In this document: one piece after another, positions 1 to 64,000 of the stretch | Layout: each line of letters begins with the position of its first letter | How positions within the stretch are numbered: position 1 is the stretch's first letter | Origin: Sulfobacillus thermosulfidooxidans DSM 9293 | GTDB taxonomy: Bacteria; Bacillota; Sulfobacillia; Sulfobacillales; Sulfobacillaceae | Direction of reading: 5' to 3' | Assembly: GCF_900176145.1 (NCBI RefSeq) | Contig: NZ_FWWY01000001.1 | Location: forward strand, 1,783,819-1,847,818 | DNA: 64,000 nt | Made by a program: the position numbers and the translations under genes | Notes under the pieces: model-generated | Seen by the model: the letters and a program-made list of their open reading frames with translations, nothing else | The model's database searches: none | Told to the model about the DNA's origin: nothing

Positions 1-293
1 TGAGCCCCGGAGGACAAATTACGCAAAATGGTCAGGTGGTGGCCACCCTAGGGCTGGTTGATTTACCTAACCAAGGGATTAAGGCGCTCGGAAATAGCTT
101 GTACCAGGCGCCTAGACGTCTGCCCTTTACCGGTCAAGTGATGCAAGGAGCGGTTAATACATCCAATGGCAATATGACGCAAGAAACTATGACGATGATG
201 GAAGCTGAACAGACGTACCAATCTTTAACCACTCTCATTAATGAAGAAAGCAGTCGCTTAAAGACGGCAGCGTCTCTCAGCATTATTGCCTAG
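1..293 (+). CDS. Flagellar basal-body rod/hook protein, C-terminal part
   Basis: The reading frame is open from the first bases of the window and ends at TAG 291-293, so only the last 96 or so residues are present. The tail, around NGNMTQETMTMMEAEQTYQS, has the layout of the C-terminal helix of FlgF/FlgG-type axial proteins, which packs into the rod or hook. A second member of the family follows 100 bp downstream, matching the tandem FlhO-FlhP (FlgF-FlgG) pairs of Gram-positive bacteria. By order this would be the FlgF-like member, but the fragment is too short to decide. Confidence 0.7.
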   Translation, partial: SPGGQITQNGQVVATLGLVDLPNQGIKALGNSLYQAPRRLPFTGQVMQGAVNTSNGNMTQETMTMMEAEQTYQSLTTLINEESSRLKTAASLSIIA

Positions 294-396
294 TTGAGAT
301 GAGATGAGTTGAGAGGGAAAACGCTGAGATGAGATTTTAAGCCCCTGTTGTTGTTAATGGCTAGAGGCTACTGGCGAGTTGAAGGAGGAATGGAAC

Positions 397-1173
397 GTGT
401 TTAGTGTGATGAGTGCGGGGACGAGTGGTCTAGAAAGCCAAAATTTATGGCTAAATGCAATTGCGACCAATATCGCGAATAACCAGACGCCGGGGTTTGG
501 CGAGCGCGTCAGCGTTCTTGCATCGAGTTCGGGCGAAAGACTCAGGCCTGCGCTTCGCGCTGTGGGCAAGCAAATCATCGAGCCGTCATTGTCCCTGACT
601 TCCGGGGCCCATTTGGCAGAAAATGTGCCAGTATTTTCAAATCAGATGATGGCGACATCAAATCCCCATGATGTGGCCATTGATGGTAACGGGTTTTTTG
701 TCGTAAAAACGGCAGATGGCAGCTTAGCCTATACGCGGTCAGGAACGCTTCAAACGGATAGCCAAGGCCATTTAGAATTACCTAATGGCAATGTGATGTA
801 TCCGCCGATTACCATCCCTGCGGGTTCGAGCTGGTATGTGACCCAAGACGGCACGGTGATGGCCGGCCTACCGGGTCAATCGTTTAAACCGGTTGGCCAG
901 CTGCAAATCGCTTTGATTCCCAATCCTGCCGGATTAATTAGCTCAGGCTACAATCTCTATGGTTTAAGCGTGGCGAGTGGTACACCCGTGCTGGTAAAAC
1001 CAGGCCAGAGAGGCGCTGGTCTGTTGCAAACATCCTCACTTAATGCCAGTGGGGTGAATATGGCTTCGGAGTTAACGGATTTGATCCAAGCGCAGGGGGC
1101 CTATCAAATGAATGCCAAAATTCTCGCTATCTCTCAAAGTTTAGACAAGGGGTTGACCCAAATTATCACTTAG
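397..1173 (+). CDS. flgG: Flagellar basal-body rod protein, FlgG-like
   Basis: This 258-residue protein has both ends of the flagellar axial family. The N-terminal helix contains GLESQNLWLNAIATNIANNQ followed by TPGFG, and the C-terminal helix contains SGVNMASELTDLIQAQGAYQ. FlgG forms the distal rod of the flagellum outside the cell membrane and is exported by the flagellar type III system. I chose GTG 397 because AAGGAGG at 382-388 sits 8 bp before it; an in-frame TTG at 379 lies upstream of that site. The stop overlaps by 4 bp the stop of the convergent transglycosylase gene. FlgF versus FlgG is not certain. Confidence 0.8.
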   Translation: MFSVMSAGTSGLESQNLWLNAIATNIANNQTPGFGERVSVLASSSGERLRPALRAVGKQIIEPSLSLTSGAHLAENVPVFSNQMMATSNPHDVAIDGNGFFVVKTADGSLAYTRSGTLQTDSQGHLELPNGNVMYPPITIPAGSSWYVTQDGTVMAGLPGQSFKPVGQLQIALIPNPAGLISSGYNLYGLSVASGTPVLVKPGQRGAGLLQTSSLNASGVNMASELTDLIQAQGAYQMNAKILAISQSLDKGLTQIIT

Positions 1174-1721
1174 GTGCTCTCTGGTGATGAGGCCAAGGCT
1201 TGATAAGTGGACAAGACCTTTTGGACATAATCTTGGGTCTGTTGGTAAGGCGGAATGCCTCCAAAGTGGTCAACCGCTCCAGGCCCCGCGTTATAGGCGG
1301 CAAGAGCGAGGGTCAAATTGCCATGGAAATTGTCTAAAAGGCTCTTGAGATACTCGGCACCACCTAAAATGTTTTGTTCCGCATTGTAGGGATTGACTCC
1401 TAAAGACTCTGCGGTTTGCGGCATGAGCTGCATCACCCCAATGGCGCCAGCTGAGCTTACCGCTGCCGGATTCAGTGACGATTCCACCGTCGCGACGGCT
1501 TTTAGCAGGGCGGGGGATAGTCCAGTACTCAAGGCAGCTTGTTGGATGGCTTGGTCAATCCCGGCAATGTTGCTAGGGCCAGACGGAGCCTCTTGGGAAG
1601 ACCCGGGCAATAGCTGATTGGTTACATCGGTTAGCATGTTTTGGAATGGGGAATTGGATGAGGATGGCTGAAAGTCATTAAACAATAATGTTTCCAAGGC
1701 CCAAAACAATAATGGTTCCAT
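1170..1721 (-). CDS. Lytic transglycosylase (SLT domain)
   Basis: This 183-residue protein carries a family 1 soluble lytic transglycosylase domain in its second half. Visible motifs are AVATVESSLNP with the catalytic Glu, GAIGVMQLMPQTAESLGV, and LALAAYNAGPGAVDHFGG. Such enzymes cleave the MurNAc-GlcNAc bond of peptidoglycan with formation of an anhydro end. The N-terminal 70 residues are variable, and I see no clear signal peptide; the protein could be exported through the flagellar apparatus. It lies inside the flagellar cluster on the opposite strand, so a role in opening the wall for the rod is likely. Start ATG 1721 has AAGGAGG upstream; a longer frame to 1763 lies upstream of that site. 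Confidence 0.85.
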   Translation of the reverse strand: MEPLLFWALETLLFNDFQPSSSNSPFQNMLTDVTNQLLPGSSQEAPSGPSNIAGIDQAIQQAALSTGLSPALLKAVATVESSLNPAAVSSAGAIGVMQLMPQTAESLGVNPYNAEQNILGGAEYLKSLLDNFHGNLTLALAAYNAGPGAVDHFGGIPPYQQTQDYVQKVLSTYQALASSPEST

Positions 1722-1810
1722 AATACGTCTACTCCTCCTTGGTTTCAGTGTACAGGGAGTCATGACGGAACCTGTAAATTTTAGATGGATTTTTCAAGGA
1801 GGATTTCATT

Positions 1811-2287
1811 GTGAAAAAAATATTGAGCTATTTTCTAATTTTTCTTTTGGGTGCCGGTTCGGGTGCTGCCGCTCTGATTTTTGGAGATCCCTCATTGTTA
1901 AGCCACACTCCGAAGCCCGTCGTGGCGTCCCTGCCCTACAATCCTCTCACGGCAATTTCTGTGACCGAGACCGGAATTGAAAGTAACCTCGGCAGTTCAG
2001 GGCATTATGTGAGTTTTAATTTGGAATTCAATGTGACCAAACAGGCTTTAACGGCTCAAGGAGGATCACCAACGGCAGCCACAGGGGGAACGGGAACCGG
2101 TTCTCCCGAACTGGATGCAAAGATTCGTAACGATCTAATTACCCTGGCTCGGAGTACTTCGTATCAAGAATTTACGCAATCCGGCGGGATTTCGACCTTC
2201 AAGGATCAGGTACGAGAGGTTTTGGAATCCATTTTTGGTCCGGGAACCATTGGCCCGATTTACTTTTCATCACTCATGACGCAATAA
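1811..2287 (+). CDS. fliL: Flagellar basal body-associated protein FliL
   Basis: This 158-residue protein has one N-terminal membrane segment (about residues 5-25, ending in a GAGSG-AAA stretch) and an extracytoplasmic domain. The C-terminal region, with LARSTSYQEFTQSGGISTFK and an ending in PIYFSSLMTQ, matches the FliL fold, where the last strand normally reads like VYFTEFVIQ. FliL sits at the stator ring around the motor and supports torque generation. The GTG start is preceded by AAGGAGG. It is followed directly by fliM and fliN, the usual order in Gram-positive fla operons. Confidence 0.82.
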   Translation: MKKILSYFLIFLLGAGSGAAALIFGDPSLLSHTPKPVVASLPYNPLTAISVTETGIESNLGSSGHYVSFNLEFNVTKQALTAQGGSPTAATGGTGTGSPELDAKIRNDLITLARSTSYQEFTQSGGISTFKDQVREVLESIFGPGTIGPIYFSSLMTQ

Positions 2288-2375
2288 CATCAATTTAATA
2301 TTTACCAGAATCATGTAGGAAAACACGAGGCATTGAAAACCCTGAGGAATTCTGCAGCAGAAGGGAATGAGATTG

Positions 2376-3281
2376 ATGGGACTGGTCAAAGATCTGAAGG
2401 AAGTACGTCCCTATGATTTTCAAAGGCCACACCAGCTAAGCCGTTTACAACTTGACGCCATTACCTTGATGATGGAATCGTATTTACGGATGGCTTCGAA
2501 CTTCCTCTCAACGTATTTGAGAACACCTGTGCAGATCCAACATATTAGCACAGAACAAATGCCCTATGAGCAGTATGTGGAAGGGGTAACCATTCCGAGC
2601 GTGCTCGCCTTATTTACCATCAATCAATCGGGTTCTGGACTCCTCGAGAGTTCACCGGAAGTGACCTTAGCGATTATTGACCGCGCTTTAGGTGGCCCAG
2701 GTTTCGGTCATTTTCCCAGCCGCGAGTTAACCGAGATTGAACAGACTATTTATCGCCGGATTATGGAACGCTTATTGAGCTTACTGGGTCAAAGTTGGTC
2801 ATCGCTGATGCCGTTTGAAGCCCGCATCGACACGATCGAATATAATCCGGCATTCACCCAAATATCCTCTGAAGGGGATTTAGTGGTCGTGCAGCAACAA
2901 CAAATTTCCATTGACAGCCACAAAGGGATATTGTCATGGGTGTGGCCATATCCCGCTATTGAGCCTTTTGCTCTTATGCTTGGACGTCATGCCTTAGGAC
3001 GTGAAGACGATCAAGATGTGAAACCGAAAACCCAAGAAATGCTCAAGCTTTTAAGCCGCAGTTCGGTTCGCGCTGATGTGGTTTTGGGGCGTACCACGAT
3101 TTCCCTAGGAGAATTTCGCCAATTGAAACCCGGTGATATCATCATCTTAAAAAATCGTTATGACAAGCCTTTAACATTGTCTTTGGCCAATCAGGAAAAA
3201 TTCCATGTCGTGGCGGGTAAAGTCGGCGGCCATTTAGCTGTCCGAGTGACAGGACGGGTTAATCCAGATGATCAAGAATGA
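2376..3281 (+). CDS. fliM: Flagellar motor switch protein FliM (short N-terminus)
   Basis: This protein of about 301 residues is FliM. The segment YDFQRPHQLSRLQLDAI marks the start of the conserved middle domain, and the C-terminal 90 residues form the FliN-like domain (DVVLGRTTISLGEFRQLKPG). FliM is the C-ring component that binds CheY-P and sets rotation direction. Canonical FliM begins with an LSQxEIDALL peptide that binds CheY-P; here nothing resembling it precedes the middle domain. ATG 2376 lies 9 bp after an AAGGGA site; an ATG at 2367 touches that site and is less likely. It is followed by fliN after 42 bp. Confidence 0.9.
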   Translation: MGLVKDLKEVRPYDFQRPHQLSRLQLDAITLMMESYLRMASNFLSTYLRTPVQIQHISTEQMPYEQYVEGVTIPSVLALFTINQSGSGLLESSPEVTLAIIDRALGGPGFGHFPSRELTEIEQTIYRRIMERLLSLLGQSWSSLMPFEARIDTIEYNPAFTQISSEGDLVVVQQQQISIDSHKGILSWVWPYPAIEPFALMLGRHALGREDDQDVKPKTQEMLKLLSRSSVRADVVLGRTTISLGEFRQLKPGDIIILKNRYDKPLTLSLANQEKFHVVAGKVGGHLAVRVTGRVNPDDQE

Positions 3282-3323
3282 TGACGCTATAGGGATGCAA
3301 ACGAATAAAGGAGATTATCTCAT

Positions 3324-3725
3324 ATGAGTGAGAATAAAGGACGGTTAACCAAAGAAGAATTGCAGGCATTAACTGAGGGATTGGCAGATCATCCGGGGCT
3401 TGAGGCCCGCCCGGTAGAATTTGCGGATTTAGACGTGCCTCCTAAACCGGACCGGCCTGTTTCGCCCGTTGATTTTCTTTGGGATGTGCCTATGGATGTT
3501 GAGGTGGTTTTGGGCAGTACCGATTTATCTGTGCAAGACGTATTGGAAATTGGACCGGGATCCGTCATCGAGTTAGAGCGGACTTACGGGGAACCTGTTG
3601 ATGTCTATTTAAATGGCCGCATTGTCGCCAAGGGTGAAGTGGTCATTATCGGCGAACAATTTGGTGTAAAGGTTACGGAGATTTTGGCTTCTTTTCCTGG
3701 GGACGAAGAGGAGTCTTCGGATTAG
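3324..3725 (+). CDS. fliN: Flagellar motor switch protein FliN
   Basis: This 133-residue protein has the FliN/SpoA fold in its second half: [20 protein letters not shown], then a [15 protein letters not shown] strand and a VKVTEIL ending. FliN forms the base of the flagellar C-ring and docks export substrates. The first 45 residues are a charged linker typical of FliN proteins. An AAAGGAG site precedes ATG 3324. The last 53 bp of the gene overlap the end of csrA on the other strand. Confidence 0.9.
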
Positions 3726-3942
3726 AGGCCGTTAAATCGGTTAGGGTTTCGGGAGGAACGGATAACGACGCCATTTGGTTATGTTGCTGGGCTTGAAAGA
3801 GCTCCTCGCGCATCACGGTGATGTGGCGGGGAGCTTCAATACCTAATTTCACTTGATCGCCTTGAATTCCTAGGACGACAATGCGAATTTCAGCATTGCC
3901 TATTATGAGCGCTTCATCAATTTTACGGCTGAGCACCAGCAT
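3673..3942 (-). CDS. csrA: Carbon storage/translation regulator CsrA
   Basis: CsrA is a dimeric RNA-binding protein that blocks translation by covering GGA motifs, in Gram-positives chiefly on flagellin mRNA. The 89-residue product starts with [15 protein letters not shown] and contains [20 protein letters not shown], the full five-strand core. A tail of about 35 residues rich in Pro, Lys and Ser follows, longer than in most CsrA proteins. The start ATG 3942 lies inside the 3' end of fliW and has GGGAGG upstream. Its 3' end overlaps the fliN 3' end, so the tail is partly encoded by the complement of fliN. Confidence 0.93.
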
Positions 3943-4384
3943 TGTTTTGGGCCTCCCCAAACAAGGGATATTCAAACGGATACGGTAAGGATAACACAAA
4001 TTGGCCGCCATGCCGCGTCTGCCGGTTAAAGATCAAGGGGCTTTTGAGATTAGCGGTGGCATAAAGTCCTTGCCCATTTGCGGATTGACCTACCGTACAT
4101 ATACATAGAATAGCCCAAAATTCGGGATTGCCCAATCCGGGAACTTCTTCCTCTGGTACCACATAATCCGGTTTAAACGTGAGCGGATCAATCACAATAA
4201 AGGCTAGTTGAGGATCGGTCACCGATTGCAAGTAAAGAAAGGGACTCTCGGGGTGATGGGGCAACAAAACAAATTGCCGGTGCTTGGCAAAGCCTAGTAT
4301 TTCTTGGTCCATCACCAAAATATCCGATGCAGATATGGTAATTTCACCATGAAACCGGGTTTGAATGGTCTCTTTTGTAATCAT
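3923..4384 (-). CDS. fliW: Flagellar assembly factor FliW
   Basis: FliW is the partner switch of CsrA: it binds CsrA until flagellin displaces it, so flagellin synthesis follows export. The 153-residue protein shows the FliW pattern: [21 protein letters not shown] near the start, [19 protein letters not shown] in the middle, and NLKSPLIFN near the end. Start ATG 4384 has AAGGGAG upstream. The gene overlaps csrA by 20 bp and is followed by it, the standard fliW-csrA pair, and lies downstream of flgK and flgL. Confidence 0.93.
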
Positions 4385-4418
4385 GCTGTAAGACTCCCTT
4401 TTTTACACCCCCTGGATT

Positions 4419-5318
4419 TTAGGGGTGAATGAAATTGAGCAGAGACAAGGGCAAAATTTGCGCACCACTTTGTAAGGCCGCTTGATAGGCTTGTTCCTCT
4501 TGAGCCAACTGTACAGTGACGGAAGCCATATTAGCCCCAGAAATTTGCGCAATGGTTTGATTGAGATTGAAGCTCAAACTTTGCAGCTGGGTTTTAGTTT
4601 GGTTAACCCGTTCGAGTCGCCCGCCAACAATACTTTGAGCGGTGGAAAGATAGCTCTGATCAGTTTTAAGCGTGCTGATATAAGTTTGAGAGGCGGAAGC
4701 TCCCTGGGTAATAGCCAATTGTAGCCCGCTGAGGTCGTTGTAGATAGTCGCGAAATAATTGGAACCACTGGGTTGACCGACGTTTTCATTCCCCGTTAGA
4801 TTCACCGTGACTGAACTACTTTCACCAATTTGAAATGTTTGAAGTTGCTGGCTGGTAGGAAAATTGGTTGTTCCTGAAGAAGAAATCGGGGCTGTTTGGC
4901 TGTTGTATCCGTTAAAAATGTATGTTCCTTCATAACGCGTATTGAGAAGCTGACCGAGTGCTTTTTGAGCTTGCTGAACTTGAATCGCCAACGCTTCCCG
5001 GTCTGTGGCTGTCAGCGTATTATTAGAGGCTTCCACGGCAATATTTAAGACATTTTGCCAAATTTGCTGCATATTTTGTAATGCGCCACTGGTGGTGTTA
5101 AGCCAATTTTGAGCCTGCGTCGCCGCCGTTTCATAGGCTTTGGTTTGGGCTAAAGCGGTATTCAAATTCATGGTTGCCGTTACCCGGCTTGGACTGTCTG
5201 ACGGGACTTGAAATCTTTGACCCGTTGACGCTTCTTCTTGTAATTGGCCAATGCGTTGATATTGAGTTTGGACGTTTTGTAGTAAGGTGTTCATCAAGAC
5301 GATTGGAGTAATTTCCAT
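4419..5318 (-). CDS. flgL: Flagellar hook-associated protein 3 (hook-filament junction)
   Basis: FlgL forms the junction between hook and filament. The 299-residue protein starts with a flagellin-like N-terminal helix (NTLLQNVQTQYQRIGQLQ, STGQRFQVPSDSPSRV) and ends with a paired C-terminal helix. The GxYIFNGYNSQTAP segment is typical of FlgL. It lies directly downstream of flgK in the same direction, separated by 50 bp, with TAGGAG before ATG 5318. Confidence 0.92.
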   Translation of the reverse strand: MEITPIVLMNTLLQNVQTQYQRIGQLQEEASTGQRFQVPSDSPSRVTATMNLNTALAQTKAYETAATQAQNWLNTTSGALQNMQQIWQNVLNIAVEASNNTLTATDREALAIQVQQAQKALGQLLNTRYEGTYIFNGYNSQTAPISSSGTTNFPTSQQLQTFQIGESSSVTVNLTGNENVGQPSGSNYFATIYNDLSGLQLAITQGASASQTYISTLKTDQSYLSTAQSIVGGRLERVNQTKTQLQSLSFNLNQTIAQISGANMASVTVQLAQEEQAYQAALQSGAQILPLSLLNFIHP

Positions 5319-5368
5319 GTTACATAGCTCCTATCAGAATAGTTTTATCACGAGGACGGGTACATGTT

Positions 5369-6775
5369 TTATCCAACCGCTTGTAATAAGCTGGTCATGA
5401 TTGTTTGTTCGACACTGACCAGTTGTGCTGCGGCTTGGTAACTTTGTTGTTCTTGAATGAGATGCGCCGATGACTGGTTAAGATCGACTCCGGTTGCAGA
5501 TTGCCTAGCATTTCTTAATGCCTGTAATGTGGAATTAGCACTGTTATATTGATTCTGAGCATGCTGGCCGTCATTGCCTACTTGTCCGACAAGATTCGTA
5601 TAGTACTGGCTAAAAGTGTAATTACCCAATGTCGATTGTGTGTCATAGACCAAATTGGCAATAATTTGGGCATTGCTTCCATCATTCGGAGAATTAGGAT
5701 TTGACGCTGCGGCAATCCCTTGAATGGTCAGTTGGGGATTGACTTGAATAGTACTGGCGGTAATGGCTCCGGAAGTGGGAACCACAAAGAAATCGCCACC
5801 TTTTTGACTACTGTTAAGCTGATAGCCCTGGGTTTGTTGGCTGTTGACGGCATTAGCTACGGATTCGGCCAGTGTGTTCAGTTGCGATAAATAGTTTGGG
5901 ATGTCGATACTTCCGGCTTTGATGAGCCCTGCTAACTCACCATTGGTGAGTCCTGTTGAACTATTTAGCGGCTGATTAGGATTGTCATTCAAATAGACTT
6001 GATCAACACCAGAGGAAGAAGCACTGGGACCTGTTATGAGGGAATAGGCCTTTTGATTGACCACCAGGGCATTGCTTCCTAAATAGATGTTTACAGTTTG
6101 ATCAGGATTTACGGTGTAAGATATATTGACCAATTGACTCAATTGGTCCATTAAGAGTCCGCGCTGGTCTAATAACGCATTAGCGGTTCCACCCGAACCA
6201 CTGACATTGGCGATTTCTGTATTGAGTTTTGCGATTTGACTCGTAATAGTGTTAATTTTTCCCACCATGCTAGTCACGGAATTATTGAGATTTTGGATTT
6301 CTTGATTCAGCTCATTGCTCATGGTGTTAAAGGTACTGGCTAAAGATTTTCCTTGTTCGAGAACCGCTTGTCGCGCAGCGAGGCTGGTGGGCGTTTGCGA
6401 TAAGGTGAGCCAAGCATTAAAAAAATTTGTCATGGCCTCAGATAATCCGCTGGCGGAAGGCTCTTGAAAGACATTTTGAATTTGGGACAGCGCGGTATTA
6501 AGACTTTTCCAATAACCCATAGAACCGAATTGGGTTCGTACACTCCGTGATAAAAAAGCATCTTGGGCTCGTAAAATGGCGTCGACGCTGACTCCTTGAC
6601 CTTGTAAGGTGCCGTTTAGATTGGCTGCAGGAATAGGGGGTGTTTCAACCAGGTTAGCGGTTTCCCTGCGGTAACCAGGAGTAGTAGCATTGGCCATGTT
6701 GTTACCAGTGACCTCCATGGCCAATTGTTCAGCAGCCAAACTGCGACTGGCGATATTTAAAATGGTAAAGGACAT
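5369..6775 (-). CDS. flgK: Flagellar hook-associated protein 1
   Basis: FlgK joins the hook to FlgL. The 468-residue product begins with an axial-family helix (LNIASRSLAAEQLAMEVTGN, NMANATTPGYRRE) and ends with the matching C-terminal helix (HLIQEQQSYQAAAQLVSVEQ). A long central domain rich in Asn, Ser and Gln is usual for FlgK. AAAGGAGA precedes ATG 6775. The order flgN-like, flgK, flgL, fliW, csrA matches Gram-positive late flagellar operons. Confidence 0.93.
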   Translation of the reverse strand: MSFTILNIASRSLAAEQLAMEVTGNNMANATTPGYRRETANLVETPPIPAANLNGTLQGQGVSVDAILRAQDAFLSRSVRTQFGSMGYWKSLNTALSQIQNVFQEPSASGLSEAMTNFFNAWLTLSQTPTSLAARQAVLEQGKSLASTFNTMSNELNQEIQNLNNSVTSMVGKINTITSQIAKLNTEIANVSGSGGTANALLDQRGLLMDQLSQLVNISYTVNPDQTVNIYLGSNALVVNQKAYSLITGPSASSSGVDQVYLNDNPNQPLNSSTGLTNGELAGLIKAGSIDIPNYLSQLNTLAESVANAVNSQQTQGYQLNSSQKGGDFFVVPTSGAITASTIQVNPQLTIQGIAAASNPNSPNDGSNAQIIANLVYDTQSTLGNYTFSQYYTNLVGQVGNDGQHAQNQYNSANSTLQALRNARQSATGVDLNQSSAHLIQEQQSYQAAAQLVSVEQTIMTSLLQAVG

Positions 6776-6792
6776 GTCGTGGTCTTCTCCTT

Positions 6793-7122
6793 TTACAGAT
6801 CCATATTGAGCGCTTGGGCGCGGGTATCACCCATAAGCATCCGTACAAAGTCACAATATCCTAATTGTGTTTGTAAAACGTCATGCAAAAATTGTGTACG
6901 CTCCTGCCACCGCATGGCATGTTGACCAATAATTTTCCGCTGTGCCTGACTTAAAGTGGCGAGATCTAACAAATGTTGGTTGATGTAATTGAGCGGATCC
7001 AATTCCTCTTGTAACAGTTGGACCAGGCGACTTGTGTCACGACTTGTTGCCGCGTCAATTTTTTGTTCTGTTAACGTTTCTAAAGTCATGAGATGGTGCA
7101 TTAAGGCATCAAATTCGTTCAT
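6793..7122 (-). CDS. FlgN-like flagellar export chaperone
   Basis: This all-helical protein of 109 residues sits immediately upstream of flgK, the place of FlgN, which binds FlgK and FlgL before export. The sequence (LMHHLMTLETLTEQKIDAAT, then LLQEELDPLNYINQHLLDL) has the helical hairpin and the L-x-x-E-Q-K pattern of FlgN, although overall similarity is low. I chose ATG 7122, which has AGGAGA upstream; a longer frame to 7146 is open but has no such site. The call rests on position and helix pattern more than on diagnostic residues. Confidence 0.68.
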   Translation of the reverse strand: MNEFDALMHHLMTLETLTEQKIDAATSRDTSRLVQLLQEELDPLNYINQHLLDLATLSQAQRKIIGQHAMRWQERTQFLHDVLQTQLGYCDFVRMLMGDTRAQALNMDL

Positions 7123-7142
7123 GGCTCTCCTGCCTTTGATAA

Positions 7143-7538
7143 TCACATCAAAATGTCACATAACAATCCGCGAATCAGCTCAAGCCGTTTCATCACAATG
7201 TGTAGGGGTGACGGGGTCATTAAGGCTTGACGCAAGCGCTCTAATTCCTTATTGACGGCTTGGACACGCACCAGGTAGCGAAAATGCCCTAATGGAGAAA
7301 AATATCCCCCAGCTTTAACCTGATGCGCCTTTAATGCTTCTTCCAAAAGCTCTTTCACCGTCTTCACATATCGGTTCACACTCTCGAGACTTAATTGAGC
7401 GATAACTTGCTTTTCTTGGGCATCGAGTCTTGTCCAGACGTTTGAGACGTCACGGGACGCCATTTGTCTCGAGACCGTCTTATCTGCCATATGAGGTTCA
7501 TTAATTCGTGAACCTGTCGAGAGTCTTTTGGCCTGCAT
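7143..7538 (-). CDS. YaaR (DUF327) family protein
   Basis: This 131-residue protein resembles the DUF327/YaaR family: a central VNRYVKTVKELLEEALKAHQ helix, a conserved Y/F-x-L-V segment (HFRYLVRVQAVNKELERL), and the characteristic ending IRGLLCDILM, which in family members reads IRGLLLDLYI. The biochemical role of the family is not known. Here it is the first gene of the leftward flgN-flgK-flgL-fliW-csrA operon, which suggests a link with flagellar assembly. The start is uncertain because no strong ribosome binding site precedes ATG 7538; ATG 7490 is an alternative. Confidence 0.65.
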   Translation of the reverse strand: MQAKRLSTGSRINEPHMADKTVSRQMASRDVSNVWTRLDAQEKQVIAQLSLESVNRYVKTVKELLEEALKAHQVKAGGYFSPLGHFRYLVRVQAVNKELERLRQALMTPSPLHIVMKRLELIRGLLCDILM

Positions 7539-7701
7539 AAATTTATTTTACGGGTAACGCCTGGGAGAGTCGAAATTTAGCGAGGAATTTGGGGCAAAAA
7601 AAAGTTGATGAATGGCAGATTTTTGAAGGAAATCTGTCAAAAAATCGCGAATTCTAAAGGTTAATGAACAACACTACGACATATAAAGAGGGTATATTCC
7701 T

Positions 7702-7902
7702 ATGAGAGAGGAAGCCGAACAGATAATTCTAGACCGTATCTCAAAACTTAAACGAGAACTAGACCGAATCTATGCGAGCACTTTGGATATTTATAATCGC
7801 GATTTGATGGCTGTAAGTCATGAAGTCGATCAATTATTAGTACGGTATTTACGTCGGCAGCCGTTAGTTTCTGAACAAGCAGAACGGATGGCCGGTGACT
7901 AG
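7702..7902 (+). CDS. Spo0E-like aspartyl-phosphate phosphatase
   Basis: Spo0E-type proteins dephosphorylate Spo0A-P and delay sporulation. This 66-residue protein has the size of the family and its signature: AVSHEVDQLLVRYL contains the S-x-x-x-D motif needed for phosphatase activity, preceded by an N-terminal helix (IISKLKREL-type). The start ATG 7702 follows an AAAGAGGG site. It points tail-to-tail at a second family member 22 bp away. Confidence 0.85.
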   Translation: MREEAEQIILDRISKLKRELDRIYASTLDIYNRDLMAVSHEVDQLLVRYLRRQPLVSEQAERMAGD

Positions 7903-7924
7903 TGACTCTTCATTTGGGGAATGG

Positions 7925-8125
7925 TTACCCCAAGAGGGCTTCTTGACCCTGTTTTTGCCAATATTGTTGAACAGACACAACATATTCGTCGATTTCTTGG
8001 CTTACAGCCAATACATCAGGATCTAAATTGCCTTTAATTTTGGCCAAGGTGCTTAACACGCCTTGGAGTAAACGGATATGCTCAATGGCACGACGATAAT
8101 CGCTGGCGTTCCGTAGTTGATTCAC
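7925..8125 (-). CDS. Second Spo0E-like aspartyl-phosphate phosphatase
   Basis: This is a second 66-residue Spo0E-like protein. Its signature is DPDVLAVSQEIDEYVV, with the S-x-x-x-D motif and the DPxVLxVSQxxD context common in the family. I chose GTG 8125 because AAAGGAGAG lies 7 bp before it; longer starts at 8146 and 8188 lie upstream of that site. The gene converges on the other Spo0E-like gene. Between this gene and its upstream neighbour is a perfect 13-bp inverted repeat (8163-8200). The two proteins share only the signature region, so they are diverged paralogs at best. Confidence 0.82.
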   Translation of the reverse strand: MNQLRNASDYRRAIEHIRLLQGVLSTLAKIKGNLDPDVLAVSQEIDEYVVSVQQYWQKQGQEALLG

Positions 8126-8162
8126 GGCTTGTCTCTCCTTTCGCATTGTTGACTGACAAGAG

Positions 8163-8200
8163 TATACCACGATCTGTGTAATAAACAAGATCGTGGTATA
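8163..8200. promoter_or_regulatory. Perfect 13-bp inverted repeat (hairpin or operator)
   Basis: TATACCACGATCT at 8163-8175 is exactly complementary to 8188-8200, with a 12-base loop. It lies 38 bp before the leftward Spo0E-like gene and 19 bp after the end of the next upstream leftward gene. No T-run follows on either side, so it is not a textbook terminator; an operator or an mRNA hairpin are both possible. Confidence 0.6.
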
Positions 8201-8219
8201 TTTGGAATAAATTGCTATT

Positions 8220-8435
8220 TTATTTCATGCCTAATTGTTGTTTAAGCCAGTAAGCTAAAATCTCGGTAGGACCTACACCATTTTGACGTGCTGTCTTTCG
8301 AAATTGATCAAACATCTGAAACACTTCCGTCCGGGCTTCGGCATGCCCCTCAGTAGGCTTGACTGAGACATGAATACCTTCAGGATTTTTTTCTATACTA
8401 AAGTCATAGCCAGCAAGACGCGTCTTGCGGATCAT
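8220..8435 (-). CDS. Small conserved-looking protein of unknown function
   Basis: The 71-residue product (starting MIRKTRLAGYDFSIEKNPEG) is highly charged, without membrane segments or Cys. It seems to have a short beta N-terminus and a helical C-terminus (VFQMFDQFRKTARQNGVGPT). AAAGGAGGG lies 7 bp before ATG 8435, strong evidence that it is translated. I do not recognise the family. It is next to the Spo0E-like pair and upstream of the tRNA operon. Confidence 0.6.
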   Translation of the reverse strand: MIRKTRLAGYDFSIEKNPEGIHVSVKPTEGHAEARTEVFQMFDQFRKTARQNGVGPTEILAYWLKQQLGMK

Positions 8436-8542
8436 AAAATTCCCTCCTTTTATCTTTGGGTTCATGAGGTCGACTGTTGATAATATTTAGTGTAGCATAG
8501 AAGATACTAAATCGTGTGAGATGATTTTGATACCTAGAGTTG

Positions 8543-8571
8543 TTGACATTTTGCGACTGGGTACCTATAAT
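8543..8571 (+). promoter_or_regulatory. Consensus sigma-A promoter of the tRNA operon
   Basis: TTGACA at 8543-8548 and TATAAT at 8566-8571 are separated by exactly 17 bp, a perfect housekeeping promoter. Transcription would start about 20 bp before the initiator tRNA at 8600. Confidence 0.9.
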
Positions 8572-8599
8572 GATCGTTGTGCATTGAAGACATATCTGC

Positions 8600-8676
<77 letters not shown>

Positions 8677-8677
8677 T

Positions 8678-8754
8678 GGCGGCGTAGCTCAGTTGGTTAG
8701 AGCACACGGTTCATACCCGTGATGTCGGTGGTTCGAATCCACCCGCCGCTACCA
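8678..8754 (+). tRNA. Elongator tRNA-Met (CAT)
   Basis: A 77-nt cloverleaf with acceptor GGCGGCG/CGCCGCT and anticodon loop TTCATAC in a CACGG/CCGTG stem. It closely resembles Bacillus elongator tRNA-Met rather than the lysidine-modified tRNA-Ile2. CCA is encoded. It lies one base after the initiator tRNA. Confidence 0.93.
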
Positions 8755-8763
8755 TAAATATGC

Positions 8764-8839
<76 letters not shown>

Positions 8840-8853
8840 GATGAAATTCAGAT

Positions 8854-8876
8854 ACCGCAATGAATTGCGGTTTTTT
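8854..8876 (+). terminator. Rho-independent terminator of the tRNA operon
   Basis: ACCGCAA and TTGCGGT form a 7-bp stem with a TGAA tetraloop, followed by a T-run. It starts 15 bp after tRNA-Lys. Confidence 0.9.
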
Positions 8877-9585
8877 ATTTTGCGGCTAAGGAAGGCCGAA
8901 AAATGGTTCACGGGTCCAAGAATAGACAATGCCACAAGCAATACATCACATGCCAAAACAGTAAGGATAGCGGAATAAGAGCTACGCATTACGGTTAGGT
9001 AGACTTTAACCGATAGTTCGAATCGAAGAATCCTGTGCGGGTCCGCCATTAACCCACATCATGGCTTGGGCTTCATAGTAGTCTGCATTTAAGTTTGTTA
9101 TGCTACAGCTTACTTCTGAGTGTTGCGTAACAAATGATTTTTCCCATGGTTGATCCCTATGGGAGGCGGCGTGGCTTGACCCAAATAAGTATTCCACCAA
9201 TTGCTTCCTCATACCAAAGATATGCTCGCGCTTGCAATTGCGCTGATAGGTTATACGATACAGAGCCCTTGGCATCTACAATATCAGTGGTTCCGTTGCG
9301 GATGTGGGGATTAGCGATATGAATGGGACACTTGAGGCTTGAGGCACAACAGCAGGAACGATAGGAGATGAATACTAAACGCAAGCATAACAGGGCTAGA
9401 AGAAGTAGCTCCAATGCCTAAAATGCTGGAAATGATCATTCCCACAAATAGTTGTTTGAATGAGCAGGTAGGTTGGGACTTTCATAAACATCTTCTCGTA
9501 ATGGCGTATATTGCTCATTTTTAAGCTTTGTCAGCTTCGGCATCCGGATCGTAAAGTCCTGCAAAGCTTTTCCAAATTTTTTCTG
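8877..9585. other. Decayed region after the tRNA operon
   Basis: No intact gene is visible. On the minus strand two frames (about 9414-9157 and 9275-9006) could be pieces of one small exported protein split by a frameshift near 9200: the first begins with a hydrophobic stretch and contains DAKGSVSYNLSAQLQARAYL, the second continues with QHSEVSCSITNLNADYYEAQ. This is speculative. Sequence between 9415 and 9585 shows nothing I can support. Confidence 0.3.
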
Positions 9586-9586
9586 A

Positions 9587-10264
9587 TCAATCTGGAACAT
9601 GCCCACAAAATACGTCATCAGGGATGGGGTGCGCATTGATCTCCAGTGAATCGACAATAATATCCCATTGACGCCCGTTAGACCCTTCGCTCGTCATCCG
9701 TCGACAAAACCCGGTGCGCCGATCGACCCACAGTTGAAAGACATTGCCGCAATCCGTAAGTTCTTGATCCCGGTTCCAGTCCACGGCTCACCAATCTTTT
9801 ATCAGGTCTGGAGTGCGTAGGGCTGCGCCTTGTGGATCTAATCCCGGTCCTGCGAGCAGGTGCACGATATCGTTTCCATATACCGCGTCCGGCAAGGGAG
9901 CGTACCATGTGTTCGCCGTCATCGCGAATGAGGCGACCCAGCGGGATTCAGCCATAGCCACAAATGGGCGTTCTCTTTGGGTGTTAGATAGGGGCGTCCC
10001 CACGATAAGGGATCTTGAGCAGTTAATTGCTGCGCCTGAGCCTCTTGAACCGTACCGGATCTTTTGAACACGATTGATGATGCGATGTTTGAGAAGTTGG
10101 TGGACGACATCACGATCGTTCTCCCGAATTTCGGTCAGCGATTGAATGTCATCATGTATGTGGCGAATTTTGTTGGATTCTGCATTGTGGCGTAGTGTAT
10201 TATTGAGTACAGACGTGATTGGTTTCCGTAAACGTTTTGATGGGTAGACTTTAACGTCAAGATG
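9587..10264 (-). pseudogene. Broken lipoprotein-carrier-like (LolA/RseB-type) gene
   Basis: One minus-strand frame is open from 10264 to 9587 except for a single TGA at 9788-9790. The part after the stop reads NVFQLWVDRRTGFCRRMTSE and ends SLEINAHPIPDDVF, the pattern of LolA/RseB-like periplasmic beta-sheet domains (a W-V-D-x-x-T-G strand and an N-x-P-I-P-D-x-x-F ending). The first 85 or so codons contain no usable start codon. A second frame (10113-9919, with DPLSWGRPYLTPKENAHLWL) may show that a frameshift near 9960 also occurred. I interpret it as a degraded gene; the family assignment is tentative. Confidence 0.45.
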
Positions 10265-10333
10265 CTAAGGTACTTATTGTAATTTGGGCATCAAGAATAT
10301 AAATCATGACTGAGGTATTATGTCATTAATGCA

Positions 10334-11335
10334 GTGAATCAGGAACATCGGGGAGAATGGACTGTGGACTCCGTAAGTGTAGTTATTCCTATTTACAATC
10401 AGGCACATCTCGTGGCGCGCACGATTGAATCATTAGCGGCTAATACCAGGCAACCAGATGAAATCATCATTGTTGATGACGGATCGACAGACGATGTACA
10501 AGAAGCCATTCAGTCATTTCAGACGAATAGTCCTTTTACTATCCGATTATTGAAAGTTCCCCACGGAGGACCAGGACGGGCACGGGAAGCTGGGTGGAAA
10601 GCGGCCCAGGGAACCATTGTTGCCTTTACCGATGCGGATGCCGTGCCCGCGCGGGATTGGTTAGAGCAGGGACTGAAAGGATTTACTGATCCACAGGTCG
10701 GTGGTGTTGAAGGTGCTGTGGAAAGTGGCGGCAATGCGACGATTTTTACCCATCAAGTTCATAATCGCTTTGGTCGGCAATTTATGACCGCTAATATGTT
10801 TTACCGCCGTTCTGTTATTGAAGCGGTTGGCGGCTTTAAATCGCCGTACCGAGAAGATTCTGATTTAGCTTTTTCGGTTTTAGGTGCCGGTTACCGAATT
10901 GTCTTTGTGCGCGATGCTGTTGTTTTTCATCCACCGAGGCAGGAAACCTGGTGGTTTTATTTTTCCAAGGCCCACCGAAAACGTTACGAAGGATTTCTCT
11001 TTCGCAATCATCCTGACATTGCCCCTCGGTATATTCCTCGGTTTCAACCCACGGAATTATTTATTGTTTTAGGCGAGTTATTGTCGTTGTTAAGCCTGTG
11101 GTTAGGATTATGGTCTTTGAGCGTCGGCCTTTTGTCCTTGCTAATTGGCTTACCCAAAAGATTAGCTGATTGGTTAGATGGCCGTAAATATAACGCACGT
11201 GATTACCTTACAGCATGGATTTTAACGCTATTTTTAGTCCCGGTAGAGTTTTATTACCACTGGTTAGGAATCTTAAAACCTCCCCCGATTCCTAAAGAAT
11301 TACGCAAATCCACTGTGAAACTGGAAAGTCACTAG
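10334..11335 (+). CDS. Family 2 glycosyltransferase with C-terminal membrane segments
   Basis: This 333-residue protein has a GT-A family 2 domain: VVIPIYNQAHLVARTIESL at the start, IIVDDGSTDD for nucleotide binding, and AFTDADAVPARDW with the metal-binding D-x-D. An ED motif in SPYREDSDLAF is the likely catalytic base region. Two hydrophobic stretches near residues 240-275 and 295-315 suggest membrane anchoring. The nucleotide sugar and acceptor cannot be told. GTG 10364 with GGGGAGA upstream is a plausible alternative start, since the domain begins right after it. A second glycosyltransferase follows 28 bp downstream. Confidence 0.85.
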   Translation: MNQEHRGEWTVDSVSVVIPIYNQAHLVARTIESLAANTRQPDEIIIVDDGSTDDVQEAIQSFQTNSPFTIRLLKVPHGGPGRAREAGWKAAQGTIVAFTDADAVPARDWLEQGLKGFTDPQVGGVEGAVESGGNATIFTHQVHNRFGRQFMTANMFYRRSVIEAVGGFKSPYREDSDLAFSVLGAGYRIVFVRDAVVFHPPRQETWWFYFSKAHRKRYEGFLFRNHPDIAPRYIPRFQPTELFIVLGELLSLLSLWLGLWSLSVGLLSLLIGLPKRLADWLDGRKYNARDYLTAWILTLFLVPVEFYYHWLGILKPPPIPKELRKSTVKLESH

Positions 11336-11363
11336 GCAATCGAAAGTTAACGAGGGGTGGAAT

Positions 11364-11963
11364 ATGGGTAACGGTAAAGTCGCTGTGACAATTCCGACGA
11401 TGGGTGCGACTCACTTAGTGGATACGTTGGCTAGTTTACCTCCGGGACTGCCTCTTTATCTTCGAGATAATCGTGAAGATAATTGGGGTGTGGCGAAAAG
11501 CTGGAATTGGGGAATTCGTCAAGCATTGAAGGATGGGGCACAGTATGTGTTAGTGCTTAACGATGACGTACGATTGGCACCAGGCTTCATCGATCGATTG
11601 GTGGAAGATTTGCAACGTGATAACGTGATCTTGGCTAGTGGAAGACCGGATCACGTCGAAGTGAGTCCACCCACTAGACGACTTGCCATGAGTGCCTTTT
11701 TGTGTGACCACCGACTTTTTGATGAAGTTGGCGAATTTGACGAATCGTTTTGGCCGGCTTATTTCGAGGACGATGATATGTTACAACGTATTCGTAATAC
11801 GAATCGCTGGAGAACATGGTTTGACAGTGAAGCGGTATTCCATCACTGGGTGAGTTCAACGATAAATGAGTTTCGAGCTATTCGGCGAATGAATCGGAGT
11901 TATTTCAAGCAAAATCGCGAGCGATTTTTTCAAAAGTGGGGTTTTTATCCGCGTGAGGAATAA
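11364..11963 (+). CDS. Family 2-like glycosyltransferase
   Basis: This 199-residue protein is a compact GT-A domain: AVTIPTMGATHLVDTLASL, VLVLNDDVRLAPGF with an N-D-D metal-binding motif, and FWPAYFEDDDMLQRI with the E-D-D acid motif. It resembles rhamnosyl- and galactosyl-transferase-like proteins that start VxIPTxG. There is no membrane segment. A GAGGGGTGG site precedes ATG 11364. With the upstream glycosyltransferase it probably modifies a surface polysaccharide or glycoprotein. Confidence 0.8.
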   Translation: MGNGKVAVTIPTMGATHLVDTLASLPPGLPLYLRDNREDNWGVAKSWNWGIRQALKDGAQYVLVLNDDVRLAPGFIDRLVEDLQRDNVILASGRPDHVEVSPPTRRLAMSAFLCDHRLFDEVGEFDESFWPAYFEDDDMLQRIRNTNRWRTWFDSEAVFHHWVSSTINEFRAIRRMNRSYFKQNRERFFQKWGFYPREE

Positions 11964-12208
11964 CGTGAAGATCAGGAATATGTAAGTTGTTATGCTCTTT
12001 ATCATGTTTCTTGCGTCATGATGAATTTGTGTTCGGAGGTATTTATCGTCCTCGCGACGAAGTGTTTCATCTAGTGTTCTGACACACACCAAGCTGACTG
12101 ATTCTTAAGCACGAAAAGAGTCTACGGTTTAAGAGATTCTCATGGTTGGCTAAACGGTTGGATACATTAATGTTTATTTTCTAGGGTTGAAAAAGATGGA
12201 GTGATGCT

Positions 12209-13159
12209 ATGATGTCGACCAACAAATCATTTCAGGGTTCTATCCCTTATTCGTTATCTGTGGCTCCACCTCCCATGGCGACCGAATTATTAATGAGCAA
12301 AATCGGGAGACTTCTGCAACAAGAAAATTTTAACTCTGCGTCATTGGAGGATCTGAACAAATTTTTATTGTCAGCGGAAGCACAAAAAATGCTTTCAGAA
12401 ATGGAAACGGACGAGCCTAAGGAAAAAGCTCGAGAACTGGTGATGCTGGCGTGGGAAAGCCAAAAACCGAGACGATATGAATTGGCAAAACAGGCTTTAT
12501 CCATGAATCCTCATTGTAGTGATGCCTATTTAATTTTAGCGGAAACTACCAATACATGGCGTAAGCAGAAAAGATATTTTGAACAAGCTGTCGTTGCTTC
12601 AGAGAATCTCATTTATGAATATCAAGAGCTAGCAAAACAAGATGAATCTCCTAATTCTTTATACGGCATTGTAGAAGTACGGCCGTGGTTTCGCGCCAAG
12701 CTGGCCATGGGGCGAATCTTGAGTGATGGTGGGTTGTTGGACGAAGCACGTGCGATATTTCTTGAAATCCTTAAGTGGGATCCTGAAGATCATTTGGGTG
12801 TGCGGTACGATTTAATCCGTGTCTTGCATGAGCAAGATGATCTGGATGAGCTTTCAGCTTTATTTGTTCAATTTGAAGACGACACAGGAACTTTCTTAGA
12901 ATATGAACGGTTGTGGCTTGCGATCCGTAGACAACGCGTGGATGCCGAAGAATACCTGCAGCGTGCTAAGCGGGCTAATCCCCATTTCTTGGCAATAGTG
13001 ATGGAACCGTACGAGAACGTCGATACCGAATTTATGACGATAGGAAGCCGAGAAGAAGCCGCTCTTTACTTTAATTTTTCTGCTTCTTGGTGGGGACAAG
13101 ATATAAACATTTTGAAATGGGTCATAGATCATTGGTCCAATCAATCAGCCTCGTCATAG
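12209..13159 (+). CDS. TPR-repeat protein, ST7-like
   Basis: This 316-residue helical protein contains at least three tetratricopeptide-like repeats: around residues 75-105 (YELAKQALSMNPHCSDAYLI), 155-200 (GGLLDEARAIFLEILKWDPE) and 200-250. The segment YGIVEVRPWFRAKLAMGRIL followed by DPEDHLGVRYDLIRVL is the conserved core of bacterial ST7-like TPR proteins, usually written LxETRPYMRAR...LNPxDNQGxRY. Such proteins are thought to be protein-interaction scaffolds; no function is established. It stands alone between decayed regions. Confidence 0.7.
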   Translation: MMSTNKSFQGSIPYSLSVAPPPMATELLMSKIGRLLQQENFNSASLEDLNKFLLSAEAQKMLSEMETDEPKEKARELVMLAWESQKPRRYELAKQALSMNPHCSDAYLILAETTNTWRKQKRYFEQAVVASENLIYEYQELAKQDESPNSLYGIVEVRPWFRAKLAMGRILSDGGLLDEARAIFLEILKWDPEDHLGVRYDLIRVLHEQDDLDELSALFVQFEDDTGTFLEYERLWLAIRRQRVDAEEYLQRAKRANPHFLAIVMEPYENVDTEFMTIGSREEAALYFNFSASWWGQDINILKWVIDHWSNQSASS

Positions 13160-14030
13160 AAGAAAAATCCTACCATTCATCATGATGTCGAATAAACCCG
13201 GTCTGATTGATGCAATGTGTATGAAAAAACTTGCTAGATCAGCCATTGGCGATTGGATATTATCGCGAACTAACTGGAGCCTACTCAGGCTATTCGTATT
13301 TCTTGATTGATCAACCACAAGATCACCTTGAGGGATAAAGAACCTATTTCTGTTAATCGGGGTCTCTACCTTAATGCGCTACGTCCGGGTAGAAGGGTGC
13401 CCTCTTATGCACCGCAACTCCTGTAGAACTCAGCGTGCGGATTTGCCGCACTTGGCTCTTCGACCAGAGATTTACAAAATGATGTACTTGGGCAAGGCAG
13501 TGTAAGGAATTGATAGCTTGGGCCGTTTCAACGGGAACCGTCGTAGGATGCTTAGGAGCGCTTCCTACTTCACCTGACTCTTTTGACTGCGCCGACGGAC
13601 CATACGGTACCAGTAACGCACGACCACATGGTAGAGTTGCTTTTGGCTCCGATAATTCCCGGCTATGCAAAAGTGAGAATTGTGGCCTTGCAAGAGTTGA
13701 TTGATGAGAAGCCTTGGGCTCATGAAGAATCTTATGCATTCACACGATTTCGGCCTACGCCCTCCCTGTCTGCGCTGCGTGGTCGGATCAAGACTCGGTG
13801 CAGATCCGCTGGCTAAGCTTTACTCTGACCACTATTGCAGGCGGTATGTGTTCCTTGAGCTTATAAGGTGCAACCGCCGATAACGCATTACGGGCGCCGA
13901 GAGACACTCATGAGCCGGATGTGCTGAAAAGGTTTGACGATAATAGATCTCTGTCAGATTATTATAGTGATAGTGCTCTTCCCGCCTAGCGCGCAAGCAA
14001 TGCGAACCCGGTGAGCATTGCCAGCATATT
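13160..14030. other. Gene-poor decayed region
   Basis: About 870 bp without an intact gene. Short frames on both strands are interrupted by stops, and none has a ribosome binding site with a recognisable product. Together with the abortive-infection remnant just downstream, it looks like a scar of lost accessory DNA. Confidence 0.4.
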
Positions 14031-14135
14031 ACCAAACCGCATTACGGACTGAACGAAAAAGTCATCAGCCAGTGGTTTCGGATCCTGGTGGCGGTGGGAA
14101 ATATCTGCGCTCACTTTGCCCGCCTGTATCGCTGA
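14031..14135 (+). pseudogene. Remnant of an Abi_2/AbiD-type abortive infection gene
   Basis: A plus-strand frame ending at TGA 14133-14135 reads HYGLNEKVISQWFRILVAVG followed by NICAHFARLYR. This matches the C-terminal signature of the Abi_2 (AbiD/AbiF) family, usually YGL...WL..L..VRN.CAHHARLWNR, whose R-N-x-x-A-H motif belongs to the HEPN nuclease fold. Here the R is replaced by G, the second His by F, and there is a premature stop. The upstream part of the gene is not recognisable. I regard it as the fossil of a phage-defence gene. Confidence 0.55.
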
Positions 14136-14590
14136 CCCCCACGTTTCCGCCTAAGATCTGTGATAACGGTCTGGCGTTCCGTAATGGATTCGCGGTTGAA
14201 GTATAGCCTGATGACTGAGAAATTGTGTTGATGGGAAAGAACACGTTATTACAATGTAAGAAAAATTCGGGGATGGATTAGCAAGATGATATTCCCAAAG
14301 CTCACCATAGATTTCTCTAGCTGAGTTGGACCTAGGTGCCAAGCTTTTTGTTTAATGAATAAAAATGCACAAATTATTCAGGTGACCATTTTCCTATGGG
14401 TCATTCTTTGTTAAGATGACAGCAAATTTCATTATGCTTTATAATGATTGTGAAGATGTCCCAAATTTCATTCATTCCTCTTGATTCTATTGATTCCATA
14501 AGTATACGGTGAAATAGAATATCGTTTAGGTTGTGAATGGCGTCTTCCCAGATCTGACATAAATCATCATTCGCATCGGAGGAGATTATT
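14136..14590. other. Intergenic region before the NCS1 permease
   Basis: No gene is visible. TGACC at 14383-14387 and GGTCA at 14399-14403 form an imperfect palindrome with an 11-bp spacer (outer bases TGACCAT/ATGGGTCA), a possible operator for the downstream catabolic genes. AT-rich DNA follows up to the strong GGAGGAG site of the permease. Confidence 0.35.
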
Positions 14591-16147
14591 GTGGCTCAAA
14601 AATCTGTTTCAGCAAAAGATCGCCGCGAAGATTATGCATTACGATATGTTCCGGAGAGTTTTCGCTTATGGCATTGGTCGAGTATTTTTAGTGTCTTTAT
14701 CGGGGTATCTACGGCCATGTTTTTTCTTGCGTGGGGTGGACAGTTAACCTTAGAATACGGCACTTGGCCAACAATTTGGGGTATGGTCTTTGGAGTGGTG
14801 TTAATTGGCTCTGTTGGGTTTTTCTTTAGTTGGGTTGGCAGTCGGACAGGTCTTGATAGTGATTTAATCACCCGGGGCAGTGGTTATGGATTTATGGGAT
14901 CAGCCATTGCGTCATTAGTGTATAGCTTTAATTATTTAATGTTCTTTGCCTTTGAAGGTTCCATACTTGTTGCAGCCCTTCAAGCAAGTGCTCCTCATGT
15001 CCCCGTTATTATCTGGGAGCTCTTGATTGGCGTAACGTTTTTGGTATTGGCTATTTGGGGAATGAGTTTTCTAAGTTGGCTGATGTGGATTACCTTGCCG
15101 ATTTATATTGTGGCGGTCTCGTTAGTATTTTATCATGCAGCACATGTTAGCCATCCCATTGCCTGGTTATCCTACAAGCCAGCAAAAGCTCCTTCGACGG
15201 TGGCAGGCCCGGTGTTTCTACAACTGGGAGCAACGGTTTTTGCACTGATTAGCATGGCTACACAAGGCGCGGATTTAGGCCGGTTTGTACGCAAAAAAGA
15301 TCAGTTAGTGGGATCTATTTTTAACGGTTATGTTGTGATGATTGTGACATTTTTAGGCGTTGTGCTATTAGGATCGTACTTCGGATTGGAATTTCATCAA
15401 ACCAATCCCGGGACATATTTTAGCAGTGTCTTGGGGATTGGCGGCATGCTGACCGTTATTATTACGCAGCTACGGATTAATACGATTAATGTCTACTCTG
15501 GGTCTTTAGCGTATTCTAACTTCTTTTCGCGTGTGTTTCATTTTACTCCGGGACGGCAATGGTGGGGAATTTTAACAGCGGTCTTAGGCACTTTGCTTAT
15601 GATGGGCAATATTTTCGCGCATATGTTACAAGTCCTAACGTTCGAGGGCGTATTTATTATTGCTTGGGCTATGAGCGTTGTATCCGACACCCTTTTTAAT
15701 AAGTGGCTTCTTAAGATTAATACCCGACCCTATGAATATAAACGGGCCTTTTTACCGCATTTCAACCCTGTCGGCGTAGGGACTTTGATCTTGGCGCTGG
15801 TAATCGCGGCTCCTTTGGCTTTTGGGGTTGCGGGACCACTTGGAGAAAATTTGGCGCCTTTTGTTTCGGCGGCATTGGGACTCATATTCCCTCCAGTGAT
15901 TGCTCTAGCCTTGAAAGGTCGCCCCTACCGGATCTCATCGACCGCACAGGTGCCGGTTACGAGCCAGCCAACGCTGGAATGTATTTTGTGCCACGAAGAA
16001 TTTGAGACCGTTGACATGGTCATTTGTCCGTTTCACGAGGGCGCTTTATGTTCGGTATGCTGTGGGTCTAATGCTCAGTGCCATGATGTCTGCAAAACCG
16101 AAGGTGTGATGGTACAGACGCTGACCGTAGAGCAACCTTCAAGCTAG
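14591..16147 (+). CDS. NCS1-family permease with Cys-rich C-terminal tail
   Basis: This 518-residue membrane protein has about twelve hydrophobic segments and the features of the nucleobase:cation symporter-1 family (purine, cytosine, allantoin, hydantoin uptake): an N-terminal R-x-x-x-x-P-E-x-F-R-x-W segment and an aromatic-rich core. The substrate is not predictable, though the neighbourhood suggests a cyclic amide. The last 50 residues are unusual: CILCHEEF, then CPFHEGALCSVCCGSNAQC and HDVC, a cytosolic module with about nine Cys and two His that probably binds zinc or iron. GTG 14591 follows GGAGGAG. Confidence 0.85.
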   Translation: MAQKSVSAKDRREDYALRYVPESFRLWHWSSIFSVFIGVSTAMFFLAWGGQLTLEYGTWPTIWGMVFGVVLIGSVGFFFSWVGSRTGLDSDLITRGSGYGFMGSAIASLVYSFNYLMFFAFEGSILVAALQASAPHVPVIIWELLIGVTFLVLAIWGMSFLSWLMWITLPIYIVAVSLVFYHAAHVSHPIAWLSYKPAKAPSTVAGPVFLQLGATVFALISMATQGADLGRFVRKKDQLVGSIFNGYVVMIVTFLGVVLLGSYFGLEFHQTNPGTYFSSVLGIGGMLTVIITQLRINTINVYSGSLAYSNFFSRVFHFTPGRQWWGILTAVLGTLLMMGNIFAHMLQVLTFEGVFIIAWAMSVVSDTLFNKWLLKINTRPYEYKRAFLPHFNPVGVGTLILALVIAAPLAFGVAGPLGENLAPFVSAALGLIFPPVIALALKGRPYRISSTAQVPVTSQPTLECILCHEEFETVDMVICPFHEGALCSVCCGSNAQCHDVCKTEGVMVQTLTVEQPSS

Positions 16148-16190
16148 TGCGTTTTCATCATGACATTGGCGAAAGGAGAGGCAAGTGACG

Positions 16191-16997
16191 ATGACGCATT
16201 TGGGTGCTCTTACTTCTCAAGAAGCCAGGGGACTTATTCGGGAAGGTCAGTGGGTTGGACCAACCTCGGGCATCGCATTAGGCTATGTGCAAGCAAATTT
16301 GGTCATCTTGCGCAAGGACATCGCTAGGGACTTTTACACGTTTTGCCAATTGAATCCAAGGCCCATGCCTTTACTAGACATGACTGAGCCTGGCGATCCT
16401 ATCCCGCGGAATGTGGCGAAAGACGCGGATTTACGAACAGACCTGCCTCGTTACCGCGTTTACCGGCAGGGAGTTTTAGTGGATGAACCGACTGATCTTC
16501 GGGCGTTGTGGGAAGATGATTTTGTAGCATTTGTATTGGGGTGCAGTTTTACCACAGAACATCAGCTCCTTGAACATGGTGTGCGTTTGCGTCACTTGGA
16601 ACAAGGACGTAACGTTCCCATGTTTAAGACCGCTATGCCGTGCCATGCCTCCCAATCGTTTCATGGACCGTTAGTCGTTTCCATGCGGCCCATTGAGCGC
16701 ACTCAAGTCTCCCTCGCCGAGGAAATCACGAGTCACTATCCTTTAGCACATGGCGGACCGATTCACATTGGGGATCCGGCTGTTCTCGGGATTGCTGACA
16801 TTTGTCATCCTGATTACGGAGATGCGATCGAATTACAAGATAACGAGGTACCGGTGTTTTGGGCTTGCGGAGTGACTCCGCAAGCCGTTATTCAAGAGAT
16901 GGCGCCAGATATCGCCATTACCCACGCCCCGGGTCATATGTTTATTACGGATTTGCGAGATGATCAAATTCGTGATAGGAGATCCCTGTTTCATTAA
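16191..16997 (+). CDS. DUF1445/YcsI-family putative hydro-lyase (D-glutamate cyclase-like)
   Basis: This protein of about 268 residues matches the DUF1445 (UPF0317) family over its full length: an N-terminal ARGLIREGQWVGPTSGIA, then CQLNPRPMPLLDMTEPGDP, VLGCSFTTEHQLLEHGV, and a C-terminal ITHAPGHMFITDL. Members are annotated as putative hydro-lyases, and the related human protein has D-glutamate cyclase activity. It lies in an operon-like run with HyuA and HyuB, whose family includes 5-oxoprolinase, so D-glutamate/5-oxoproline turnover is a reasonable guess. ATG 16191 lies after AAAGGAGAG; GTG 16185 is the alternative start. Confidence 0.85.
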   Translation: MTHLGALTSQEARGLIREGQWVGPTSGIALGYVQANLVILRKDIARDFYTFCQLNPRPMPLLDMTEPGDPIPRNVAKDADLRTDLPRYRVYRQGVLVDEPTDLRALWEDDFVAFVLGCSFTTEHQLLEHGVRLRHLEQGRNVPMFKTAMPCHASQSFHGPLVVSMRPIERTQVSLAEEITSHYPLAHGGPIHIGDPAVLGIADICHPDYGDAIELQDNEVPVFWACGVTPQAVIQEMAPDIAITHAPGHMFITDLRDDQIRDRRSLFH

Positions 16998-17029
16998 GCC
17001 GAAGGCTAAAGCGTGAAGGATGATAACAG

Positions 17030-19021
17030 ATGGCAGAAACGATTGTCACCGTAGGGATTGATATAGGAGGCACTTTTACCGATTTTTGGGTTTTTGATGG
17101 GCAGAAAATTAGGCAGCATAAAGTTTTGTCAACCCCTGGTAACCCCGAGAAGGCCGTTTTGCAAGGTCTAAAAGAACTTGAGATTTTACAGCTAGCCCTT
17201 ATTATTCATGGGTCGACCATTGCTACCAATGCCTTTTTGGAGCGTAAAGGTGCCAAAGTGGCTTTAGTGACGACCCGAGGATTTGAAGATGTGTTAGAGA
17301 TCGGCCGACAAAATCGCATTGGCATTTATGATCTACACGTAAAAAAACCTGATGTGCTCGTGCCTCAAGAAGGCCGTTTTGGTGTAACGGAGCGCATGGA
17401 CTGGCAAGGTCAACCTCTTGTTCCTTTAACACAGGAAGAGATAGAGAAATTAGGGAAGAGGCTTCAGAGCTATAATCCTGAAGCCATTGCCATCGTATTT
17501 CTTCATAGCTATGTCAATGGGGTTCACGAAGAGCACGTCGTGACGTCGTTACGGCAACAGTATCCTTATGTGTTTGCCTCTTCGCATGTGAATCCTGAGC
17601 ACCGGGAGTATGAACGAACCAGTACAACTGTCATTTCAGCCTACGTCGCTCCGGTCGTTTCCCGTTATTTAGAACAGTTGTCCGAGACCTTGGGCTCATC
17701 ATTGCGTGTTATGTCTTCGGCCGGAGGATATATGTCGGCTAAACGCATCATAGAACAACCCGCTGCAATGATGCTATCGGGCCCCGCAGGAGGTGTCGTG
17801 GCAAGTTTTGAACTGGCACGGGCTCTTGGATATGAGCGCATTGTCACTTTCGATATGGGAGGGACCAGTACGGATGTGGCCATGATTCAGGGGCGCATTC
17901 CGATAACGCGGGATATGGAATTTGATCACCTTCCCTTGCGCTCGCCTATGGTGGACATTCACACGGTAGGGGCTGGAGGGGGATCTATGGCCTCGTTTGA
18001 TCGCGGGGGCAATCTTCGAGTAGGACCGCAGTCGGCAGGGTCTTTTCCGGGGCCTGCGTGCTATGGCCAAGGCGGAATGACGGTAACGGTTACGGATGCC
18101 AATTTTCTTTTAGGACGATTAGATCAAGACAATTTTCTCGGCGGCAAGATGATACTGGATCGAAACGCTACGCACCAGGCCTTTCAAACATTGATAGATC
18201 AAGGTCTAAAACATGGAGTAGAAATGACCGATGTTGCATTGGCCGAAGGGATTATAGAAGTTGTGAACGCGGCTATGGCCCGGGCTATACGGCGGGTGAC
18301 TGCTATGAAGGGTGTCGATCCTGCACAATTTGTACTATTAAGTTTTGGAGGAGCTGGGGGGCTTCATGCTGCAGATCTCGCAGCCATGCTGGGAATCCAA
18401 GAAGTATTAATTCCTCCTGACGCAGGAACCTTTAGTGCTCAAGGTTTAGCCCGTTCTCAGGCGTATGCGGATGCGCTGGCGAGCGTTTTGAAACCCACTC
18501 ATGACCTCACTTTGGAATATATTCAAGATCTTCTAGAAAAACTCGCGGATAAAACGGTGAAGCAATTGGCAGATGATGGACACCGGGCTGAGAGCATTAC
18601 GTCTTTCTATCATCTTGATTTACGCTACCAGGGCGAATCTTATGAGATTTTAACCCCGTGGCAAGGAACATTGAAAGACACGGTCGATATGTTTCACCAA
18701 TTACATGAGCAGTATTATTTGCATAAAGAATTGTTGACACCTGTAGAATGTGTGAACCTTTATGTGCGGTCGATTGCCGAAATGCGCACGATTCCCCTTC
18801 CTTTATGGCAGAATTCCGCCGCTGCTAAGCCGTTTGCCCATCGCCCCATGGTATTTAAGGGGGAATCCCTGTCGACTCCTTGTTATCGTCGGGAGGAATT
18901 ATCGGCGGACCAACGTATTTTCGGGCCAGCTCTCGTTATTGAGCCTGCGTCGACGATTCTCATTCCTCCCCATTATCAAGCGACAGTGGACCATTACGGC
19001 ATTATTCATATAACGCAATGA
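17030..19021 (+). CDS. hyuA: Hydantoinase/oxoprolinase subunit A (HyuA family)
   Basis: This 663-residue protein has the two-part actin-like ATPase fold of HyuA: GIDIGGTFTDFWVFD near the start, HGSTIATNAFLERKGAKVAL, and FDMGGTSTDVAMIQG in the second half, plus VGAGGGSMASFDRGG and the C-terminal beta domain. The family includes N-methylhydantoinase A, 5-oxoprolinase and acetone carboxylase beta subunits, which use ATP to activate and open a cyclic amide or a carbonyl. The partner HyuB starts 3 bp after the stop. The exact substrate cannot be read from sequence. Confidence 0.92.
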   Translation: MAETIVTVGIDIGGTFTDFWVFDGQKIRQHKVLSTPGNPEKAVLQGLKELEILQLALIIHGSTIATNAFLERKGAKVALVTTRGFEDVLEIGRQNRIGIYDLHVKKPDVLVPQEGRFGVTERMDWQGQPLVPLTQEEIEKLGKRLQSYNPEAIAIVFLHSYVNGVHEEHVVTSLRQQYPYVFASSHVNPEHREYERTSTTVISAYVAPVVSRYLEQLSETLGSSLRVMSSAGGYMSAKRIIEQPAAMMLSGPAGGVVASFELARALGYERIVTFDMGGTSTDVAMIQGRIPITRDMEFDHLPLRSPMVDIHTVGAGGGSMASFDRGGNLRVGPQSAGSFPGPACYGQGGMTVTVTDANFLLGRLDQDNFLGGKMILDRNATHQAFQTLIDQGLKHGVEMTDVALAEGIIEVVNAAMARAIRRVTAMKGVDPAQFVLLSFGGAGGLHAADLAAMLGIQEVLIPPDAGTFSAQGLARSQAYADALASVLKPTHDLTLEYIQDLLEKLADKTVKQLADDGHRAESITSFYHLDLRYQGESYEILTPWQGTLKDTVDMFHQLHEQYYLHKELLTPVECVNLYVRSIAEMRTIPLPLWQNSAAAKPFAHRPMVFKGESLSTPCYRREELSADQRIFGPALVIEPASTILIPPHYQATVDHYGIIHITQ

Positions 19022-19024
19022 GGG

Positions 19025-20611
19025 ATGATCACTGTGAATGCGGTAAAGCTGGAAGTCTTTAAACATTTATTTCAAGCGGTAGCTGAAGAAATGGGAGAAA
19101 CCTTAAGACGAACGTCTCATAGCCCGAATATTAAGGAACGACGTGATTATTCGTGTGCAATTTTTGACGCTGATGGAAAGACCATTGCGCAAGCTGAACA
19201 CATGCCTGTGCATTTAGGGTCCATGCCGCAAAGTGTGGCAGAAGCCTTAAAGCAGTTTACATTGCAGCCCGGTGATGCGGTCATTTTAAATGACCCTTAT
19301 CATGGCGGAACACATTTACCTGATATTACCGTAGTTGAAGGCGTTTTTGTTGATGGACATGAGGATGCTGTCTTCTATGTGGCCAACCGCGCCCACCATG
19401 CGGATGTGGGCGGAATAAGTCCAGGAAGCCTTCCCATTGCGACCGAAATGTTCCAAGAAGGGCTTATTATTCCGCCAATTTTGTTAAAACAACAAGGTGT
19501 AATGAATGATGGTGTGCTTCAACTTATCTTGCGTAATGTTCGCACACCGGAAGAGAGATTGAGCGATTTATCGGCACAATTGGCAGCTAACCGTGTGGGG
19601 ATTAGGCGGTTGTTGTCTTATGTTCGTGATCATGGATTACAGACAGTTACAGCGTACGCTCGAGGACTTCAAGACTATGCAGAACGCGTCACGCGAAGTC
19701 TTATTGAGGATATTCCTGATGGAACTTACCGTTATGAAGATTTTTTAGACGATGACGGTCAAGGCACTCACCATATTCCGATCCGTGTAACCATCGAGAT
19801 TAATAAAGACCATGCGACAGTCGATTTTTCCGATAGCGCGGGTCAGGTGGCTGGCAGTGTAAACGCAGTTCGAGCTATTACGGTTAGTGCTACGTTTTAT
19901 GCGTTCCGGGCGGTTGTGGACGAAGAGATTCCAAGCAATGAAGGAGGCTTTCGCCCTCTCACCATTATTACGAGGCCAGGAACGATTGTTGATGCCACCA
20001 TGCCTGCCGCTGTGGCTGGTGGCAATGTTGAAACCAGTCAGCGTATTGTTGACGTCGTATTGGGAGCTTTAGCTCAAGCCCTACCCCGAAAGATTCCGGC
20101 CGCGGGACAAGGCACTATGAATAATCTGACTTTAGGAGGTGTGGATCAACGCGATATCAGTCATCCCCGTGCTGTTGCCTATTATGAAACCATTGGTGGT
20201 GGTGCCGGTGCAGGTCCTACTTGGGACGGGGTCAGTGGTGTCCATGTTCATATGAGTAATACGATGAATACACCGATCGAAGCATTAGAACGGGAACTCC
20301 CCTTGCGTGTACGGCGGTATCAAATTTCGCGGAAGAGTGGAGGCGTAGGAAAATTCAAGGGTGGAGACGGGATCATTCGCACCTACGAATTTCTCTGCCC
20401 AATGACTGTAACGTTACTGAGTGAACGCAGGGAGCAAGGACCATACGGATTAGCGGGTGGAGAAGCGGGCAAACCCGGAGAAGCATGGTTGACCACAATT
20501 CATAGCAAGACCTCTACTAAACTGCCAGGAAAATGGCACGGAACAGTACACACAGGAGACGTGTTGGAGATTCGGACGCCCGGCGGGGGAGGATGGGGGA
20601 AGAAGGACTAA
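19025..20611 (+). CDS. hyuB: Hydantoinase/oxoprolinase subunit B (HyuB family)
   Basis: This 528-residue protein is the B subunit that pairs with HyuA. Typical segments are FQAVAEEMGETLRRTSHSPN, RRDYSCAIFDADG, AEHMPVHLGSMPQSV, LNDPYHGGTHLPDI, NRAHHADVGG and the Gly-rich ending TPGGGGWG. The DPYHGGTHLPD and HHADVGG motifs contain likely metal or catalytic ligands. ATG 19025 follows the hyuA stop by 3 bp, so translation is probably coupled. It could act in ATP-dependent hydrolysis of a hydantoin or of 5-oxoproline. Confidence 0.93.
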   Translation: MITVNAVKLEVFKHLFQAVAEEMGETLRRTSHSPNIKERRDYSCAIFDADGKTIAQAEHMPVHLGSMPQSVAEALKQFTLQPGDAVILNDPYHGGTHLPDITVVEGVFVDGHEDAVFYVANRAHHADVGGISPGSLPIATEMFQEGLIIPPILLKQQGVMNDGVLQLILRNVRTPEERLSDLSAQLAANRVGIRRLLSYVRDHGLQTVTAYARGLQDYAERVTRSLIEDIPDGTYRYEDFLDDDGQGTHHIPIRVTIEINKDHATVDFSDSAGQVAGSVNAVRAITVSATFYAFRAVVDEEIPSNEGGFRPLTIITRPGTIVDATMPAAVAGGNVETSQRIVDVVLGALAQALPRKIPAAGQGTMNNLTLGGVDQRDISHPRAVAYYETIGGGAGAGPTWDGVSGVHVHMSNTMNTPIEALERELPLRVRRYQISRKSGGVGKFKGGDGIIRTYEFLCPMTVTLLSERREQGPYGLAGGEAGKPGEAWLTTIHSKTSTKLPGKWHGTVHTGDVLEIRTPGGGGWGKKD

Positions 20612-20748
20612 AATAACGAATATCTTTGTTTCGATTGCTACGATAATTTGATAATTTTGGGAAAACTTTTTATGAACATAACGGTTAGGATAAATGTAAC
20701 CTTCCTATTTCGTTGTATCTGTGCATTACCATCTGGAGGAATAACACT

Positions 20749-22263
20749 GTGGCGACCACTATGAATTTGAAAGATTTGTTAGAAAACGGCCACGATCAAG
20801 ATATTCAATTACTAACCCGAAAACCAGTCAATTTAATCCGGCCTGTCTCCGATGTTCGCCTATTATTGGATTTCTCCATACAGAATATACACGAGGCGCA
20901 TATTTTATGGATTGTACCTAGCGTGATGAAGTCGACGGTTCTCTGGGATAGTTTGTTATTACAGATTGCCAGTAATAATGGAGCAGGGATGATAATCCCT
21001 CCAGGTCAGATTTCCGAAGCGACTATTCTATTGGCTGAACGGCTTTCTATTCCGATATTTACGGTGCCTTTATCAAAGATGGATTATGTTGTCCATTTTA
21101 TTTGGTCCCGGCTTGCTCAAAAAGAGATGCTCCGATTACATTGTGATCTTGAAAAAATTAAGGAGATTACCTCCCTATGGGAAATGGCGAAAACAACCAA
21201 TGATTTCATCAAAGAACTCTCTCGTCTAGGAATTTTTGTTCGAATAAATAATTCCGGTGAGTCGAAGAACCTTTTGTCGGATTTCAAGGATGAGATGACC
21301 ATGTCCATAACATGGGGACGAGGACGTGGTGTACAAATTCAGACAGCACCCGGCATTTCTTTGTCGGTTCTTCAACATATTCGGTTATTAGCTGGTATTC
21401 TTTTAGATCGTGAAGCTGGTGAGATAGAATCGGAGCTGCGTCATCGATCGGAATTTTTATTAGAGCTCCTTGTTGATCCGCGAATACCGACGGGCTCATT
21501 GATTCATGCTGCTAAACAATTTCAGTTGGATTTAGGTCGTTATCACACCGTTGTATTATGGGATCTCGATTCGTTTCGAGACTTTATTAAACAAGGTATC
21601 CCAGAATCGTCTGTGCTACGATTAAAATCACAACTTTTTCAACAAATCGAAAGGGAGGCTCGTCTGATTTTTGGTCATGGACTGGTGCTTCCCCATTCTG
21701 ATGAGTTTGTCTTGATTGTTGAATCGCCAGAAGCGTTAAATGCACTGAATGTTATGCAAGGAATGTCTTATGTACATGAAGCATTGAGACCGATTTTACA
21801 TCGATTTCATGTCCCTGGAATAACAGCTGGCGTTGGCTTTTCCTATAATGGAGTTCAAGGAATGCGCAAAAGTTTCGAAGAGGCTCATGAAGCATTGGTA
21901 GTCGGGCGGTCACGTCACGGATTTGGATCCATTACTCATTTCAAAGATATTGGAATCGAACGGTTTTTATATGGTTGGATAGATTCTCCCCGATCTAAAT
22001 CATTATCTGAAGATTTCCTGAAACCATTATTGAATGAACCAAATGCTCAAGAATTACTAGAAACCTTGGAAATATATATGGAAAGTCGAGGTCGTTTATC
22101 GGTTGCTGCTGCTCAATTAAAAATCCACAGGAATTCTCTCCGCTATCGCCTGGATCGTATAAGTCATCTACTCCATGTCGACGTGGATGATTCAACTACC
22201 CAACTCGTTCTTCAGCTCGCTTTGAAAGCGTTAAATATGGAAAACAAACTGCACAAAAAATAA
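20749..22263 (+). CDS. PucR-family transcriptional regulator
   Basis: The 504-residue protein has the PucR architecture: an N-terminal PucR domain (DLLENGHDQDIQLLTRKP), a middle GGDEF-like degenerate region, and a C-terminal PucR/CdaR helix-turn-helix (LSVAAAQLKIHRNSLRYRLD). PucR controls purine degradation genes in Bacillus. Its position between two NCS1/hyu gene sets suggests it controls one or both. GTG 20749 has GGAGGA upstream; the frame is open to 20713, but that start has no site. The 3' end of the gene forms one arm of an inverted repeat that spans the stop codon. Confidence 0.88.
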   Translation: MATTMNLKDLLENGHDQDIQLLTRKPVNLIRPVSDVRLLLDFSIQNIHEAHILWIVPSVMKSTVLWDSLLLQIASNNGAGMIIPPGQISEATILLAERLSIPIFTVPLSKMDYVVHFIWSRLAQKEMLRLHCDLEKIKEITSLWEMAKTTNDFIKELSRLGIFVRINNSGESKNLLSDFKDEMTMSITWGRGRGVQIQTAPGISLSVLQHIRLLAGILLDREAGEIESELRHRSEFLLELLVDPRIPTGSLIHAAKQFQLDLGRYHTVVLWDLDSFRDFIKQGIPESSVLRLKSQLFQQIEREARLIFGHGLVLPHSDEFVLIVESPEALNALNVMQGMSYVHEALRPILHRFHVPGITAGVGFSYNGVQGMRKSFEEAHEALVVGRSRHGFGSITHFKDIGIERFLYGWIDSPRSKSLSEDFLKPLLNEPNAQELLETLEIYMESRGRLSVAAAQLKIHRNSLRYRLDRISHLLHVDVDDSTTQLVLQLALKALNMENKLHKK

Positions 22264-22285
22264 AAATGTTGTTCGTGCAGTTTGT
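22244..22285. promoter_or_regulatory. 11-bp inverted repeat across the pucR stop codon
   Basis: ACAAACTGCAC at 22244-22254 is exactly complementary to GTGCAGTTTGT at 22275-22285, with a 20-base A/T-rich loop. No T-run follows. It could be an operator for the downstream permease operon, or a weak terminator or attenuator. Confidence 0.5.
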
Positions 22286-22363
22286 CGAATGAATCCTCCT
22301 GTTTTTTCTCGAATTCATGGTTGTCTCACAAATTGTAATCATTCGAGATCGGGAGGGATTTAT

Positions 22364-23665
22364 ATGGCACAAGGAGAAGATTTTCCACTTTCGCGGGTTC
22401 CGCAGAATGCACGGTACGGATGGGTTTCTGTTGCCGTAATGCGGTTTGGTCAACTATCTGCATTATCACAGTTTTTGTTGGGAGCAACCTTAGGATATGG
22501 CATGTCGTTTTGGTCCGCTTTTTGGGCCTTAACGCTGGGTGCTGTTGTGCTTGAAATTGTGTCGATTGTAGTAGGAATTGCTGGACAGCGGGAGGGCTTG
22601 TCGACATCTTTACTAGCACGATGGTCTGGATTTGGTCGTTATGGTTCTGCTGTCGTCGGTTTAGTTATTGCAGTCGGACTTGTTGGTTGGTTTGGTATCC
22701 AAAATGCCGTTTTCGCACAAGGATTAGTTCAACTCATTGGTATCTTACCAGAATGGCTCTGGTCAATAATTGCAGGAGTTGCTGTTATTATTATTGTGAC
22801 ATATGGATTCTTATCCATGGGATGGACCGCATATATTGCTGTTCCTCTTTTTTTGCTATTGGCGGCATGGTCGACAATTTCGGGCCTTAGCCATCACCAT
22901 TTACATCATCTTATCACTATGGCTCCGCCTGGCCATCTATTGTCTTTAGCACAAGGGACTACATTGGTTGCTGGCGGTTTTATTATTGGCGCGGTGATTA
23001 CTCCGGATATGACTCGATTTAATCGAAATCCGCAAGATGTCATCAAGCAAACGATTGTTGGGATTACGTTAGGCGAGTATGTAATAGGCTTGGTCGGTGT
23101 TTTGCTAGCTCATGCTGTGCGTAGTGAGAATGTCGTGCATATAATCTACTCGACGTCAGGTTTACTGGGAACCATTATTTTGATTACCGCCACGTTAAAA
23201 ATCAATGATTGGAACCTATACTCGTCCAGTCTTGGCATCGTGAACTTAATGGATACGGTATTCGGTTTCAAGATATCGCGAATTTCCACTACGTGGATCA
23301 TAGGCGGACTGGGAACCTTTTTGGCAGCTATAGGTATCCTGCAACACTTCATAGGGTTTTTAACCGTTTTGGGTGTAACTATTCCTCCAATATCTGGAAT
23401 CATGCTTAGTGATTACTGGATTCTAAAACGTCATCGGCACATTCTCGATGTAACACGGGCTCAAGGTGCCTTGCCTCGAAGTGTGGAAGGCGGAAATTGG
23501 CCTATGGTGGTGTCATGGATTGCAGCATCACTTATCGGATATTTTGTACCGTGGGGCATTGGTTCCATTAATGCATTGATTTCAGCGATTGTCTTATATG
23601 CATTGCTTGTGAAAATAAGTCCACGTTCAATCAAAAATCCGACTTTGGCAGGTGAGAGTCTTTGA
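22364..23665 (+). CDS. NCS1-family cytosine/purine permease-like transporter
   Basis: This 433-residue protein has about twelve membrane segments and resembles CodB-type cytosine permeases: RVPQNARYGWVSVAVMRFGQ at the start, then GWFGIQNAVFAQ and DMTRFNRNPQDV, both typical motifs. It probably imports a nucleobase or a related cyclic amide by cation symport. It lacks the Cys-rich tail of the other NCS1 protein at 14591. ATG 22364 has CGGGAGGG upstream. Its stop overlaps the TTG start of the DUF917 gene, so the genes are translationally coupled. Confidence 0.87.
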   Translation: MAQGEDFPLSRVPQNARYGWVSVAVMRFGQLSALSQFLLGATLGYGMSFWSAFWALTLGAVVLEIVSIVVGIAGQREGLSTSLLARWSGFGRYGSAVVGLVIAVGLVGWFGIQNAVFAQGLVQLIGILPEWLWSIIAGVAVIIIVTYGFLSMGWTAYIAVPLFLLLAAWSTISGLSHHHLHHLITMAPPGHLLSLAQGTTLVAGGFIIGAVITPDMTRFNRNPQDVIKQTIVGITLGEYVIGLVGVLLAHAVRSENVVHIIYSTSGLLGTIILITATLKINDWNLYSSSLGIVNLMDTVFGFKISRISTTWIIGGLGTFLAAIGILQHFIGFLTVLGVTIPPISGIMLSDYWILKRHRHILDVTRAQGALPRSVEGGNWPMVVSWIAASLIGYFVPWGIGSINALISAIVLYALLVKISPRSIKNPTLAGESL

Positions 23666-24738
23666 AATGGCTAACGGGAAGTGATTTAGACGCCTTAGCA
23701 TTAGGAGCAACGTTTTTGGGAACAGGAGGCGGAGGAGATCCATATATTGGGCGGTTGATGGCTGAAGCGGCCATCCGACGATTTGGAGATGTTCAATTGG
23801 TAGATATTGATGAACTTCCCGAAGATGGACTAGTAGTTCCTGCCGCCATGATGGGAGCTCCTACGGTGATGGTGGAGAAAATTCCTAGTGGAAAAGAAGT
23901 AAAAACTGCTGTAAACCGCTTAGAAACCATTTTAGGTCGCAAAGCTGTCGCAATTATGACGATTGAAGCCGGCGGTATTAATTCTATGATTCCTTTAGCC
24001 GTAGCTGCTGAAATGGCACTGCCTATTATTGACGGAGACAGCATGGGGCGAGCTTTTCCCGAATTGCAAATGACCTCTTTGCATATCCATGAAGTTTCGG
24101 CGACTCCGATGGTCATCGTCGATGAAAAAGGCAATAATCTCGTCATAGACGCAATAGATAACCCATGGACTGAACGGTTGGCCCGGAGTACCACCATTGC
24201 GATGGGAGGTTCGGCCATCATTGCACTTTATCCCGTGACGGTGAACCAAGCCAGACAGGCATTGGTTCGCAATACTATCTCTAAAGCCACTCGTATTGGC
24301 CATTTGCTTCAAGATTCTACATTAGATATCGATCAAAAGCTCAGAATTCTTGCGGCCTCTTACGAGGCTCATGAATTTTTCCAAGGAAAAGTGGTTGATG
24401 TATTGCGACGGAGCGCAGATGGCTTTGCGCGTGGGACAATGACAGCCACGGGAATGCATCAATACGAAGGAGATATTCTTCGGATAGAATTTCAAAACGA
24501 AAATTTATTAGCCATGCAAAATGGCGTTGTGGTGACAACTGTACCCGATTTGATCTGTGTTTTGGATAGTGAAACATTAAGACCCATTACAACAGAAATG
24601 TTGACTTATGGTCAACGTATCAGAGTGTTGGGGATGCCAGCGGAATCGGTCTGGCATACATCAAAAGGGTTGGAAACCGTCGGTCCACGCTACTTTGGAT
24701 ATGATTTTGATTATATTCCCTTTAGGAGGTCATTATGA
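23662..24738 (+). CDS. DUF917 protein (S-methyl thiohydantoin desulfurase-like), copy 1
   Basis: This 358-residue protein matches the DUF917 family over its length: FLGTGGGGDPYIGRLMAEAA, MMGAPTVMVEK, IEAGGINSMIPLAVAAEM, DGDSMGRAFPELQM, and FQNENLLAMQNG. A relative was characterised as S-methyl thiohydantoin desulfurase in ergothioneine breakdown, so the family likely acts on hydantoin-like rings. The TTG start overlaps the permease stop, and the stop overlaps the start of a HyuA-family gene (ATGA). A second DUF917 protein follows that gene. Confidence 0.87.
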   Translation: MKWLTGSDLDALALGATFLGTGGGGDPYIGRLMAEAAIRRFGDVQLVDIDELPEDGLVVPAAMMGAPTVMVEKIPSGKEVKTAVNRLETILGRKAVAIMTIEAGGINSMIPLAVAAEMALPIIDGDSMGRAFPELQMTSLHIHEVSATPMVIVDEKGNNLVIDAIDNPWTERLARSTTIAMGGSAIIALYPVTVNQARQALVRNTISKATRIGHLLQDSTLDIDQKLRILAASYEAHEFFQGKVVDVLRRSADGFARGTMTATGMHQYEGDILRIEFQNENLLAMQNGVVVTTVPDLICVLDSETLRPITTEMLTYGQRIRVLGMPAESVWHTSKGLETVGPRYFGYDFDYIPFRRSL

Positions 24739-26306
24739 AATTTCGCTTAGGCATTGACGTTGGAGGAACCAATACCGACGCCGTTATTCTTGATGAGAAC
24801 GATAAAATTATCGCAAAGGCGAAACGACCCGTGACAGACGATGTTGTGTCATCGATTAAATGCGCTGTAGAAGACATATTGAATCAGTCGAAAATTCAAC
24901 CCACGCTTATCACTCATGCTATGCTCGGGACAACCCAAGTTACTAATGCAATAATTGAAAGACGGCGTCTCAATAAAGTGGGATTGATCCGTATTGGCGC
25001 GCCTGCTACTCAAGCAATTCCTCCTCTTACGGGATGGCCAGAAGATCTTAAGGATGTTGTTCAGAGTGCTACAACCTTAGTTAAGGGAGGGCACGAATTC
25101 GACGGGCGATTAATTTCAACGTTGGATAAGGATGGCATTAGAAAATTTCTTGATCAATATGCCTACAAAATTTCGGCTGTAGCAGTGACATCGGTTTTTT
25201 CTCCAGTGAATGCTGATCATGAGCAATGGGTTTACGAACTCATCGCCCGGGATTATCCTCATTTATCAACATCACTATCTCATGAAATCGGTTCCATTGG
25301 ATTGTTAGAACGAGAAAATGCCACTGTGTTGAATGCTGCAGTGACTGAGGTGGCCCGTCACGCCGCTTCAGCATTTGCGCAAGCTCTTGCAACTTTGGGT
25401 ATTTCTGCCGAATTATTCTTGGCACAAAATGATGGAACATTAATGGCTATGGATTATGCTCTTCGGTTTCCCATATTGACCGTCGCCTGTGGTCCAACGA
25501 ATTCCATGCGGGGAGCCGCGTATTTGTCCCATGTTAATGATGCTGTCATTATTGATGTTGGAGGGACTTCGTCGGATATTGGTGTCATTCAAGGAGGATT
25601 TCCGAGGCAATCCGCTATGGCGGTAGAAGTTGGGGGCGTACGCACCAATTTTCGGATGCCTGATTTGATTGCGCTTGGATTGGGTGGGGGATCCCGCATC
25701 CGTCAATTACCTGATGGCGCTGTTCGCGTCGGACCGGATAGCGTAGGTTACCGCATTATTGAAGAAGGCCTTGTGTTTGGGGGAGATATTCCAACGTTGA
25801 CTGATGTTGCAGTATTTGAAGGGAAAGCTCACGTCGGAACGCAGTTCCCTAATATTTCTCCTGCTCTAAGTCACAAAGCATATGAGATTGCTATTCACAT
25901 GATTGAGGAAGGAATTGACCGAATTAAAACTAACTCCGCACCTATTCCCCTGATTGCAGTAGGAGGAGGCAGTGCGCTGTTGCCTGATAGATTAGAAGGA
26001 GTATCTGAAGTCATTCGTCCAGCTAATTATGACGTTGCTAATGCTATTGGGGCAGCAATTGCGCAAGTGTCAGGACGAGTTGATCGCATTTATAGCATGG
26101 CAGGTAGGAAACGAGAAGATGTTTTGGCGGAAGCGGAAGCGCAGGCGCGTGCTGAAGCCGTACGGGCAGGCGCGGATCCCGGTTCCCTTGAATTAGTCGA
26201 AGTTGAAGAAATCCCCTTGGCTTATCTGCCATCTAATGCTTCTCGGGTGCGTGTTGTTGTGGCTGGACGGTTAGGAGGGCAAAAATCAGATGAGCTGGAT
26301 GCTTGA
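24735..26306 (+). CDS. Short HyuA-family hydantoinase/oxoprolinase
   Basis: This 523-residue protein is a shorter HyuA: LGIDVGGTNTDAVILDENDK at the start, GTTQVTNAIIERRRLNKVGL, ACGPTNSMRGAAYLS, and IDVGGTSSDIGVIQGGFPRQ in the second half. It lacks the long C-terminal domain of full HyuA proteins such as that at 17030, and has no HyuB partner nearby. The C-terminus has an Ala/Glu-rich helix (EAEAQARAEAVRAGADPGSL). It overlaps DUF917 genes on both sides (4 bp and 17 bp), so the three products are probably made in fixed ratio and may act as a complex. Confidence 0.88.
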   Translation: MKFRLGIDVGGTNTDAVILDENDKIIAKAKRPVTDDVVSSIKCAVEDILNQSKIQPTLITHAMLGTTQVTNAIIERRRLNKVGLIRIGAPATQAIPPLTGWPEDLKDVVQSATTLVKGGHEFDGRLISTLDKDGIRKFLDQYAYKISAVAVTSVFSPVNADHEQWVYELIARDYPHLSTSLSHEIGSIGLLERENATVLNAAVTEVARHAASAFAQALATLGISAELFLAQNDGTLMAMDYALRFPILTVACGPTNSMRGAAYLSHVNDAVIIDVGGTSSDIGVIQGGFPRQSAMAVEVGGVRTNFRMPDLIALGLGGGSRIRQLPDGAVRVGPDSVGYRIIEEGLVFGGDIPTLTDVAVFEGKAHVGTQFPNISPALSHKAYEIAIHMIEEGIDRIKTNSAPIPLIAVGGGSALLPDRLEGVSEVIRPANYDVANAIGAAIAQVSGRVDRIYSMAGRKREDVLAEAEAQARAEAVRAGADPGSLELVEVEEIPLAYLPSNASRVRVVVAGRLGGQKSDELDA

Positions 26307-27381
26307 TGTTAAAGATCTGACACCCATTGCAATTGGGGCCAGTATTTTGGGAACAGGTGGAGGAGGGGATCCGTACATCGGGCAATTGATGGCTCAGAGG
26401 GCATTGGAACAATACGGACCGGTCAAAGTTTTAGAAGCCGATGATATTGCGGGTGATGACTGGGTTATTGCTATCGCGGGGATGGGAGCCCCCACTGTCC
26501 TTTTTGAAAAACCGCCTCATGGCGACGAACCTGTGAAAGCATTTCTTCGCTTAGAGAAGCATTTGGGGATATCCAATGCCATTCCTTGTCCTATCGAGGC
26601 GGGTGGCATTAATAGCCTGATCCCTATTGTGGTTGCGGCACAACTGAATAGACCCATTGTCGACGCAGATGGGATGGGCCGCGCCTTCCCTGAACTATAT
26701 ATGGTGACCTTTCACGTTGGGGGTTTAAATGGGACACCTGCTTGTATTGCTAATGAATTTGGTGATTATGTGATTTTAGACCACCTCCATGATAATTTGG
26801 CGTTTGAATGGATTGCTCGCGGTGTTACTATTCGCATGGGGGGCCATGCCTTTGTGGCGCAATTTCCGATGTTGGGAGACCAATTACGGAACAATGCGAT
26901 TCGTGGAACATTGAGTTTGGCATGGCGCATCGGGCAAGCTGTTATCAATGCTCAAGAAAATCACCTTGACCCAATATCAGCGATTGCTAGCGTGACGGCG
27001 TATGCAGATTATGGTGAGGGTCGTATCATTTTTCGGGGTAAAATTGCTGAAGTTAATCGACGGACGATTGAGGGCTTTGCTAGGGGAACCATGCGCATCG
27101 AGGGTATGGAGGAATTCAAGAATAGATCGCTAATAATTGATTTTCAAAACGAGAATCTTATTGCCCGCGATGACGAGGGTAAACATGTCGCGACTGTTCC
27201 GGACCTTATCACTGTTCTTGATAGTACAACGGGACAGGCGATTACAACGGAGCGTTTGCGATATGGCCAGCGAGTGGCCGTAATTGTGATTCCTGCGCCT
27301 TCGATCATGAAGACACCAGAGGCGCTAAAGATCTGGGGCCCACGTGGGTTTCGCTATGATTTTGATTATGTTCCTTTATAG
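26290..27381 (+). CDS. DUF917 protein, copy 2
   Basis: This 363-residue protein is a diverged paralog of the DUF917 protein encoded at 23662. Shared motifs are ILGTGGGGDPYIGQLMAQRA, GMGAPTVLFEK, IEAGGINSLIPIVVAAQL, DADGMGRAFPELYM and IDFQNENLIARDD. The two copies flank the short HyuA gene. One copy may be catalytic and the other structural, but the visible core motifs are kept in both. ATG 26290 lies inside the end of the HyuA-like gene. Confidence 0.87.
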   Translation: MSWMLDVKDLTPIAIGASILGTGGGGDPYIGQLMAQRALEQYGPVKVLEADDIAGDDWVIAIAGMGAPTVLFEKPPHGDEPVKAFLRLEKHLGISNAIPCPIEAGGINSLIPIVVAAQLNRPIVDADGMGRAFPELYMVTFHVGGLNGTPACIANEFGDYVILDHLHDNLAFEWIARGVTIRMGGHAFVAQFPMLGDQLRNNAIRGTLSLAWRIGQAVINAQENHLDPISAIASVTAYADYGEGRIIFRGKIAEVNRRTIEGFARGTMRIEGMEEFKNRSLIIDFQNENLIARDDEGKHVATVPDLITVLDSTTGQAITTERLRYGQRVAVIVIPAPSIMKTPEALKIWGPRGFRYDFDYVPL

Positions 27382-27716
27382 TTAGTAATGTCGTATCGAA
27401 CTAGCGATATATCATGAGACTGGTGTCTTCTTTGAGATTTTAGTCATTAAGATTGTTCCTATCAGCAATCAAGTAGTATTAGTATACAAATTATGGCATG
27501 CCAGAGGATAGGCTCTTGTCCTCTGGCAAATATTTATGTAATGCGCTAATTATTCTTCTAATGAATTTCAAGAACAGATTGCTTAAAGATGAGACCTATG
27601 TTTATACCTAACGATGGATAATTATCATTATTTGAAATTGTGTGTATTGAGCGGTAAATATTTAATCGTATAATCTGATACAAAGGCTAAATCAGAGACC
27701 CCTTGGAGGCGTGGTA
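27382..27716. other. Intergenic region before iclR-like gene, with a hairpin
   Basis: No gene is visible in this 335-bp stretch. It contains a strong hairpin at 27499-27528 (listed separately). The rest is A/T-rich and should carry the promoter of the IclR-type regulator. Confidence 0.5.
27499..27528 (+). terminator. Hairpin, probable terminator of the DUF917-hyuA operon
   Basis: TGCCAGAGGA (27499-27508) pairs perfectly with TCCTCTGGCA (27519-27528) around a 10-base loop. It lies about 120 bp after the second DUF917 gene. The following bases (AATATTTATG) are A/T-rich but not a T-run, so it is not an ideal terminator. Confidence 0.5.
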
Positions 27717-28409
27717 ATGGCTGAATCGTGGACGATTAAAAGCCTTTCCCGTGGTTTGCAGTTATTGGATTTAATGGCAGAACAACCCACTGGAGTTACT
27801 ATCAAATGGCTAAGTGCTGTCTCAAAGATACCGTTGAGCACATGTTACCATTTGATGAACACTTTAGTGGATAGTGGTTATGTTCAAAGAGATCGAACCC
27901 GTCAAGTTTATACGTTATCTTATAAAATTTCCTATTTGCATAATCAAGTTCAGATGAGTCATATGGTGCCTGACGAATTGCGAATGGTAGCACAGAAGGT
28001 TAGCCAGGAATTACGGGAAACGAGTTATGTGGCTAAATGGGAGTCAAATGAAGTAATTATCCAATATATTGCCGAAGGTGACCAGGCTATAAAGGTGCGG
28101 TCGTTATATGTAGGTTATCAAGAACATGCTTTTGTTCATGCATTGGGGAAAGTAATTTTGGCTCACATTTCACCCAAAGATTTTCATGCATATTATATTC
28201 ATCATCCTCCGCAACGCCGAACTCCATATTCCCGCATTCAATGGGATGAAATACAGCATGAACGACTAGTAACAAGAGAACGAGGGTATAGTCTGGACGA
28301 AGAAGAATGGGAAGAAGGTATTTGCTGTATAGGCGTACCTCTCTTTAATTATACCAGTTGCGTATGGGGCGCGTTGGCTGTCTCTGGTCAAGTCCTAATT
28401 TGTGTGTAA
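27717..28409 (+). CDS. IclR-family regulator, 3' end cut by an insertion sequence
   Basis: This protein of 230 residues has the IclR winged helix at the N-terminus (LSRGLQLLDLMAEQPTGVTI, IPLSTCYHLMNTLVDSGYVQ) and the effector-binding domain up to VWGALAVSGQ. Family members continue about 30 residues with a final helix; here the frame runs into the end of the IS256 element, adding VLICV and stopping at a TAA in its terminal repeat. The last helix is therefore lost, and the regulator may not be functional. Other IclR proteins control aromatic, acetate or hydantoin catabolism. ATG 27717 follows TTGGAGG. Confidence 0.82.
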   Translation: MAESWTIKSLSRGLQLLDLMAEQPTGVTIKWLSAVSKIPLSTCYHLMNTLVDSGYVQRDRTRQVYTLSYKISYLHNQVQMSHMVPDELRMVAQKVSQELRETSYVAKWESNEVIIQYIAEGDQAIKVRSLYVGYQEHAFVHALGKVILAHISPKDFHAYYIHHPPQRRTPYSRIQWDEIQHERLVTRERGYSLDEEEWEEGICCIGVPLFNYTSCVWGALAVSGQVLICV

Positions 28410-29760
28410 AAGCGTTCCCTTGGTTTGCGTGTCGTTAGGCGACGAACACTGGTCCCGCATGAGGCGGCTCGTCCGCCGCCGCTTGAGATCGTTTCGCTTG
28501 CCAGTAAGGCTCGAGATTCAGATACCGCTTACCCGTGGTCCACACCTCATGCTGCTCGAGCAACAGCGCGCCCACCAGGCGGATCGCCGACTCCCGGTTC
28601 GGAAAAATCCGAATCACCCGTTCTCGGCGCCGGATCTCGGCATTGAGCCGCTCGACGCCATTCGTGGTGCGTAATCGCTGGCGCAGCGACTCGGGGAGTT
28701 GCAACACCGCCAGCGCGTCCTCGAGCCCGTTCTCCCCAATCGCCACGGCTCGGGGAGCCCGCTCGGCAAAGTCCTCGAGCAGTTTGGTCCACAAGGTGTC
28801 GACGGTGGCCCGGTCGGGGGCTTCGAAGAGCGCGCGGAGGCGGCCGTGCAGCTCCTCCTGCACCGCTTTGGGCGCGGCATCGAGGATATTCCGCGTGAGG
28901 TGCGTTTGGCAGCGCTGCCAACTCGCCCCTTGGAATTGCTGTTCGATAGCCTGCCGCAGCCCGCGGTGGTCATCCGACACCACCAGGTCGACGCCCGTTA
29001 AGCCTCGATCCTTGAGGTCGGTAAACACGGCCGTCCACGTCTGCTTCGATTCGCTATCCCCGATCCAAAACCCGAGAATTTCTCGGTACCCCGCCGCATT
29101 AATGCCGGTCACCACACACCCGCTCCGGGGCCGCACGGCCCCGTTCTCACGGATTTTCAAGACCAAGGCATCCACAATCAGGAACGGGTACTGCGTCTCC
29201 GCGAGGGATCGGGTTCGCCATTGCTGGACGGCCGCCTCTAAGCCTTTCGCCAGGTCCGACACCGTAGACTTCGAAAATTCGGTGCCACAGAGCTCTTCGG
29301 TCACGCGCCGGATTTTGCGGGTTGACACCCCATTCACCACCATTTCCATCAGAGTGAGGACGAGAGCTTTTTCATGCCGCTGGTACCGCTCAAAGAGTGT
29401 GGGACTGAACTCCCCGTCCCGCGTCCGCGGGACCTCCAGCGTCAACGTGCCGACGCGCGTCGTGAGCTGCCGGCTCCGTGAGCCGTTGCGATATCCGCGC
29501 CGGTCTTCGGTCCGCTCGTACCGGTCGGCTTGAAGATGTTCCGTCACTTCGGCTTCTAACACCTGATTTAAGACCTGTTGCAACAAGAGCGCGAAGGCCT
29601 GATCCTTTTGTCCGACCAGGGCTTGGATTGTTTGATCATCCAGTGTAATCTGATAATGAGCCATTGCGTGATCCTCCTAAGATTTGTCGAGTTGTGTCGC
29701 TTTCAAATCTACCAAGGAAACGCAATGGCTTTGAAATTTTTAAGCCCCTTTTACACACAA
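28400..29760. mobile_element. IS256-family insertion sequence
   Basis: The element is bounded by 13-bp perfect inverted repeats, TTGTGTGTAAAAG at 28400-28412 and its complement at 29748-29760, giving about 1361 bp, with one Mutator-type transposase gene. No target-site duplication is visible: the 8 bases outside the left end (GTCCTAAT) do not match those outside the right end (TATCGGAC). Inner end sequences differ; the right end carries about 26 extra bases before a shared GCGTTYCCTTGG. It is visibly more GC-rich than its neighbours, a sign of recent arrival. Confidence 0.87.
28435..29664 (-). CDS. IS256-family (Mutator-type) transposase
   Basis: This 409-residue transposase is apparently intact. 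It carries the family pattern: EAEVTEHLQADRYERTEDRR followed by GYRNGSR, LEVPRTRDGEFSPTLFERYQ, the first catalytic Asp in FLIVDALVLKIRENG, the second in DLVVSDDHRGLRQAI with the C-x-x-H segment WQRCQTHLTRNIL, and the Glu in TTNGVERLNAEIRRR. It catalyses cut-and-paste or copy-out movement of the element. The start ATG 29664 follows AGGAGG. Long open frames on the other strand are by-products of its GC-rich codon use. Confidence 0.95.
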   Translation of the reverse strand: MAHYQITLDDQTIQALVGQKDQAFALLLQQVLNQVLEAEVTEHLQADRYERTEDRRGYRNGSRSRQLTTRVGTLTLEVPRTRDGEFSPTLFERYQRHEKALVLTLMEMVVNGVSTRKIRRVTEELCGTEFSKSTVSDLAKGLEAAVQQWRTRSLAETQYPFLIVDALVLKIRENGAVRPRSGCVVTGINAAGYREILGFWIGDSESKQTWTAVFTDLKDRGLTGVDLVVSDDHRGLRQAIEQQFQGASWQRCQTHLTRNILDAAPKAVQEELHGRLRALFEAPDRATVDTLWTKLLEDFAERAPRAVAIGENGLEDALAVLQLPESLRQRLRTTNGVERLNAEIRRRERVIRIFPNRESAIRLVGALLLEQHEVWTTGKRYLNLEPYWQAKRSQAAADEPPHAGPVFVA

Positions 29761-29776
29761 TATCGGACTCTACTCG

Positions 29777-30739
29777 ATGTATCGTACAATGTGCCTAATT
29801 CGCCGGTATGAAGATCGATTGGCTGACATTTATACAGAAGGAAAAAGTCCACTCTTTAGTATTGCTGCGGGAACTATTCCAGGAGAAATGCATTTGGCGG
29901 CTGGACAAGAACCAGTAGCGGTAGGCGTAATCCAACATTTACGCCAGGACGATGTTGTTACTGCTCCACATCGACCTCATCATTTTGCGATTGCTAAAGG
30001 AGTAAATTTGCGCCAGATGACGGCAGAAATTTTTGGACGGCGAACGGGATTATCACGCGGTAAAGGTGGTCATATGCATCTATTTGATCCCAATGTCCAC
30101 TTTAGTTGTTCTGGTATCGTCGGCGCAGGATTCCCTCCAGCTGTAGGGGCTGCCTTAGCCTTTTCCCGACAAGGGCGAGACAATGTAGCTGTGGCGTTTG
30201 CAGGTGAAGGAGCCGCCAATCAAGGCACCTTTCATGAGAGTCTCAACTTAGCTTCTGTGTGGAAAGTTCCCGTTGTATTTGTGATAGAGGATAATCACTA
30301 TGCTATTTCGGTTCCAAAGGATCAATCAACGTCTATAGCACACAATAGTGATCGAGCTCATGCATATGGAATTCCAGGTATTTATATTTCCGGAAATGAT
30401 GTTATCGCCATATCAGAAGCAGCCGAGGAGGCCATTTCCCGAGCTCGAGAAGGTCGCGGTCCTACATTATTGGAAATTGAGACAACACGACTTTACGGTC
30501 ATTTTCAAGGTGATGCTGAAGCTTATCTTCACGCAGGAGAAAAGGATTCTTGGCGGCAATTGGATCCCATTAAGAGGTTCCGTGATTATCTCATAGAACA
30601 TCAATTTTTAACAGAGCAAGAGGATGAGCGTATTCAAGCAGAAGTGAGTCAATTAGTTGAGGATGCTGTGAATTTTGCACGGGAATCACCAGAACCCGCT
30701 CCCGAAGAGGCATTAAGAGATGTTTTCATGGAAGTTTAA
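29777..30739 (+). CDS. 2-oxoacid dehydrogenase E1 alpha subunit, 5' end cut by IS
   Basis: The product is a TPP-dependent E1 alpha subunit of the acetoin/pyruvate/branched-chain dehydrogenase type: MYRTMCLIRRYEDRLADIYT, HLAAGQEPVAVGV, and the TPP-binding segment VAFAGEGAANQGTFHESLNL with EDNHYAISVP. It decarboxylates the 2-oxo substrate and passes the acyl group to E2. Codons just upstream of ATG 29777 (reading NIGLYS) still look like the gene, but the frame then enters the IS256 terminal repeat. The original start, about ten codons, the ribosome binding site and the promoter are gone. E1 beta follows at once. Confidence 0.88.
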   Translation: MYRTMCLIRRYEDRLADIYTEGKSPLFSIAAGTIPGEMHLAAGQEPVAVGVIQHLRQDDVVTAPHRPHHFAIAKGVNLRQMTAEIFGRRTGLSRGKGGHMHLFDPNVHFSCSGIVGAGFPPAVGAALAFSRQGRDNVAVAFAGEGAANQGTFHESLNLASVWKVPVVFVIEDNHYAISVPKDQSTSIAHNSDRAHAYGIPGIYISGNDVIAISEAAEEAISRAREGRGPTLLEIETTRLYGHFQGDAEAYLHAGEKDSWRQLDPIKRFRDYLIEHQFLTEQEDERIQAEVSQLVEDAVNFARESPEPAPEEALRDVFMEV

Positions 30740-30762
30740 TGAATGGAGAGGAGATGAAAACG

Positions 30763-31779
30763 ATGATAAGCACGCCCATTCGGAAACTGACGATGGCTAG
30801 AGCAATCAGCGAAGGCATTGCTCAAGAAATGGAACGTGATCCTAGTGTGATGGTATGGGGAGAAGACGTTGGAATTTATGGAGGAATTTTTGGCGCGACC
30901 CAAGGTTTGTTCCAACGATATGGACCCGAGCGAGTAATGGACACGCCGATCTCCGAAAGTGCGTTTATTGGTGCCGCTATTGGCGCCAGTACAGAGGGAA
31001 TTAGACCTATTGTAGAACTTATGTTTGTGGATTTCTTTGGAGTTGCGATGGATCAGATTTATAATCATTTAGCGAAAAATCATTATATGTCAGGTGGGAG
31101 TTTTCGCCATCCCGTTGTGATTATGACGGCTATTGGTGGAGGATATAGTGATGCAGCTCAACATAGTCAAACTTTATATGGATTGTTTGCCCATGTTCCG
31201 GGTTTAAAAATTGTTATACCTTCGAATGCATATGACGCGAAAGGGTTGATGATTTCCGCCATTCGCGATGACAATCCCGTTATGTATTTTTTTCACAAGG
31301 GTCTATTGGGATTAGGATGGATGCCATCAGATGATTTAGCAGAAGTTCACGTTCCTGAAGATTCATACACGGTGCCTTTGGGACAAGCAAATGTTGTTGC
31401 GGAAGGAACTGACGTGAGCATCATTACTATTGGCGCTATGGTTCCCAAAGCTTTGCGAGCTCGACAGAAAATGAAGGACGAGGGCGTTTCTGCAGAGATT
31501 ATTGATCTGCGAACTTTAGTTCCCTTAGACCATGAGACTATTATCAATAGCGTTAAGAAGACTCATCATGCCATTATTGTCGATGAAGACTATCGATCTT
31601 TCGGTATGACGGGAGAAATCGCGGCCATCATTGCAGAAGAAGCATTAGATTATCTTGAAGCTCCTATTCTCCGTTTAGGAGTCCCTGACGTTCCTATCCC
31701 TTATAGTCGTGTATTAGAACACGCGGTGATTCCCTCAGTAGAAAAAATTGCAGAAGCAATACGACAATCATTGAGGTAA
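30763..31779 (+). CDS. 2-oxoacid dehydrogenase E1 beta subunit
   Basis: This 338-residue protein is the transketolase-like beta subunit: TMARAISEGIAQEMERDPSV, VWGEDVGIYGGIFGATQGL, DTPISESAFIGAAIGAS, and the C-terminal domain with VSIITIGAMVPKAL and DLRTLVPLDHETI. It forms the alpha2beta2 E1 enzyme with the preceding gene. I chose ATG 30763, which lies 9 bp after AGGAG; in-frame ATGs at 30739 (overlapping the E1 alpha stop) and 30754 are alternatives. Confidence 0.93.
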   Translation: MISTPIRKLTMARAISEGIAQEMERDPSVMVWGEDVGIYGGIFGATQGLFQRYGPERVMDTPISESAFIGAAIGASTEGIRPIVELMFVDFFGVAMDQIYNHLAKNHYMSGGSFRHPVVIMTAIGGGYSDAAQHSQTLYGLFAHVPGLKIVIPSNAYDAKGLMISAIRDDNPVMYFFHKGLLGLGWMPSDDLAEVHVPEDSYTVPLGQANVVAEGTDVSIITIGAMVPKALRARQKMKDEGVSAEIIDLRTLVPLDHETIINSVKKTHHAIIVDEDYRSFGMTGEIAAIIAEEALDYLEAPILRLGVPDVPIPYSRVLEHAVIPSVEKIAEAIRQSLR

Positions 31780-31789
31780 GGAGATTGTT

Positions 31790-32809
31790 ATGGCAGAAGA
31801 GTTTGTTTTGAAAATCGATTACAGTGACAGTTCAGATGCTGAAGCCGTATTGATTCATTGGATTTATGATCCGGGAGCAATGGTCCATCAAGGAGAAATC
31901 ATCGCCGAAGCAATGGTTGATAAAGTGAGTTTAACCATTGAAGCGCCTCGGGACGGTTATTTAAGACCGATTATTCAAGAAAACGAAACATTCATTTCAG
32001 GACAACCTATTGCTGAAATTTCAACCGAGCCTCCCCGCCGAGAGGCGACTAATATCGTAAAAGACACGAATTCTACGGCTCTTACATCACCTAACGACTT
32101 TGTGCCAGCGTCTCCGCGTGTGCGAAAGTATGCCAAAGAAAAGGGAATTAACCTAAAGGATGTTGCTGAAGTCACTGCCCATCGACCTTTAACTATCGAA
32201 GATATTGATGCATGGCTGGAACGTCAAGAATCCCAGGACGTGACAGAGTATTCGCCGTTTCGGCAACGTTTAATTCAGAACTTAACGGATCCAGGTGCCT
32301 TGCCGACTACTTTACAACGAAGAATTATTGCAGGAAATGCACAATGGTCTCCATTAGTTCGCATTGCGTGGGCAGTGGATCAAGCTTTGAAAACCCATCC
32401 AGAAATTCATGGTTGGGCGACTGCGGACGGATTTGTTCGTGCTACTGAACTGAAATTAGGTATTGCTACTGCGACGTCTCAAGGACTAATAGTACCGGTT
32501 ATTAGGGGGTCTTATGACCTAGAGGGTTGGAAGACAAAATTAGAAGAATTACGTCAAGCAGTTAACAAAGGCGTGTGGAATCGGTTCGATTTTTCCCAAC
32601 CATCTTTCATTATTTCTAATTTGGGACCTTGGGGTATTGAATATTTTACCCCGCGTCTTATGGTACCGACTGTTGCTATTTTAGGTATTGGCATGGGAAA
32701 TAGCGACACGTTTCCCGTCTCCCTCACCTTCGATCACCGAGTATTAGATGGAGTAGACGCTGCGGAATTTTTGGTAACAGTAGATAAGGTTTTGCGTGGG
32801 TCTGTATAG
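31790..32809 (+). CDS. Dihydrolipoamide acyltransferase E2 component
   Basis: This 339-residue protein has the E2 order. A lipoyl domain (residues about 1-80) has the lipoyl Lys45 in AMVDKVSLTIEAPRDG. A peripheral subunit-binding domain follows (ASPRVRKYAKEKGINLKDV, about 103-140). The catalytic domain ends with TFDHRVLDGVDAAEFL, where DHRxxDG holds the active-site His and Asp. At about 195 residues the catalytic domain is shorter than the usual 230, and only one lipoyl domain is present. No E3 gene follows. KGGAG-type spacing of 10 bp after E1 beta suggests one operon. Confidence 0.9.
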   Translation: MAEEFVLKIDYSDSSDAEAVLIHWIYDPGAMVHQGEIIAEAMVDKVSLTIEAPRDGYLRPIIQENETFISGQPIAEISTEPPRREATNIVKDTNSTALTSPNDFVPASPRVRKYAKEKGINLKDVAEVTAHRPLTIEDIDAWLERQESQDVTEYSPFRQRLIQNLTDPGALPTTLQRRIIAGNAQWSPLVRIAWAVDQALKTHPEIHGWATADGFVRATELKLGIATATSQGLIVPVIRGSYDLEGWKTKLEELRQAVNKGVWNRFDFSQPSFIISNLGPWGIEYFTPRLMVPTVAILGIGMGNSDTFPVSLTFDHRVLDGVDAAEFLVTVDKVLRGSV

Positions 32810-32876
32810 CGGCATTCCACTAACAGCAAGAAATTTATTTAAGATGCAAACAGGCTTTGATTATTAGAGGTTGCCA

Positions 32877-33863
32877 TTAACACGATTCACGGCGAATGAG
32901 TTTTCCAGGGAGTACAATGGGTTTCGTATCGACCAGTTCACCGTGGATTTGTTTTAGTACGATGTTCACGGCACTTTCTCCTATAGCTTCCATGGGTTGA
33001 CGAATTGTTGTAAGAGATGGTGTTACGTACCGCGCAGCATGGATGTCGTCGAATCCAACTAAACGAATATCATCAGGGCAACGTAACCCATGTTCATAAA
33101 TGGCTTTCATGGCCCCTAGGGCTGCCAGATCGTTTACGGCGAAGACTCCGTCAAGGTCTGATACGCGGGCAATTAATCGTTGCATAGCTTCATAACCGGC
33201 CTGATACGTGAAATCGGCGGGTTCAATACGATTTTGATCGATACTAATTTGATGATCGTACAAGACGTCTTGATAGCCTTTATAGCGCTCTTGAGCACTT
33301 GAAACATGATATGGACCAGCAATGAAAGCTGGAGGAAAATGACAATATTGTAAGAGCAAGTTTACGGCTATTTTGGCCCCTTCGTAGTGATTTACAGACA
33401 CTTGGGGACCAGGAAAGCTTGGTATGAGTCGGTCTAAGATTACAAGGGGGCCCGTAGGCGATAAGTGATTAAGTACCTCGTGAGTTCCCGGCGTGCCAAA
33501 TAAGATGAGACCATCGACACGGAGTTCTTGCATGGCTCGGACAATTTTGGCTTCTCGTTCTGCTTCACCACGTGAATCCATAACCAGCAACGTATAATCA
33601 TATCGATAAGCGGCATCGTTGATAGCTTGGACTATGCGCATGAATAGCGAATTATCCATGTCGGGCACCAGGACTCCAATCGTCATGGTCGAGCCGCCAA
33701 CCATGGCACGTGCTTGTCGATTAGGAATATAACCTAATTCAGCCATAGCTTGTTCAATTTTGTGTAATGTTTCTGATTTAACGTAACCAGTGCGGTTGAG
33801 TGCGCGTGAAACCGTGGCAACACCAACACCAGCACGCCGTGCTACATCTTTAATGGTCGCCAC
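32877..33863 (-). CDS. LacI-family transcriptional repressor
   Basis: The 328-residue protein starts with a LacI helix-turn-helix (TIKDVARRAGVGVATVSRAL, NRTGYVK) and the hinge IPNRQARAMVGG, then a periplasmic-binding-protein-like sensor domain (IGVLVPDMDNSLFMRIVQAI, LVGFDDIHAARYVTPSLTTI). It is the last gene of the leftward sugar ABC transporter operon, starting one base after the permease stop. It probably represses that operon through the palindrome at 36751-36764 and is released by the imported sugar. Confidence 0.95.
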   Translation of the reverse strand: MATIKDVARRAGVGVATVSRALNRTGYVKSETLHKIEQAMAELGYIPNRQARAMVGGSTMTIGVLVPDMDNSLFMRIVQAINDAAYRYDYTLLVMDSRGEAEREAKIVRAMQELRVDGLILFGTPGTHEVLNHLSPTGPLVILDRLIPSFPGPQVSVNHYEGAKIAVNLLLQYCHFPPAFIAGPYHVSSAQERYKGYQDVLYDHQISIDQNRIEPADFTYQAGYEAMQRLIARVSDLDGVFAVNDLAALGAMKAIYEHGLRCPDDIRLVGFDDIHAARYVTPSLTTIRQPMEAIGESAVNIVLKQIHGELVDTKPIVLPGKLIRRESC

Positions 33864-34817
33864 TTATTTCACCACACCTCGAGAACGAGCTTGGAATCCA
33901 GCAATGACTAAAATTACAGCAACAAAAATGTATTCATAGAGTGATGGCAATCCTAACAGAACGATTAAATCATCGATTAATCCGATAATCAATGCACCAA
34001 TCGCCGCGCCAATTACTGATCCACGCCCACCGGAAAAGGGAATCCCGCCTAAAATAACTGCGGCAATAGCTTGGAGAGAATAGCCACTTCCAGTAGTGGG
34101 ATAAATGGAACCTTGCCAAGCTGCGATCATGATTCCAGCCAATGCCGCAAGTATGCCTGAAATGATAAATACCAAGATTTTTAAAGAATCTATACGAAGG
34201 CCCACAGTTTTGGCTGCTGCTTCATTCGAACCTAAACTTTTTAGCCAAATCCCGAGTGGAGTAGCTGAGAGCATGATTTGACCAATGATAATGATAAAAA
34301 AGGTGATAAGAAGTAAATTAGAAATTCCTAACGTATTATTTGCCAAACTTGAAAAGTTGAATAAGCCATTGTTAGGACTAATATAATTTCCTCCATTGAA
34401 TAAAAGAGCGACGCCTTTTAGTCCCCAGTACGTTCCTAACGTCACGATAAATGACGGAATGCGCCCTTTGGTGACCAATAAACCCACAATCCATCCAACG
34501 ACGGCTCCGGCTATGATAGTTAGTGGTAATGCTGTTATGGCCGGAAAGCCATGTAACACGGTTAAAAATGCCACAAACATTCCTGCTGAAGCCATAATAC
34601 TTTGAACACCTAGGTCGATCATACCTGTCATGATGACCAGTGATTCACCTACTGTAAGGACGATCAGAAAGCTGCTGCTGACTAATAGGGCATCAATATT
34701 ACGGCCTGAGAGAAAAGAGGGGGCAATTAGTGTCGAAATAATCAGTGCAATAATTAGGAAAACGATAGGGCGTTTGACGCTTCCTGGTTCTCCGAACAAC
34801 TGTTGGTTAATGGACAT
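33864..34817 (-). CDS. Sugar ABC transporter permease (RbsC type)
   Basis: This 317-residue membrane protein has 8-10 hydrophobic segments and the RbsC/XylH signature regions: GESLVIMTGMIDLGVQSIMA near the start and AVILGGIPFSGGRGSVIGAA near the end. It forms the channel for a sugar of the ribose/xylose/galactofuranose class. ATG 34817 has GAGGAGG upstream and overlaps the ATPase gene by 11 bp; a longer frame to 34919 overlaps the ATPase gene too far to be real. Confidence 0.92.
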   Translation of the reverse strand: MSINQQLFGEPGSVKRPIVFLIIALIISTLIAPSFLSGRNIDALLVSSSFLIVLTVGESLVIMTGMIDLGVQSIMASAGMFVAFLTVLHGFPAITALPLTIIAGAVVGWIVGLLVTKGRIPSFIVTLGTYWGLKGVALLFNGGNYISPNNGLFNFSSLANNTLGISNLLLITFFIIIIGQIMLSATPLGIWLKSLGSNEAAAKTVGLRIDSLKILVFIISGILAALAGIMIAAWQGSIYPTTGSGYSLQAIAAVILGGIPFSGGRGSVIGAAIGALIIGLIDDLIVLLGLPSLYEYIFVAVILVIAGFQARSRGVVK

Positions 34818-35589
34818 CCTTGACCTCCTCTTCTGGAGTACGGTCAAACATAGCATGCACCAAATCCTCCAGGCTAATATTTCGGTTTTCCATGATTTGC
34901 TTGATTTTGCCATGGGCAAAGACCACGATGCGGTCAGCTACGGTCAGTATATCTTCTAAGCGATGACTTACGAGAAGGACCGACTTTCCCTGAGCTTTTA
35001 AATGACGAATAAGTTTTAGGACTTCGTCGATCTTGGCTACAGAAATCGCTGCCGTTGGTTCATCCATAATAATTAATTCCCGAGAGAACAGTAAGGCACG
35101 GGCAATTGCGACGAGTTGCTGTTCGCCTCCTGACAAAGTCCCGACCAAATCTGTAGGATTCGCTTTCGCGTTTAATTCCCTGACAACGCGTTGAGATTCG
35201 TTTATCATGCGTCGTCGGTTATTAAAAATGCCGGCAAAAGTTATTTCTTCACCAAGAAAGAGATTTTGCCAAATGGGTAGATCAGGGGCTAATGACAAAT
35301 TCTGATAAATCATCTCAATCTTTAATTCTTGTCGAGAGGAGCGGGGCGACTTGACAGTGACCGGTCGCCCCTTATAGTAAATCTCGCCGGAATCCATCAA
35401 GTTATAGCCAGTGAGAAGGCTGAGAAAAGTGGACTTCCCAGCGGCATTGTCGCCAACTAAGCCTATGACTTCACCCGAATAAATGTCTAGGCTAACATCA
35501 TTAACAGCGTGGACCGGACCAAAAGACTTTTTCAAATGTCTTAATGATAATAAAGGTGTTTCAGTGCGAGACTGATTAGGTGTGCTCAT
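34807..35589 (-). CDS. Sugar ABC transporter ATP-binding protein
   Basis: This 260-residue ATPase has Walker A (GDNAAGKSTFLSLL), signature LSGGEQQLVAIARALL, Walker B (LIIMDEPTAAI) and the switch His in VLLVSHRLEDIL. It resembles one half of RbsA/XylG, so this system uses a single-domain ATPase that must dimerise, unlike the usual two-domain sugar ATPase. It lies between the binding protein and permease genes. Confidence 0.93.
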   Translation of the reverse strand: MSTPNQSRTETPLLSLRHLKKSFGPVHAVNDVSLDIYSGEVIGLVGDNAAGKSTFLSLLTGYNLMDSGEIYYKGRPVTVKSPRSSRQELKIEMIYQNLSLAPDLPIWQNLFLGEEITFAGIFNNRRRMINESQRVVRELNAKANPTDLVGTLSGGEQQLVAIARALLFSRELIIMDEPTAAISVAKIDEVLKLIRHLKAQGKSVLLVSHRLEDILTVADRIVVFAHGKIKQIMENRNISLEDLVHAMFDRTPEEEVKDVH

Positions 35590-35659
35590 GGAATGCTAAC
35601 TCCTCGTAAAATAGTGCGAAAGGTAATTAAGGTACGTGAAAAAAGTAAGTCATCTTGTA

Positions 35660-36730
35660 TCACGATGAAGCCACGGCGTGCGATGTTGCATGCCCATATG
35701 GTAACGGAGGAACAGTTTGTGGCGTACCCCATCCTGCGATTTTCGACACGTTCGCTTTGGTCACAAGAGTCATCGGAATTATCACATCACCATGGTCAAA
35801 ATTCTTCGGAGGGAGAGTATGATATTGCAAAATGTTATCCATTGCTTCCACAGCCCAATAGGCCTCAACGAACGGAGAATGGGTTACTGTGTCGAGTTGT
35901 GTGCCGTTGGCGACTGCGGTCAAACTTTGTGGCTGGGCATCTGCACCGACAACGTAAGTTGTTTTACCCGCTTGAATACCGGCGTTCTTCAGAGCAGTTA
36001 ATGCTCCCAATGCCATCGCGTCGTTCGATGCAATAACGAGTTGCACATTACTATCTTTAGCTAAAAATTCTGACATGATAGTTTGAGCTGTACTTGTTTC
36101 GAAATTGGCGCTTTGATTAAGCACGATTTTAACTTTACCATTTGTGATATATGGCTGAAGGGCTTTCATGGCGCCGGCAAGACGATCAATGGCCGTACTT
36201 GAACCTAAAGTTCCTTGTAAAATGGCGACATGCCATGGTGTGGGAATATTATGGTTTGTAAGATATTGCAGAGCATAATGAGTTTGAAGATAGCCTAACT
36301 CCTTGTCATTATCTCCAATAAACACATCACGAGCGGTAGTGCTGTTGACATCTCGGTCAATGGCAACGACAGGTACCCCTTGTTTCATTGCCTGTTGTGC
36401 GGCGGCTGTGACGGACCCGTTGACGGGATTCAATATGATTCCTTTAGCGTTGTTGGCAACTGCTTCTTTTATATCAGTGATTTCTTGCGATGCTGAGCCG
36501 TTGGCATCAACGATTTTGATGGTTAAATTGGGATAATATTTGGCTGCTTGCTGCACGGCTTGGGCCATTGGAGCAAAATAAGGTGCAGCGTATCCAGTAA
36601 AAATAAAATAGACCAATGATTTGTTGTTAGCAGGTTGGCTTGTGTTGGTTGGCGAATTCCCGCACCCCGCAATAAAAGTCGAGGCCAAAATTGCCGCTAA
36701 TCCAAGGACACCTTTTTTTTCAATGTTCAT
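35660..36730 (-). CDS. Sugar ABC transporter substrate-binding lipoprotein (RbsB type)
   Basis: The 356-residue protein begins with a lipoprotein signal (LAAILASTFIAGCGNSP, with Cys23 or so as lipidation site) and a Thr/Asn linker. The mature part is a type I periplasmic-binding fold: YFIFTGYAAPYFAPMAQAVQ, LNPVNGSVTAAAQQAMKQGV, PVVAIDRDVN, and VIASNDAMALGALTALKNAG. It captures the sugar outside the membrane. It is the first gene of the operon and sits directly behind a LacI-type operator. Confidence 0.93.
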   Translation of the reverse strand: MNIEKKGVLGLAAILASTFIAGCGNSPTNTSQPANNKSLVYFIFTGYAAPYFAPMAQAVQQAAKYYPNLTIKIVDANGSASQEITDIKEAVANNAKGIILNPVNGSVTAAAQQAMKQGVPVVAIDRDVNSTTARDVFIGDNDKELGYLQTHYALQYLTNHNIPTPWHVAILQGTLGSSTAIDRLAGAMKALQPYITNGKVKIVLNQSANFETSTAQTIMSEFLAKDSNVQLVIASNDAMALGALTALKNAGIQAGKTTYVVGADAQPQSLTAVANGTQLDTVTHSPFVEAYWAVEAMDNILQYHTLPPKNFDHGDVIIPMTLVTKANVSKIAGWGTPQTVPPLPYGHATSHAVASS

Positions 36731-36750
36731 AATTATCCCCTTTCTTGTTG

Positions 36751-36764
36751 TGGATACGTTTCCA
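36751..36764. promoter_or_regulatory. LacI-type operator of the sugar ABC operon
   Basis: TGGATACGTTTCCA is a near-perfect palindrome with the central CG typical of LacI/GalR operators. On the minus strand a candidate promoter, TTGACT (36792-36787), 17 bp, then GAGTAT (36769-36764), ends at its edge, so binding would block transcription. The start codon of the binding protein lies 20 bp further on. Confidence 0.75.
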
Positions 36765-37098
36765 TACTCGCTATTTTTCAGCGAAAAGTCAATAACTTGT
36801 GATTAGATTATCTTTTTCTGAGTTGTCGGATGTTATGTATTCTAGAGGTGGTTTTTGTAAAGTTTTCAGGACTGAATCATGGTTGTTCCGTGTCAAGAAC
36901 GTCAGAGAGCTCTTTTGTATTTGATATGCATCTAACATTTTTGCGATTTATGAAGGAAAAATCACTCAAAAAAGAAAAATGAAGCTTTGCCAAGAATTAT
37001 AGGCCAGGATATTGAGATAGGAAGAGGAGTAATTGACACTGCCAATCCCAATGGTATGGCCAACATCAAGTAGTTTGAAAAGAATTGAAAAATTAAAA

Positions 37099-37146
37099 CT
37101 CCTAACTATGAAAATCTTACACTGGTTATTGGATAATAGTTAGGAG
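37099..37146. promoter_or_regulatory. 11-bp inverted repeat upstream of lutA
   Basis: CTCCTAACTAT (37099-37109) and ATAGTTAGGAG (37136-37146) are exact complements with 26 bp between. They end 43 bp before the lutA start. They could be two half-sites for a dimeric regulator (LutR-like) or a leader hairpin. Confidence 0.55.
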
Positions 37147-37189
37147 AGATTCGTATCGCATTCAGGCGGGATAGGGAAAGAAGGATGAT

Positions 37190-38029
37190 ATGTTCGTGAA
37201 ACGTGTGCAATTGTTTGTGACATGCTTAGCGGATCTCGTGCACCCTCAAGCGGCGATTGCCGCGGTGCATGTGCTGGAACGGCGACACGTCTCCGTCGAA
37301 TTTCCCGAGAATCAAACGTGTTGTGGTCAATTTAGCTACAATGCGGGCTATCACCACGAGGCCGCCATCTTGGCGAGACATTTCCTCACGGTTTTTGAAG
37401 CCAGCAGTCACGGTGAATCCCCGGACATTGTGTCTTTATCGGGGTCGTGTGCCGCGATGGTTATCCAGACCTATCCGCAATTATTATATGAAGATGCCTT
37501 AGCACAAGGCGCATCCGAAGACGTGGCCGAACACTGGAAACAACGGGCCGTGCAATTAGGAGAACGTCTCCATGAATGGTCGATGTGGCTGAACCAGCAT
37601 TGTTCGTCGGAACCCGCGACCACACCGAAAATCCCTGTCGCCTATCATTTGGGCTGTCATATGCGCCGTTTGTTGCCGGGTGCGCCGGATGCGGCACAAA
37701 TTTTAGGACATTACGGCATCGAAGCCTTAGAACCCGACGATGCGGAGCAATGTTGTGGGTTTGGTGGGACGTACAGTGTGACAGAACCCGTGATCTCGAC
37801 CACGTTAGCGGATGATAAATTGCAACACATCGACCATTTACGGGAGAGCACGGGGGCCCTGTGCTTGACCAGTGCGGATCTCGGATGTCTTCTCCATCTG
37901 AAAGGCCGCCTCATCCGGCAAGGCTCACAATTTCCCGCGTGCCATGTGGCGGAGTTGGTGGATTTGGCGGATCAAAAGCGTCTGTCCGTGGAACAGATTC
38001 AGGCGGCCGGCCTGAAGGGAGGCCAATAA
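37190..38029 (+). CDS. lutA: Lactate utilisation protein A (CCG-domain Fe-S protein)
   Basis: LutA is a GlpC/GlcF-like protein with two CCG domains that bind an iron-sulfur cluster. In this 279-residue protein the first is FPENQTCCGQFSYNAGYH with SGSCAAMV, the second is YHLGCHMRRLLPG with DDAEQCCGFGGTY and SADLGCLLHL. With LutB and LutC it oxidises L-lactate to pyruvate. An AGAAGGATGAT stretch precedes ATG 37190. lutB starts immediately after its stop. The three lut genes look more GC-rich than the preceding block. Confidence 0.92.
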   Translation: MFVKRVQLFVTCLADLVHPQAAIAAVHVLERRHVSVEFPENQTCCGQFSYNAGYHHEAAILARHFLTVFEASSHGESPDIVSLSGSCAAMVIQTYPQLLYEDALAQGASEDVAEHWKQRAVQLGERLHEWSMWLNQHCSSEPATTPKIPVAYHLGCHMRRLLPGAPDAAQILGHYGIEALEPDDAEQCCGFGGTYSVTEPVISTTLADDKLQHIDHLRESTGALCLTSADLGCLLHLKGRLIRQGSQFPACHVAELVDLADQKRLSVEQIQAAGLKGGQ

Positions 38030-39481
38030 ATGGCGGGACAACTCCCTTCTGATCATCGCCCCTGGGCGCTTAGGCGCACGCTCGCTCTGCACGATCACAC
38101 GATGCGCAACACGATCGGTTTTGTGACACGGCGCTTTACCGTCGCCAAACGGGAAGCGTACCGCCAACATCCCGAGCTGGAAACTGCTCGCCTTGTGGCG
38201 GTTCAAGAAAAGCGCCAAGCCATTCGCGACCTCCCGGAACTCCTCGCAACACTGCGAGCGCGTATTGAAGAGCATGGCGGACAAACCTATCTTGCGGCGA
38301 ATGCTGCCGACGCCGTTCATCGTGTTCTGAACATTGCCCACCATGAGCAGGTCCGTTTGGTGATCAAGAGTAAATCGATGGTGACCGAAGAAATTGAATT
38401 AAACCGCGCCTTGGAGCAAGCAGGCATGGTGGTCCGGGAAACCGATCTCGGGGAATACATCATCCAATTAGCCCACGAGAAACCCTCTCATATCCTCGCA
38501 CCGGCCGCGCATCGGAACCGTCAGCAAATCGATGAATTATTCGCACACGATGCGGCCCAGCAAGGGGTGATGCCCCCCCGAAGCGATGACATTGCCGATT
38601 TGACAGCCTATGCCCGCGAGCGATTACGTCAGGAGTTTCTGGCTGCCGATATGGGTGTTACGGGAGGGAATTTCCTCGTGGCAGAAACCGGGACGCTCGT
38701 CCTCATTACCAATGAAGGGAATGCCGATATGGTGACCACCCTGCCGCGGATTCTCGTGTCGATTGTGGGGGTCGAGAAAGTGATCCGCGACTGGGCCTCT
38801 TTAATTCACCTGGTTCAACAACCGGCGATGAGTGGGATTGGCCGTCATCTTTCGTCGTATACGACCCTCATTCAGGGGCCCAAACAGGCGGGATCGGCCG
38901 ATGGCCCGATGCAGTGGCACGTGATATTGGTCGACAACGGGCGCATGGCTTTGCGGAATACGGCCTTTGAGGATGTGTTGAGCTGTATCCGGTGTGGCGC
39001 GTGTTTAAATGTCTGCCCCGTCTTTCGCGAAGTGGGGGGCCATGCCTACGGCAGTGTTTATCCGGGTCCCATTGGCATCGTCGAAACCCCGTTGTTAACA
39101 GATTTCGCGATGTTGCCGGAGTTGCCTTCTTCGTTGTGCACGCTCTGCCATGCGTGCCAAGAAGCGTGCCCCATGGAGATTAACTTACCCCAACATATTG
39201 TTGATTTGCGCCGTATCAAGGTCCAACGTAAAATGACGCCGGGCCTGTGGGATTGGACGATGAAAACCTGGGCCCGTTTTTGGTCGACTCCCGGCGGATA
39301 TCGGCGTTCGGTTCGTATTGCCCGCCTGGCCACCCGCTTATCCGGCCAACACCAATCGCTGCATGCGGCACCGGGAGTCTTTGCGGGATGGTTTGAAACC
39401 CGCGATATGCCCGCCGTGGCCGATCAAACCTTTCATGAATGGTGGCCAAAGCGGCATCAACCCACATCAACCGATCAATGA
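38030..39481 (+). CDS. lutB: Lactate utilisation protein B (ferredoxin-like Fe-S protein)
   Basis: This 483-residue protein has an N-terminal LUD domain (GNFLVAETGTLVLITNEGNA) and a C-terminal pair of 4Fe-4S motifs, CIRCGACLNVCPVF and CTLCHACQEACPMEI. It passes electrons from lactate oxidation towards the respiratory chain. GAAGGGAGG lies before ATG 38030, inside the end of lutA. It is of normal length for the family. Confidence 0.93.
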   Translation: MAGQLPSDHRPWALRRTLALHDHTMRNTIGFVTRRFTVAKREAYRQHPELETARLVAVQEKRQAIRDLPELLATLRARIEEHGGQTYLAANAADAVHRVLNIAHHEQVRLVIKSKSMVTEEIELNRALEQAGMVVRETDLGEYIIQLAHEKPSHILAPAAHRNRQQIDELFAHDAAQQGVMPPRSDDIADLTAYARERLRQEFLAADMGVTGGNFLVAETGTLVLITNEGNADMVTTLPRILVSIVGVEKVIRDWASLIHLVQQPAMSGIGRHLSSYTTLIQGPKQAGSADGPMQWHVILVDNGRMALRNTAFEDVLSCIRCGACLNVCPVFREVGGHAYGSVYPGPIGIVETPLLTDFAMLPELPSSLCTLCHACQEACPMEINLPQHIVDLRRIKVQRKMTPGLWDWTMKTWARFWSTPGGYRRSVRIARLATRLSGQHQSLHAAPGVFAGWFETRDMPAVADQTFHEWWPKRHQPTSTDQ

Positions 39482-39499
39482 GGGGAGGAGGATGCGGTG

Positions 39500-40093
39500 A
39501 TGCGTGTGATACAACAATTTGATCAACAATGGCAGAAGAACGGGGCAAAAATTTATCATGTGGCTCATGCGACGGAATTGCCAGAGGCGTTGACACGGAT
39601 TTCCCAGCGTCATGCGGGGAATGAGGGGACCCACACCGTCGTGGCCGCGGGACTGTCCGGCGCCTGGGAACATCTGATCCGCCGCGTCTTTCCCCCGGAG
39701 CAACTCTATGTATGGAAAGGAGGAGGGAATGCCGAAGAATTTCGCCAGCGCTGTGCCCAAGCGGGTATTGGTATCACAGGGTGTGCGTGGGCGGCAGCCG
39801 ATGCGGGGAGTGTGACCCTTTATGGTCATGGCGACCAGAGCCTGCTGCCGAGTCTCTTGCCGCCGGTTCATGTCGTCATCTTATCGACCTCGCAGATATT
39901 CCCGACCTTTGCGGAGGGTTTGGCCCATTTACAGTCGCCAGGACCTCACAATGCACTACGACCCTCTTTGCCGCCGCTCATCAAGATGATTGCGGGACCC
40001 AGCATGACGGGGGATATCGAAGGGCAACTCATTACGGGCGTTCATGGGCCCAAAGACCTTTATGCCATCGTGATGGAGGAAATTTTGGTATGA
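39500..40093 (+). CDS. lutC: Lactate utilisation protein C (LUD domain)
   Basis: This protein of 197 residues is a single LUD/DUF162 domain: ITGCAWAAADAGSVTLYG, HVVILSTSQIFPTFAEGL, and the C-terminal PSMTGDIEGQLITGVHGPKD, the most typical LutC segment. It completes the LutABC complex. GGGGAGGAGGA lies upstream; GTG 39497 is an equally possible start. Confidence 0.92.
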   Translation: MRVIQQFDQQWQKNGAKIYHVAHATELPEALTRISQRHAGNEGTHTVVAAGLSGAWEHLIRRVFPPEQLYVWKGGGNAEEFRQRCAQAGIGITGCAWAAADAGSVTLYGHGDQSLLPSLLPPVHVVILSTSQIFPTFAEGLAHLQSPGPHNALRPSLPPLIKMIAGPSMTGDIEGQLITGVHGPKDLYAIVMEEILV

Positions 40094-40164
40094 TAACGAA
40101 AGCTAAAAAGGCCAGGGTTTTTTGGTGAGTAGGGCTACGACAGGAAATCTCTGCGAGGTGTCTT

Positions 40165-40983
40165 ATGAAGCCCTTTTTGAAATGGGCTGGAGGAAAATAT
40201 CGTTTACTGAACCGCATACGCGAAAGACTTCCACGGGGAACAAGACTTATTGAACCTTTTGTGGGTTCGGCTGCGGTTTGGCTTAATACCGATTATCCGC
40301 GTGCACTGCTCGCTGATAATAACCGGGACTTGATTCAACTTTATCAGACCCTACAAAAATATGGGGCAGCATTCATAGAGTATTGTCGAAGCTATTTTGT
40401 TCCCGAAAATAATGTGGCCGAACGCTATTACGCGTTACGGCAACGCTTTAATAGCACAGAAGATCCATGGGAAAAATCTGCTTTATTTTTGTACTTGAAC
40501 CGTCACGGGTACAACGGTTTGTGCCGTTATAACGGGACAGGCGCTTTCAATGTGCCCTTTGGCCGTTATCGTCAGCCTTATTTTCCAGAAGAAGAAATGT
40601 ATTATTTTGCGGAAAAAGCCAAGACGGCGGAATTTGTTTGGGAGGATTTTCGTGCGGTCATGTCTTCAGCGAAAGCCGGTGATGTGATTTATTGCGATCC
40701 TCCGTATGTCCCCTTATCGTCCACGGCCAATTTCACAGGCTATTCGGCGGGAGGTTTTGATTGGCGAGATCAGAAAGATTTGGCCATGTGGGCGGAGAAT
40801 CTGGCCAAACAAGGAATCCCGGTTCTGATTTCTAATCATGCCACAGATTTTACGGAGAACATCTACGTCCACCGGGGGGCGTTGCTCGACTATTTTGATG
40901 TCCAGCGCTTTATCAGTTGTGATGGCAATCATCGGCAAGTGGCTCATGAACTCTTGGCGCTATTTGCTGAGAGTAAAGAATAA
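40165..40983 (+). CDS. Dam-like adenine-N6 DNA methyltransferase (D12 class)
   Basis: This 272-residue protein is a D12-class methylase: FLKWAGGKYRLLNRIRERLP is the AdoMet-binding motif, RLIEPFVGSAAVWLNTDY follows, and DVIYCDPPYVPLSSTANFTG holds the catalytic DPPY. Relatives methylate adenine in GATC. No endonuclease gene lies beside it, so it appears to be an orphan methylase (regulation, repair or phage protection). It follows lutC by 71 bp but probably is not part of that operon. Confidence 0.9.
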   Translation: MKPFLKWAGGKYRLLNRIRERLPRGTRLIEPFVGSAAVWLNTDYPRALLADNNRDLIQLYQTLQKYGAAFIEYCRSYFVPENNVAERYYALRQRFNSTEDPWEKSALFLYLNRHGYNGLCRYNGTGAFNVPFGRYRQPYFPEEEMYYFAEKAKTAEFVWEDFRAVMSSAKAGDVIYCDPPYVPLSSTANFTGYSAGGFDWRDQKDLAMWAENLAKQGIPVLISNHATDFTENIYVHRGALLDYFDVQRFISCDGNHRQVAHELLALFAESKE

Positions 40984-41343
40984 GATAAAAAGTCCGCTTG
41001 ATTGATGAGTAATCCACCAAAATGGATACTCTTCTCCTCTTTGTGTCTGTTCTCTTGTTTCGTGTTGAGCATAAGCTCACGACCGCAAATCATGACAAGA
41101 AAAATACACTGCATCCTGACACATTGTGCAATCGACACGGGTAAAAAGAACTTGAGTTTATCAAGGTCTCCATAATTCCTTAAAAATAACTAAAAAAAAT
41201 GAACTCAACGTAATTTATTGGTACCAAATTGTTGACAAGAAGTTTAGCCTACGCCAAAAATGGAGTTAATTCGACTGCATTTGATATGGTTCTATTATTT
41301 TATTCTGCCATGATGTTTAGCCAACCGTGATAAGGAGACTGTG
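40984..41343. other. Intergenic region before the GGDEF-EAL gene
   Basis: No gene is visible in this 360-bp stretch. An imperfect hairpin (GAGTAATCCA/TGGATACTC, about 41009-41033) lies shortly after the methylase gene. The region is A/T-rich towards the next gene, which has AAGGAGA before its start. Confidence 0.4.
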
Positions 41344-43155
41344 ATGTCTAGTAATTTTTGGGAAAATGCCGAGATTTCTCTTAATGATCAAAATCTTGCG
41401 GACGGATTAACGCTCATTGGGTGGACGACAGAGGATACAGAACATATTGCGGCGGTTCCTTGGGCTTCTGTTGCGGCGCGTGTGGTCCCAATGTTTGTTC
41501 AAACGATTGCCGCGCATCCGGTATTTGACCGCTTAGTGATCACGCATGGATCCTATCAAGAATTAAACCAGTTGGCGACTCGCTATTTAAAAAGTTTATC
41601 CAGACCCCCTACAACCCGGTTGGCCATTCAGATTGCGCAAAGGATTGGCACGCTGCATGTCCAAATGGGGTTAAGCTCGTTGGCCTTTTTGGCCGCTTAT
41701 TGGTCGTTATTCCATGACGTTATCCAATCCGTGTCTACTTTGAGTCCCGATCCGGTACGCTGGCAACTGGCAGAAAGTGCAGCTAAGCGTATGGCTTGGG
41801 ATCTTCTGGTTATGAGTAGTACACAATCTGGATATTATGCCGTCCATGACCCATTAACTCACTTGCCCAATCGCTGGGCTACAGAGCAACAAGTGCAAGT
41901 TTTGATGCGGCAATGCCCAAGTGTGATGGTCCTGTTTGCAGATCTTAATGGGTTTAAAATGGTCAATGACACTTACGGTCATGACGCAGGAGACCATGTT
42001 TTACAAGAAGTGGCACGGCGCTGGCGCGCGGTCTTGCGCTCTAGCGATTGTTTGGGACGTTGGGGCGGTGATGAATTCTTACTCGCATTGCCGGGAGGAA
42101 CCACCGCTCCGACGGCATCGCACATTATCGACAAATTATTACAGGCCTTGACCGTACCGATTCAGATTACTGGCCATCCCCCCGTGACGGTGTCGGCAGC
42201 GTTCGGCGTGGCCTCATTTCCCGCGGATGGGCTTAGTGTAGGGGCTGTAATCCAACGAGCTGACCAACAACTCTATGAAGCCAAGCGAACCCGGCAACGC
42301 TGGGTGGCCTATCCAGCCAAGACGATGACGGGGGCAGCGCAGTGGGCCTTTCGCATTCACAAGGCACTGGGAACATCGGACATTGTGGTGCATTACCAGC
42401 CGATTATCGATTTAAATAGTGGACAGGTGCGGGAATGGGAAGCCTTAGTCCGTTACCGAGACTCTGCCGGCCATTTGCATTATCCCGGTGAATTTCTCCC
42501 TGCTCTTCAAAATCACCATGTCTTGCAAATGTTAGATGGAACGGTTTTAGAACAGGTTTTTCGCGACTTGACCATGTGGACCATCCAAGGATACCAAGCA
42601 ACGGTTTCCGTGAATGTGACCAGTACCGATTTATTGCATCCAGAGTTTTTGCAGAGGCTTCAGGATTTGCATGCCCGCTATCCCCAGGTTTTGCCGCAGA
42701 ATATTGGCTTTGAGGTGCTGGAATCGGCGGTCTTGGTCTATCCTGAACAGATTGCTAGCATTTTAGGGACCTTACGTGAACAGGGATATCACATTGCTCT
42801 GGATGATTTTGGTACCGGGTACAGTTCTCTCAGTCATTTGCAAAAGATTCCGATCGATGTCTTAAAAATTGACCGCAGTTTTGTTCAGGATTGGCACTCG
42901 ACCTCAGGGCGCGGACTCATTCAAGCTATCGTGGGAATGAGTCAGCCCTTTGGATTTCGCACCATTGCTGAAGGAGTGGAAACCTTGGCGCAACACCAGA
43001 CGCTAAGGTCCCTAGGATGTCAATGGGCTCAAGGATGGCTATACAGCGCTGCCCGTGATGCGCATCATGTTATACACTGGCAGTGGTTAGGAGATGGAGT
43101 CATGTCGTCTTCAAACGATTATGTGGACGACAAAAATCCGCAAGAAAATCGATGA
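41344..43155 (+). CDS. Globin-coupled diguanylate cyclase/phosphodiesterase (GGDEF-EAL)
   Basis: This 603-residue protein has three domains. Residues 1-150 look like a globin-coupled sensor: an R-I-G-x-L-H-V-Q-M-G-L segment places His105 as the likely heme ligand, followed by FLAAYWSLFHDVIQ. The GGDEF domain (about 160-320) is intact: GRWGGDEFLLALPGG. The EAL domain (about 340-590) keeps EALVRY, NIGFEVLESAV, and LDDFGTGYSSLSHLQ with LKIDRSFV. It should make or break c-di-GMP in response to oxygen or another gas. The dominant activity cannot be read, since both active sites look complete. GTG 41341 is an alternative start. Confidence 0.88.
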   Translation: MSSNFWENAEISLNDQNLADGLTLIGWTTEDTEHIAAVPWASVAARVVPMFVQTIAAHPVFDRLVITHGSYQELNQLATRYLKSLSRPPTTRLAIQIAQRIGTLHVQMGLSSLAFLAAYWSLFHDVIQSVSTLSPDPVRWQLAESAAKRMAWDLLVMSSTQSGYYAVHDPLTHLPNRWATEQQVQVLMRQCPSVMVLFADLNGFKMVNDTYGHDAGDHVLQEVARRWRAVLRSSDCLGRWGGDEFLLALPGGTTAPTASHIIDKLLQALTVPIQITGHPPVTVSAAFGVASFPADGLSVGAVIQRADQQLYEAKRTRQRWVAYPAKTMTGAAQWAFRIHKALGTSDIVVHYQPIIDLNSGQVREWEALVRYRDSAGHLHYPGEFLPALQNHHVLQMLDGTVLEQVFRDLTMWTIQGYQATVSVNVTSTDLLHPEFLQRLQDLHARYPQVLPQNIGFEVLESAVLVYPEQIASILGTLREQGYHIALDDFGTGYSSLSHLQKIPIDVLKIDRSFVQDWHSTSGRGLIQAIVGMSQPFGFRTIAEGVETLAQHQTLRSLGCQWAQGWLYSAARDAHHVIHWQWLGDGVMSSSNDYVDDKNPQENR

Positions 43156-43583
43156 AAACATCATCAACGTAACTGGAAAATGTTGTAGGAAGTCAAATGC
43201 TGGGTTTATGATGATAAAGATTGGAATGACAAGAGATGTGCATGACTGGCATTTCTTTGCATAATCCCAGGGAATAACCCATGTTGATAATGTAACTGAC
43301 CTATGAAAAGGTCATTGACAATCTCTTGTCATGAATGAAATACCACGTTTTTGCTTAAATCGATGGCCTGTGATCTCCGGTGAATATTTTGGTATTCGCG
43401 AATAATCTGTTTGCGAATATGGCAATCGCGTGAAAAAAACGAGCTGCTGTCCAATGAGAGCAGTTGAAAATTCGTTGATCCCCAAGGGAAATGCTTTGGT
43501 TTTGTGAAGCCTCTAGGTGGTGAGGATCTTAGACATGGTCGAAGGGATTTTCGTGCTTTTTGTGTAGAAAGGAACGAGCACTC
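43156..43583. other. Intergenic region with a palindromic operator-like site
   Basis: No gene is visible in this 428-bp stretch. TATTCGCGAATA at 43393-43404 is a perfect 12-bp palindrome, and the half-site GCGAATA recurs at 43413-43419, 15 bp on. This is a likely protein-binding site for the regulator gene that starts 165 bp downstream. Confidence 0.5.
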
Positions 43584-46367
43584 GTGATGCCTTTTGTCGG
43601 TCGGGACAATGAAAAAGCGCGGCTAAGGGCTCTGGTTTCTGAAGTCGAAGAGGGGAAGGGCTGTGCCTTATTTCTCGGAGGAGAAGCCGGCATCGGCAAA
43701 ACTCGGCTGGTCAATGAAGTGCTCGGCTCCCTTCCCCAACAGTGGCGTATCTTGACGGGATATTGTGGAATAGCGGATATCCATCGCCCTTTTGGGCCGT
43801 GGGAAGAGATTTTGAGACTGTTACATGCGGATAGGCCGTCAGATTCCCTGCCTTCGTCCTTACAAGGCATTGATCAGTTAGTTACAGACTTGATGAACGA
43901 GATGGCCGACCCCAAGTGGCCTAGTGTGATTCTTATTGAAGACTTGCAGTGGGCGGACTCCTCATCGCTCGATGTGCTGCGATTTCTCGTTCCTCGCATC
44001 AGACGATTGTCCGTATTTTTGTGCTGTACTTACCGTTCTGATGAATTGACCCATCATCATCCGTTGTGGGGGCTTTTGCCCGAATGGCGCCGGCAGGGCG
44101 CGGAACGGATGATTTTGCCTCGTTTGTCTCCTCAAGACATTCACCAGCTTGTGAAGGAAGCCTATCCTCCTGTGGATGATCCTCTAACCATTTCGTCTCA
44201 TATATTCCGCCGCACGCGTGGCGTCAGCTTGTTTGCGCAAGAACTTTTGCAGTGGTACCAAGAAGGTCATGGTATGATACTGGATGCCTTGCCTGATACC
44301 GTTTTGGAAGCCATTGAATACCGGCTATTACGCTTGTCTGAAAAAACCTTATCCCTCATGGAAGTGGCGGCCATAATCGGGGAACGGTTTGCTTATGACA
44401 TCTGGGAGCATAGCGTGGATGTTTTTGCCGATGATTTGCAGCAAGCGCTTACAGAAGCCATAACATACCGGATTATACGCCGTGACGAGTCCCCTAAAAT
44501 CGCTCAAACCTGGTATCAGTTTGATCACGGACTGGTCCGTGATGTGATTTTGGCCAAAATTTCGCCATCGGAGCGAAAACGCTATCACCGGCAAGTGGCA
44601 CAAGCATTGATGGATAGTGATTCTCCCGATTATGATGCCCTAGCTTATCATTTAGCGGAATCGGGAGATATTCTGGCTATCCAGGCGTTATGTGAGGCCG
44701 GGAATCATGCTTTGGCATTGGGGGCGGTTACGCAGGCTCAAAACCATTTTCAGCGTGCGCTCGAGATGGCAGGGACTACACATATTTTACGCGCCGAGAT
44801 CTGTTTAAAACTGGCTTTTTGCCTGGATCCTCATGATGAACGCCGTGAACAATATCTGGTTGAGGCCATGCAATTGGCGGATGTCTATCGTCAAGATGCG
44901 GTTAAGGCATGGGCTCTGTATTTTTTGGCGTTAAGTGCTCAGCAACACAGTGATCCCCAGTTGTTTCACCTCATTGGTCAGGTTGAGTTGCTTCAGCAGG
45001 CACTTATGGGGGATGGGGAATACGCGCGGTTAGAAAAGGCATTGTTTCGATCGACGGTGCCTTGGCCACGTATTACCATTCCATATGCCGCCAGTATGGC
45101 CATTCAGGGAAACATGGAACAGGCATATGAACGAATTTCTCAAATTCGTCCCTTGGCTGTGCAATATCATGGATACGATTTGGATTATGCGGATTTTGTG
45201 CTGGGTTTTTTATCAGGTCATTATCAGGCGGTATTACGATCGGCATCCCGCGCGGCCACCAAAGCCCACCAGATGCGGCAATATCGCGATGCGACCTGGT
45301 TCAAAACAGAAGAATTGTTATTTACAGTCGTTTTAGAACCGTATGAAATCGAACAGGCCGACCGTTTGGCCGAGGAACTTCACATATGGGAAGAGGAAGC
45401 CCGAGAGCAGGCAGGATCCACCTTTGTTACCGGCTATTCGGGCTTGGGTCCTTATCAATATTTTCGCGGGATGTGGCCCGAGGCCCGAACCAATTTGGTA
45501 GAATGTGCTCTGACCGAAAAAGAACAGGCTCCCGACCCTATTTTGCTTTTGGCGGTGGACTTGTTGCTCGAAGAAGAAGAATTGGCTCTGGCTCGTGCCA
45601 TTGCGTCCATGATTCGGCCACGCGACAGTGAAGAGATTCCTCCTTTTGGCAGTATCCAAGCTTTAGCACATGGCATCAAAGCCATGGTGTGGCTTCGTCT
45701 TGGCAATATGACCGAGGCGGAAAAATGGTTGCAGGCGGGATTAAGACAACCGACGGCCCAATTGCCGTTGATGAAAGGCTATCTCTTGTTCGTCCAGGCC
45801 TATTTTGCCATGCTCAATCACCAAGACCAAGAGGCATTTAATTATGCGCACGAGGCCATAGAATATGTGCACCAGGTTCCAGTGTTATGGTATGAAATTG
45901 CTCTCTTACGGTTAATGGCACGGATCGTCATGCGTGATCAACACGTGGAAGAAGCCTATCGGTACTGGGATACAGCTTTAACCATGGCGCGCCGTGCACA
46001 CTTTCGTGGAATAGAAGGAATGATTCATTATGAACGCGCTATCTTTGGCCCTCATTCCTCAACCCAGATTAAAGATCTTCATATGAGTTGTCGTATTTTT
46101 CAAGACATTGGAGCTGTAAGATTATTGAACCGCGCCCGCCAAGTTTATGAGCGACATGATGGGCGCACGAACGCCGTCGGACTGACCGCACGGGAAACGG
46201 AAATTCTTGAGCGTGTGGTTCAAGGTCTGACCGACCGCGAGATTGCCCAAGATCTGGTGATTTCTCCTAAGACCGTTGATCGTCATCTGCGCAACATTTT
46301 TCGTAAATTAGGAGTTTCTAGCCGGACAGCCTTGGCAACACGTGCGCTGCAAGAAGGATGGCTGTAA
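43584..46367 (+). CDS. Large ATP-binding LuxR-family (LAL) regulator
   Basis: This 927-residue protein is a MalT-like signal-transduction ATPase. The N-terminal AAA domain has Walker A (FLGGEAGIGKTRLVNEV) and Walker B (SVILIEDLQWADSSS). A long helical TPR-like sensor region fills the middle. The last 65 residues are a LuxR helix-turn-helix: LTARETEILERVVQGLTDRE and SPKTVDRHLRNIFRKLGVSS. Ligand and target are unknown. The transporter/phosphorelay genes begin 190 bp downstream and may be its targets. GTG 43584 is 10 bp after AAAGGA; ATG 43587 is the next codon. Confidence 0.9.
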   Translation: MMPFVGRDNEKARLRALVSEVEEGKGCALFLGGEAGIGKTRLVNEVLGSLPQQWRILTGYCGIADIHRPFGPWEEILRLLHADRPSDSLPSSLQGIDQLVTDLMNEMADPKWPSVILIEDLQWADSSSLDVLRFLVPRIRRLSVFLCCTYRSDELTHHHPLWGLLPEWRRQGAERMILPRLSPQDIHQLVKEAYPPVDDPLTISSHIFRRTRGVSLFAQELLQWYQEGHGMILDALPDTVLEAIEYRLLRLSEKTLSLMEVAAIIGERFAYDIWEHSVDVFADDLQQALTEAITYRIIRRDESPKIAQTWYQFDHGLVRDVILAKISPSERKRYHRQVAQALMDSDSPDYDALAYHLAESGDILAIQALCEAGNHALALGAVTQAQNHFQRALEMAGTTHILRAEICLKLAFCLDPHDERREQYLVEAMQLADVYRQDAVKAWALYFLALSAQQHSDPQLFHLIGQVELLQQALMGDGEYARLEKALFRSTVPWPRITIPYAASMAIQGNMEQAYERISQIRPLAVQYHGYDLDYADFVLGFLSGHYQAVLRSASRAATKAHQMRQYRDATWFKTEELLFTVVLEPYEIEQADRLAEELHIWEEEAREQAGSTFVTGYSGLGPYQYFRGMWPEARTNLVECALTEKEQAPDPILLLAVDLLLEEEELALARAIASMIRPRDSEEIPPFGSIQALAHGIKAMVWLRLGNMTEAEKWLQAGLRQPTAQLPLMKGYLLFVQAYFAMLNHQDQEAFNYAHEAIEYVHQVPVLWYEIALLRLMARIVMRDQHVEEAYRYWDTALTMARRAHFRGIEGMIHYERAIFGPHSSTQIKDLHMSCRIFQDIGAVRLLNRARQVYERHDGRTNAVGLTARETEILERVVQGLTDREIAQDLVISPKTVDRHLRNIFRKLGVSSRTALATRALQEGWL

Positions 46368-46560
46368 CCTGTCTTTTATTGTCTTCCAGTGGCCCACCAC
46401 GATCTTTGAACATTCCTTCGGTTTGGTAATCAGAAGTTCTTTTGAGGAATTTTCCTAAATATTCCCTGCTAAAATGGGGAATTTCCTGAATAGCCAGGTG
46501 CCAACCTCTCTTTCTATGATGACAAGGAGACCCCTAGACCTCTTTAAAAGGAGGGGCATC

Positions 46561-46845
46561 ATGATTCAATATTTGGTCTCCTGTCGGATCAAAGAGGGGT
46601 ACTACGATGAAGCGATTGAATTCATCCATACTCTGCAAGCGTATTATCCGGGCAGTACCCTGTATGCCGACGAATTCGGACCAGTAAACCTGATTTATCT
46701 GATGATTCCCTTTGAGTCCTTAGCGAGTTATGAGGACCGCGTGGACTGTTTACGGAACGATGCGGGCTTTATGCATCTTATCCGGGAAGGAACTATGTGG
46801 TTTGAACGCAAGACCTTTAGAATCCGGATATTGCGTGCACTATGA
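46561..46845 (+). CDS. Small protein, possible NIPSNAP/ABM-like dimeric alpha-beta barrel
   Basis: The 94-residue product starts MIQYLVSCRIKEGYYDEAIE and contains a PGSTLYADEFGPVNLIYLMI strand pattern followed by an S-Y-E-D-R-V helix and a C-terminal strand. This alternation fits a ferredoxin-like dimeric barrel such as NIPSNAP proteins, but similarity is too weak for a firm call. AAAAGGAGGG lies before ATG 46561. The gene overlaps or abuts the next one, a membrane protein. Confidence 0.6.
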   Translation: MIQYLVSCRIKEGYYDEAIEFIHTLQAYYPGSTLYADEFGPVNLIYLMIPFESLASYEDRVDCLRNDAGFMHLIREGTMWFERKTFRIRILRAL

Positions 46846-46856
46846 GGGGGAGATAC

Positions 46857-48119
46857 GTGGTAGCGAGAGTAGTCGGATTCTATTTTTTTGATTCCTTTCT
46901 AGTAACCGGGATGCAAACAGTTATTCCTCAGATCTATTTTCTCTCTCATTATGGGTTGGATGAAAAGGTGTGGCTGGGGATTTGCCTCTTAGCTGGGGCG
47001 CTCGGGATTGTTTTGGGTGCGCATTTGTCCCGCCATTATTCGTTGGTCACATGGATCAAAAAAGCGCCTGGACCCAGTCTTGTGGTGGGAGGATACCTAA
47101 TCAATATGGGACTTTTCTTGACCTTATTTTGGTGTTCGTCTGTTGTGGTGTATGTCATCTTGTATGCTGTCGTGGAACTCTTTCAAGCTTATTGGTTTAG
47201 CACTTGGGATAACGTCTGGCTACAAATTCTGCCCATTACTCAAATTCGCACTTTTGTCACCCGCGCGATTTTATTTCAGTCCTTGGGAAATATTCTGGCA
47301 CCCTTGTTCTTTACATGGGGATGGGGAATATGGGGAGCAGCTCTTGCGGTGGTGCTCGGAACCGTTGTCAATGTCAGTGCATTCATTACAGTAAAGAGCC
47401 AGGTTTCTGAGAACATCTATTATGCTGCCCAGCTGCCGATGGCACCTTTAGTGACACTAGAACGGTGGTTTGTGCTCTATGCTCTGATGATTTATGGCGC
47501 TTTAATGGTCTTGACTGCCAATGTGTTGTATTTGTTAGGGCATTTTTACGTCTTGCAATCGGACCAAGCGACCAAAGTGGCAGGATATCTCTTGGCCATT
47601 AGCAATCTGGTTGGAATTTTGATGGTGATGGGATATCTCGGGTGGAATCAGCATACCCCTTCTCAACCCATCCATGATAGGGGATATCAACGTGGGCCGC
47701 AGCGATGGAGCCTGGCTGGCATTCTCATAGCTTTTGTCTTGTTCTTTGTCAAATTGTCGACGCATTTGCCCTATTTATTGCTATTGGGTGCTCTGATCGG
47801 ATCAAGTTTTGGCATATTCCGGTTGATGGCACGGGAATTTGCGAGCCGGCGGGTGGCCTTGACCGAACGAACCTGGTTATTAACCATCTTTAACAATCTT
47901 CATGGGTTTGCCCAACTGCTGGCTTTTGGCGCCATGATTATCATGACACTTGGTCGTCCCCTGCTAGGTCTGTCGTTAACGCAGGGGTTATTTGTGATTA
48001 TGGGTCTATTTTTACTGGTCGCGGTGGTGAGTATGGTGAACTGGGAACGCTCATTGCGTCAAGAGACATTGTTCCCCTCCCATAAGATGAGCCAGCTGGA
48101 AGGAAGCCAGGAGTTATGA
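46857..48119 (+). CDS. MFS-like multi-spanning membrane protein
   Basis: This 420-residue protein has 11-12 hydrophobic segments. The first reads FYFFDSFLVTGMQTVIPQIY and the fourth is aromatic-rich. The layout (two six-helix halves with a polar loop near residues 245-265) fits the major facilitator superfamily, but the usual loop motif between helices 2 and 3 is not obvious. The substrate is unknown. I prefer GTG 46857, which has GAGGGGGAGA upstream; ATG 46842 overlaps the previous stop but lacks a site. The stop overlaps the ATG of the response regulator gene. Confidence 0.65.
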   Translation: MVARVVGFYFFDSFLVTGMQTVIPQIYFLSHYGLDEKVWLGICLLAGALGIVLGAHLSRHYSLVTWIKKAPGPSLVVGGYLINMGLFLTLFWCSSVVVYVILYAVVELFQAYWFSTWDNVWLQILPITQIRTFVTRAILFQSLGNILAPLFFTWGWGIWGAALAVVLGTVVNVSAFITVKSQVSENIYYAAQLPMAPLVTLERWFVLYALMIYGALMVLTANVLYLLGHFYVLQSDQATKVAGYLLAISNLVGILMVMGYLGWNQHTPSQPIHDRGYQRGPQRWSLAGILIAFVLFFVKLSTHLPYLLLLGALIGSSFGIFRLMAREFASRRVALTERTWLLTIFNNLHGFAQLLAFGAMIIMTLGRPLLGLSLTQGLFVIMGLFLLVAVVSMVNWERSLRQETLFPSHKMSQLEGSQEL

Positions 48120-48631
48120 CAAATTTAGAGCAGTTCTTGCAAGAGGCTAAATGCCTGTTAGTGGATGATCAGGAAACCAATTTAGACTTATTATCACGCA
48201 TTCTGAAACGGCGCGGCTATTGCCATATCTATCAAACCCAAGATCCTACCCGGGTTGTGCCCATGGTCAAAACCTTGGCACCCGATATCATTTTGTTGGA
48301 TTTGCACATGCCAGAGATGGATGGATTTGAAGTCATGGCCGCACTGCGTCCTGTTATTCCACCAACCACGTTTTTGCCGATTTTAGTGCTGACAGCGGAT
48401 ATGCGCTCAGAATCCAAGCAACGAGCATTGGCCGAGGGAGCACGAGATTTTTTGGTTAAACCCTTTGATCCCATTGAAGTCGCCTTACGCGTGAAAAATT
48501 TGCTTGAGACTCGGATGCTCTATTTGGATTTGAGTGCCCAAAATGCCGTCTTAGAGCAAAAAGTTCGGGAACGCACAAAAGAGTTAGAAGCTGCTAAACA
48601 AGAAATTCTGCGGCTGTTAACACGGTGGTAG
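48116..48631 (+). CDS. Receiver-domain response regulator with C-terminal coiled coil
   Basis: This 171-residue protein is a CheY-like receiver: acidic pocket CLLVDDQETN, phospho-Asp in DIILLDLHMPEMDGFEV, Thr in VLTADM, Lys in DFLVKPFD. The last 35 residues form a coiled coil (NAVLEQKVRERTKELEAAKQ). This is the N-terminal half of RpfG-type proteins without an HD-GYP output domain, so it probably acts by binding a partner. ATGA overlap with the preceding membrane protein indicates coupled expression. The hybrid kinase follows. Confidence 0.88.
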   Translation: MTNLEQFLQEAKCLLVDDQETNLDLLSRILKRRGYCHIYQTQDPTRVVPMVKTLAPDIILLDLHMPEMDGFEVMAALRPVIPPTTFLPILVLTADMRSESKQRALAEGARDFLVKPFDPIEVALRVKNLLETRMLYLDLSAQNAVLEQKVRERTKELEAAKQEILRLLTRW

Positions 48632-48700
48632 AAAAGCCGTCAGGGTCAAACAGCTACATACCAAAACAAGGGAAAAAGGGGAAGGGGGGAATGATTGGTG

Positions 48701-50497
48701 ATGACGATAGTGGATATATTGATTGGTTTGGGGGCTCTGGTAATGTGCTTTGCCGGTCAAGGCACATGGAAAGTGATTCAAATTTTGTCGAGTAATCGCT
48801 ACCGTAAGACATGGCAGTTGGTCTTTGGTTTTATTTGTGTTTTCACCATAGGCTATCTTTTAACGTTAGGCCTTTTAATTGCGGAAGCGCGATCGTCGTT
48901 TTCCCTTATTATTCCCGGCATGGTGTTCTTATTGGGTGCCATCTTTGTATTTATGGTCGTTCGCCTAGGACGGTTAACCATTGAAGATTTACAAGCTAGT
49001 ACCAAAGCGGCGGAAGCGGCCAACCAGGCGAAAAGCACGTTTTTAGCCAATATGAGTCATGAACTGCGGACACCTCTTAATGCGATTATCGGGTATAGCG
49101 AAATGCTATCGGAAAGTGCGGAAGATCTGGAAGATGAGGGATTTGCTCAGGATTTAGAAAAAATTCACCGGGCAGGTAAACACTTATTAGCATTGATTAA
49201 CGACATTTTGGATATTTCCAAAATTGAATCGGGCAAAATGGATTTGTTTCTCGAAACCTTTGCCGTTGACGATTTAATTCGCGATGTCAGTGAAACCATT
49301 GGGCCTTTAATGCAAGCGAACCACAATGAATTTATTGTGCATCAAGAACCCTGGCTGGGATATCTTCATGCGGATTTAACCAAAGTCCGGCAAACGCTGT
49401 TTAATTTATTAAGCAACGCGGCCAAATTTACCACACAAGGAACTGTAGAATTACGTGTCAACCGGATAAGGCAGGGTCATGATGTTTTTGTGGAGTTTGT
49501 GGTGCGCGATACCGGAATCGGGTTAAGTCCCGAACAGCAATCCCGCCTATTTCAGGCCTTTAGTCAAGCCGATGCCTCGACAACCAGAAAATATGGGGGA
49601 ACAGGCCTAGGATTGGCAATTAGCCGTCATTTTTGCCAGATGATGGGGGGAGACATTACTGTTGAAAGTGTTGAAGGCCAAGGCTCGACCTTTACCGTGA
49701 AATTGCCGGGTTTGGTTCAACAATCCCCGGGGGTAGAGGAAAGCAGCAACAACCAGTATACCGTTTTAGTGATTGATGACGATCCGACGGTCTTAGACCT
49801 TATGCAGCGTATGTTAACTCCTATGGGTTACCGCGTAATCACCGCCCTGACAGGTCTTGAGGGGCTTAAGCTTGCCCTGCAAGGCATGCCGGATGTGATT
49901 ATCCTCGATATTTTATTGCCTATGGTTGATGGCTGGAGCATTCTCACCCGCATTAAACGAGAACCGTTGCTGATGGATATTCCGGTCATCCTGTTATCGA
50001 TGGCCCCAGATGCCCAACGAGGATATGCCTTGGGAGCTGTCGATGTTTTGGCTAAACCCATTAATCGGGACCGGTTATTCAGCGCACTACAAAAATCGGT
50101 AACAGGTTCGCGGCGTTCTGTATTGATTGTTGAAGATCACGAAGATACCCGCCATCTAATCCGCCAGCAATTGGAATTGGCTGAGTGGATGTGTGAGGAA
50201 GCAGAAAATGGGACTCAAGCACTTGAACAGTTGAAATCCTTTATTCCCGCAGTGATTGTTTGTGATTTGTTAATGCCGGAAATGGATGGATTTGAACTGA
50301 TTGCGATATTACGACGCAATCCAGCCTGGCAACGAATTCCTATCATCGTGCTCACAGCTAAGGATATGACGACCGATGATTATCAACGTTTAACAGGAAG
50401 TGTCGAGCGGGTGATTTTGAAAGGCAGTTACACCAAAGACGAACTGATGCGGGAATTGCAAAGGATGATCCAAACCGTCAGCAAGCGCGCGGGATAG
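48701..50497 (+). CDS. Hybrid sensor histidine kinase with two receiver domains
   Basis: This 598-residue protein has three N-terminal membrane segments and no visible sensor domain. A coiled linker (TKAAEAANQAKSTFLANMSH) leads to the phospho-His in SHELRTPLNAIIGYSEML. The ATPase has the N box LLSNAAKFT, G1 DTGIGLSPEQ and G2 GGTGLGLAISR. Receiver 1 (about 370-490) has the phospho-Asp in VIILDILLPMVDGW; receiver 2 (about 490-598) has it in VIVCDLLMPEMDGF. This is a phosphorelay hub. An AGGGGGG site lies upstream; GTG 48698 is an alternative start. Confidence 0.93.
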   Translation: MTIVDILIGLGALVMCFAGQGTWKVIQILSSNRYRKTWQLVFGFICVFTIGYLLTLGLLIAEARSSFSLIIPGMVFLLGAIFVFMVVRLGRLTIEDLQASTKAAEAANQAKSTFLANMSHELRTPLNAIIGYSEMLSESAEDLEDEGFAQDLEKIHRAGKHLLALINDILDISKIESGKMDLFLETFAVDDLIRDVSETIGPLMQANHNEFIVHQEPWLGYLHADLTKVRQTLFNLLSNAAKFTTQGTVELRVNRIRQGHDVFVEFVVRDTGIGLSPEQQSRLFQAFSQADASTTRKYGGTGLGLAISRHFCQMMGGDITVESVEGQGSTFTVKLPGLVQQSPGVEESSNNQYTVLVIDDDPTVLDLMQRMLTPMGYRVITALTGLEGLKLALQGMPDVIILDILLPMVDGWSILTRIKREPLLMDIPVILLSMAPDAQRGYALGAVDVLAKPINRDRLFSALQKSVTGSRRSVLIVEDHEDTRHLIRQQLELAEWMCEEAENGTQALEQLKSFIPAVIVCDLLMPEMDGFELIAILRRNPAWQRIPIIVLTAKDMTTDDYQRLTGSVERVILKGSYTKDELMRELQRMIQTVSKRAG

Positions 50498-50576
50498 CAT
50501 AAACAAGAAGCCTTATGAAAATTCTCCAAACTCAAGGAACAGACCACACATTTTTAAACTTAAAGGAGTAGAGAAA

Positions 50577-51245
50577 ATGATGTCGACGTCCAAGATACCT
50601 TTTGCCCAAGACAATTTTCTTGCCAGCCTTTTAATTGCGGTCGGGCACGATGTTAAAAATTATCTAAATGCCATATTAGGGTATAGTGAGCTTTTAGCGG
50701 AAGATGCGGTCGACAATGAGGATATTGCCCGGGCGGCAGACTTAGGCAAAATCTATCAATCAGCTCAATCGGTATTGGGCATGGTGGGGCAACTGATAGA
50801 TTTGGCGAAAGTCGTCGAGGGGACTTGGGAGTTCCAGTGTATGGAAATAAATGTGACAGAGTTTCTCTTAAGTCGGGACGGGGTCGGTGAAAAGATTCAG
50901 CTCGATGAAAAGCCGTCTTCATCTCTGGTGGTGCGCACCGATCCCCTGTGGCTCGAAATGGCATGGAAGACGGGCCTTGACATCATGAACCGGGGTTGCC
51001 CGCATGAATTGCCCCGGGTTCGCATCGTTAATGAGAAGGACGGCGTAAGAATTCGCATGGAACGTGCCATGCAATATCCGCTCAAACTGAACGCCCTGGA
51101 GTTGCTCACTGTCAGTTTAGAACGTGCCGCCTTTCACGTTTTGGCGGGAGATTTATGGTGTGGAACCGAAGACGGAGGAGGGTTGCGGGTGGTGTTTATG
51201 ATCCATTTGCCGCATCACAATGTGCAGGAGAAGGATTATGCGTGA
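50577..51245 (+). CDS. Degenerate histidine-kinase-like protein (HisKA without ATPase motifs)
   Basis: This 222-residue protein has a clear dimerisation and phosphotransfer helix with an H box, GHDVKNYLNAILGYSELLAE, like the HisKA helix of the preceding hybrid kinase. The remainder (KTGLDIMNRGCPHELPRVRI, VSLERAAFHVLAGDLWCGTE) follows the outline of an HATPase domain, but the N, G1 and G2 motifs that bind ATP are missing. It may serve as a phosphotransfer protein or as a decoy. AAAGGAG lies before ATG 50577. The 3' end overlaps the MFS gene by 8 bp. Confidence 0.72.
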   Translation: MMSTSKIPFAQDNFLASLLIAVGHDVKNYLNAILGYSELLAEDAVDNEDIARAADLGKIYQSAQSVLGMVGQLIDLAKVVEGTWEFQCMEINVTEFLLSRDGVGEKIQLDEKPSSSLVVRTDPLWLEMAWKTGLDIMNRGCPHELPRVRIVNEKDGVRIRMERAMQYPLKLNALELLTVSLERAAFHVLAGDLWCGTEDGGGLRVVFMIHLPHHNVQEKDYA

Positions 51246-52554
51246 TAGCCTAACGCCAAGACTTCGGTGGGCTACAGGAATTGCTGTGGGACTGGATGGC
51301 TATAATTTGACTGTGGTGACCGCGAGTTTAATTGCCTTGACCCGGCAATTTCATTTGAGTGATTTCGCCACCATTGAACTCGCTCTAGGAACCTTATTTG
51401 GTTCCCTTCTGGGTGGTATTTTGGCGGGAACTTTGACCGATCATGTGGGCCGACTAAAAGTCTTTACCTATGATTTATGGTTTTTTGTCCTCTTCAGCCT
51501 CACATCGGCTCTTTCCCCGTCTTTTGGAATTTTGCTCGTCAGTCGGATTTTTCTTGGTTTTGCTATCGGCGCTGACTATGCCATTGCACCGGCTTATGTG
51601 GCAGAATTTTCTCCGAGCAAAAACCGTGGGTTTCAGCTGGGGTTTATCTGGCTTATGTGGCCCATTGGCACCACTTTAAGTTTCGTCCTTTCTGGCATTA
51701 TTTTTTCTGTCGTCCCGCCCTTAATCGCCTGGCGCATTGTCTTTGCCTTGGCAGCTTTGCCCGCGGTCGTGGGAATTTGGTTGCGAAAGTCCCTGCCAGA
51801 ATCTCCGCGTTGGTTGATTGCTATGGGACAAGAAGATCAAGGACATCAGCTCATTGACACCTATCAGTTGGAACCTGTGAATTATTCTTACCCAGACCCT
51901 CATACCACCTCTTTTCGCCAGAGTTTTGCGAATCGGTGGATTCTGATTCTCGGCACCTGGTTTTTCTTAACGATGGCCAGTTATGGCATGGGTCTCATTC
52001 TTCCGGTGATGTTAACGCGTTCGGGATTAACAGGACAAATGGGCGCGATTTGGGGAACCGCTTTGGTGAATGTCGGGGGAATCGTGGGATCGTTCGTGGC
52101 CATGTGGCATCTCGACCGGATTGGGCGCAAGTCTCTGCAAATCGTGGGATTTGGGATTGCGAGCCTCATGTTGGGATTAGTGGCCGCGCTCACTGCGGCA
52201 TCGCACGTAGCTCCTTTCGTTATTATTCTGCTGTTGACTGTAGGGGAGACCATGAGCATGTATGGCCCAGGTACGGTGACAGGCATTTATCCAGCCGAAC
52301 TGTTTCCAACCCATCGGCGTGCTACCGCTCTCGGTGTGGCTACCGCGGTTAGTCGACTGGGCGCTATTGCGGGCGCCTTACTCTTTGGACTAATTAATCA
52401 GCAAGGAGGATTAAGTCCTGTGGCCGGAGTCGCGGCCCTCATTATGCTGGGCGGGAGTCTTCTGACATGGATATTTGGCACGGAGACACGGCAACGCAGT
52501 TTAGAAGACTTGAATGCTCCATCTGGCGTGTTTGACAGATCAGAAATGCTGTGA
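51238..52554 (+). CDS. MFS transporter (sugar/metabolite porter type)
   Basis: This 438-residue protein has twelve hydrophobic segments and MFS motifs: GTLTDHVGRLKVF after helix 2, SRIFLGFAIGADYAIAPAYV in helix 4, LRKSLPESPRWL before the central loop, and HLDRIGRKSLQ in the second half. It resembles aromatic-acid/H+ and sugar porters. The substrate is not predictable. ATG 51238 has AGGAGAAGG upstream and overlaps the preceding gene, so it is translationally coupled to the kinase-like protein. Confidence 0.9.
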   Translation: MRDSLTPRLRWATGIAVGLDGYNLTVVTASLIALTRQFHLSDFATIELALGTLFGSLLGGILAGTLTDHVGRLKVFTYDLWFFVLFSLTSALSPSFGILLVSRIFLGFAIGADYAIAPAYVAEFSPSKNRGFQLGFIWLMWPIGTTLSFVLSGIIFSVVPPLIAWRIVFALAALPAVVGIWLRKSLPESPRWLIAMGQEDQGHQLIDTYQLEPVNYSYPDPHTTSFRQSFANRWILILGTWFFLTMASYGMGLILPVMLTRSGLTGQMGAIWGTALVNVGGIVGSFVAMWHLDRIGRKSLQIVGFGIASLMLGLVAALTAASHVAPFVIILLLTVGETMSMYGPGTVTGIYPAELFPTHRRATALGVATAVSRLGAIAGALLFGLINQQGGLSPVAGVAALIMLGGSLLTWIFGTETRQRSLEDLNAPSGVFDRSEML

Positions 52555-52572
52555 CGAAAGGAGCGATCATAG

Positions 52573-52947
52573 ATGAGTAAGATCTTATTAGTTGAAGATA
52601 ACGAAATGAACCGGGATATGCTATCTCGTCGACTGACGAGACGGCATTATGAGGTCATTTTAGCGACAGATGGGCAAGAGGGCGTTGAGCGTTGCCGAAG
52701 CGAGCATCCCGATGTGGTTCTTATGGATATTAGTTTGCCGGTATTAGATGGCTGGCAAGCAATTGCTCTCTTAAAACATGACCCCCTGACTCAAAATATT
52801 CCTATTATCGCATTGACCGCCCATGCTTTAGCCGCTGATCGTCAACGGGCCTTCGATGAGGGATGTGAAGATTTTGATACCAAACCGGTAGATCTTCCCC
52901 GCCTAATTGGCAAAATTGAAGCTGTTCTGGCCAAAAGCCGTCAATAG
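52573..52947 (+). CDS. Single-domain response regulator (CheY/DivK-like)
   Basis: This 124-residue protein is only a receiver domain: ILLVEDNEMNRDML (acidic pair), DVVLMDISLPVLDGW (phospho-Asp), IIALTAHALAADRQ (Thr) and FDTKPVDLPRL (Lys). Such proteins shuttle phosphoryl groups or bind a target when phosphorylated. Here the hybrid kinase and the kinase-like protein are obvious partners. AAAGGAG lies before ATG 52573. Confidence 0.93.
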   Translation: MSKILLVEDNEMNRDMLSRRLTRRHYEVILATDGQEGVERCRSEHPDVVLMDISLPVLDGWQAIALLKHDPLTQNIPIIALTAHALAADRQRAFDEGCEDFDTKPVDLPRLIGKIEAVLAKSRQ

Positions 52948-53206
52948 GAGTCAAAGGAAGCTGCCGGTTAATCACAGCCTGGGATACCAAGTACTGTGGC
53001 TAACTGGCTTATTCTCATGTGCCCTCTAAGATTGATTATTATTCTCGAAGTGATATACTACCTAACAGTTTTCTTCAATGCGCTGACTTTTTCTTTGACC
53101 AGAAAGTTTTATTGGGAAATGAAAGTCTGTTATCTGAACTTTTTCATACACGGGCGTTTCGGTTTCGGTGGTGATTTTTTAGGCGGGTTTGGGAGGCTAT
53201 AGCGGC

Positions 53207-54100
53207 GTGTTAACTAAAGATACTTTGAAATTTGCGGGATTGGTCATTGCGACAACCGCCCTGATGGGGTCCTCGTTTGCCATTGGGAAAATAGGGTTGC
53301 AGTTCATTTCTCCTTTTTTATTGGTAGCGGTACGTTTTTTGATCGCCGGCATTGTCATGGCAATAATCGTGCGCCATCGCCCATTGCCACAGCACATAGG
53401 AGACTGGGTGCGCGTGGGGATTATTGGCCTATTTCAAACGGCTGGCGTGATGGGAATGATTTTTTTAAGTTTAGAGACAATCTCCGCAGGCGAGTCGTCG
53501 ATTCTCACGTTCGTTAACCCGCTGTTAGTGGTCATCTTAGCGACGATTTTTACCAAAGCCCGCTACACATTACGGCAATACCTGGGGGTCCTTTTAGGAT
53601 TTTTCGGGGTCGTGGTGACCTTGGGAGGAAATTTCTCTATTCATATGGGCGTGGTCTATGGTTTTACTGGAGCTTTGTCGTGGGCGATTGCCACTCTTTT
53701 GATAAAGCGCTGGGGAGCACGCTTTGACATTTGGATTTTAACGGCCTATCAGATGATGATTGGCGGATTGATCTTGATGATTGCCGCTGTCAATTTGGAG
53801 ACTCCGCGCTTTGTGGTAAACATGGAATCCATTGTCATCGTATTGTGGTTAGCCCTTATGGCTTCCGTTGTCCAATTTGGGATTTGGTTTTATTTACTTC
53901 ATCATAACGATCCCGGAAAAGTGAGCGCGTTTTTGTTTTTGGCCCCATTTTTCGGTGTGCTATTCGGATGGCTCCTGCTACATGAGATAATCACACAGAC
54001 CGTGATGGTTGGAGGTCTATTGATTATTGGCGGGATTATCTTGGTCAATTGGCCCACGCGCACTTTTCCGGTCCATGCGGTGAAAAACTGCCCGGATTAA
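53207..54100 (+). CDS. EamA/DMT-family transporter
   Basis: This protein of 297 residues has ten hydrophobic segments and two EamA repeats: GLVIATTALMGSSFAIGKIG at the start of repeat 1, and VVYGFTGALSWAIATLLIKR at the start of repeat 2. The E-x-L/P ending of each repeat (here SILTFVNPLLVVIL and FLFLAPFFGVLFGW) is typical. It probably exports a metabolite. I chose GTG 53207 with GGGAGG upstream; a TTG at 53189 is in frame. A strong hairpin follows its stop. Confidence 0.9.
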   Translation: MLTKDTLKFAGLVIATTALMGSSFAIGKIGLQFISPFLLVAVRFLIAGIVMAIIVRHRPLPQHIGDWVRVGIIGLFQTAGVMGMIFLSLETISAGESSILTFVNPLLVVILATIFTKARYTLRQYLGVLLGFFGVVVTLGGNFSIHMGVVYGFTGALSWAIATLLIKRWGARFDIWILTAYQMMIGGLILMIAAVNLETPRFVVNMESIVIVLWLALMASVVQFGIWFYLLHHNDPGKVSAFLFLAPFFGVLFGWLLLHEIITQTVMVGGLLIIGGIILVNWPTRTFPVHAVKNCPD

Positions 54101-54144
54101 AGCGCTTACCTATGTGATTTGTTAGCATTGTGGCTTGATAAGAG

Positions 54145-54176
54145 ATTGCCCCGGTTCTTTTCGGAACCGGGGCAAT
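54145..54176. terminator. Hairpin terminator between the EamA gene and sor
   Basis: ATTGCCCCGGTTC (54145-54157) pairs perfectly with GAACCGGGGCAAT (54164-54176) around a 6-base loop. It separates two convergent genes and could stop transcription from both sides, although only short T stretches follow. Confidence 0.75.
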
Positions 54177-54201
54177 TTCCAATGATAAAGATATGAAGAT
54201 A

Positions 54202-55122
54202 TTACGAGTGCAAATACTCCCGCCATGACGTGTCTTCCATCATCGGGCTCCACAAGGTGACATAAGGTCCTCTGATTAATGTCTTTAATACCTTGTCATG
54301 CTGGGCTCGGTAGCGCGTATTCACCACAACCCGGGAAATGCCGAATTGAGCCGTGGCGAGATCTTGCCACTCCATGTGAACGACGTATTCCTTGGGTGTC
54401 GGGGCTGCTTGTAATGTTTCAAAGTTTCCTGATTGCGCACGCGGCGGGTAATCACCTAGGGTTTGCAAGGCTTGATGAATCCCTTCGGGTGTGAGCTGCA
54501 AACTGCCGATGGCGGATGCGCCAATTTGTTTCAAAACCATATAGCCAAGGAATCCTGGGGCCTTCTTAAACATTTGCATGAGATCTTCAATGGCGGATTC
54601 GAAGGCATTCTCCATGCCAGGAATAATGGTGTGCTCAGATGCGGCAATGACACGTTGGCCATAGGGCATAGATACTGGCGGGACAGGTTGTCCGGCCATA
54701 AATTGGCTGCCTAATGTCGCGGGCACATCTGTTAACGCCATATTGTCTGGTAAATCACTGCTAACGATTTCATAGATTGGTTCCCATGGACCCTCAATGA
54801 CCATGCCCAAACAACTGGAACACAGCCGGAAAATCGAATCAAACTGCTGTACGTGCATCTCTTCATGATCTTCCCACCGCTTCCACATGGTGTACTGGCG
54901 AATGCCTAAGGGATTGAGGGTTTGACGCATGTCCATTTCGGCACCGCCGTACCGTCCACCCATTGGGAAAACCCCGATTTGCACATGGTTTTGGAATCCT
55001 ACAAATCCGGAATGGTTGGCCGTGACCATACAAACCTTGGGACCTACTGATTCAAATAGCCGAAAAGAATCAGGGTGATTCGCAACTTTCGCACTGTTAA
55101 TCGCAATATAAGGTTTTGGCAT
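54202..55122 (-). CDS. sor: Sulfur oxygenase reductase
   Basis: SOR disproportionates elemental sulfur with oxygen into sulfite, thiosulfate and sulfide in the cytoplasm, without external cofactors. The 306-residue protein matches archaeal SOR over its full length and keeps the key residues in register: Cys31 (VGPKVCMV), iron ligands His86 and His90 (WEDHEEMH) and Glu114 (GPWEPIYE), and Cys101/Cys104 (RLCSSC). The ending WREYL is also typical. It assembles as a 24-subunit hollow sphere in characterised cases. ATG 55122 has GGAGGGA upstream; the open frame continues to 55437, but that extension is not SOR-like. It diverges from the hydrogenase genes. Confidence 0.96.
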   Translation of the reverse strand: MPKPYIAINSAKVANHPDSFRLFESVGPKVCMVTANHSGFVGFQNHVQIGVFPMGGRYGGAEMDMRQTLNPLGIRQYTMWKRWEDHEEMHVQQFDSIFRLCSSCLGMVIEGPWEPIYEIVSSDLPDNMALTDVPATLGSQFMAGQPVPPVSMPYGQRVIAASEHTIIPGMENAFESAIEDLMQMFKKAPGFLGYMVLKQIGASAIGSLQLTPEGIHQALQTLGDYPPRAQSGNFETLQAAPTPKEYVVHMEWQDLATAQFGISRVVVNTRYRAQHDKVLKTLIRGPYVTLWSPMMEDTSWREYLHS

Positions 55123-55691
55123 TTGGCGTTCTCCCTCCGTATTTTGTGAAGTTGGGTCTAAACCCGAGTACAGTGTTGATCGACTATAGTATCTAGACAA
55201 TATCTCATAAGTATTTAAATGTTTAAAATGATGAACAGTAGTGAAACACATAAATTCAATTAGGATTAGGATAAAAGGATGATGTGGGCGCAAAATCGTC
55301 TGTTGGTGCTGATGAGAGCGCTTTGGGAGATCCCGGTGGGGACGATGATGGGGCATGGTGCAGCCAGAACGACAAACAAAACCAAGAACAGTGCGAAAGT
55401 TTTTAAAGAAGCGTGGAAATTTGGTATAAAACGACAACCGCTTTTGGAGAGATAAAAAAGAGCTATGTACAGGGAAGGGAAAGGATCACGGGCCGGCTTA
55501 AGGCACATGAGCAAGTTGTCAGACTTTGAAATTGTGGAGGATTAAGAAAAATAATGGTGTGATGAAAAAGGCGACGGTTGTCGTTTTTACTGGACTGATC
55601 AAGGAGCAAGACAAGCGACATATAATTCGAGATAACTAATTCATAGAAATTGAGATGAAACATAAAAAATATAGAAAATTATATCAAACAG

Positions 55692-55721
55692 TTGATATTA
55701 CGTCGTGTATAAGTTTATATT
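55692..55721 (+). promoter_or_regulatory. Candidate promoter of the hydrogenase operon
   Basis: TTGATA at 55692-55697 and TATATT at 55716-55721 are separated by 18 bp; each matches the sigma-A consensus at 5 of 6 positions. The hydrogenase start codon is 121 bp downstream, leaving a long leader. Confidence 0.5.
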
Positions 55722-55729
55722 AGTTTTAA

Positions 55730-55772
55730 CGGATCTGCTAGATAAGTTTAACTAGCATGAATTAAGGATCCG
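55730..55772. promoter_or_regulatory. Nested inverted repeats in the hydrogenase leader
   Basis: CGGATC near 55730 and GATCCG near 55767 enclose an inner pair, TGCTAG (55736-55741) and CTAGCA (55752-55757). They lie just downstream of the candidate promoter. They could be an operator or a structured leader. Confidence 0.45.
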
Positions 55773-55842
55773 GTTATGTAAATACAATCACTTCGCTTAA
55801 TCCCGTTTTCGTTGACTTTAACAAAACAAGGGGGGACTTTTT

Positions 55843-56859
55843 GTGCCCGATCCGATAGTCCATGTGATATGGATTAATGCAGGACTGAGCTGTGATGGTG
55901 ATTCCGTGGGTTTAACCGCGGCCACTCAGCCCAGCGTGGAAGATTTAGCACTGGGATATTTGCCGGGTGTGCCCAATGTTCGCTTTCACTGGCCCTTAGT
56001 CGATTATGACAATGGGGATGAACTCATGGCGTGGTGGTGGAAAGCCGCGAACGGTGAGCTCGATCCCTTTGTGTTAGTGGTTGAAGGCTCCATTCCCAAT
56101 GAGAAGATTCATGCCGAAGGATATTGGGCGGCCATGGGGAATAATCCCGAAACGGGTCAACCGATGACGACGAATGAATGGATTGACAAGTTGGCACCCA
56201 AAGCCTGGGCGGTTTTGGCCGCGGGAACCTGTGCCAGTTATGGCGGCATCCATGCTATGCAAGGCAATCCGACCGGTGCGATGGGAATTGCGGATTATTT
56301 GGGATGGAATTGGCGCTCTAAGGCTGGCGTTCCCATTGTGTGTGTGCCAGGCTGCCCCATCCAACCTGATAACCTCTCGGAAACGATTCTCTACCTCCTC
56401 TATCAAGCCGCAGGATCTGCTCCAATGATTCCCCTCGATGATCAATTACGGCCACAATGGCTGTTTGGACGAACGGTCCATCAAGGCTGTGACCGCGCGG
56501 GCTATTATGAGCAAGCTGACTTTGCGGCCGAATACGGTTCCCCCAAATGCATTGTCAAACTCGGATGTTGGGGACCCGTTGTCAATTGCAACGTGCCTAA
56601 ACGCGGATGGATGGCGGGCATTGGAGGTTGTCCCAATGTCGGAGGAATCTGCATCGGTTGTACCATGCCGGGTTTCCCGGATAAGTTTATGCCCTTCATG
56701 GATGAACCGCCCGGAGGCAAGATGTCGTCATCGGTCATCTCCCTCTACGGGAAATTATTCCGCAATTTGCGTTCTGTCACCAATGACACTTTAAATCATG
56801 AACCGTCTTGGCGACATGCTCGGGCTGAACTGACGACGGGATATCAAAAAGTATGGTAA
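55843..56859 (+). CDS. hhyS: [NiFe] hydrogenase small subunit, group 1h (actinobacterial-type)
   Basis: This 338-residue protein carries the electron-transfer clusters of an uptake hydrogenase. Visible ligand regions are LSCDGDSVGLTAATQPS, GTCASYGGIHAM, VCVPGCPIQPDNL, HQGCDRAGYYEQ, KLGCWGPVVNCNVPKRGW and GGICIGCTMPGFPDKFM. These wordings, especially CDGDS and the PGFPDKFMPF ending, are typical of group 1h enzymes, which oxidise hydrogen at atmospheric levels and tolerate oxygen. There is no Tat signal, so the enzyme should stay on the cytoplasmic side. GTG 55843 follows AAGGGGGGAC. The large subunit follows after 19 bp. Confidence 0.92.
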   Translation: MPDPIVHVIWINAGLSCDGDSVGLTAATQPSVEDLALGYLPGVPNVRFHWPLVDYDNGDELMAWWWKAANGELDPFVLVVEGSIPNEKIHAEGYWAAMGNNPETGQPMTTNEWIDKLAPKAWAVLAAGTCASYGGIHAMQGNPTGAMGIADYLGWNWRSKAGVPIVCVPGCPIQPDNLSETILYLLYQAAGSAPMIPLDDQLRPQWLFGRTVHQGCDRAGYYEQADFAAEYGSPKCIVKLGCWGPVVNCNVPKRGWMAGIGGCPNVGGICIGCTMPGFPDKFMPFMDEPPGGKMSSSVISLYGKLFRNLRSVTNDTLNHEPSWRHARAELTTGYQKVW

Positions 56860-56878
56860 TTGAAGGGAGGACAATGTT

Positions 56879-58690
56879 TTGGCTACAACGGAAGACAAAG
56901 TAAGCAGTCAGCAGGCCACAAATAACTCGAAACTTGTCGAAATGGCATGGGATCCGATTACGCGAATTGTGGGCAGCTTAGGGATTTATACCAAAATCGA
57001 CTTTGAGAATCGTGAAGTGGTGGAATGTCATAGTACCTCGTCGATTTTTCGGGGTTATAGCATTTTCATGAAAGGCAAGGATCCCCGCGATGCGCATTTT
57101 ATCACCAGCCGTATTTGTGGTATTTGTGGGGACAACCATGCCACTTGCGCCGTCTATGCGCAAAATATGGCTTTCGGTGTCAAACCCCCATCGCTTGCTG
57201 AGTGGATTATCAATCTCGGTGAAGCGGCAGAATACATGTTTGACCACAATATCTTCCAAGAAAACTTGGTGGGTGTCGATTTTTGCGAGCAAATGGTGCG
57301 GGAAACCAATCCGAGCGTTTGGGCAAAAGCCCAAAAAACATCCGCTCCGCACGCGGACATTCACGGATACAAAACTATTGCCGACATTATGACGGCTCTT
57401 AATCCCTTTACCGGTGAGTTATACCGCGAGGCACTTCAGGTAAGTCGGTATACTCGGGAGATGTTTATCTTAATGGAAGGTCGGCATGTCCATCCGTCCA
57501 CGTTGTATCCCGGTGGTGTGGGGACTGTGCCGACCATCCAGTTATTTACCGACTACATGACGAGACTCATGAAATACATCGATTTCATGAAGAAAATGGT
57601 TCCTCTGCACGACGATCTCTTTGACTTTTTCTACGAGGCATTGCCCGGCTATGAGGCAGTCGGTCAACGCCGGATTTTGCTAGGCTGTTGGGGCTCCTTC
57701 CAAGATCCCAATGCCTGCGATTACGATTATAAGCACATGACCGACTGGGGCCGCAAGATGTTTGTGACGCCCGGAATTGTGGTCGACGGCAAGTTGATTA
57801 CCACAGATTTGGTCGAAATTAATCTGGGGATGCGCATTTTGTTGGGCTCTTCCTATTATGGCAGCTGGGAAAACGAAGAGCGCTTTGTGACCCATGATCC
57901 GTTAGGAAATCCTGTCGATAAAAATCACCCGTGGAACCAAACGACGATTCCCAAGCCGCAAAAACGCGACTTTAACAAGAACTACAGCTGGGTGATGTCC
58001 CCCCGGTGGTATGACAAATCTTCGGGAGATCATCTGGCATTAGACACAGGAGGCGGCGCCATTGCTCGCTTATGGGCCACAGCCTTGGCGGGATTGGTTG
58101 ACATGGGCACGGTGAAGGCGACCGGTCACTCGGTGCAGATTAATTTCCCCAAAACCGCGTCGTTTGGTGAAATGCAGCTCGAATGGAAGATTCCACAGTG
58201 GAGCAATGCGATTGAGCGTGACCGGGCCCGCACGTATTTCCAGGCCTATGCGGCAGCGGCTGCACTATACTTCTTAGACCAAGCCATCGCCGAAGTCCGG
58301 GCTGGTCACACTACAGTATGGGAACCCTTCAAAGTACCGGAAGAGGCTATTGGGTGTGGGTTCCATGAAGCCGTGCGCGGTGTCTTGTCGCACCATGTCG
58401 TCATCCGCGATGGAAAAATTGCGAACTACCATCCTTACCCCCCCACTCCGTGGAATGCGAATCCTCGGGACATTTATGGCACTCCGGGACCGTATGAAGA
58501 TGCTGTCCAAGGAACGCCAATTTTCGAAGAAAATGGTCCGGACTCGTTTAAAGGGATTGATATTATGCGTGCTGTGCGGAGTTTTGATCCCTGTTTGCCC
58601 TGTGGGGTGCATATGTATGTCGGCAACGGTAAAACCGTTGAAGTGAATCATTCGCCTACCTATGGAGTGGGTTGTGCCCCGGGAGAATAA
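56879..58690 (+). CDS. hhyL: [NiFe] hydrogenase large subunit, group 1h
   Basis: This 603-residue protein holds the Ni-Fe(CN)2CO site. The two ligand motifs are SRICGICGDNHATC near residue 80 and DPCLPCGVHMYVG near the C-terminus. Maturation normally removes the residues after the final His, here about 25 residues ending in GCAPGE, so a HyaD/HycI-type protease is needed; none is seen in this window. Start TTG 56879 has GAAGGGAGG about 10 bp upstream. A small hairpin (TAAAATCCC/GGGATTTTA, 58688-58708) begins at its stop codon. Confidence 0.94.
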   Translation: MATTEDKVSSQQATNNSKLVEMAWDPITRIVGSLGIYTKIDFENREVVECHSTSSIFRGYSIFMKGKDPRDAHFITSRICGICGDNHATCAVYAQNMAFGVKPPSLAEWIINLGEAAEYMFDHNIFQENLVGVDFCEQMVRETNPSVWAKAQKTSAPHADIHGYKTIADIMTALNPFTGELYREALQVSRYTREMFILMEGRHVHPSTLYPGGVGTVPTIQLFTDYMTRLMKYIDFMKKMVPLHDDLFDFFYEALPGYEAVGQRRILLGCWGSFQDPNACDYDYKHMTDWGRKMFVTPGIVVDGKLITTDLVEINLGMRILLGSSYYGSWENEERFVTHDPLGNPVDKNHPWNQTTIPKPQKRDFNKNYSWVMSPRWYDKSSGDHLALDTGGGAIARLWATALAGLVDMGTVKATGHSVQINFPKTASFGEMQLEWKIPQWSNAIERDRARTYFQAYAAAAALYFLDQAIAEVRAGHTTVWEPFKVPEEAIGCGFHEAVRGVLSHHVVIRDGKIANYHPYPPTPWNANPRDIYGTPGPYEDAVQGTPIFEENGPDSFKGIDIMRAVRSFDPCLPCGVHMYVGNGKTVEVNHSPTYGVGCAPGE

Positions 58691-58708
58691 AATCCCAGAG
58701 GGATTTTA
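58688..58708 (+). other. 9-bp hairpin at the end of the hydrogenase large-subunit gene
   Basis: TAAAATCCC and GGGATTTTA pair perfectly around an AGA loop. The first arm includes the stop codon. No T-run follows, so I read it as an mRNA processing or stability element between structural and maturation genes rather than a terminator. Confidence 0.45.
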
Positions 58709-58770
58709 ACGGTGAGCCCAAATGGTGAGGAGAAACCCTAGGGACATATCACGCAGAAGGAGGTGCGCAC

Positions 58771-58884
58771 ATGATCCAAATGATGTTCACGCTCGCATTT
58801 TTAGCGCTCGTGATATGGCTGGGAAAACTCATTTTGCAGTCGTTGCCGGATATGCAGCGTTATGTGCGAATGAGGAATATGTAA
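58771..58884 (+). CDS. 37-residue single-span membrane protein in the hydrogenase operon
   Basis: GAAGGAGGT precedes ATG 58771. The product has a hydrophobic N-terminal helix (FTLAFLALVIWLGKLIL) and a short basic tail, SLPDMQRYVRMRNM. Small one-helix proteins with a similar P-D-x-x-R-Y-x-R-x-R-x-M ending occur in actinobacteria, and I recall them near such hydrogenase genes, but I cannot verify this here. It could anchor the soluble hydrogenase to the membrane or link it to quinone reduction. Its size makes it easy to miss in automated annotation. Confidence 0.7.
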   Translation: MIQMMFTLAFLALVIWLGKLILQSLPDMQRYVRMRNM

Positions 58885-58926
58885 GGTTGTGAGGGTTGTC
58901 AAAGGCGGAGTTACGGAGGCGGGGCA

Positions 58927-61281
58927 ATGGAAGCATATCCCGAAGATCGCTGCATTGAAAGGCGGCATCTACGCATTAAAGGATTTGTTCAAGGCGTCGG
59001 ATTTCGGCCGTTTGTCTACCGGGAAGCTCAACACTTGGGACTTACCGGCTGGATTTACAATGATCATCAAGGGGTAAGTATTGAAGTTCAGGGGCCCTTA
59101 TGGGCACTCGAGCGTTTCCACGACCACTTGCTTTCCAAGACTCCGCCTTTAGCCCGTATTGACCAGATTGAGGAAGAGCGTGTCGCGATTTTGGTTGACG
59201 AAAAAGATTTTGTCATCCAGAAGAGCCTGCAAGGCAAAGACCCTGCCGCACTGGTGCGACCTGATGCCTGTGTGTGTGAAGAGTGTCTTGAGGAGATGCA
59301 TAATCCGAAAGATCGTCGTTACCGCTATCCTTTTATCAACTGCACGAATTGCGGACCTCGCTACACCATTATTCAAGGCGTTCCGTATGACCGGGCAATG
59401 ACCACAATGGCCCGTTTTGTGATGTGTCCGGATTGCCAACGTGAATATGACGATCCCTTGGATCGTCGCTTTCATGCCCAACCCAATGCCTGTCCACAGT
59501 GTGGTCCCCAAGTGTACTTTGAAAGAGGAAATGAAATCTCTCAAAATCCGTTTCACTTATGGACCGAGGCCATTTTGTCTGGCCAAATTGTTGCGGTTAA
59601 GGGATTAGGAGGCTACCACTTAGCCTGTAATCCTTTTGATGATCAGGCGGTAAAGCGTTTACGCCAGCTAAAGCGGCGTTCTGGGAAACCCTTCGCCGTG
59701 ATGTCCAAAGATCTTGAAGCGGTTCAGCAGTTATGCTATGTGAGCGGTAAAGAAAAAGCGTTATTAGAGTCCACCGAACGACCTATTGTCTTATTGACCC
59801 GCTTGCGTTCCGGGATTTTAAGCTCACAGGTGGCTGGCTTGTACCGCACTTTAGGGGTTATGCTTCCTTACACCCCCCTGCATGTCTTGTTGTTAGAAGC
59901 TTTACAAGACGCGTTGCCTTTACCCGTGGTCGTGATGACAAGTGGCAATCTGAGTGATGAGCCTATTGTCACCGATAATGATGAAGCCAAAGACATGCTA
60001 AAATCGGTGGCTGATGCCTTTGTCCATCATAATCGCCCAATTTACATCCGCTGTGACGATTCGATTGTCAAAATAGCTGCAGATAATCAGCCGCAACTCT
60101 TACGGCGTTCACGCGGATATGTGCCGGACATTATTGAAACGGCGCTGGAAGGTCCTCCACTTCTAGCCGTAGGCGGGGAACTCAAAAATACCTTTGCCTT
60201 TTATCAACAGGGGAAAGTCTATCTGAGTCATCATTTGGGTGATCTCGAGAATATGAAGGCTTATCAGGCCTTCCAAGAAGGCATTGCCCATTTCGAACGC
60301 CTTTATCATCTGAAAGCTGAATTCGTTGTGCATGATATGCATCCCGGCTATTTGTCGACGACCTTTGCCGAACAAATAGGGTTACCGACTTTGGCTGTGC
60401 AACATCATCATGCGCATGTTGCCAGTGTAATGATGGAGCATCACTTAGAGGGGCCAGTCATCGGTCTTGCTTTTGATGGTACGGGATATGGCCCGGACAA
60501 AACCATTTGGGGCGGTGAAGTACTACTCGCCACCTTATCCGGGTTTGAGCGCGTGGCTTCCTTAAAGCCCGTTCCTATGATTGGTGGGGACCGGGCGATT
60601 AAAGAACCGTGGCGCATGGCGTCAGCACTGCTCGCCCAAATCTTTTCCCGGGATAACTATCCAGAAGACCTCCCTTTAATTCAGAAGATTGGAGCGCCGT
60701 GGTGGCACATTGATGCGTTGGCCAGAAAAGTTGACTCCTCAATCTCTATCTTAACATCGAGCATGGGGCGTCTGTTTGATGCCGTGGCCGCGCTGATTGG
60801 ATTAACCCCTTTTGCCAGCTATGAAGGGGAAGCCGCGATTATGTGTGAAATGTTGGCGGGCGAAGGTAAGGCGTCCCCGTATCCCTATGAAATCCGAGAA
60901 GAAAGATCTGGATATTGGCAGATGGATCCAACACCTCTGATTAAAGATCTCCTAGCCGATATTTTTCGCGGGGAATCTCCTTCTGTCATGGCCTTGCGTT
61001 TTCATCATACGATTGCTGAGATGACAGCCTCTATGGCCTCTCTCGTCTACCGCCATTATGGCATCGATCACGTCGTGCTATCGGGTGGTGTATGGCAAAA
61101 TCAGCTCTTAACCCGCTTAACCTTAGACCAATTACATTCCAAGGGATTGAGAACTTTCCTCAATCACGTGGTTCCGCCCAATGACGGCGGATTGGCATTA
61201 GGACAAATTGGCATTGGGTGCAACATGGCTCAAGGATTAAAAAGTAATGAATTGCGCGATGTACAGAGGAGGAATGGGTGA
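58927..61281 (+). CDS. hypF: Carbamoyltransferase HypF (hydrogenase maturation)
   Basis: HypF makes the cyanide ligands of the [NiFe] site from carbamoyl phosphate and passes them to HypE. The 784-residue protein has the full order: acylphosphatase domain (GFVQGVGFRPFVYREAQHLG), two zinc-finger pairs (CVCEECLEEM, NCTNCGPRYT, MCPDCQREYDDPLDRRFHAQ, ACPQCG), YrdC-like domain (GLGGYHLACNPFDDQAVKRL), and the Kae1-like C-terminal domain (VQHHHAHVASVMMEHHLEG, LSGGVWQNQLLTRL). Its stop overlaps the hypC start. Start ATG 58927 follows GGAGGCGGGGC. Confidence 0.96.
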   Translation: MEAYPEDRCIERRHLRIKGFVQGVGFRPFVYREAQHLGLTGWIYNDHQGVSIEVQGPLWALERFHDHLLSKTPPLARIDQIEEERVAILVDEKDFVIQKSLQGKDPAALVRPDACVCEECLEEMHNPKDRRYRYPFINCTNCGPRYTIIQGVPYDRAMTTMARFVMCPDCQREYDDPLDRRFHAQPNACPQCGPQVYFERGNEISQNPFHLWTEAILSGQIVAVKGLGGYHLACNPFDDQAVKRLRQLKRRSGKPFAVMSKDLEAVQQLCYVSGKEKALLESTERPIVLLTRLRSGILSSQVAGLYRTLGVMLPYTPLHVLLLEALQDALPLPVVVMTSGNLSDEPIVTDNDEAKDMLKSVADAFVHHNRPIYIRCDDSIVKIAADNQPQLLRRSRGYVPDIIETALEGPPLLAVGGELKNTFAFYQQGKVYLSHHLGDLENMKAYQAFQEGIAHFERLYHLKAEFVVHDMHPGYLSTTFAEQIGLPTLAVQHHHAHVASVMMEHHLEGPVIGLAFDGTGYGPDKTIWGGEVLLATLSGFERVASLKPVPMIGGDRAIKEPWRMASALLAQIFSRDNYPEDLPLIQKIGAPWWHIDALARKVDSSISILTSSMGRLFDAVAALIGLTPFASYEGEAAIMCEMLAGEGKASPYPYEIREERSGYWQMDPTPLIKDLLADIFRGESPSVMALRFHHTIAEMTASMASLVYRHYGIDHVVLSGGVWQNQLLTRLTLDQLHSKGLRTFLNHVVPPNDGGLALGQIGIGCNMAQGLKSNELRDVQRRNG

Positions 61282-61553
61282 TGTGTTTAGCAATTCCCGG
61301 GCGGGTTACCGAGATTGTGGACCGAGAACGTGACATTGCCAAAGTAGATGTGACGGGGATTAAACGTAATGTCAGTATTACGCTGTTAAAGTCTTTAGGG
61401 ATTGAACCGGGAGACTGGGTTCTGGTTCACGTGGGATTTGCCATGAGCAAAATCGATGAGCAAGAGGCTCAAGAAACATTAGCCATGCTTCAAGAACTGG
61501 GCACGTCGCTCGATGATGAATTTGATTTGTGGGATACCTCTCAGATCGAATAG
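61281..61553 (+). CDS. hypC: Hydrogenase maturation chaperone HypC
   Basis: HypC carries the Fe(CN)2CO group with HypD and delivers it to the large subunit. The 90-residue protein starts MCLAIPGRVTEI; the N-terminal Cys after Met removal is essential, so ATG 61281 must be the start. GDWVLVHVGFAMSKIDEQEA is the conserved end of the beta barrel. AGAGGAGG lies upstream inside hypF. A second, divergent HypC-like protein is encoded at 62165. Confidence 0.95.
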   Translation: MCLAIPGRVTEIVDRERDIAKVDVTGIKRNVSITLLKSLGIEPGDWVLVHVGFAMSKIDEQEAQETLAMLQELGTSLDDEFDLWDTSQIE

Positions 61554-61583
61554 CTATCTAGACCTACAGCGTGAGGTGAGCTG

Positions 61584-62168
61584 ATGATAACCGATCAGGA
61601 ATTAGACATGGTGGTGGCTAGGTACTTTGATGAGTCTGAGAGGATTGCCCAAGCCTTTTTTGACAAGGAATCCGAGCATATAGCCCAGGCATGTTATCAA
61701 ATGGCCCGGCGTTTTCATCAACAGGGGAGAATTTGGACATTTGGTGAGGGCTTTTGGACGACTGACGCTCAGCACGTTGCAGTCGAATTTGTGCATCCCG
61801 CTATCGTAGGGAATAAGGCGTTGCCCGGCATTTCCCTTAGCAATAACAATGCCTTAATTACTGGGTTCGATCCCGAGTGGAAGTACGCTTGGGGATTGAA
61901 ACGGTTAGCAAAACCGTGGGATATGGCGCTAGGTTTTTCCACAGATGGGCAAACCCCGTCTATTGTCAATGCACTGAGGGAAGCGCGTGAGCTGGGGATG
62001 TTGAGCTTGGGATTGTCAGGGCCCCCAGGATTTGACGAAACGGTGGCCGACTTTATTTTCACGGTGGACAGTACAGATCCGCTGCTGATTCAAGAGACCC
62101 ACGAACTGGTGAGTCATGTGTTGTACGAGTTGGTTCATGTCTTTTTGGAGCAGGAGGTGTTGTTATGA
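61584..62168 (+). CDS. SIS-domain protein (phosphoheptose isomerase-like), first copy
   Basis: This 194-residue protein is a single SIS domain: RRFHQQGRIWTFGEGFWTTD, VEFVHPAIVGNKALPG, and ALGFSTDGQTPSIVNALREA where GmhA-type proteins have the sugar-phosphate loop. It differs from true GmhA in the first loop (GEGFWTTDAQH in place of GNGGSAADAQH). It sits between hypC and a HypC-like gene and overlaps the latter by 4 bp, so it is part of the hydrogenase operon. A sugar isomerase is not required for the known Hyp pathway; it could bind a phospho-compound or another maturation intermediate. Confidence 0.82.
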   Translation: MITDQELDMVVARYFDESERIAQAFFDKESEHIAQACYQMARRFHQQGRIWTFGEGFWTTDAQHVAVEFVHPAIVGNKALPGISLSNNNALITGFDPEWKYAWGLKRLAKPWDMALGFSTDGQTPSIVNALREARELGMLSLGLSGPPGFDETVADFIFTVDSTDPLLIQETHELVSHVLYELVHVFLEQEVLL

Positions 62169-62422
62169 AGTCCTCTTCTCTGTTCTTGTCATTACAAGGA
62201 CTGCCACAATATGAGGCCCATTGTGTGACCTGTTCTGATGAATTGCAAAAATTTCACGTGCTGGCTATCGATTCCCTTCAATTGATGGCCCAGGTTAGGG
62301 GCGATACCGAAGAAACCTGGGTCGATATCACGTTTGTTCCCGACCTTGCGGTCGGAGATGACATCTTATGCCACGGGGGCACCGCGCTGGCCAAAGTGAC
62401 AGAAAGCGAGGACATCTCATGA
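62165..62422 (+). CDS. HypC/HupF-like protein lacking the N-terminal Cys
   Basis: This 85-residue protein resembles the HypC-like domain of HupF proteins: HCVTCSDELQKFHVLAIDSL, then AVGDDILCHGGTALAKVTES, where HupF has CITCSDEA and GDxVLVHAGxAI. It does not start with MC, the feature on which canonical HypC function depends. It may protect or stabilise the apo-hydrogenase in oxygen, as proposed for HupF, or carry a different intermediate. It overlaps the SIS genes on both sides by 4 bp. Confidence 0.75.
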   Translation: MKSSSLFLSLQGLPQYEAHCVTCSDELQKFHVLAIDSLQLMAQVRGDTEETWVDITFVPDLAVGDDILCHGGTALAKVTESEDIS

Positions 62423-63087
62423 CCCAGCCAGAGGCCGGTTCGGAATTTGACCAGTTGTTTTATCCCGGATTATTTGCGAGTCCCAAGGCCCCGGCGAATT
62501 TAGACGATGTGTTGCACCAAGTCACGGTATCTACCCAAAAAAAGTGCCAGGAGACCATAGCTTTACGTCGTCAAATTTATCAAAGTGCCCACGCTCAACT
62601 GGTTGCGGCCGCTAAAGACATGGCAGCCTGTTTTGCTCAAGGAGGCATGTTGCTCGCCATGGGCAATGGAGGAAGCAGTACGGATTGTCAAGATCTGGTG
62701 GCCGATTTTATGGATCTAAATCTCTCTGTGCCGGTATTGGCATTGACCCATGACGTTGCCGCCGTTACCGCCATTGCCAACGACGTGGGCTTTGATAATG
62801 TCTTTGTCCGCCAAGTGATTGCGTTGGGGAAAGCCGGGGATATCGCCATAGGGTTTTCCACCAGTGGGAACTCCGAAAATGTCATTTTAGGTCTCAACCA
62901 AGCCAAACGGCAAGGCCTCTTAACCATTGGAATTTCGGGGTATGATGGCGGAAAACTTGCCAAGAATGCGGATATCGACTACTGCTTTATCGCCCATAAC
63001 GAACACACACCGCGTATCCAAGAGGGACAAGCGACGATTGCCCATGTTCTCGTCCGGCTGGTGGAAGCCCTCTTAACATCCAGGTAA
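62419..63087 (+). CDS. SIS-domain protein (GmhA-like), second copy
   Basis: This 222-residue protein is closer to GmhA sedoheptulose-7-phosphate isomerase: MGNGGSSTDCQDLVADFMDL, AIGFSTSGNSENVILGLNQA, and HTPRIQEGQATIAHVLVRLV with the Glu and His of the GmhA active site. The first 50 residues are an extra helical region. ATG 62419 overlaps the stop of the HypC-like gene. hypD follows 26 bp downstream. Two SIS genes inside a hyp operon suggest that the products pair with each other or with maturation factors. Confidence 0.85.
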   Translation: MTQPEAGSEFDQLFYPGLFASPKAPANLDDVLHQVTVSTQKKCQETIALRRQIYQSAHAQLVAAAKDMAACFAQGGMLLAMGNGGSSTDCQDLVADFMDLNLSVPVLALTHDVAAVTAIANDVGFDNVFVRQVIALGKAGDIAIGFSTSGNSENVILGLNQAKRQGLLTIGISGYDGGKLAKNADIDYCFIAHNEHTPRIQEGQATIAHVLVRLVEALLTSR

Positions 63088-63113
63088 CAGCGAATGAAGA
63101 AGGGAGTGGTCTG

Positions 63114-64000
63114 ATGCAATTTATTGATGAATATCGAGACGAAGAATTATCGAAAAAAACCGCCAGTGAAATTGCCCGCTTGGCCCACGGTCGGGATATC
63201 AAGATTATGGAAGTTTGTGGCGGCCATACACACACTATTTTTAAACACGGCATTGAAGATTTGTTGCCATCCAACGTCGACTTAGTGCATGGCCCAGGAT
63301 GCCCGGTTTGTGTTCTACCGATGGGTCGGGTCGATGATGCCATCGCCATTGCTCGCCAACCCGGCGTTATTTTTACCACGTTTGGCGATATGATGCGGGT
63401 TCCGGGCTCCAATGGCAGTCTTCTTGATATCAAGGCGGATGGTGCAGATGTCCGTTTTGTCTACTCGCCTCTGGATGCGCTGAAAGTCGCTCAACAGAAT
63501 CCTGACAAAGAGGTTGTCTTCTTTGCCGTGGGCATGGAAACAACGGCACCCTCGACGGCAGCCACGTTATTACGCGCCAAAGCTGAAGGCATTAAGAACT
63601 TTTCGGTATTTTGTAATCATGTTTTGATTATCCCGGCGTTAAAATCCCTGCTCGATTCCCCTGATCTCCGCCTTGATGGATTCCTAGGTCCAGGACATGT
63701 CAGCATGGTGGTGGGCATGCGCCCGTATGAATTTGTGGCGCGGGATTACCACAAGCCCGTGGTCATCGCCGGCTTTGAACCATTAGATATTATCCAATCG
63801 ATTTATATGGTGGTCAAACAAATCGCCGAAGGACGGGCTGAAGTAGAAAACCAGTATACGCGGGTGGTGCGTAAAGAAGGCAATGTCATGGCCCAAAAAG
63901 CGATGGCCGAGACCATGGAACTTCGACCGTTTTTTGAATGGCGAGGTCTTGGGTTCATTAACTACAGTGCATTTCGCTTGCGGGATGCATTTCGTGACTG
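63114..64000 (+). CDS. hypD: Hydrogenase maturation factor HypD (cut by the window end)
   Basis: HypD is the iron-sulfur scaffold on which, with HypC, the Fe(CN)2CO group is built. The frame is open from ATG 63114 to the window end, about 295 of the usual 370 residues. Conserved parts are IMEVCGGHTHTIFKHGI, VHGPGCPVCVLPMGR, TTFGDMMRVPGS, ETTAPSTAATLL and EWRGLGFINYSAFRLR. AAGGGAG lies upstream. The C-terminal Cys cluster, hypE, hypA and hypB are not in the window. Confidence 0.95.
   Translation, partial: MQFIDEYRDEELSKKTASEIARLAHGRDIKIMEVCGGHTHTIFKHGIEDLLPSNVDLVHGPGCPVCVLPMGRVDDAIAIARQPGVIFTTFGDMMRVPGSNGSLLDIKADGADVRFVYSPLDALKVAQQNPDKEVVFFAVGMETTAPSTAATLLRAKAEGIKNFSVFCNHVLIIPALKSLLDSPDLRLDGFLGPGHVSMVVGMRPYEFVARDYHKPVVIAGFEPLDIIQSIYMVVKQIAEGRAEVENQYTRVVRKEGNVMAQKAMAETMELRPFFEWRGLGFINYSAFRLRDAFRD

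Follow-up and report, generated by a model that had tools for sequence, protein, structure and literature searches.

The window, the 64,000-nucleotide stretch of Sulfobacillus thermosulfidooxidans DSM 9293 DNA that was analysed, ends within a cluster of hydrogenase genes. The following features were assigned in the window and, for the last line, beyond it:

55843..56859 (+): hhyS, group 1h [NiFe] hydrogenase small subunit, 338 aa
56879..58690 (+): hhyL, group 1h [NiFe] hydrogenase large subunit, 603 aa
58757..58765 (+): Shine-Dalgarno sequence AAGGAGGTG, perfect, 5 nt upstream of the ATG, identical in congener G003
58771..58884 (+): DUF6893 micro-protein gene, 37 aa, assigned by translation, Pfam match and codon comparison
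58927..61281 (+): hypF carbamoyltransferase
61278..61553 (+): hypC
61584..63087 (+): SIS-domain ORF, HypC-like ORF and SIS-domain ORF of the maturation cluster
63114..63998 (+): hypD, extending past the window end
L098:12535-13425 (window genome): NifU-Rieske protein, HhyE type

Beyond the window (L098), the cluster continues with hypE, hypA, hypB, the NifU-Rieske gene, DUF5947, DUF6084, a gene for a 337-aa protein and the HycI protease gene. The window HhyL is 82.6% identical to the group 1h large subunit of C. necator, which also provides the sole close HhyL structure in the PDB (5aa5). No transmembrane segment was predicted in HhyS or HhyL, residues 1-40 of HhyS contain no RR, and a cytochrome b gene was not seen among the cluster's annotated genes. 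This agrees with the earlier note, in which the enzyme had been described as a hydrogenase without a cytochrome subunit or Tat signal. Besides the 37-aa protein, the only TM-like product of the cluster was a 482-aa permease-like ORF (..LTLPDLSSLSISSVAPLFS..) at the cluster end, found at L098:17757-19205 in G000 and at L100:9572-10993 in G035. Upstream of it lies an ORF of 385 or 356 aa, which had no Pfam match in G000.

A selected micro-protein gene between hhyL and hypF

The frame at 58771-58884 (+) encodes the 37-residue product MIQMMFTLAFLALVIWLGKLILQSLPDMQRYVRMRNM*. It starts 80 nt after the hhyL stop (58690) and ends 42 nt before the hypF start (58927); terminator-like and promoter-like sites were looked for in the hhyL-hypF interval and none was found. 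The location between the large subunit gene and hypF, and the strong ribosome binding site claimed for the frame (AAGGAGGTG, 5 nt before the ATG), were thus as previously described. A short inverted repeat is present at the hhyL stop (58690-58708; AAAATCCC-AGA-GGGATTTT) and is absent from G003. An overlapping 56-aa frame (58722-58892) was considered as a gene and rejected, having no family match in Pfam or NCBIfam.

In a Pfam scan, PF21833 (DUF6893) matched the window protein at 50.4 bits (E 2.2e-13) over the entire profile (1-32 of 32), the curated cut-off being 24.6 bits, and no other Pfam family matched. A scan against NCBIfam gave no match. The micro-protein had been called overlooked; this holds for NCBIfam, which has no such family, and fails for Pfam, in which the family already existed and of which the window protein is an ordinary full-length member, with one helix and a PDxxRYxxxRxM tail. 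The genome of the window carries a single DUF6893 copy, and none of 14 control genomes had a match over the cut-off.

Lack of conservation of the frame in related genomes, or of a synonymous pattern of change, had been named as the result that would mark it as a chance frame. This comparison was made with G003, in which the frame was conserved and the protein 100% identical. The two genes differ at eight codons (stop included), and all eight differences are synonymous, an outcome with a chance of ∼1.5e-5 without selection. The ribosome binding site and its spacing from the ATG were also conserved in G003, and the flanking spacers carried indels. In the comparison with G035 (65% amino-acid identity), differences fell at codon positions 1, 2 and 3 in the numbers 15, 2 and 23. 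A Shine-Dalgarno-like sequence was present upstream of 16 of the 17 homologs inspected. We conclude that 58771-58884 is a genuine gene under selection. That it is instead a chance or decayed frame devoid of function might be argued from its shortness, such frames being often missed, and from its being unlisted in three plasmid records; given the 50-bit Pfam match, the exclusively synonymous codon changes, the conserved ribosome binding site and a C-terminal motif near-invariant across at least five phyla, we regard this as virtually untenable.

The hydrophobic helix and the C-terminal motif

The micro-protein had been described as one hydrophobic helix with a basic tail, and analysis of the product confirmed this: a single hydrophobic segment was found (KD19 maximum 2.27), and the C-tail carries a net charge of +2. 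A short N-terminus is followed by a hydrophobic helix at about residues 4-23 and by a basic C-terminal motif, SLPDMQRYVRMRNM, running up to the stop. AlphaFold2, supplied with an alignment of 30 members (A1), 28 of which are matched by PF21833, predicted a single helix spanning residues 2-36 (mean pLDDT 91.4). No relative of DUF6893 was found among the solved structures of the PDB.

The single hydrophobic segment of the window protein is followed at the C-terminal end by PD-x-x-RY-x5-M. Among 79 distinct homologs, the arginine (R-8), the tyrosine (Y-7) and the terminal methionine of the motif D-x-x-R-Y-x5-M-stop were each present in 78, D-11 was present in 72, and the stop codon directly followed the methionine in 78. 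Across all loci, 31,938 stop-terminated frames were searched for the pattern [DE]xxRYx5M-stop; 123 matched, and all 123 were of the hydrophobic-helix type. The helix varies freely in sequence among the 79 homologs and the tail is near-invariant; strict conservation confined to the C-terminal end in this way is the pattern of a docking peptide. The C-tail carries a mean net charge of +2.5 (79 homologs), as compared with N-terminal stretches mostly between -1 and +3, with one at +7 (30 members). This charge distribution suggests that the C-terminus is on the cytoplasmic side.

Several variants of the protein were encountered. Divergent DUF6893-like proteins are encoded at L159:6127-6420(+) and L160:4738-4959 (reverse-complement coordinates), with tails LPSLRREARIWRM and FPGLVREVRIWRM, respectively, followed by an extension, so that in that lineage the protein does not have to end at the methionine. 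In four acidobacterial loci (L028, L034, L046 and L186), an insert of ∼25 residues separates the membrane helix from the C-terminal motif, and a single cluster in Edaphobacter (L186) carries both an insert-bearing and a short form.

Co-occurrence of DUF6893 with the group 1h large subunit

With the window HhyL as bait, 80 group-1h-type loci were fetched from Pseudomonadota, Acidobacteriota, Chloroflexota, Verrucomicrobiota, Planctomycetota and Actinomycetota. When genomes with a group 1h enzyme were searched whole, 45 of 45 gave a PF21833 hit at E<=1 and 34 of 45 exceeded the cut-off; at the same lax threshold 6 of the 14 control genomes also matched, as compared with none over the cut-off. 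Apparent misses were mostly accounted for by loci ending too early, by longer upstream starts and by copies lying further along.

The converse association was assessed in sets of genomes that were not selected for hydrogenases, save for the genome at the centre of each phylum set (G074, G073 and G095), which had been picked as hydrogenase-bearing. HhyL was scored as group 1h-like at an identity line of 65%, which was drawn after the hits were known and is not a HydDB classification. The numbers of genomes with both / DUF6893 only / HhyL only / neither were:

Order of the window (61 genomes): 3 / 0 / 0 / 58; Fisher P 3e-5
Acidobacteriota (149 genomes): 6 / 0 / 1 / 142; P = 5e-10
Verrucomicrobiota (194 genomes): 3 / 0 / 0 / 191
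Actinomycetota: 18 / 7 / 12 / 259; P = 1e-15

The three genomes of the window's order with both genes were G000, G003 and G035 (HhyL identity 89-100%). The lone acidobacterial HhyL without DUF6893 (G463) is 430 bases from a contig end. Among the 12 actinobacterial genomes with HhyL only, two (G233 and G276) hold the divergent form with tail LPSLRREARIWRM and extension and several consist of contig fragments; DUF6893 appears to be missing from four whose HhyL is only 65-68% identical. The latter represent a clade of HhyL 65-68% identical to that of the window, with no detectable DUF6893 at L161, L162, L163 and L164 (G205, G229, G208 and G369); in L162, hypA directly follows HycI. This clade may form a further subgroup (1l?) that is linked to the membrane in another way.

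Most of the seven actinobacterial genomes with DUF6893 and no detected HhyL retained parts of a hydrogenase cluster. G255 has a decayed hhy operon in which a truncated hhyS lies beside the DUF6893 gene, G395 and G321 have pieces of an hhy-type operon, and G300 has a HycI-DUF6893-HypF cluster. At L147:7281-7912, hhyS survives only in its first part and hhyL is lost, with DUF6893, hypC, hypF and hypD remaining; this is a probable decayed hhy operon. In G319 and G367 the hits were weak and fell inside long frames (795 aa in G319). G310 has a second DUF6893 copy, beside hypF/hypC/hypD. Of the copies examined in this way, the only ones left without a tie to a hydrogenase were extra copies in the actinobacterial genomes G294 and G197, at L150:2152-2253(+), L155:4042-4143(-) and L148:2265-2564(+), which have no recognised hydrogenase gene beside them. 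Two of these three share the variant tail PDFQRYxQLRDM, and a second use for the same tail is possible.

The near-obligate co-occurrence of the two genes supports a functional tie between DUF6893 and the group 1h hydrogenase in several phyla, also where the two genes are not neighbours; DUF6893 accompanies these enzymes in at least five phyla. The family itself was already known; what this analysis adds is its link to group 1h across phyla, together with the C-terminal motif. DUF6893 has no assigned function, and in the open-access literature, outside which most subscription journals and preprints lie, we found no paper on the family and none reporting either the group 1h link or the strict C-terminal motif.

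Candidate roles at the membrane

Among the enzymes by which soils take up atmospheric H2, group 1h hydrogenases are regarded as a main one. How they are coupled to the respiratory chain without a membrane segment, a cytochrome or an export signal is an open question (PMC6883350, PMC7174314, PMC13332983), and according to a 2026 paper no anchoring subunit of the class has been identified (PMC13332983). Our leading hypothesis, towards which we lean, is that DUF6893 is a single-span membrane micro-subunit that tethers the group 1h hydrogenase. We infer an orientation, a docking and a tethering step, and an effect on electron transfer and affinity, as follows. The hydrophobic helix would sit in the cytoplasmic membrane with the basic C-terminus facing the cytoplasm, and the C-terminal peptide P-D-x-x-R-Y-x-[KR]-[IML]-[RS]-x-M-COOH would dock onto HhyS-HhyL, or onto an Fe-S partner, perhaps HhyE. 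Docking would keep the otherwise soluble HhyS-HhyL at the membrane, where the enzyme could pass electrons to the quinone pool and oxidise trace hydrogen. Of the membrane link proposed in the earlier note, the existence of a real, selected single-span protein tied to the group 1h enzyme in several phyla has thus stood; binding and tethering are put forward here as a hypothesis.

Besides the selection on the gene, its co-occurrence with HhyL and the C-terminal motif, two further observations favour an anchor: no other transmembrane protein is predicted among the hydrogenase genes proper, the permease-like ORF at the cluster end being the exception, and DUF6893 changes place and yet accompanies the enzyme. 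The gene lies directly after hhyL in the window, G003 and G035, and upstream of hhyS in Verrucomicrobiota. Its commonest position, in most genomes, is after the HycI protease; in most fetched loci the frame is found 3.5-4.5 kb downstream, after the genes for a NifU-like protein, DUF5947, DUF6084, a 340-500-aa protein and HycI. It follows hypB and ends the hyp cluster in Edaphobacter-type genomes, and in two Acidobacteriota (G409 and G483) it lies away from any hydrogenase gene seen. A passive hitch-hiker would hardly be expected to be retained through these moves solely alongside the enzyme.

That in most genomes the gene is among the maturation genes (protease, hypA, hypF) and not adjacent to hhySL counts against an anchor, and makes an assembly factor the main rival. 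DUF6893 would then be a membrane-bound maturation protein, absent from the finished enzyme, that brings HycI, HypF, HypA or immature HhyL/HhyS to the membrane during metal-centre insertion. Its usual place directly after HycI and before hypA/hypF, its closing of the hyp cluster after hypB and the G310 copy beside hypF/hypC/hypD are consistent with such a role, as are the two gel bands of the purified Methylacidiphilum fumariolicum SolV enzyme (PMC7174314), though a 4-kDa protein would be missed there. We nevertheless judge it rather unlikely, since the gene adjoins hhyL or hhyS in the window, G003, G035 and Verrucomicrobiota, and HycI and Hyp proteins work without DUF6893 in other hydrogenase groups. 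Hyp maturation is not known to require a membrane.

Published work on SolV, together with a genome taken for it, also speaks for tethering. The SolV group 1h enzyme lacks both a TM helix and a signal peptide, hydrogenase activity is found mostly in the detergent-solubilised membrane fraction, and an anchor is lacking in its description (PMC7174314). The Km is 140 nM on membranes as compared with 300 nM for the purified enzyme, which shows two gel bands only, and the genes for the Fe-S protein (HhyE) proposed elsewhere are reported absent (PMC7174314). Genome G589 is almost certainly that of SolV by inference, its order hhyS, hhyL, protease fitting the published MfumV2_978-980 (PMC5364354). Directly upstream of hhyS, G589 encodes a protein ending ...MKLWRYLFLILFAWVIVAIVIPSFPGFVRYLRIRQM, a divergent member that matched alignment A1 at E 5e-4 and fell below a PF21833 match in the Pfam scan. 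No DUF5947 was found in G589, as compared with its presence in 7 of 9 genomes tested; G589 and G699 have a trimmed gene set in which DUF6893 is retained. In a further-reaching proposal, which we think unlikely, DUF6893 would be an obligate third subunit whose C-terminal peptide inserts into the enzyme, tethers it and tunes its high affinity. If so, the membrane-dependent affinity reported for this enzyme class would rest on a micro-protein that purifications to date have lost or failed to reveal.

The group 1h enzyme of C. necator has been isolated from the cytoplasm and has low affinity, as cited in PMC7174314. An anchor role predicts that DUF6893 is missing from C. necator, where the enzyme is soluble, and this prediction failed: pHG1 carries a clear homolog, MKGFLKYLVLPALVVALLANIKDIRRYIRIRSM, between the protease gene and hypF. 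This counts against an anchor, as do the extra copies in G294 and G197 and the 65-68% HhyL clade without DUF6893. Weak binding lost on purification, or the absence of another partner, could explain the C. necator case. In an AlphaFold2 model of DUF6893, HhyS and HhyL from L044, the three genes, which share one frame by chance, were read through as one chain with stops read as G. The alignment was shallow and homogeneous, and the fusion model (mean pLDDT 43, pTM 0.38) was uninformative on binding.

Anchoring might also be secondary to a part in electron transfer or quinone access, or to that of a supercomplex adaptor, with DUF6893 as the connection from the hydrogenase, or from HhyE, to either the quinone pool or complex III/oxidase. 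Group 1h clusters are without cytochrome b (PMC6883350), membrane association raises the H2 affinity of the SolV enzyme (PMC7174314), and a quinone or docking site could be lined by the invariant residues R, Y and Met, which lie close to the membrane surface. However, with 37 residues and no Cys, His or cofactor motif, the protein cannot itself carry electrons, and no tie to oxidases or complex III was found in our analysis, so that this role appears distinctly improbable.

A tethering DUF6893 would resemble several known systems in part. HucM, which forms the membrane stalk of Huc, a group 2a hydrogenase, passes menaquinone (PMC10017518). Like it, DUF6893 is proposed to be a membrane component that takes no part in catalysis and is dedicated to a high-affinity hydrogenase lacking a cytochrome b subunit; it is set apart by size and architecture, HucM being a stalk-builder and DUF6893 a protein of ∼37 aa with one helix and a 13-residue tail. 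The proposed anchoring role is shared with the cytochrome b anchors HupC, HoxZ and HynC and with the C-terminal helix of group 1a-1d small subunits. The former are multi-span haem proteins and the latter is a tail anchor, and their enzymes are Tat-exported. In contrast, DUF6893 has one helix and no His or haem ligand, and its enzyme is cytoplasmic. HhyE, a NifU/Rieske-type Fe-S protein, has been proposed as the link between Hhy and the respiratory chain (PMC6883350). It is encoded in the same clusters as DUF6893, but is a soluble Fe-S protein and is reported absent from SolV (PMC7174314), whereas G589 retains DUF6893.

With one conserved micro-gene that follows the enzyme from phylum to phylum, the coupling question becomes experimentally testable. 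Should DUF6893 prove to be an anchor, it would represent a new variant of hydrogenase membrane subunit, purified or heterologous group 1h enzymes may be incomplete, and it would be a gene to add when building the enzyme into other hosts.

The public records for L165, L166 and L167, whose gene table is known to be incomplete, all leave the DUF6893 gene beside the protease unlisted. In the same records HhyS (L165:12854-13909, L166:5863-6942 and L167:5866-6927) is named 'hydrogenase expression protein HypE'.
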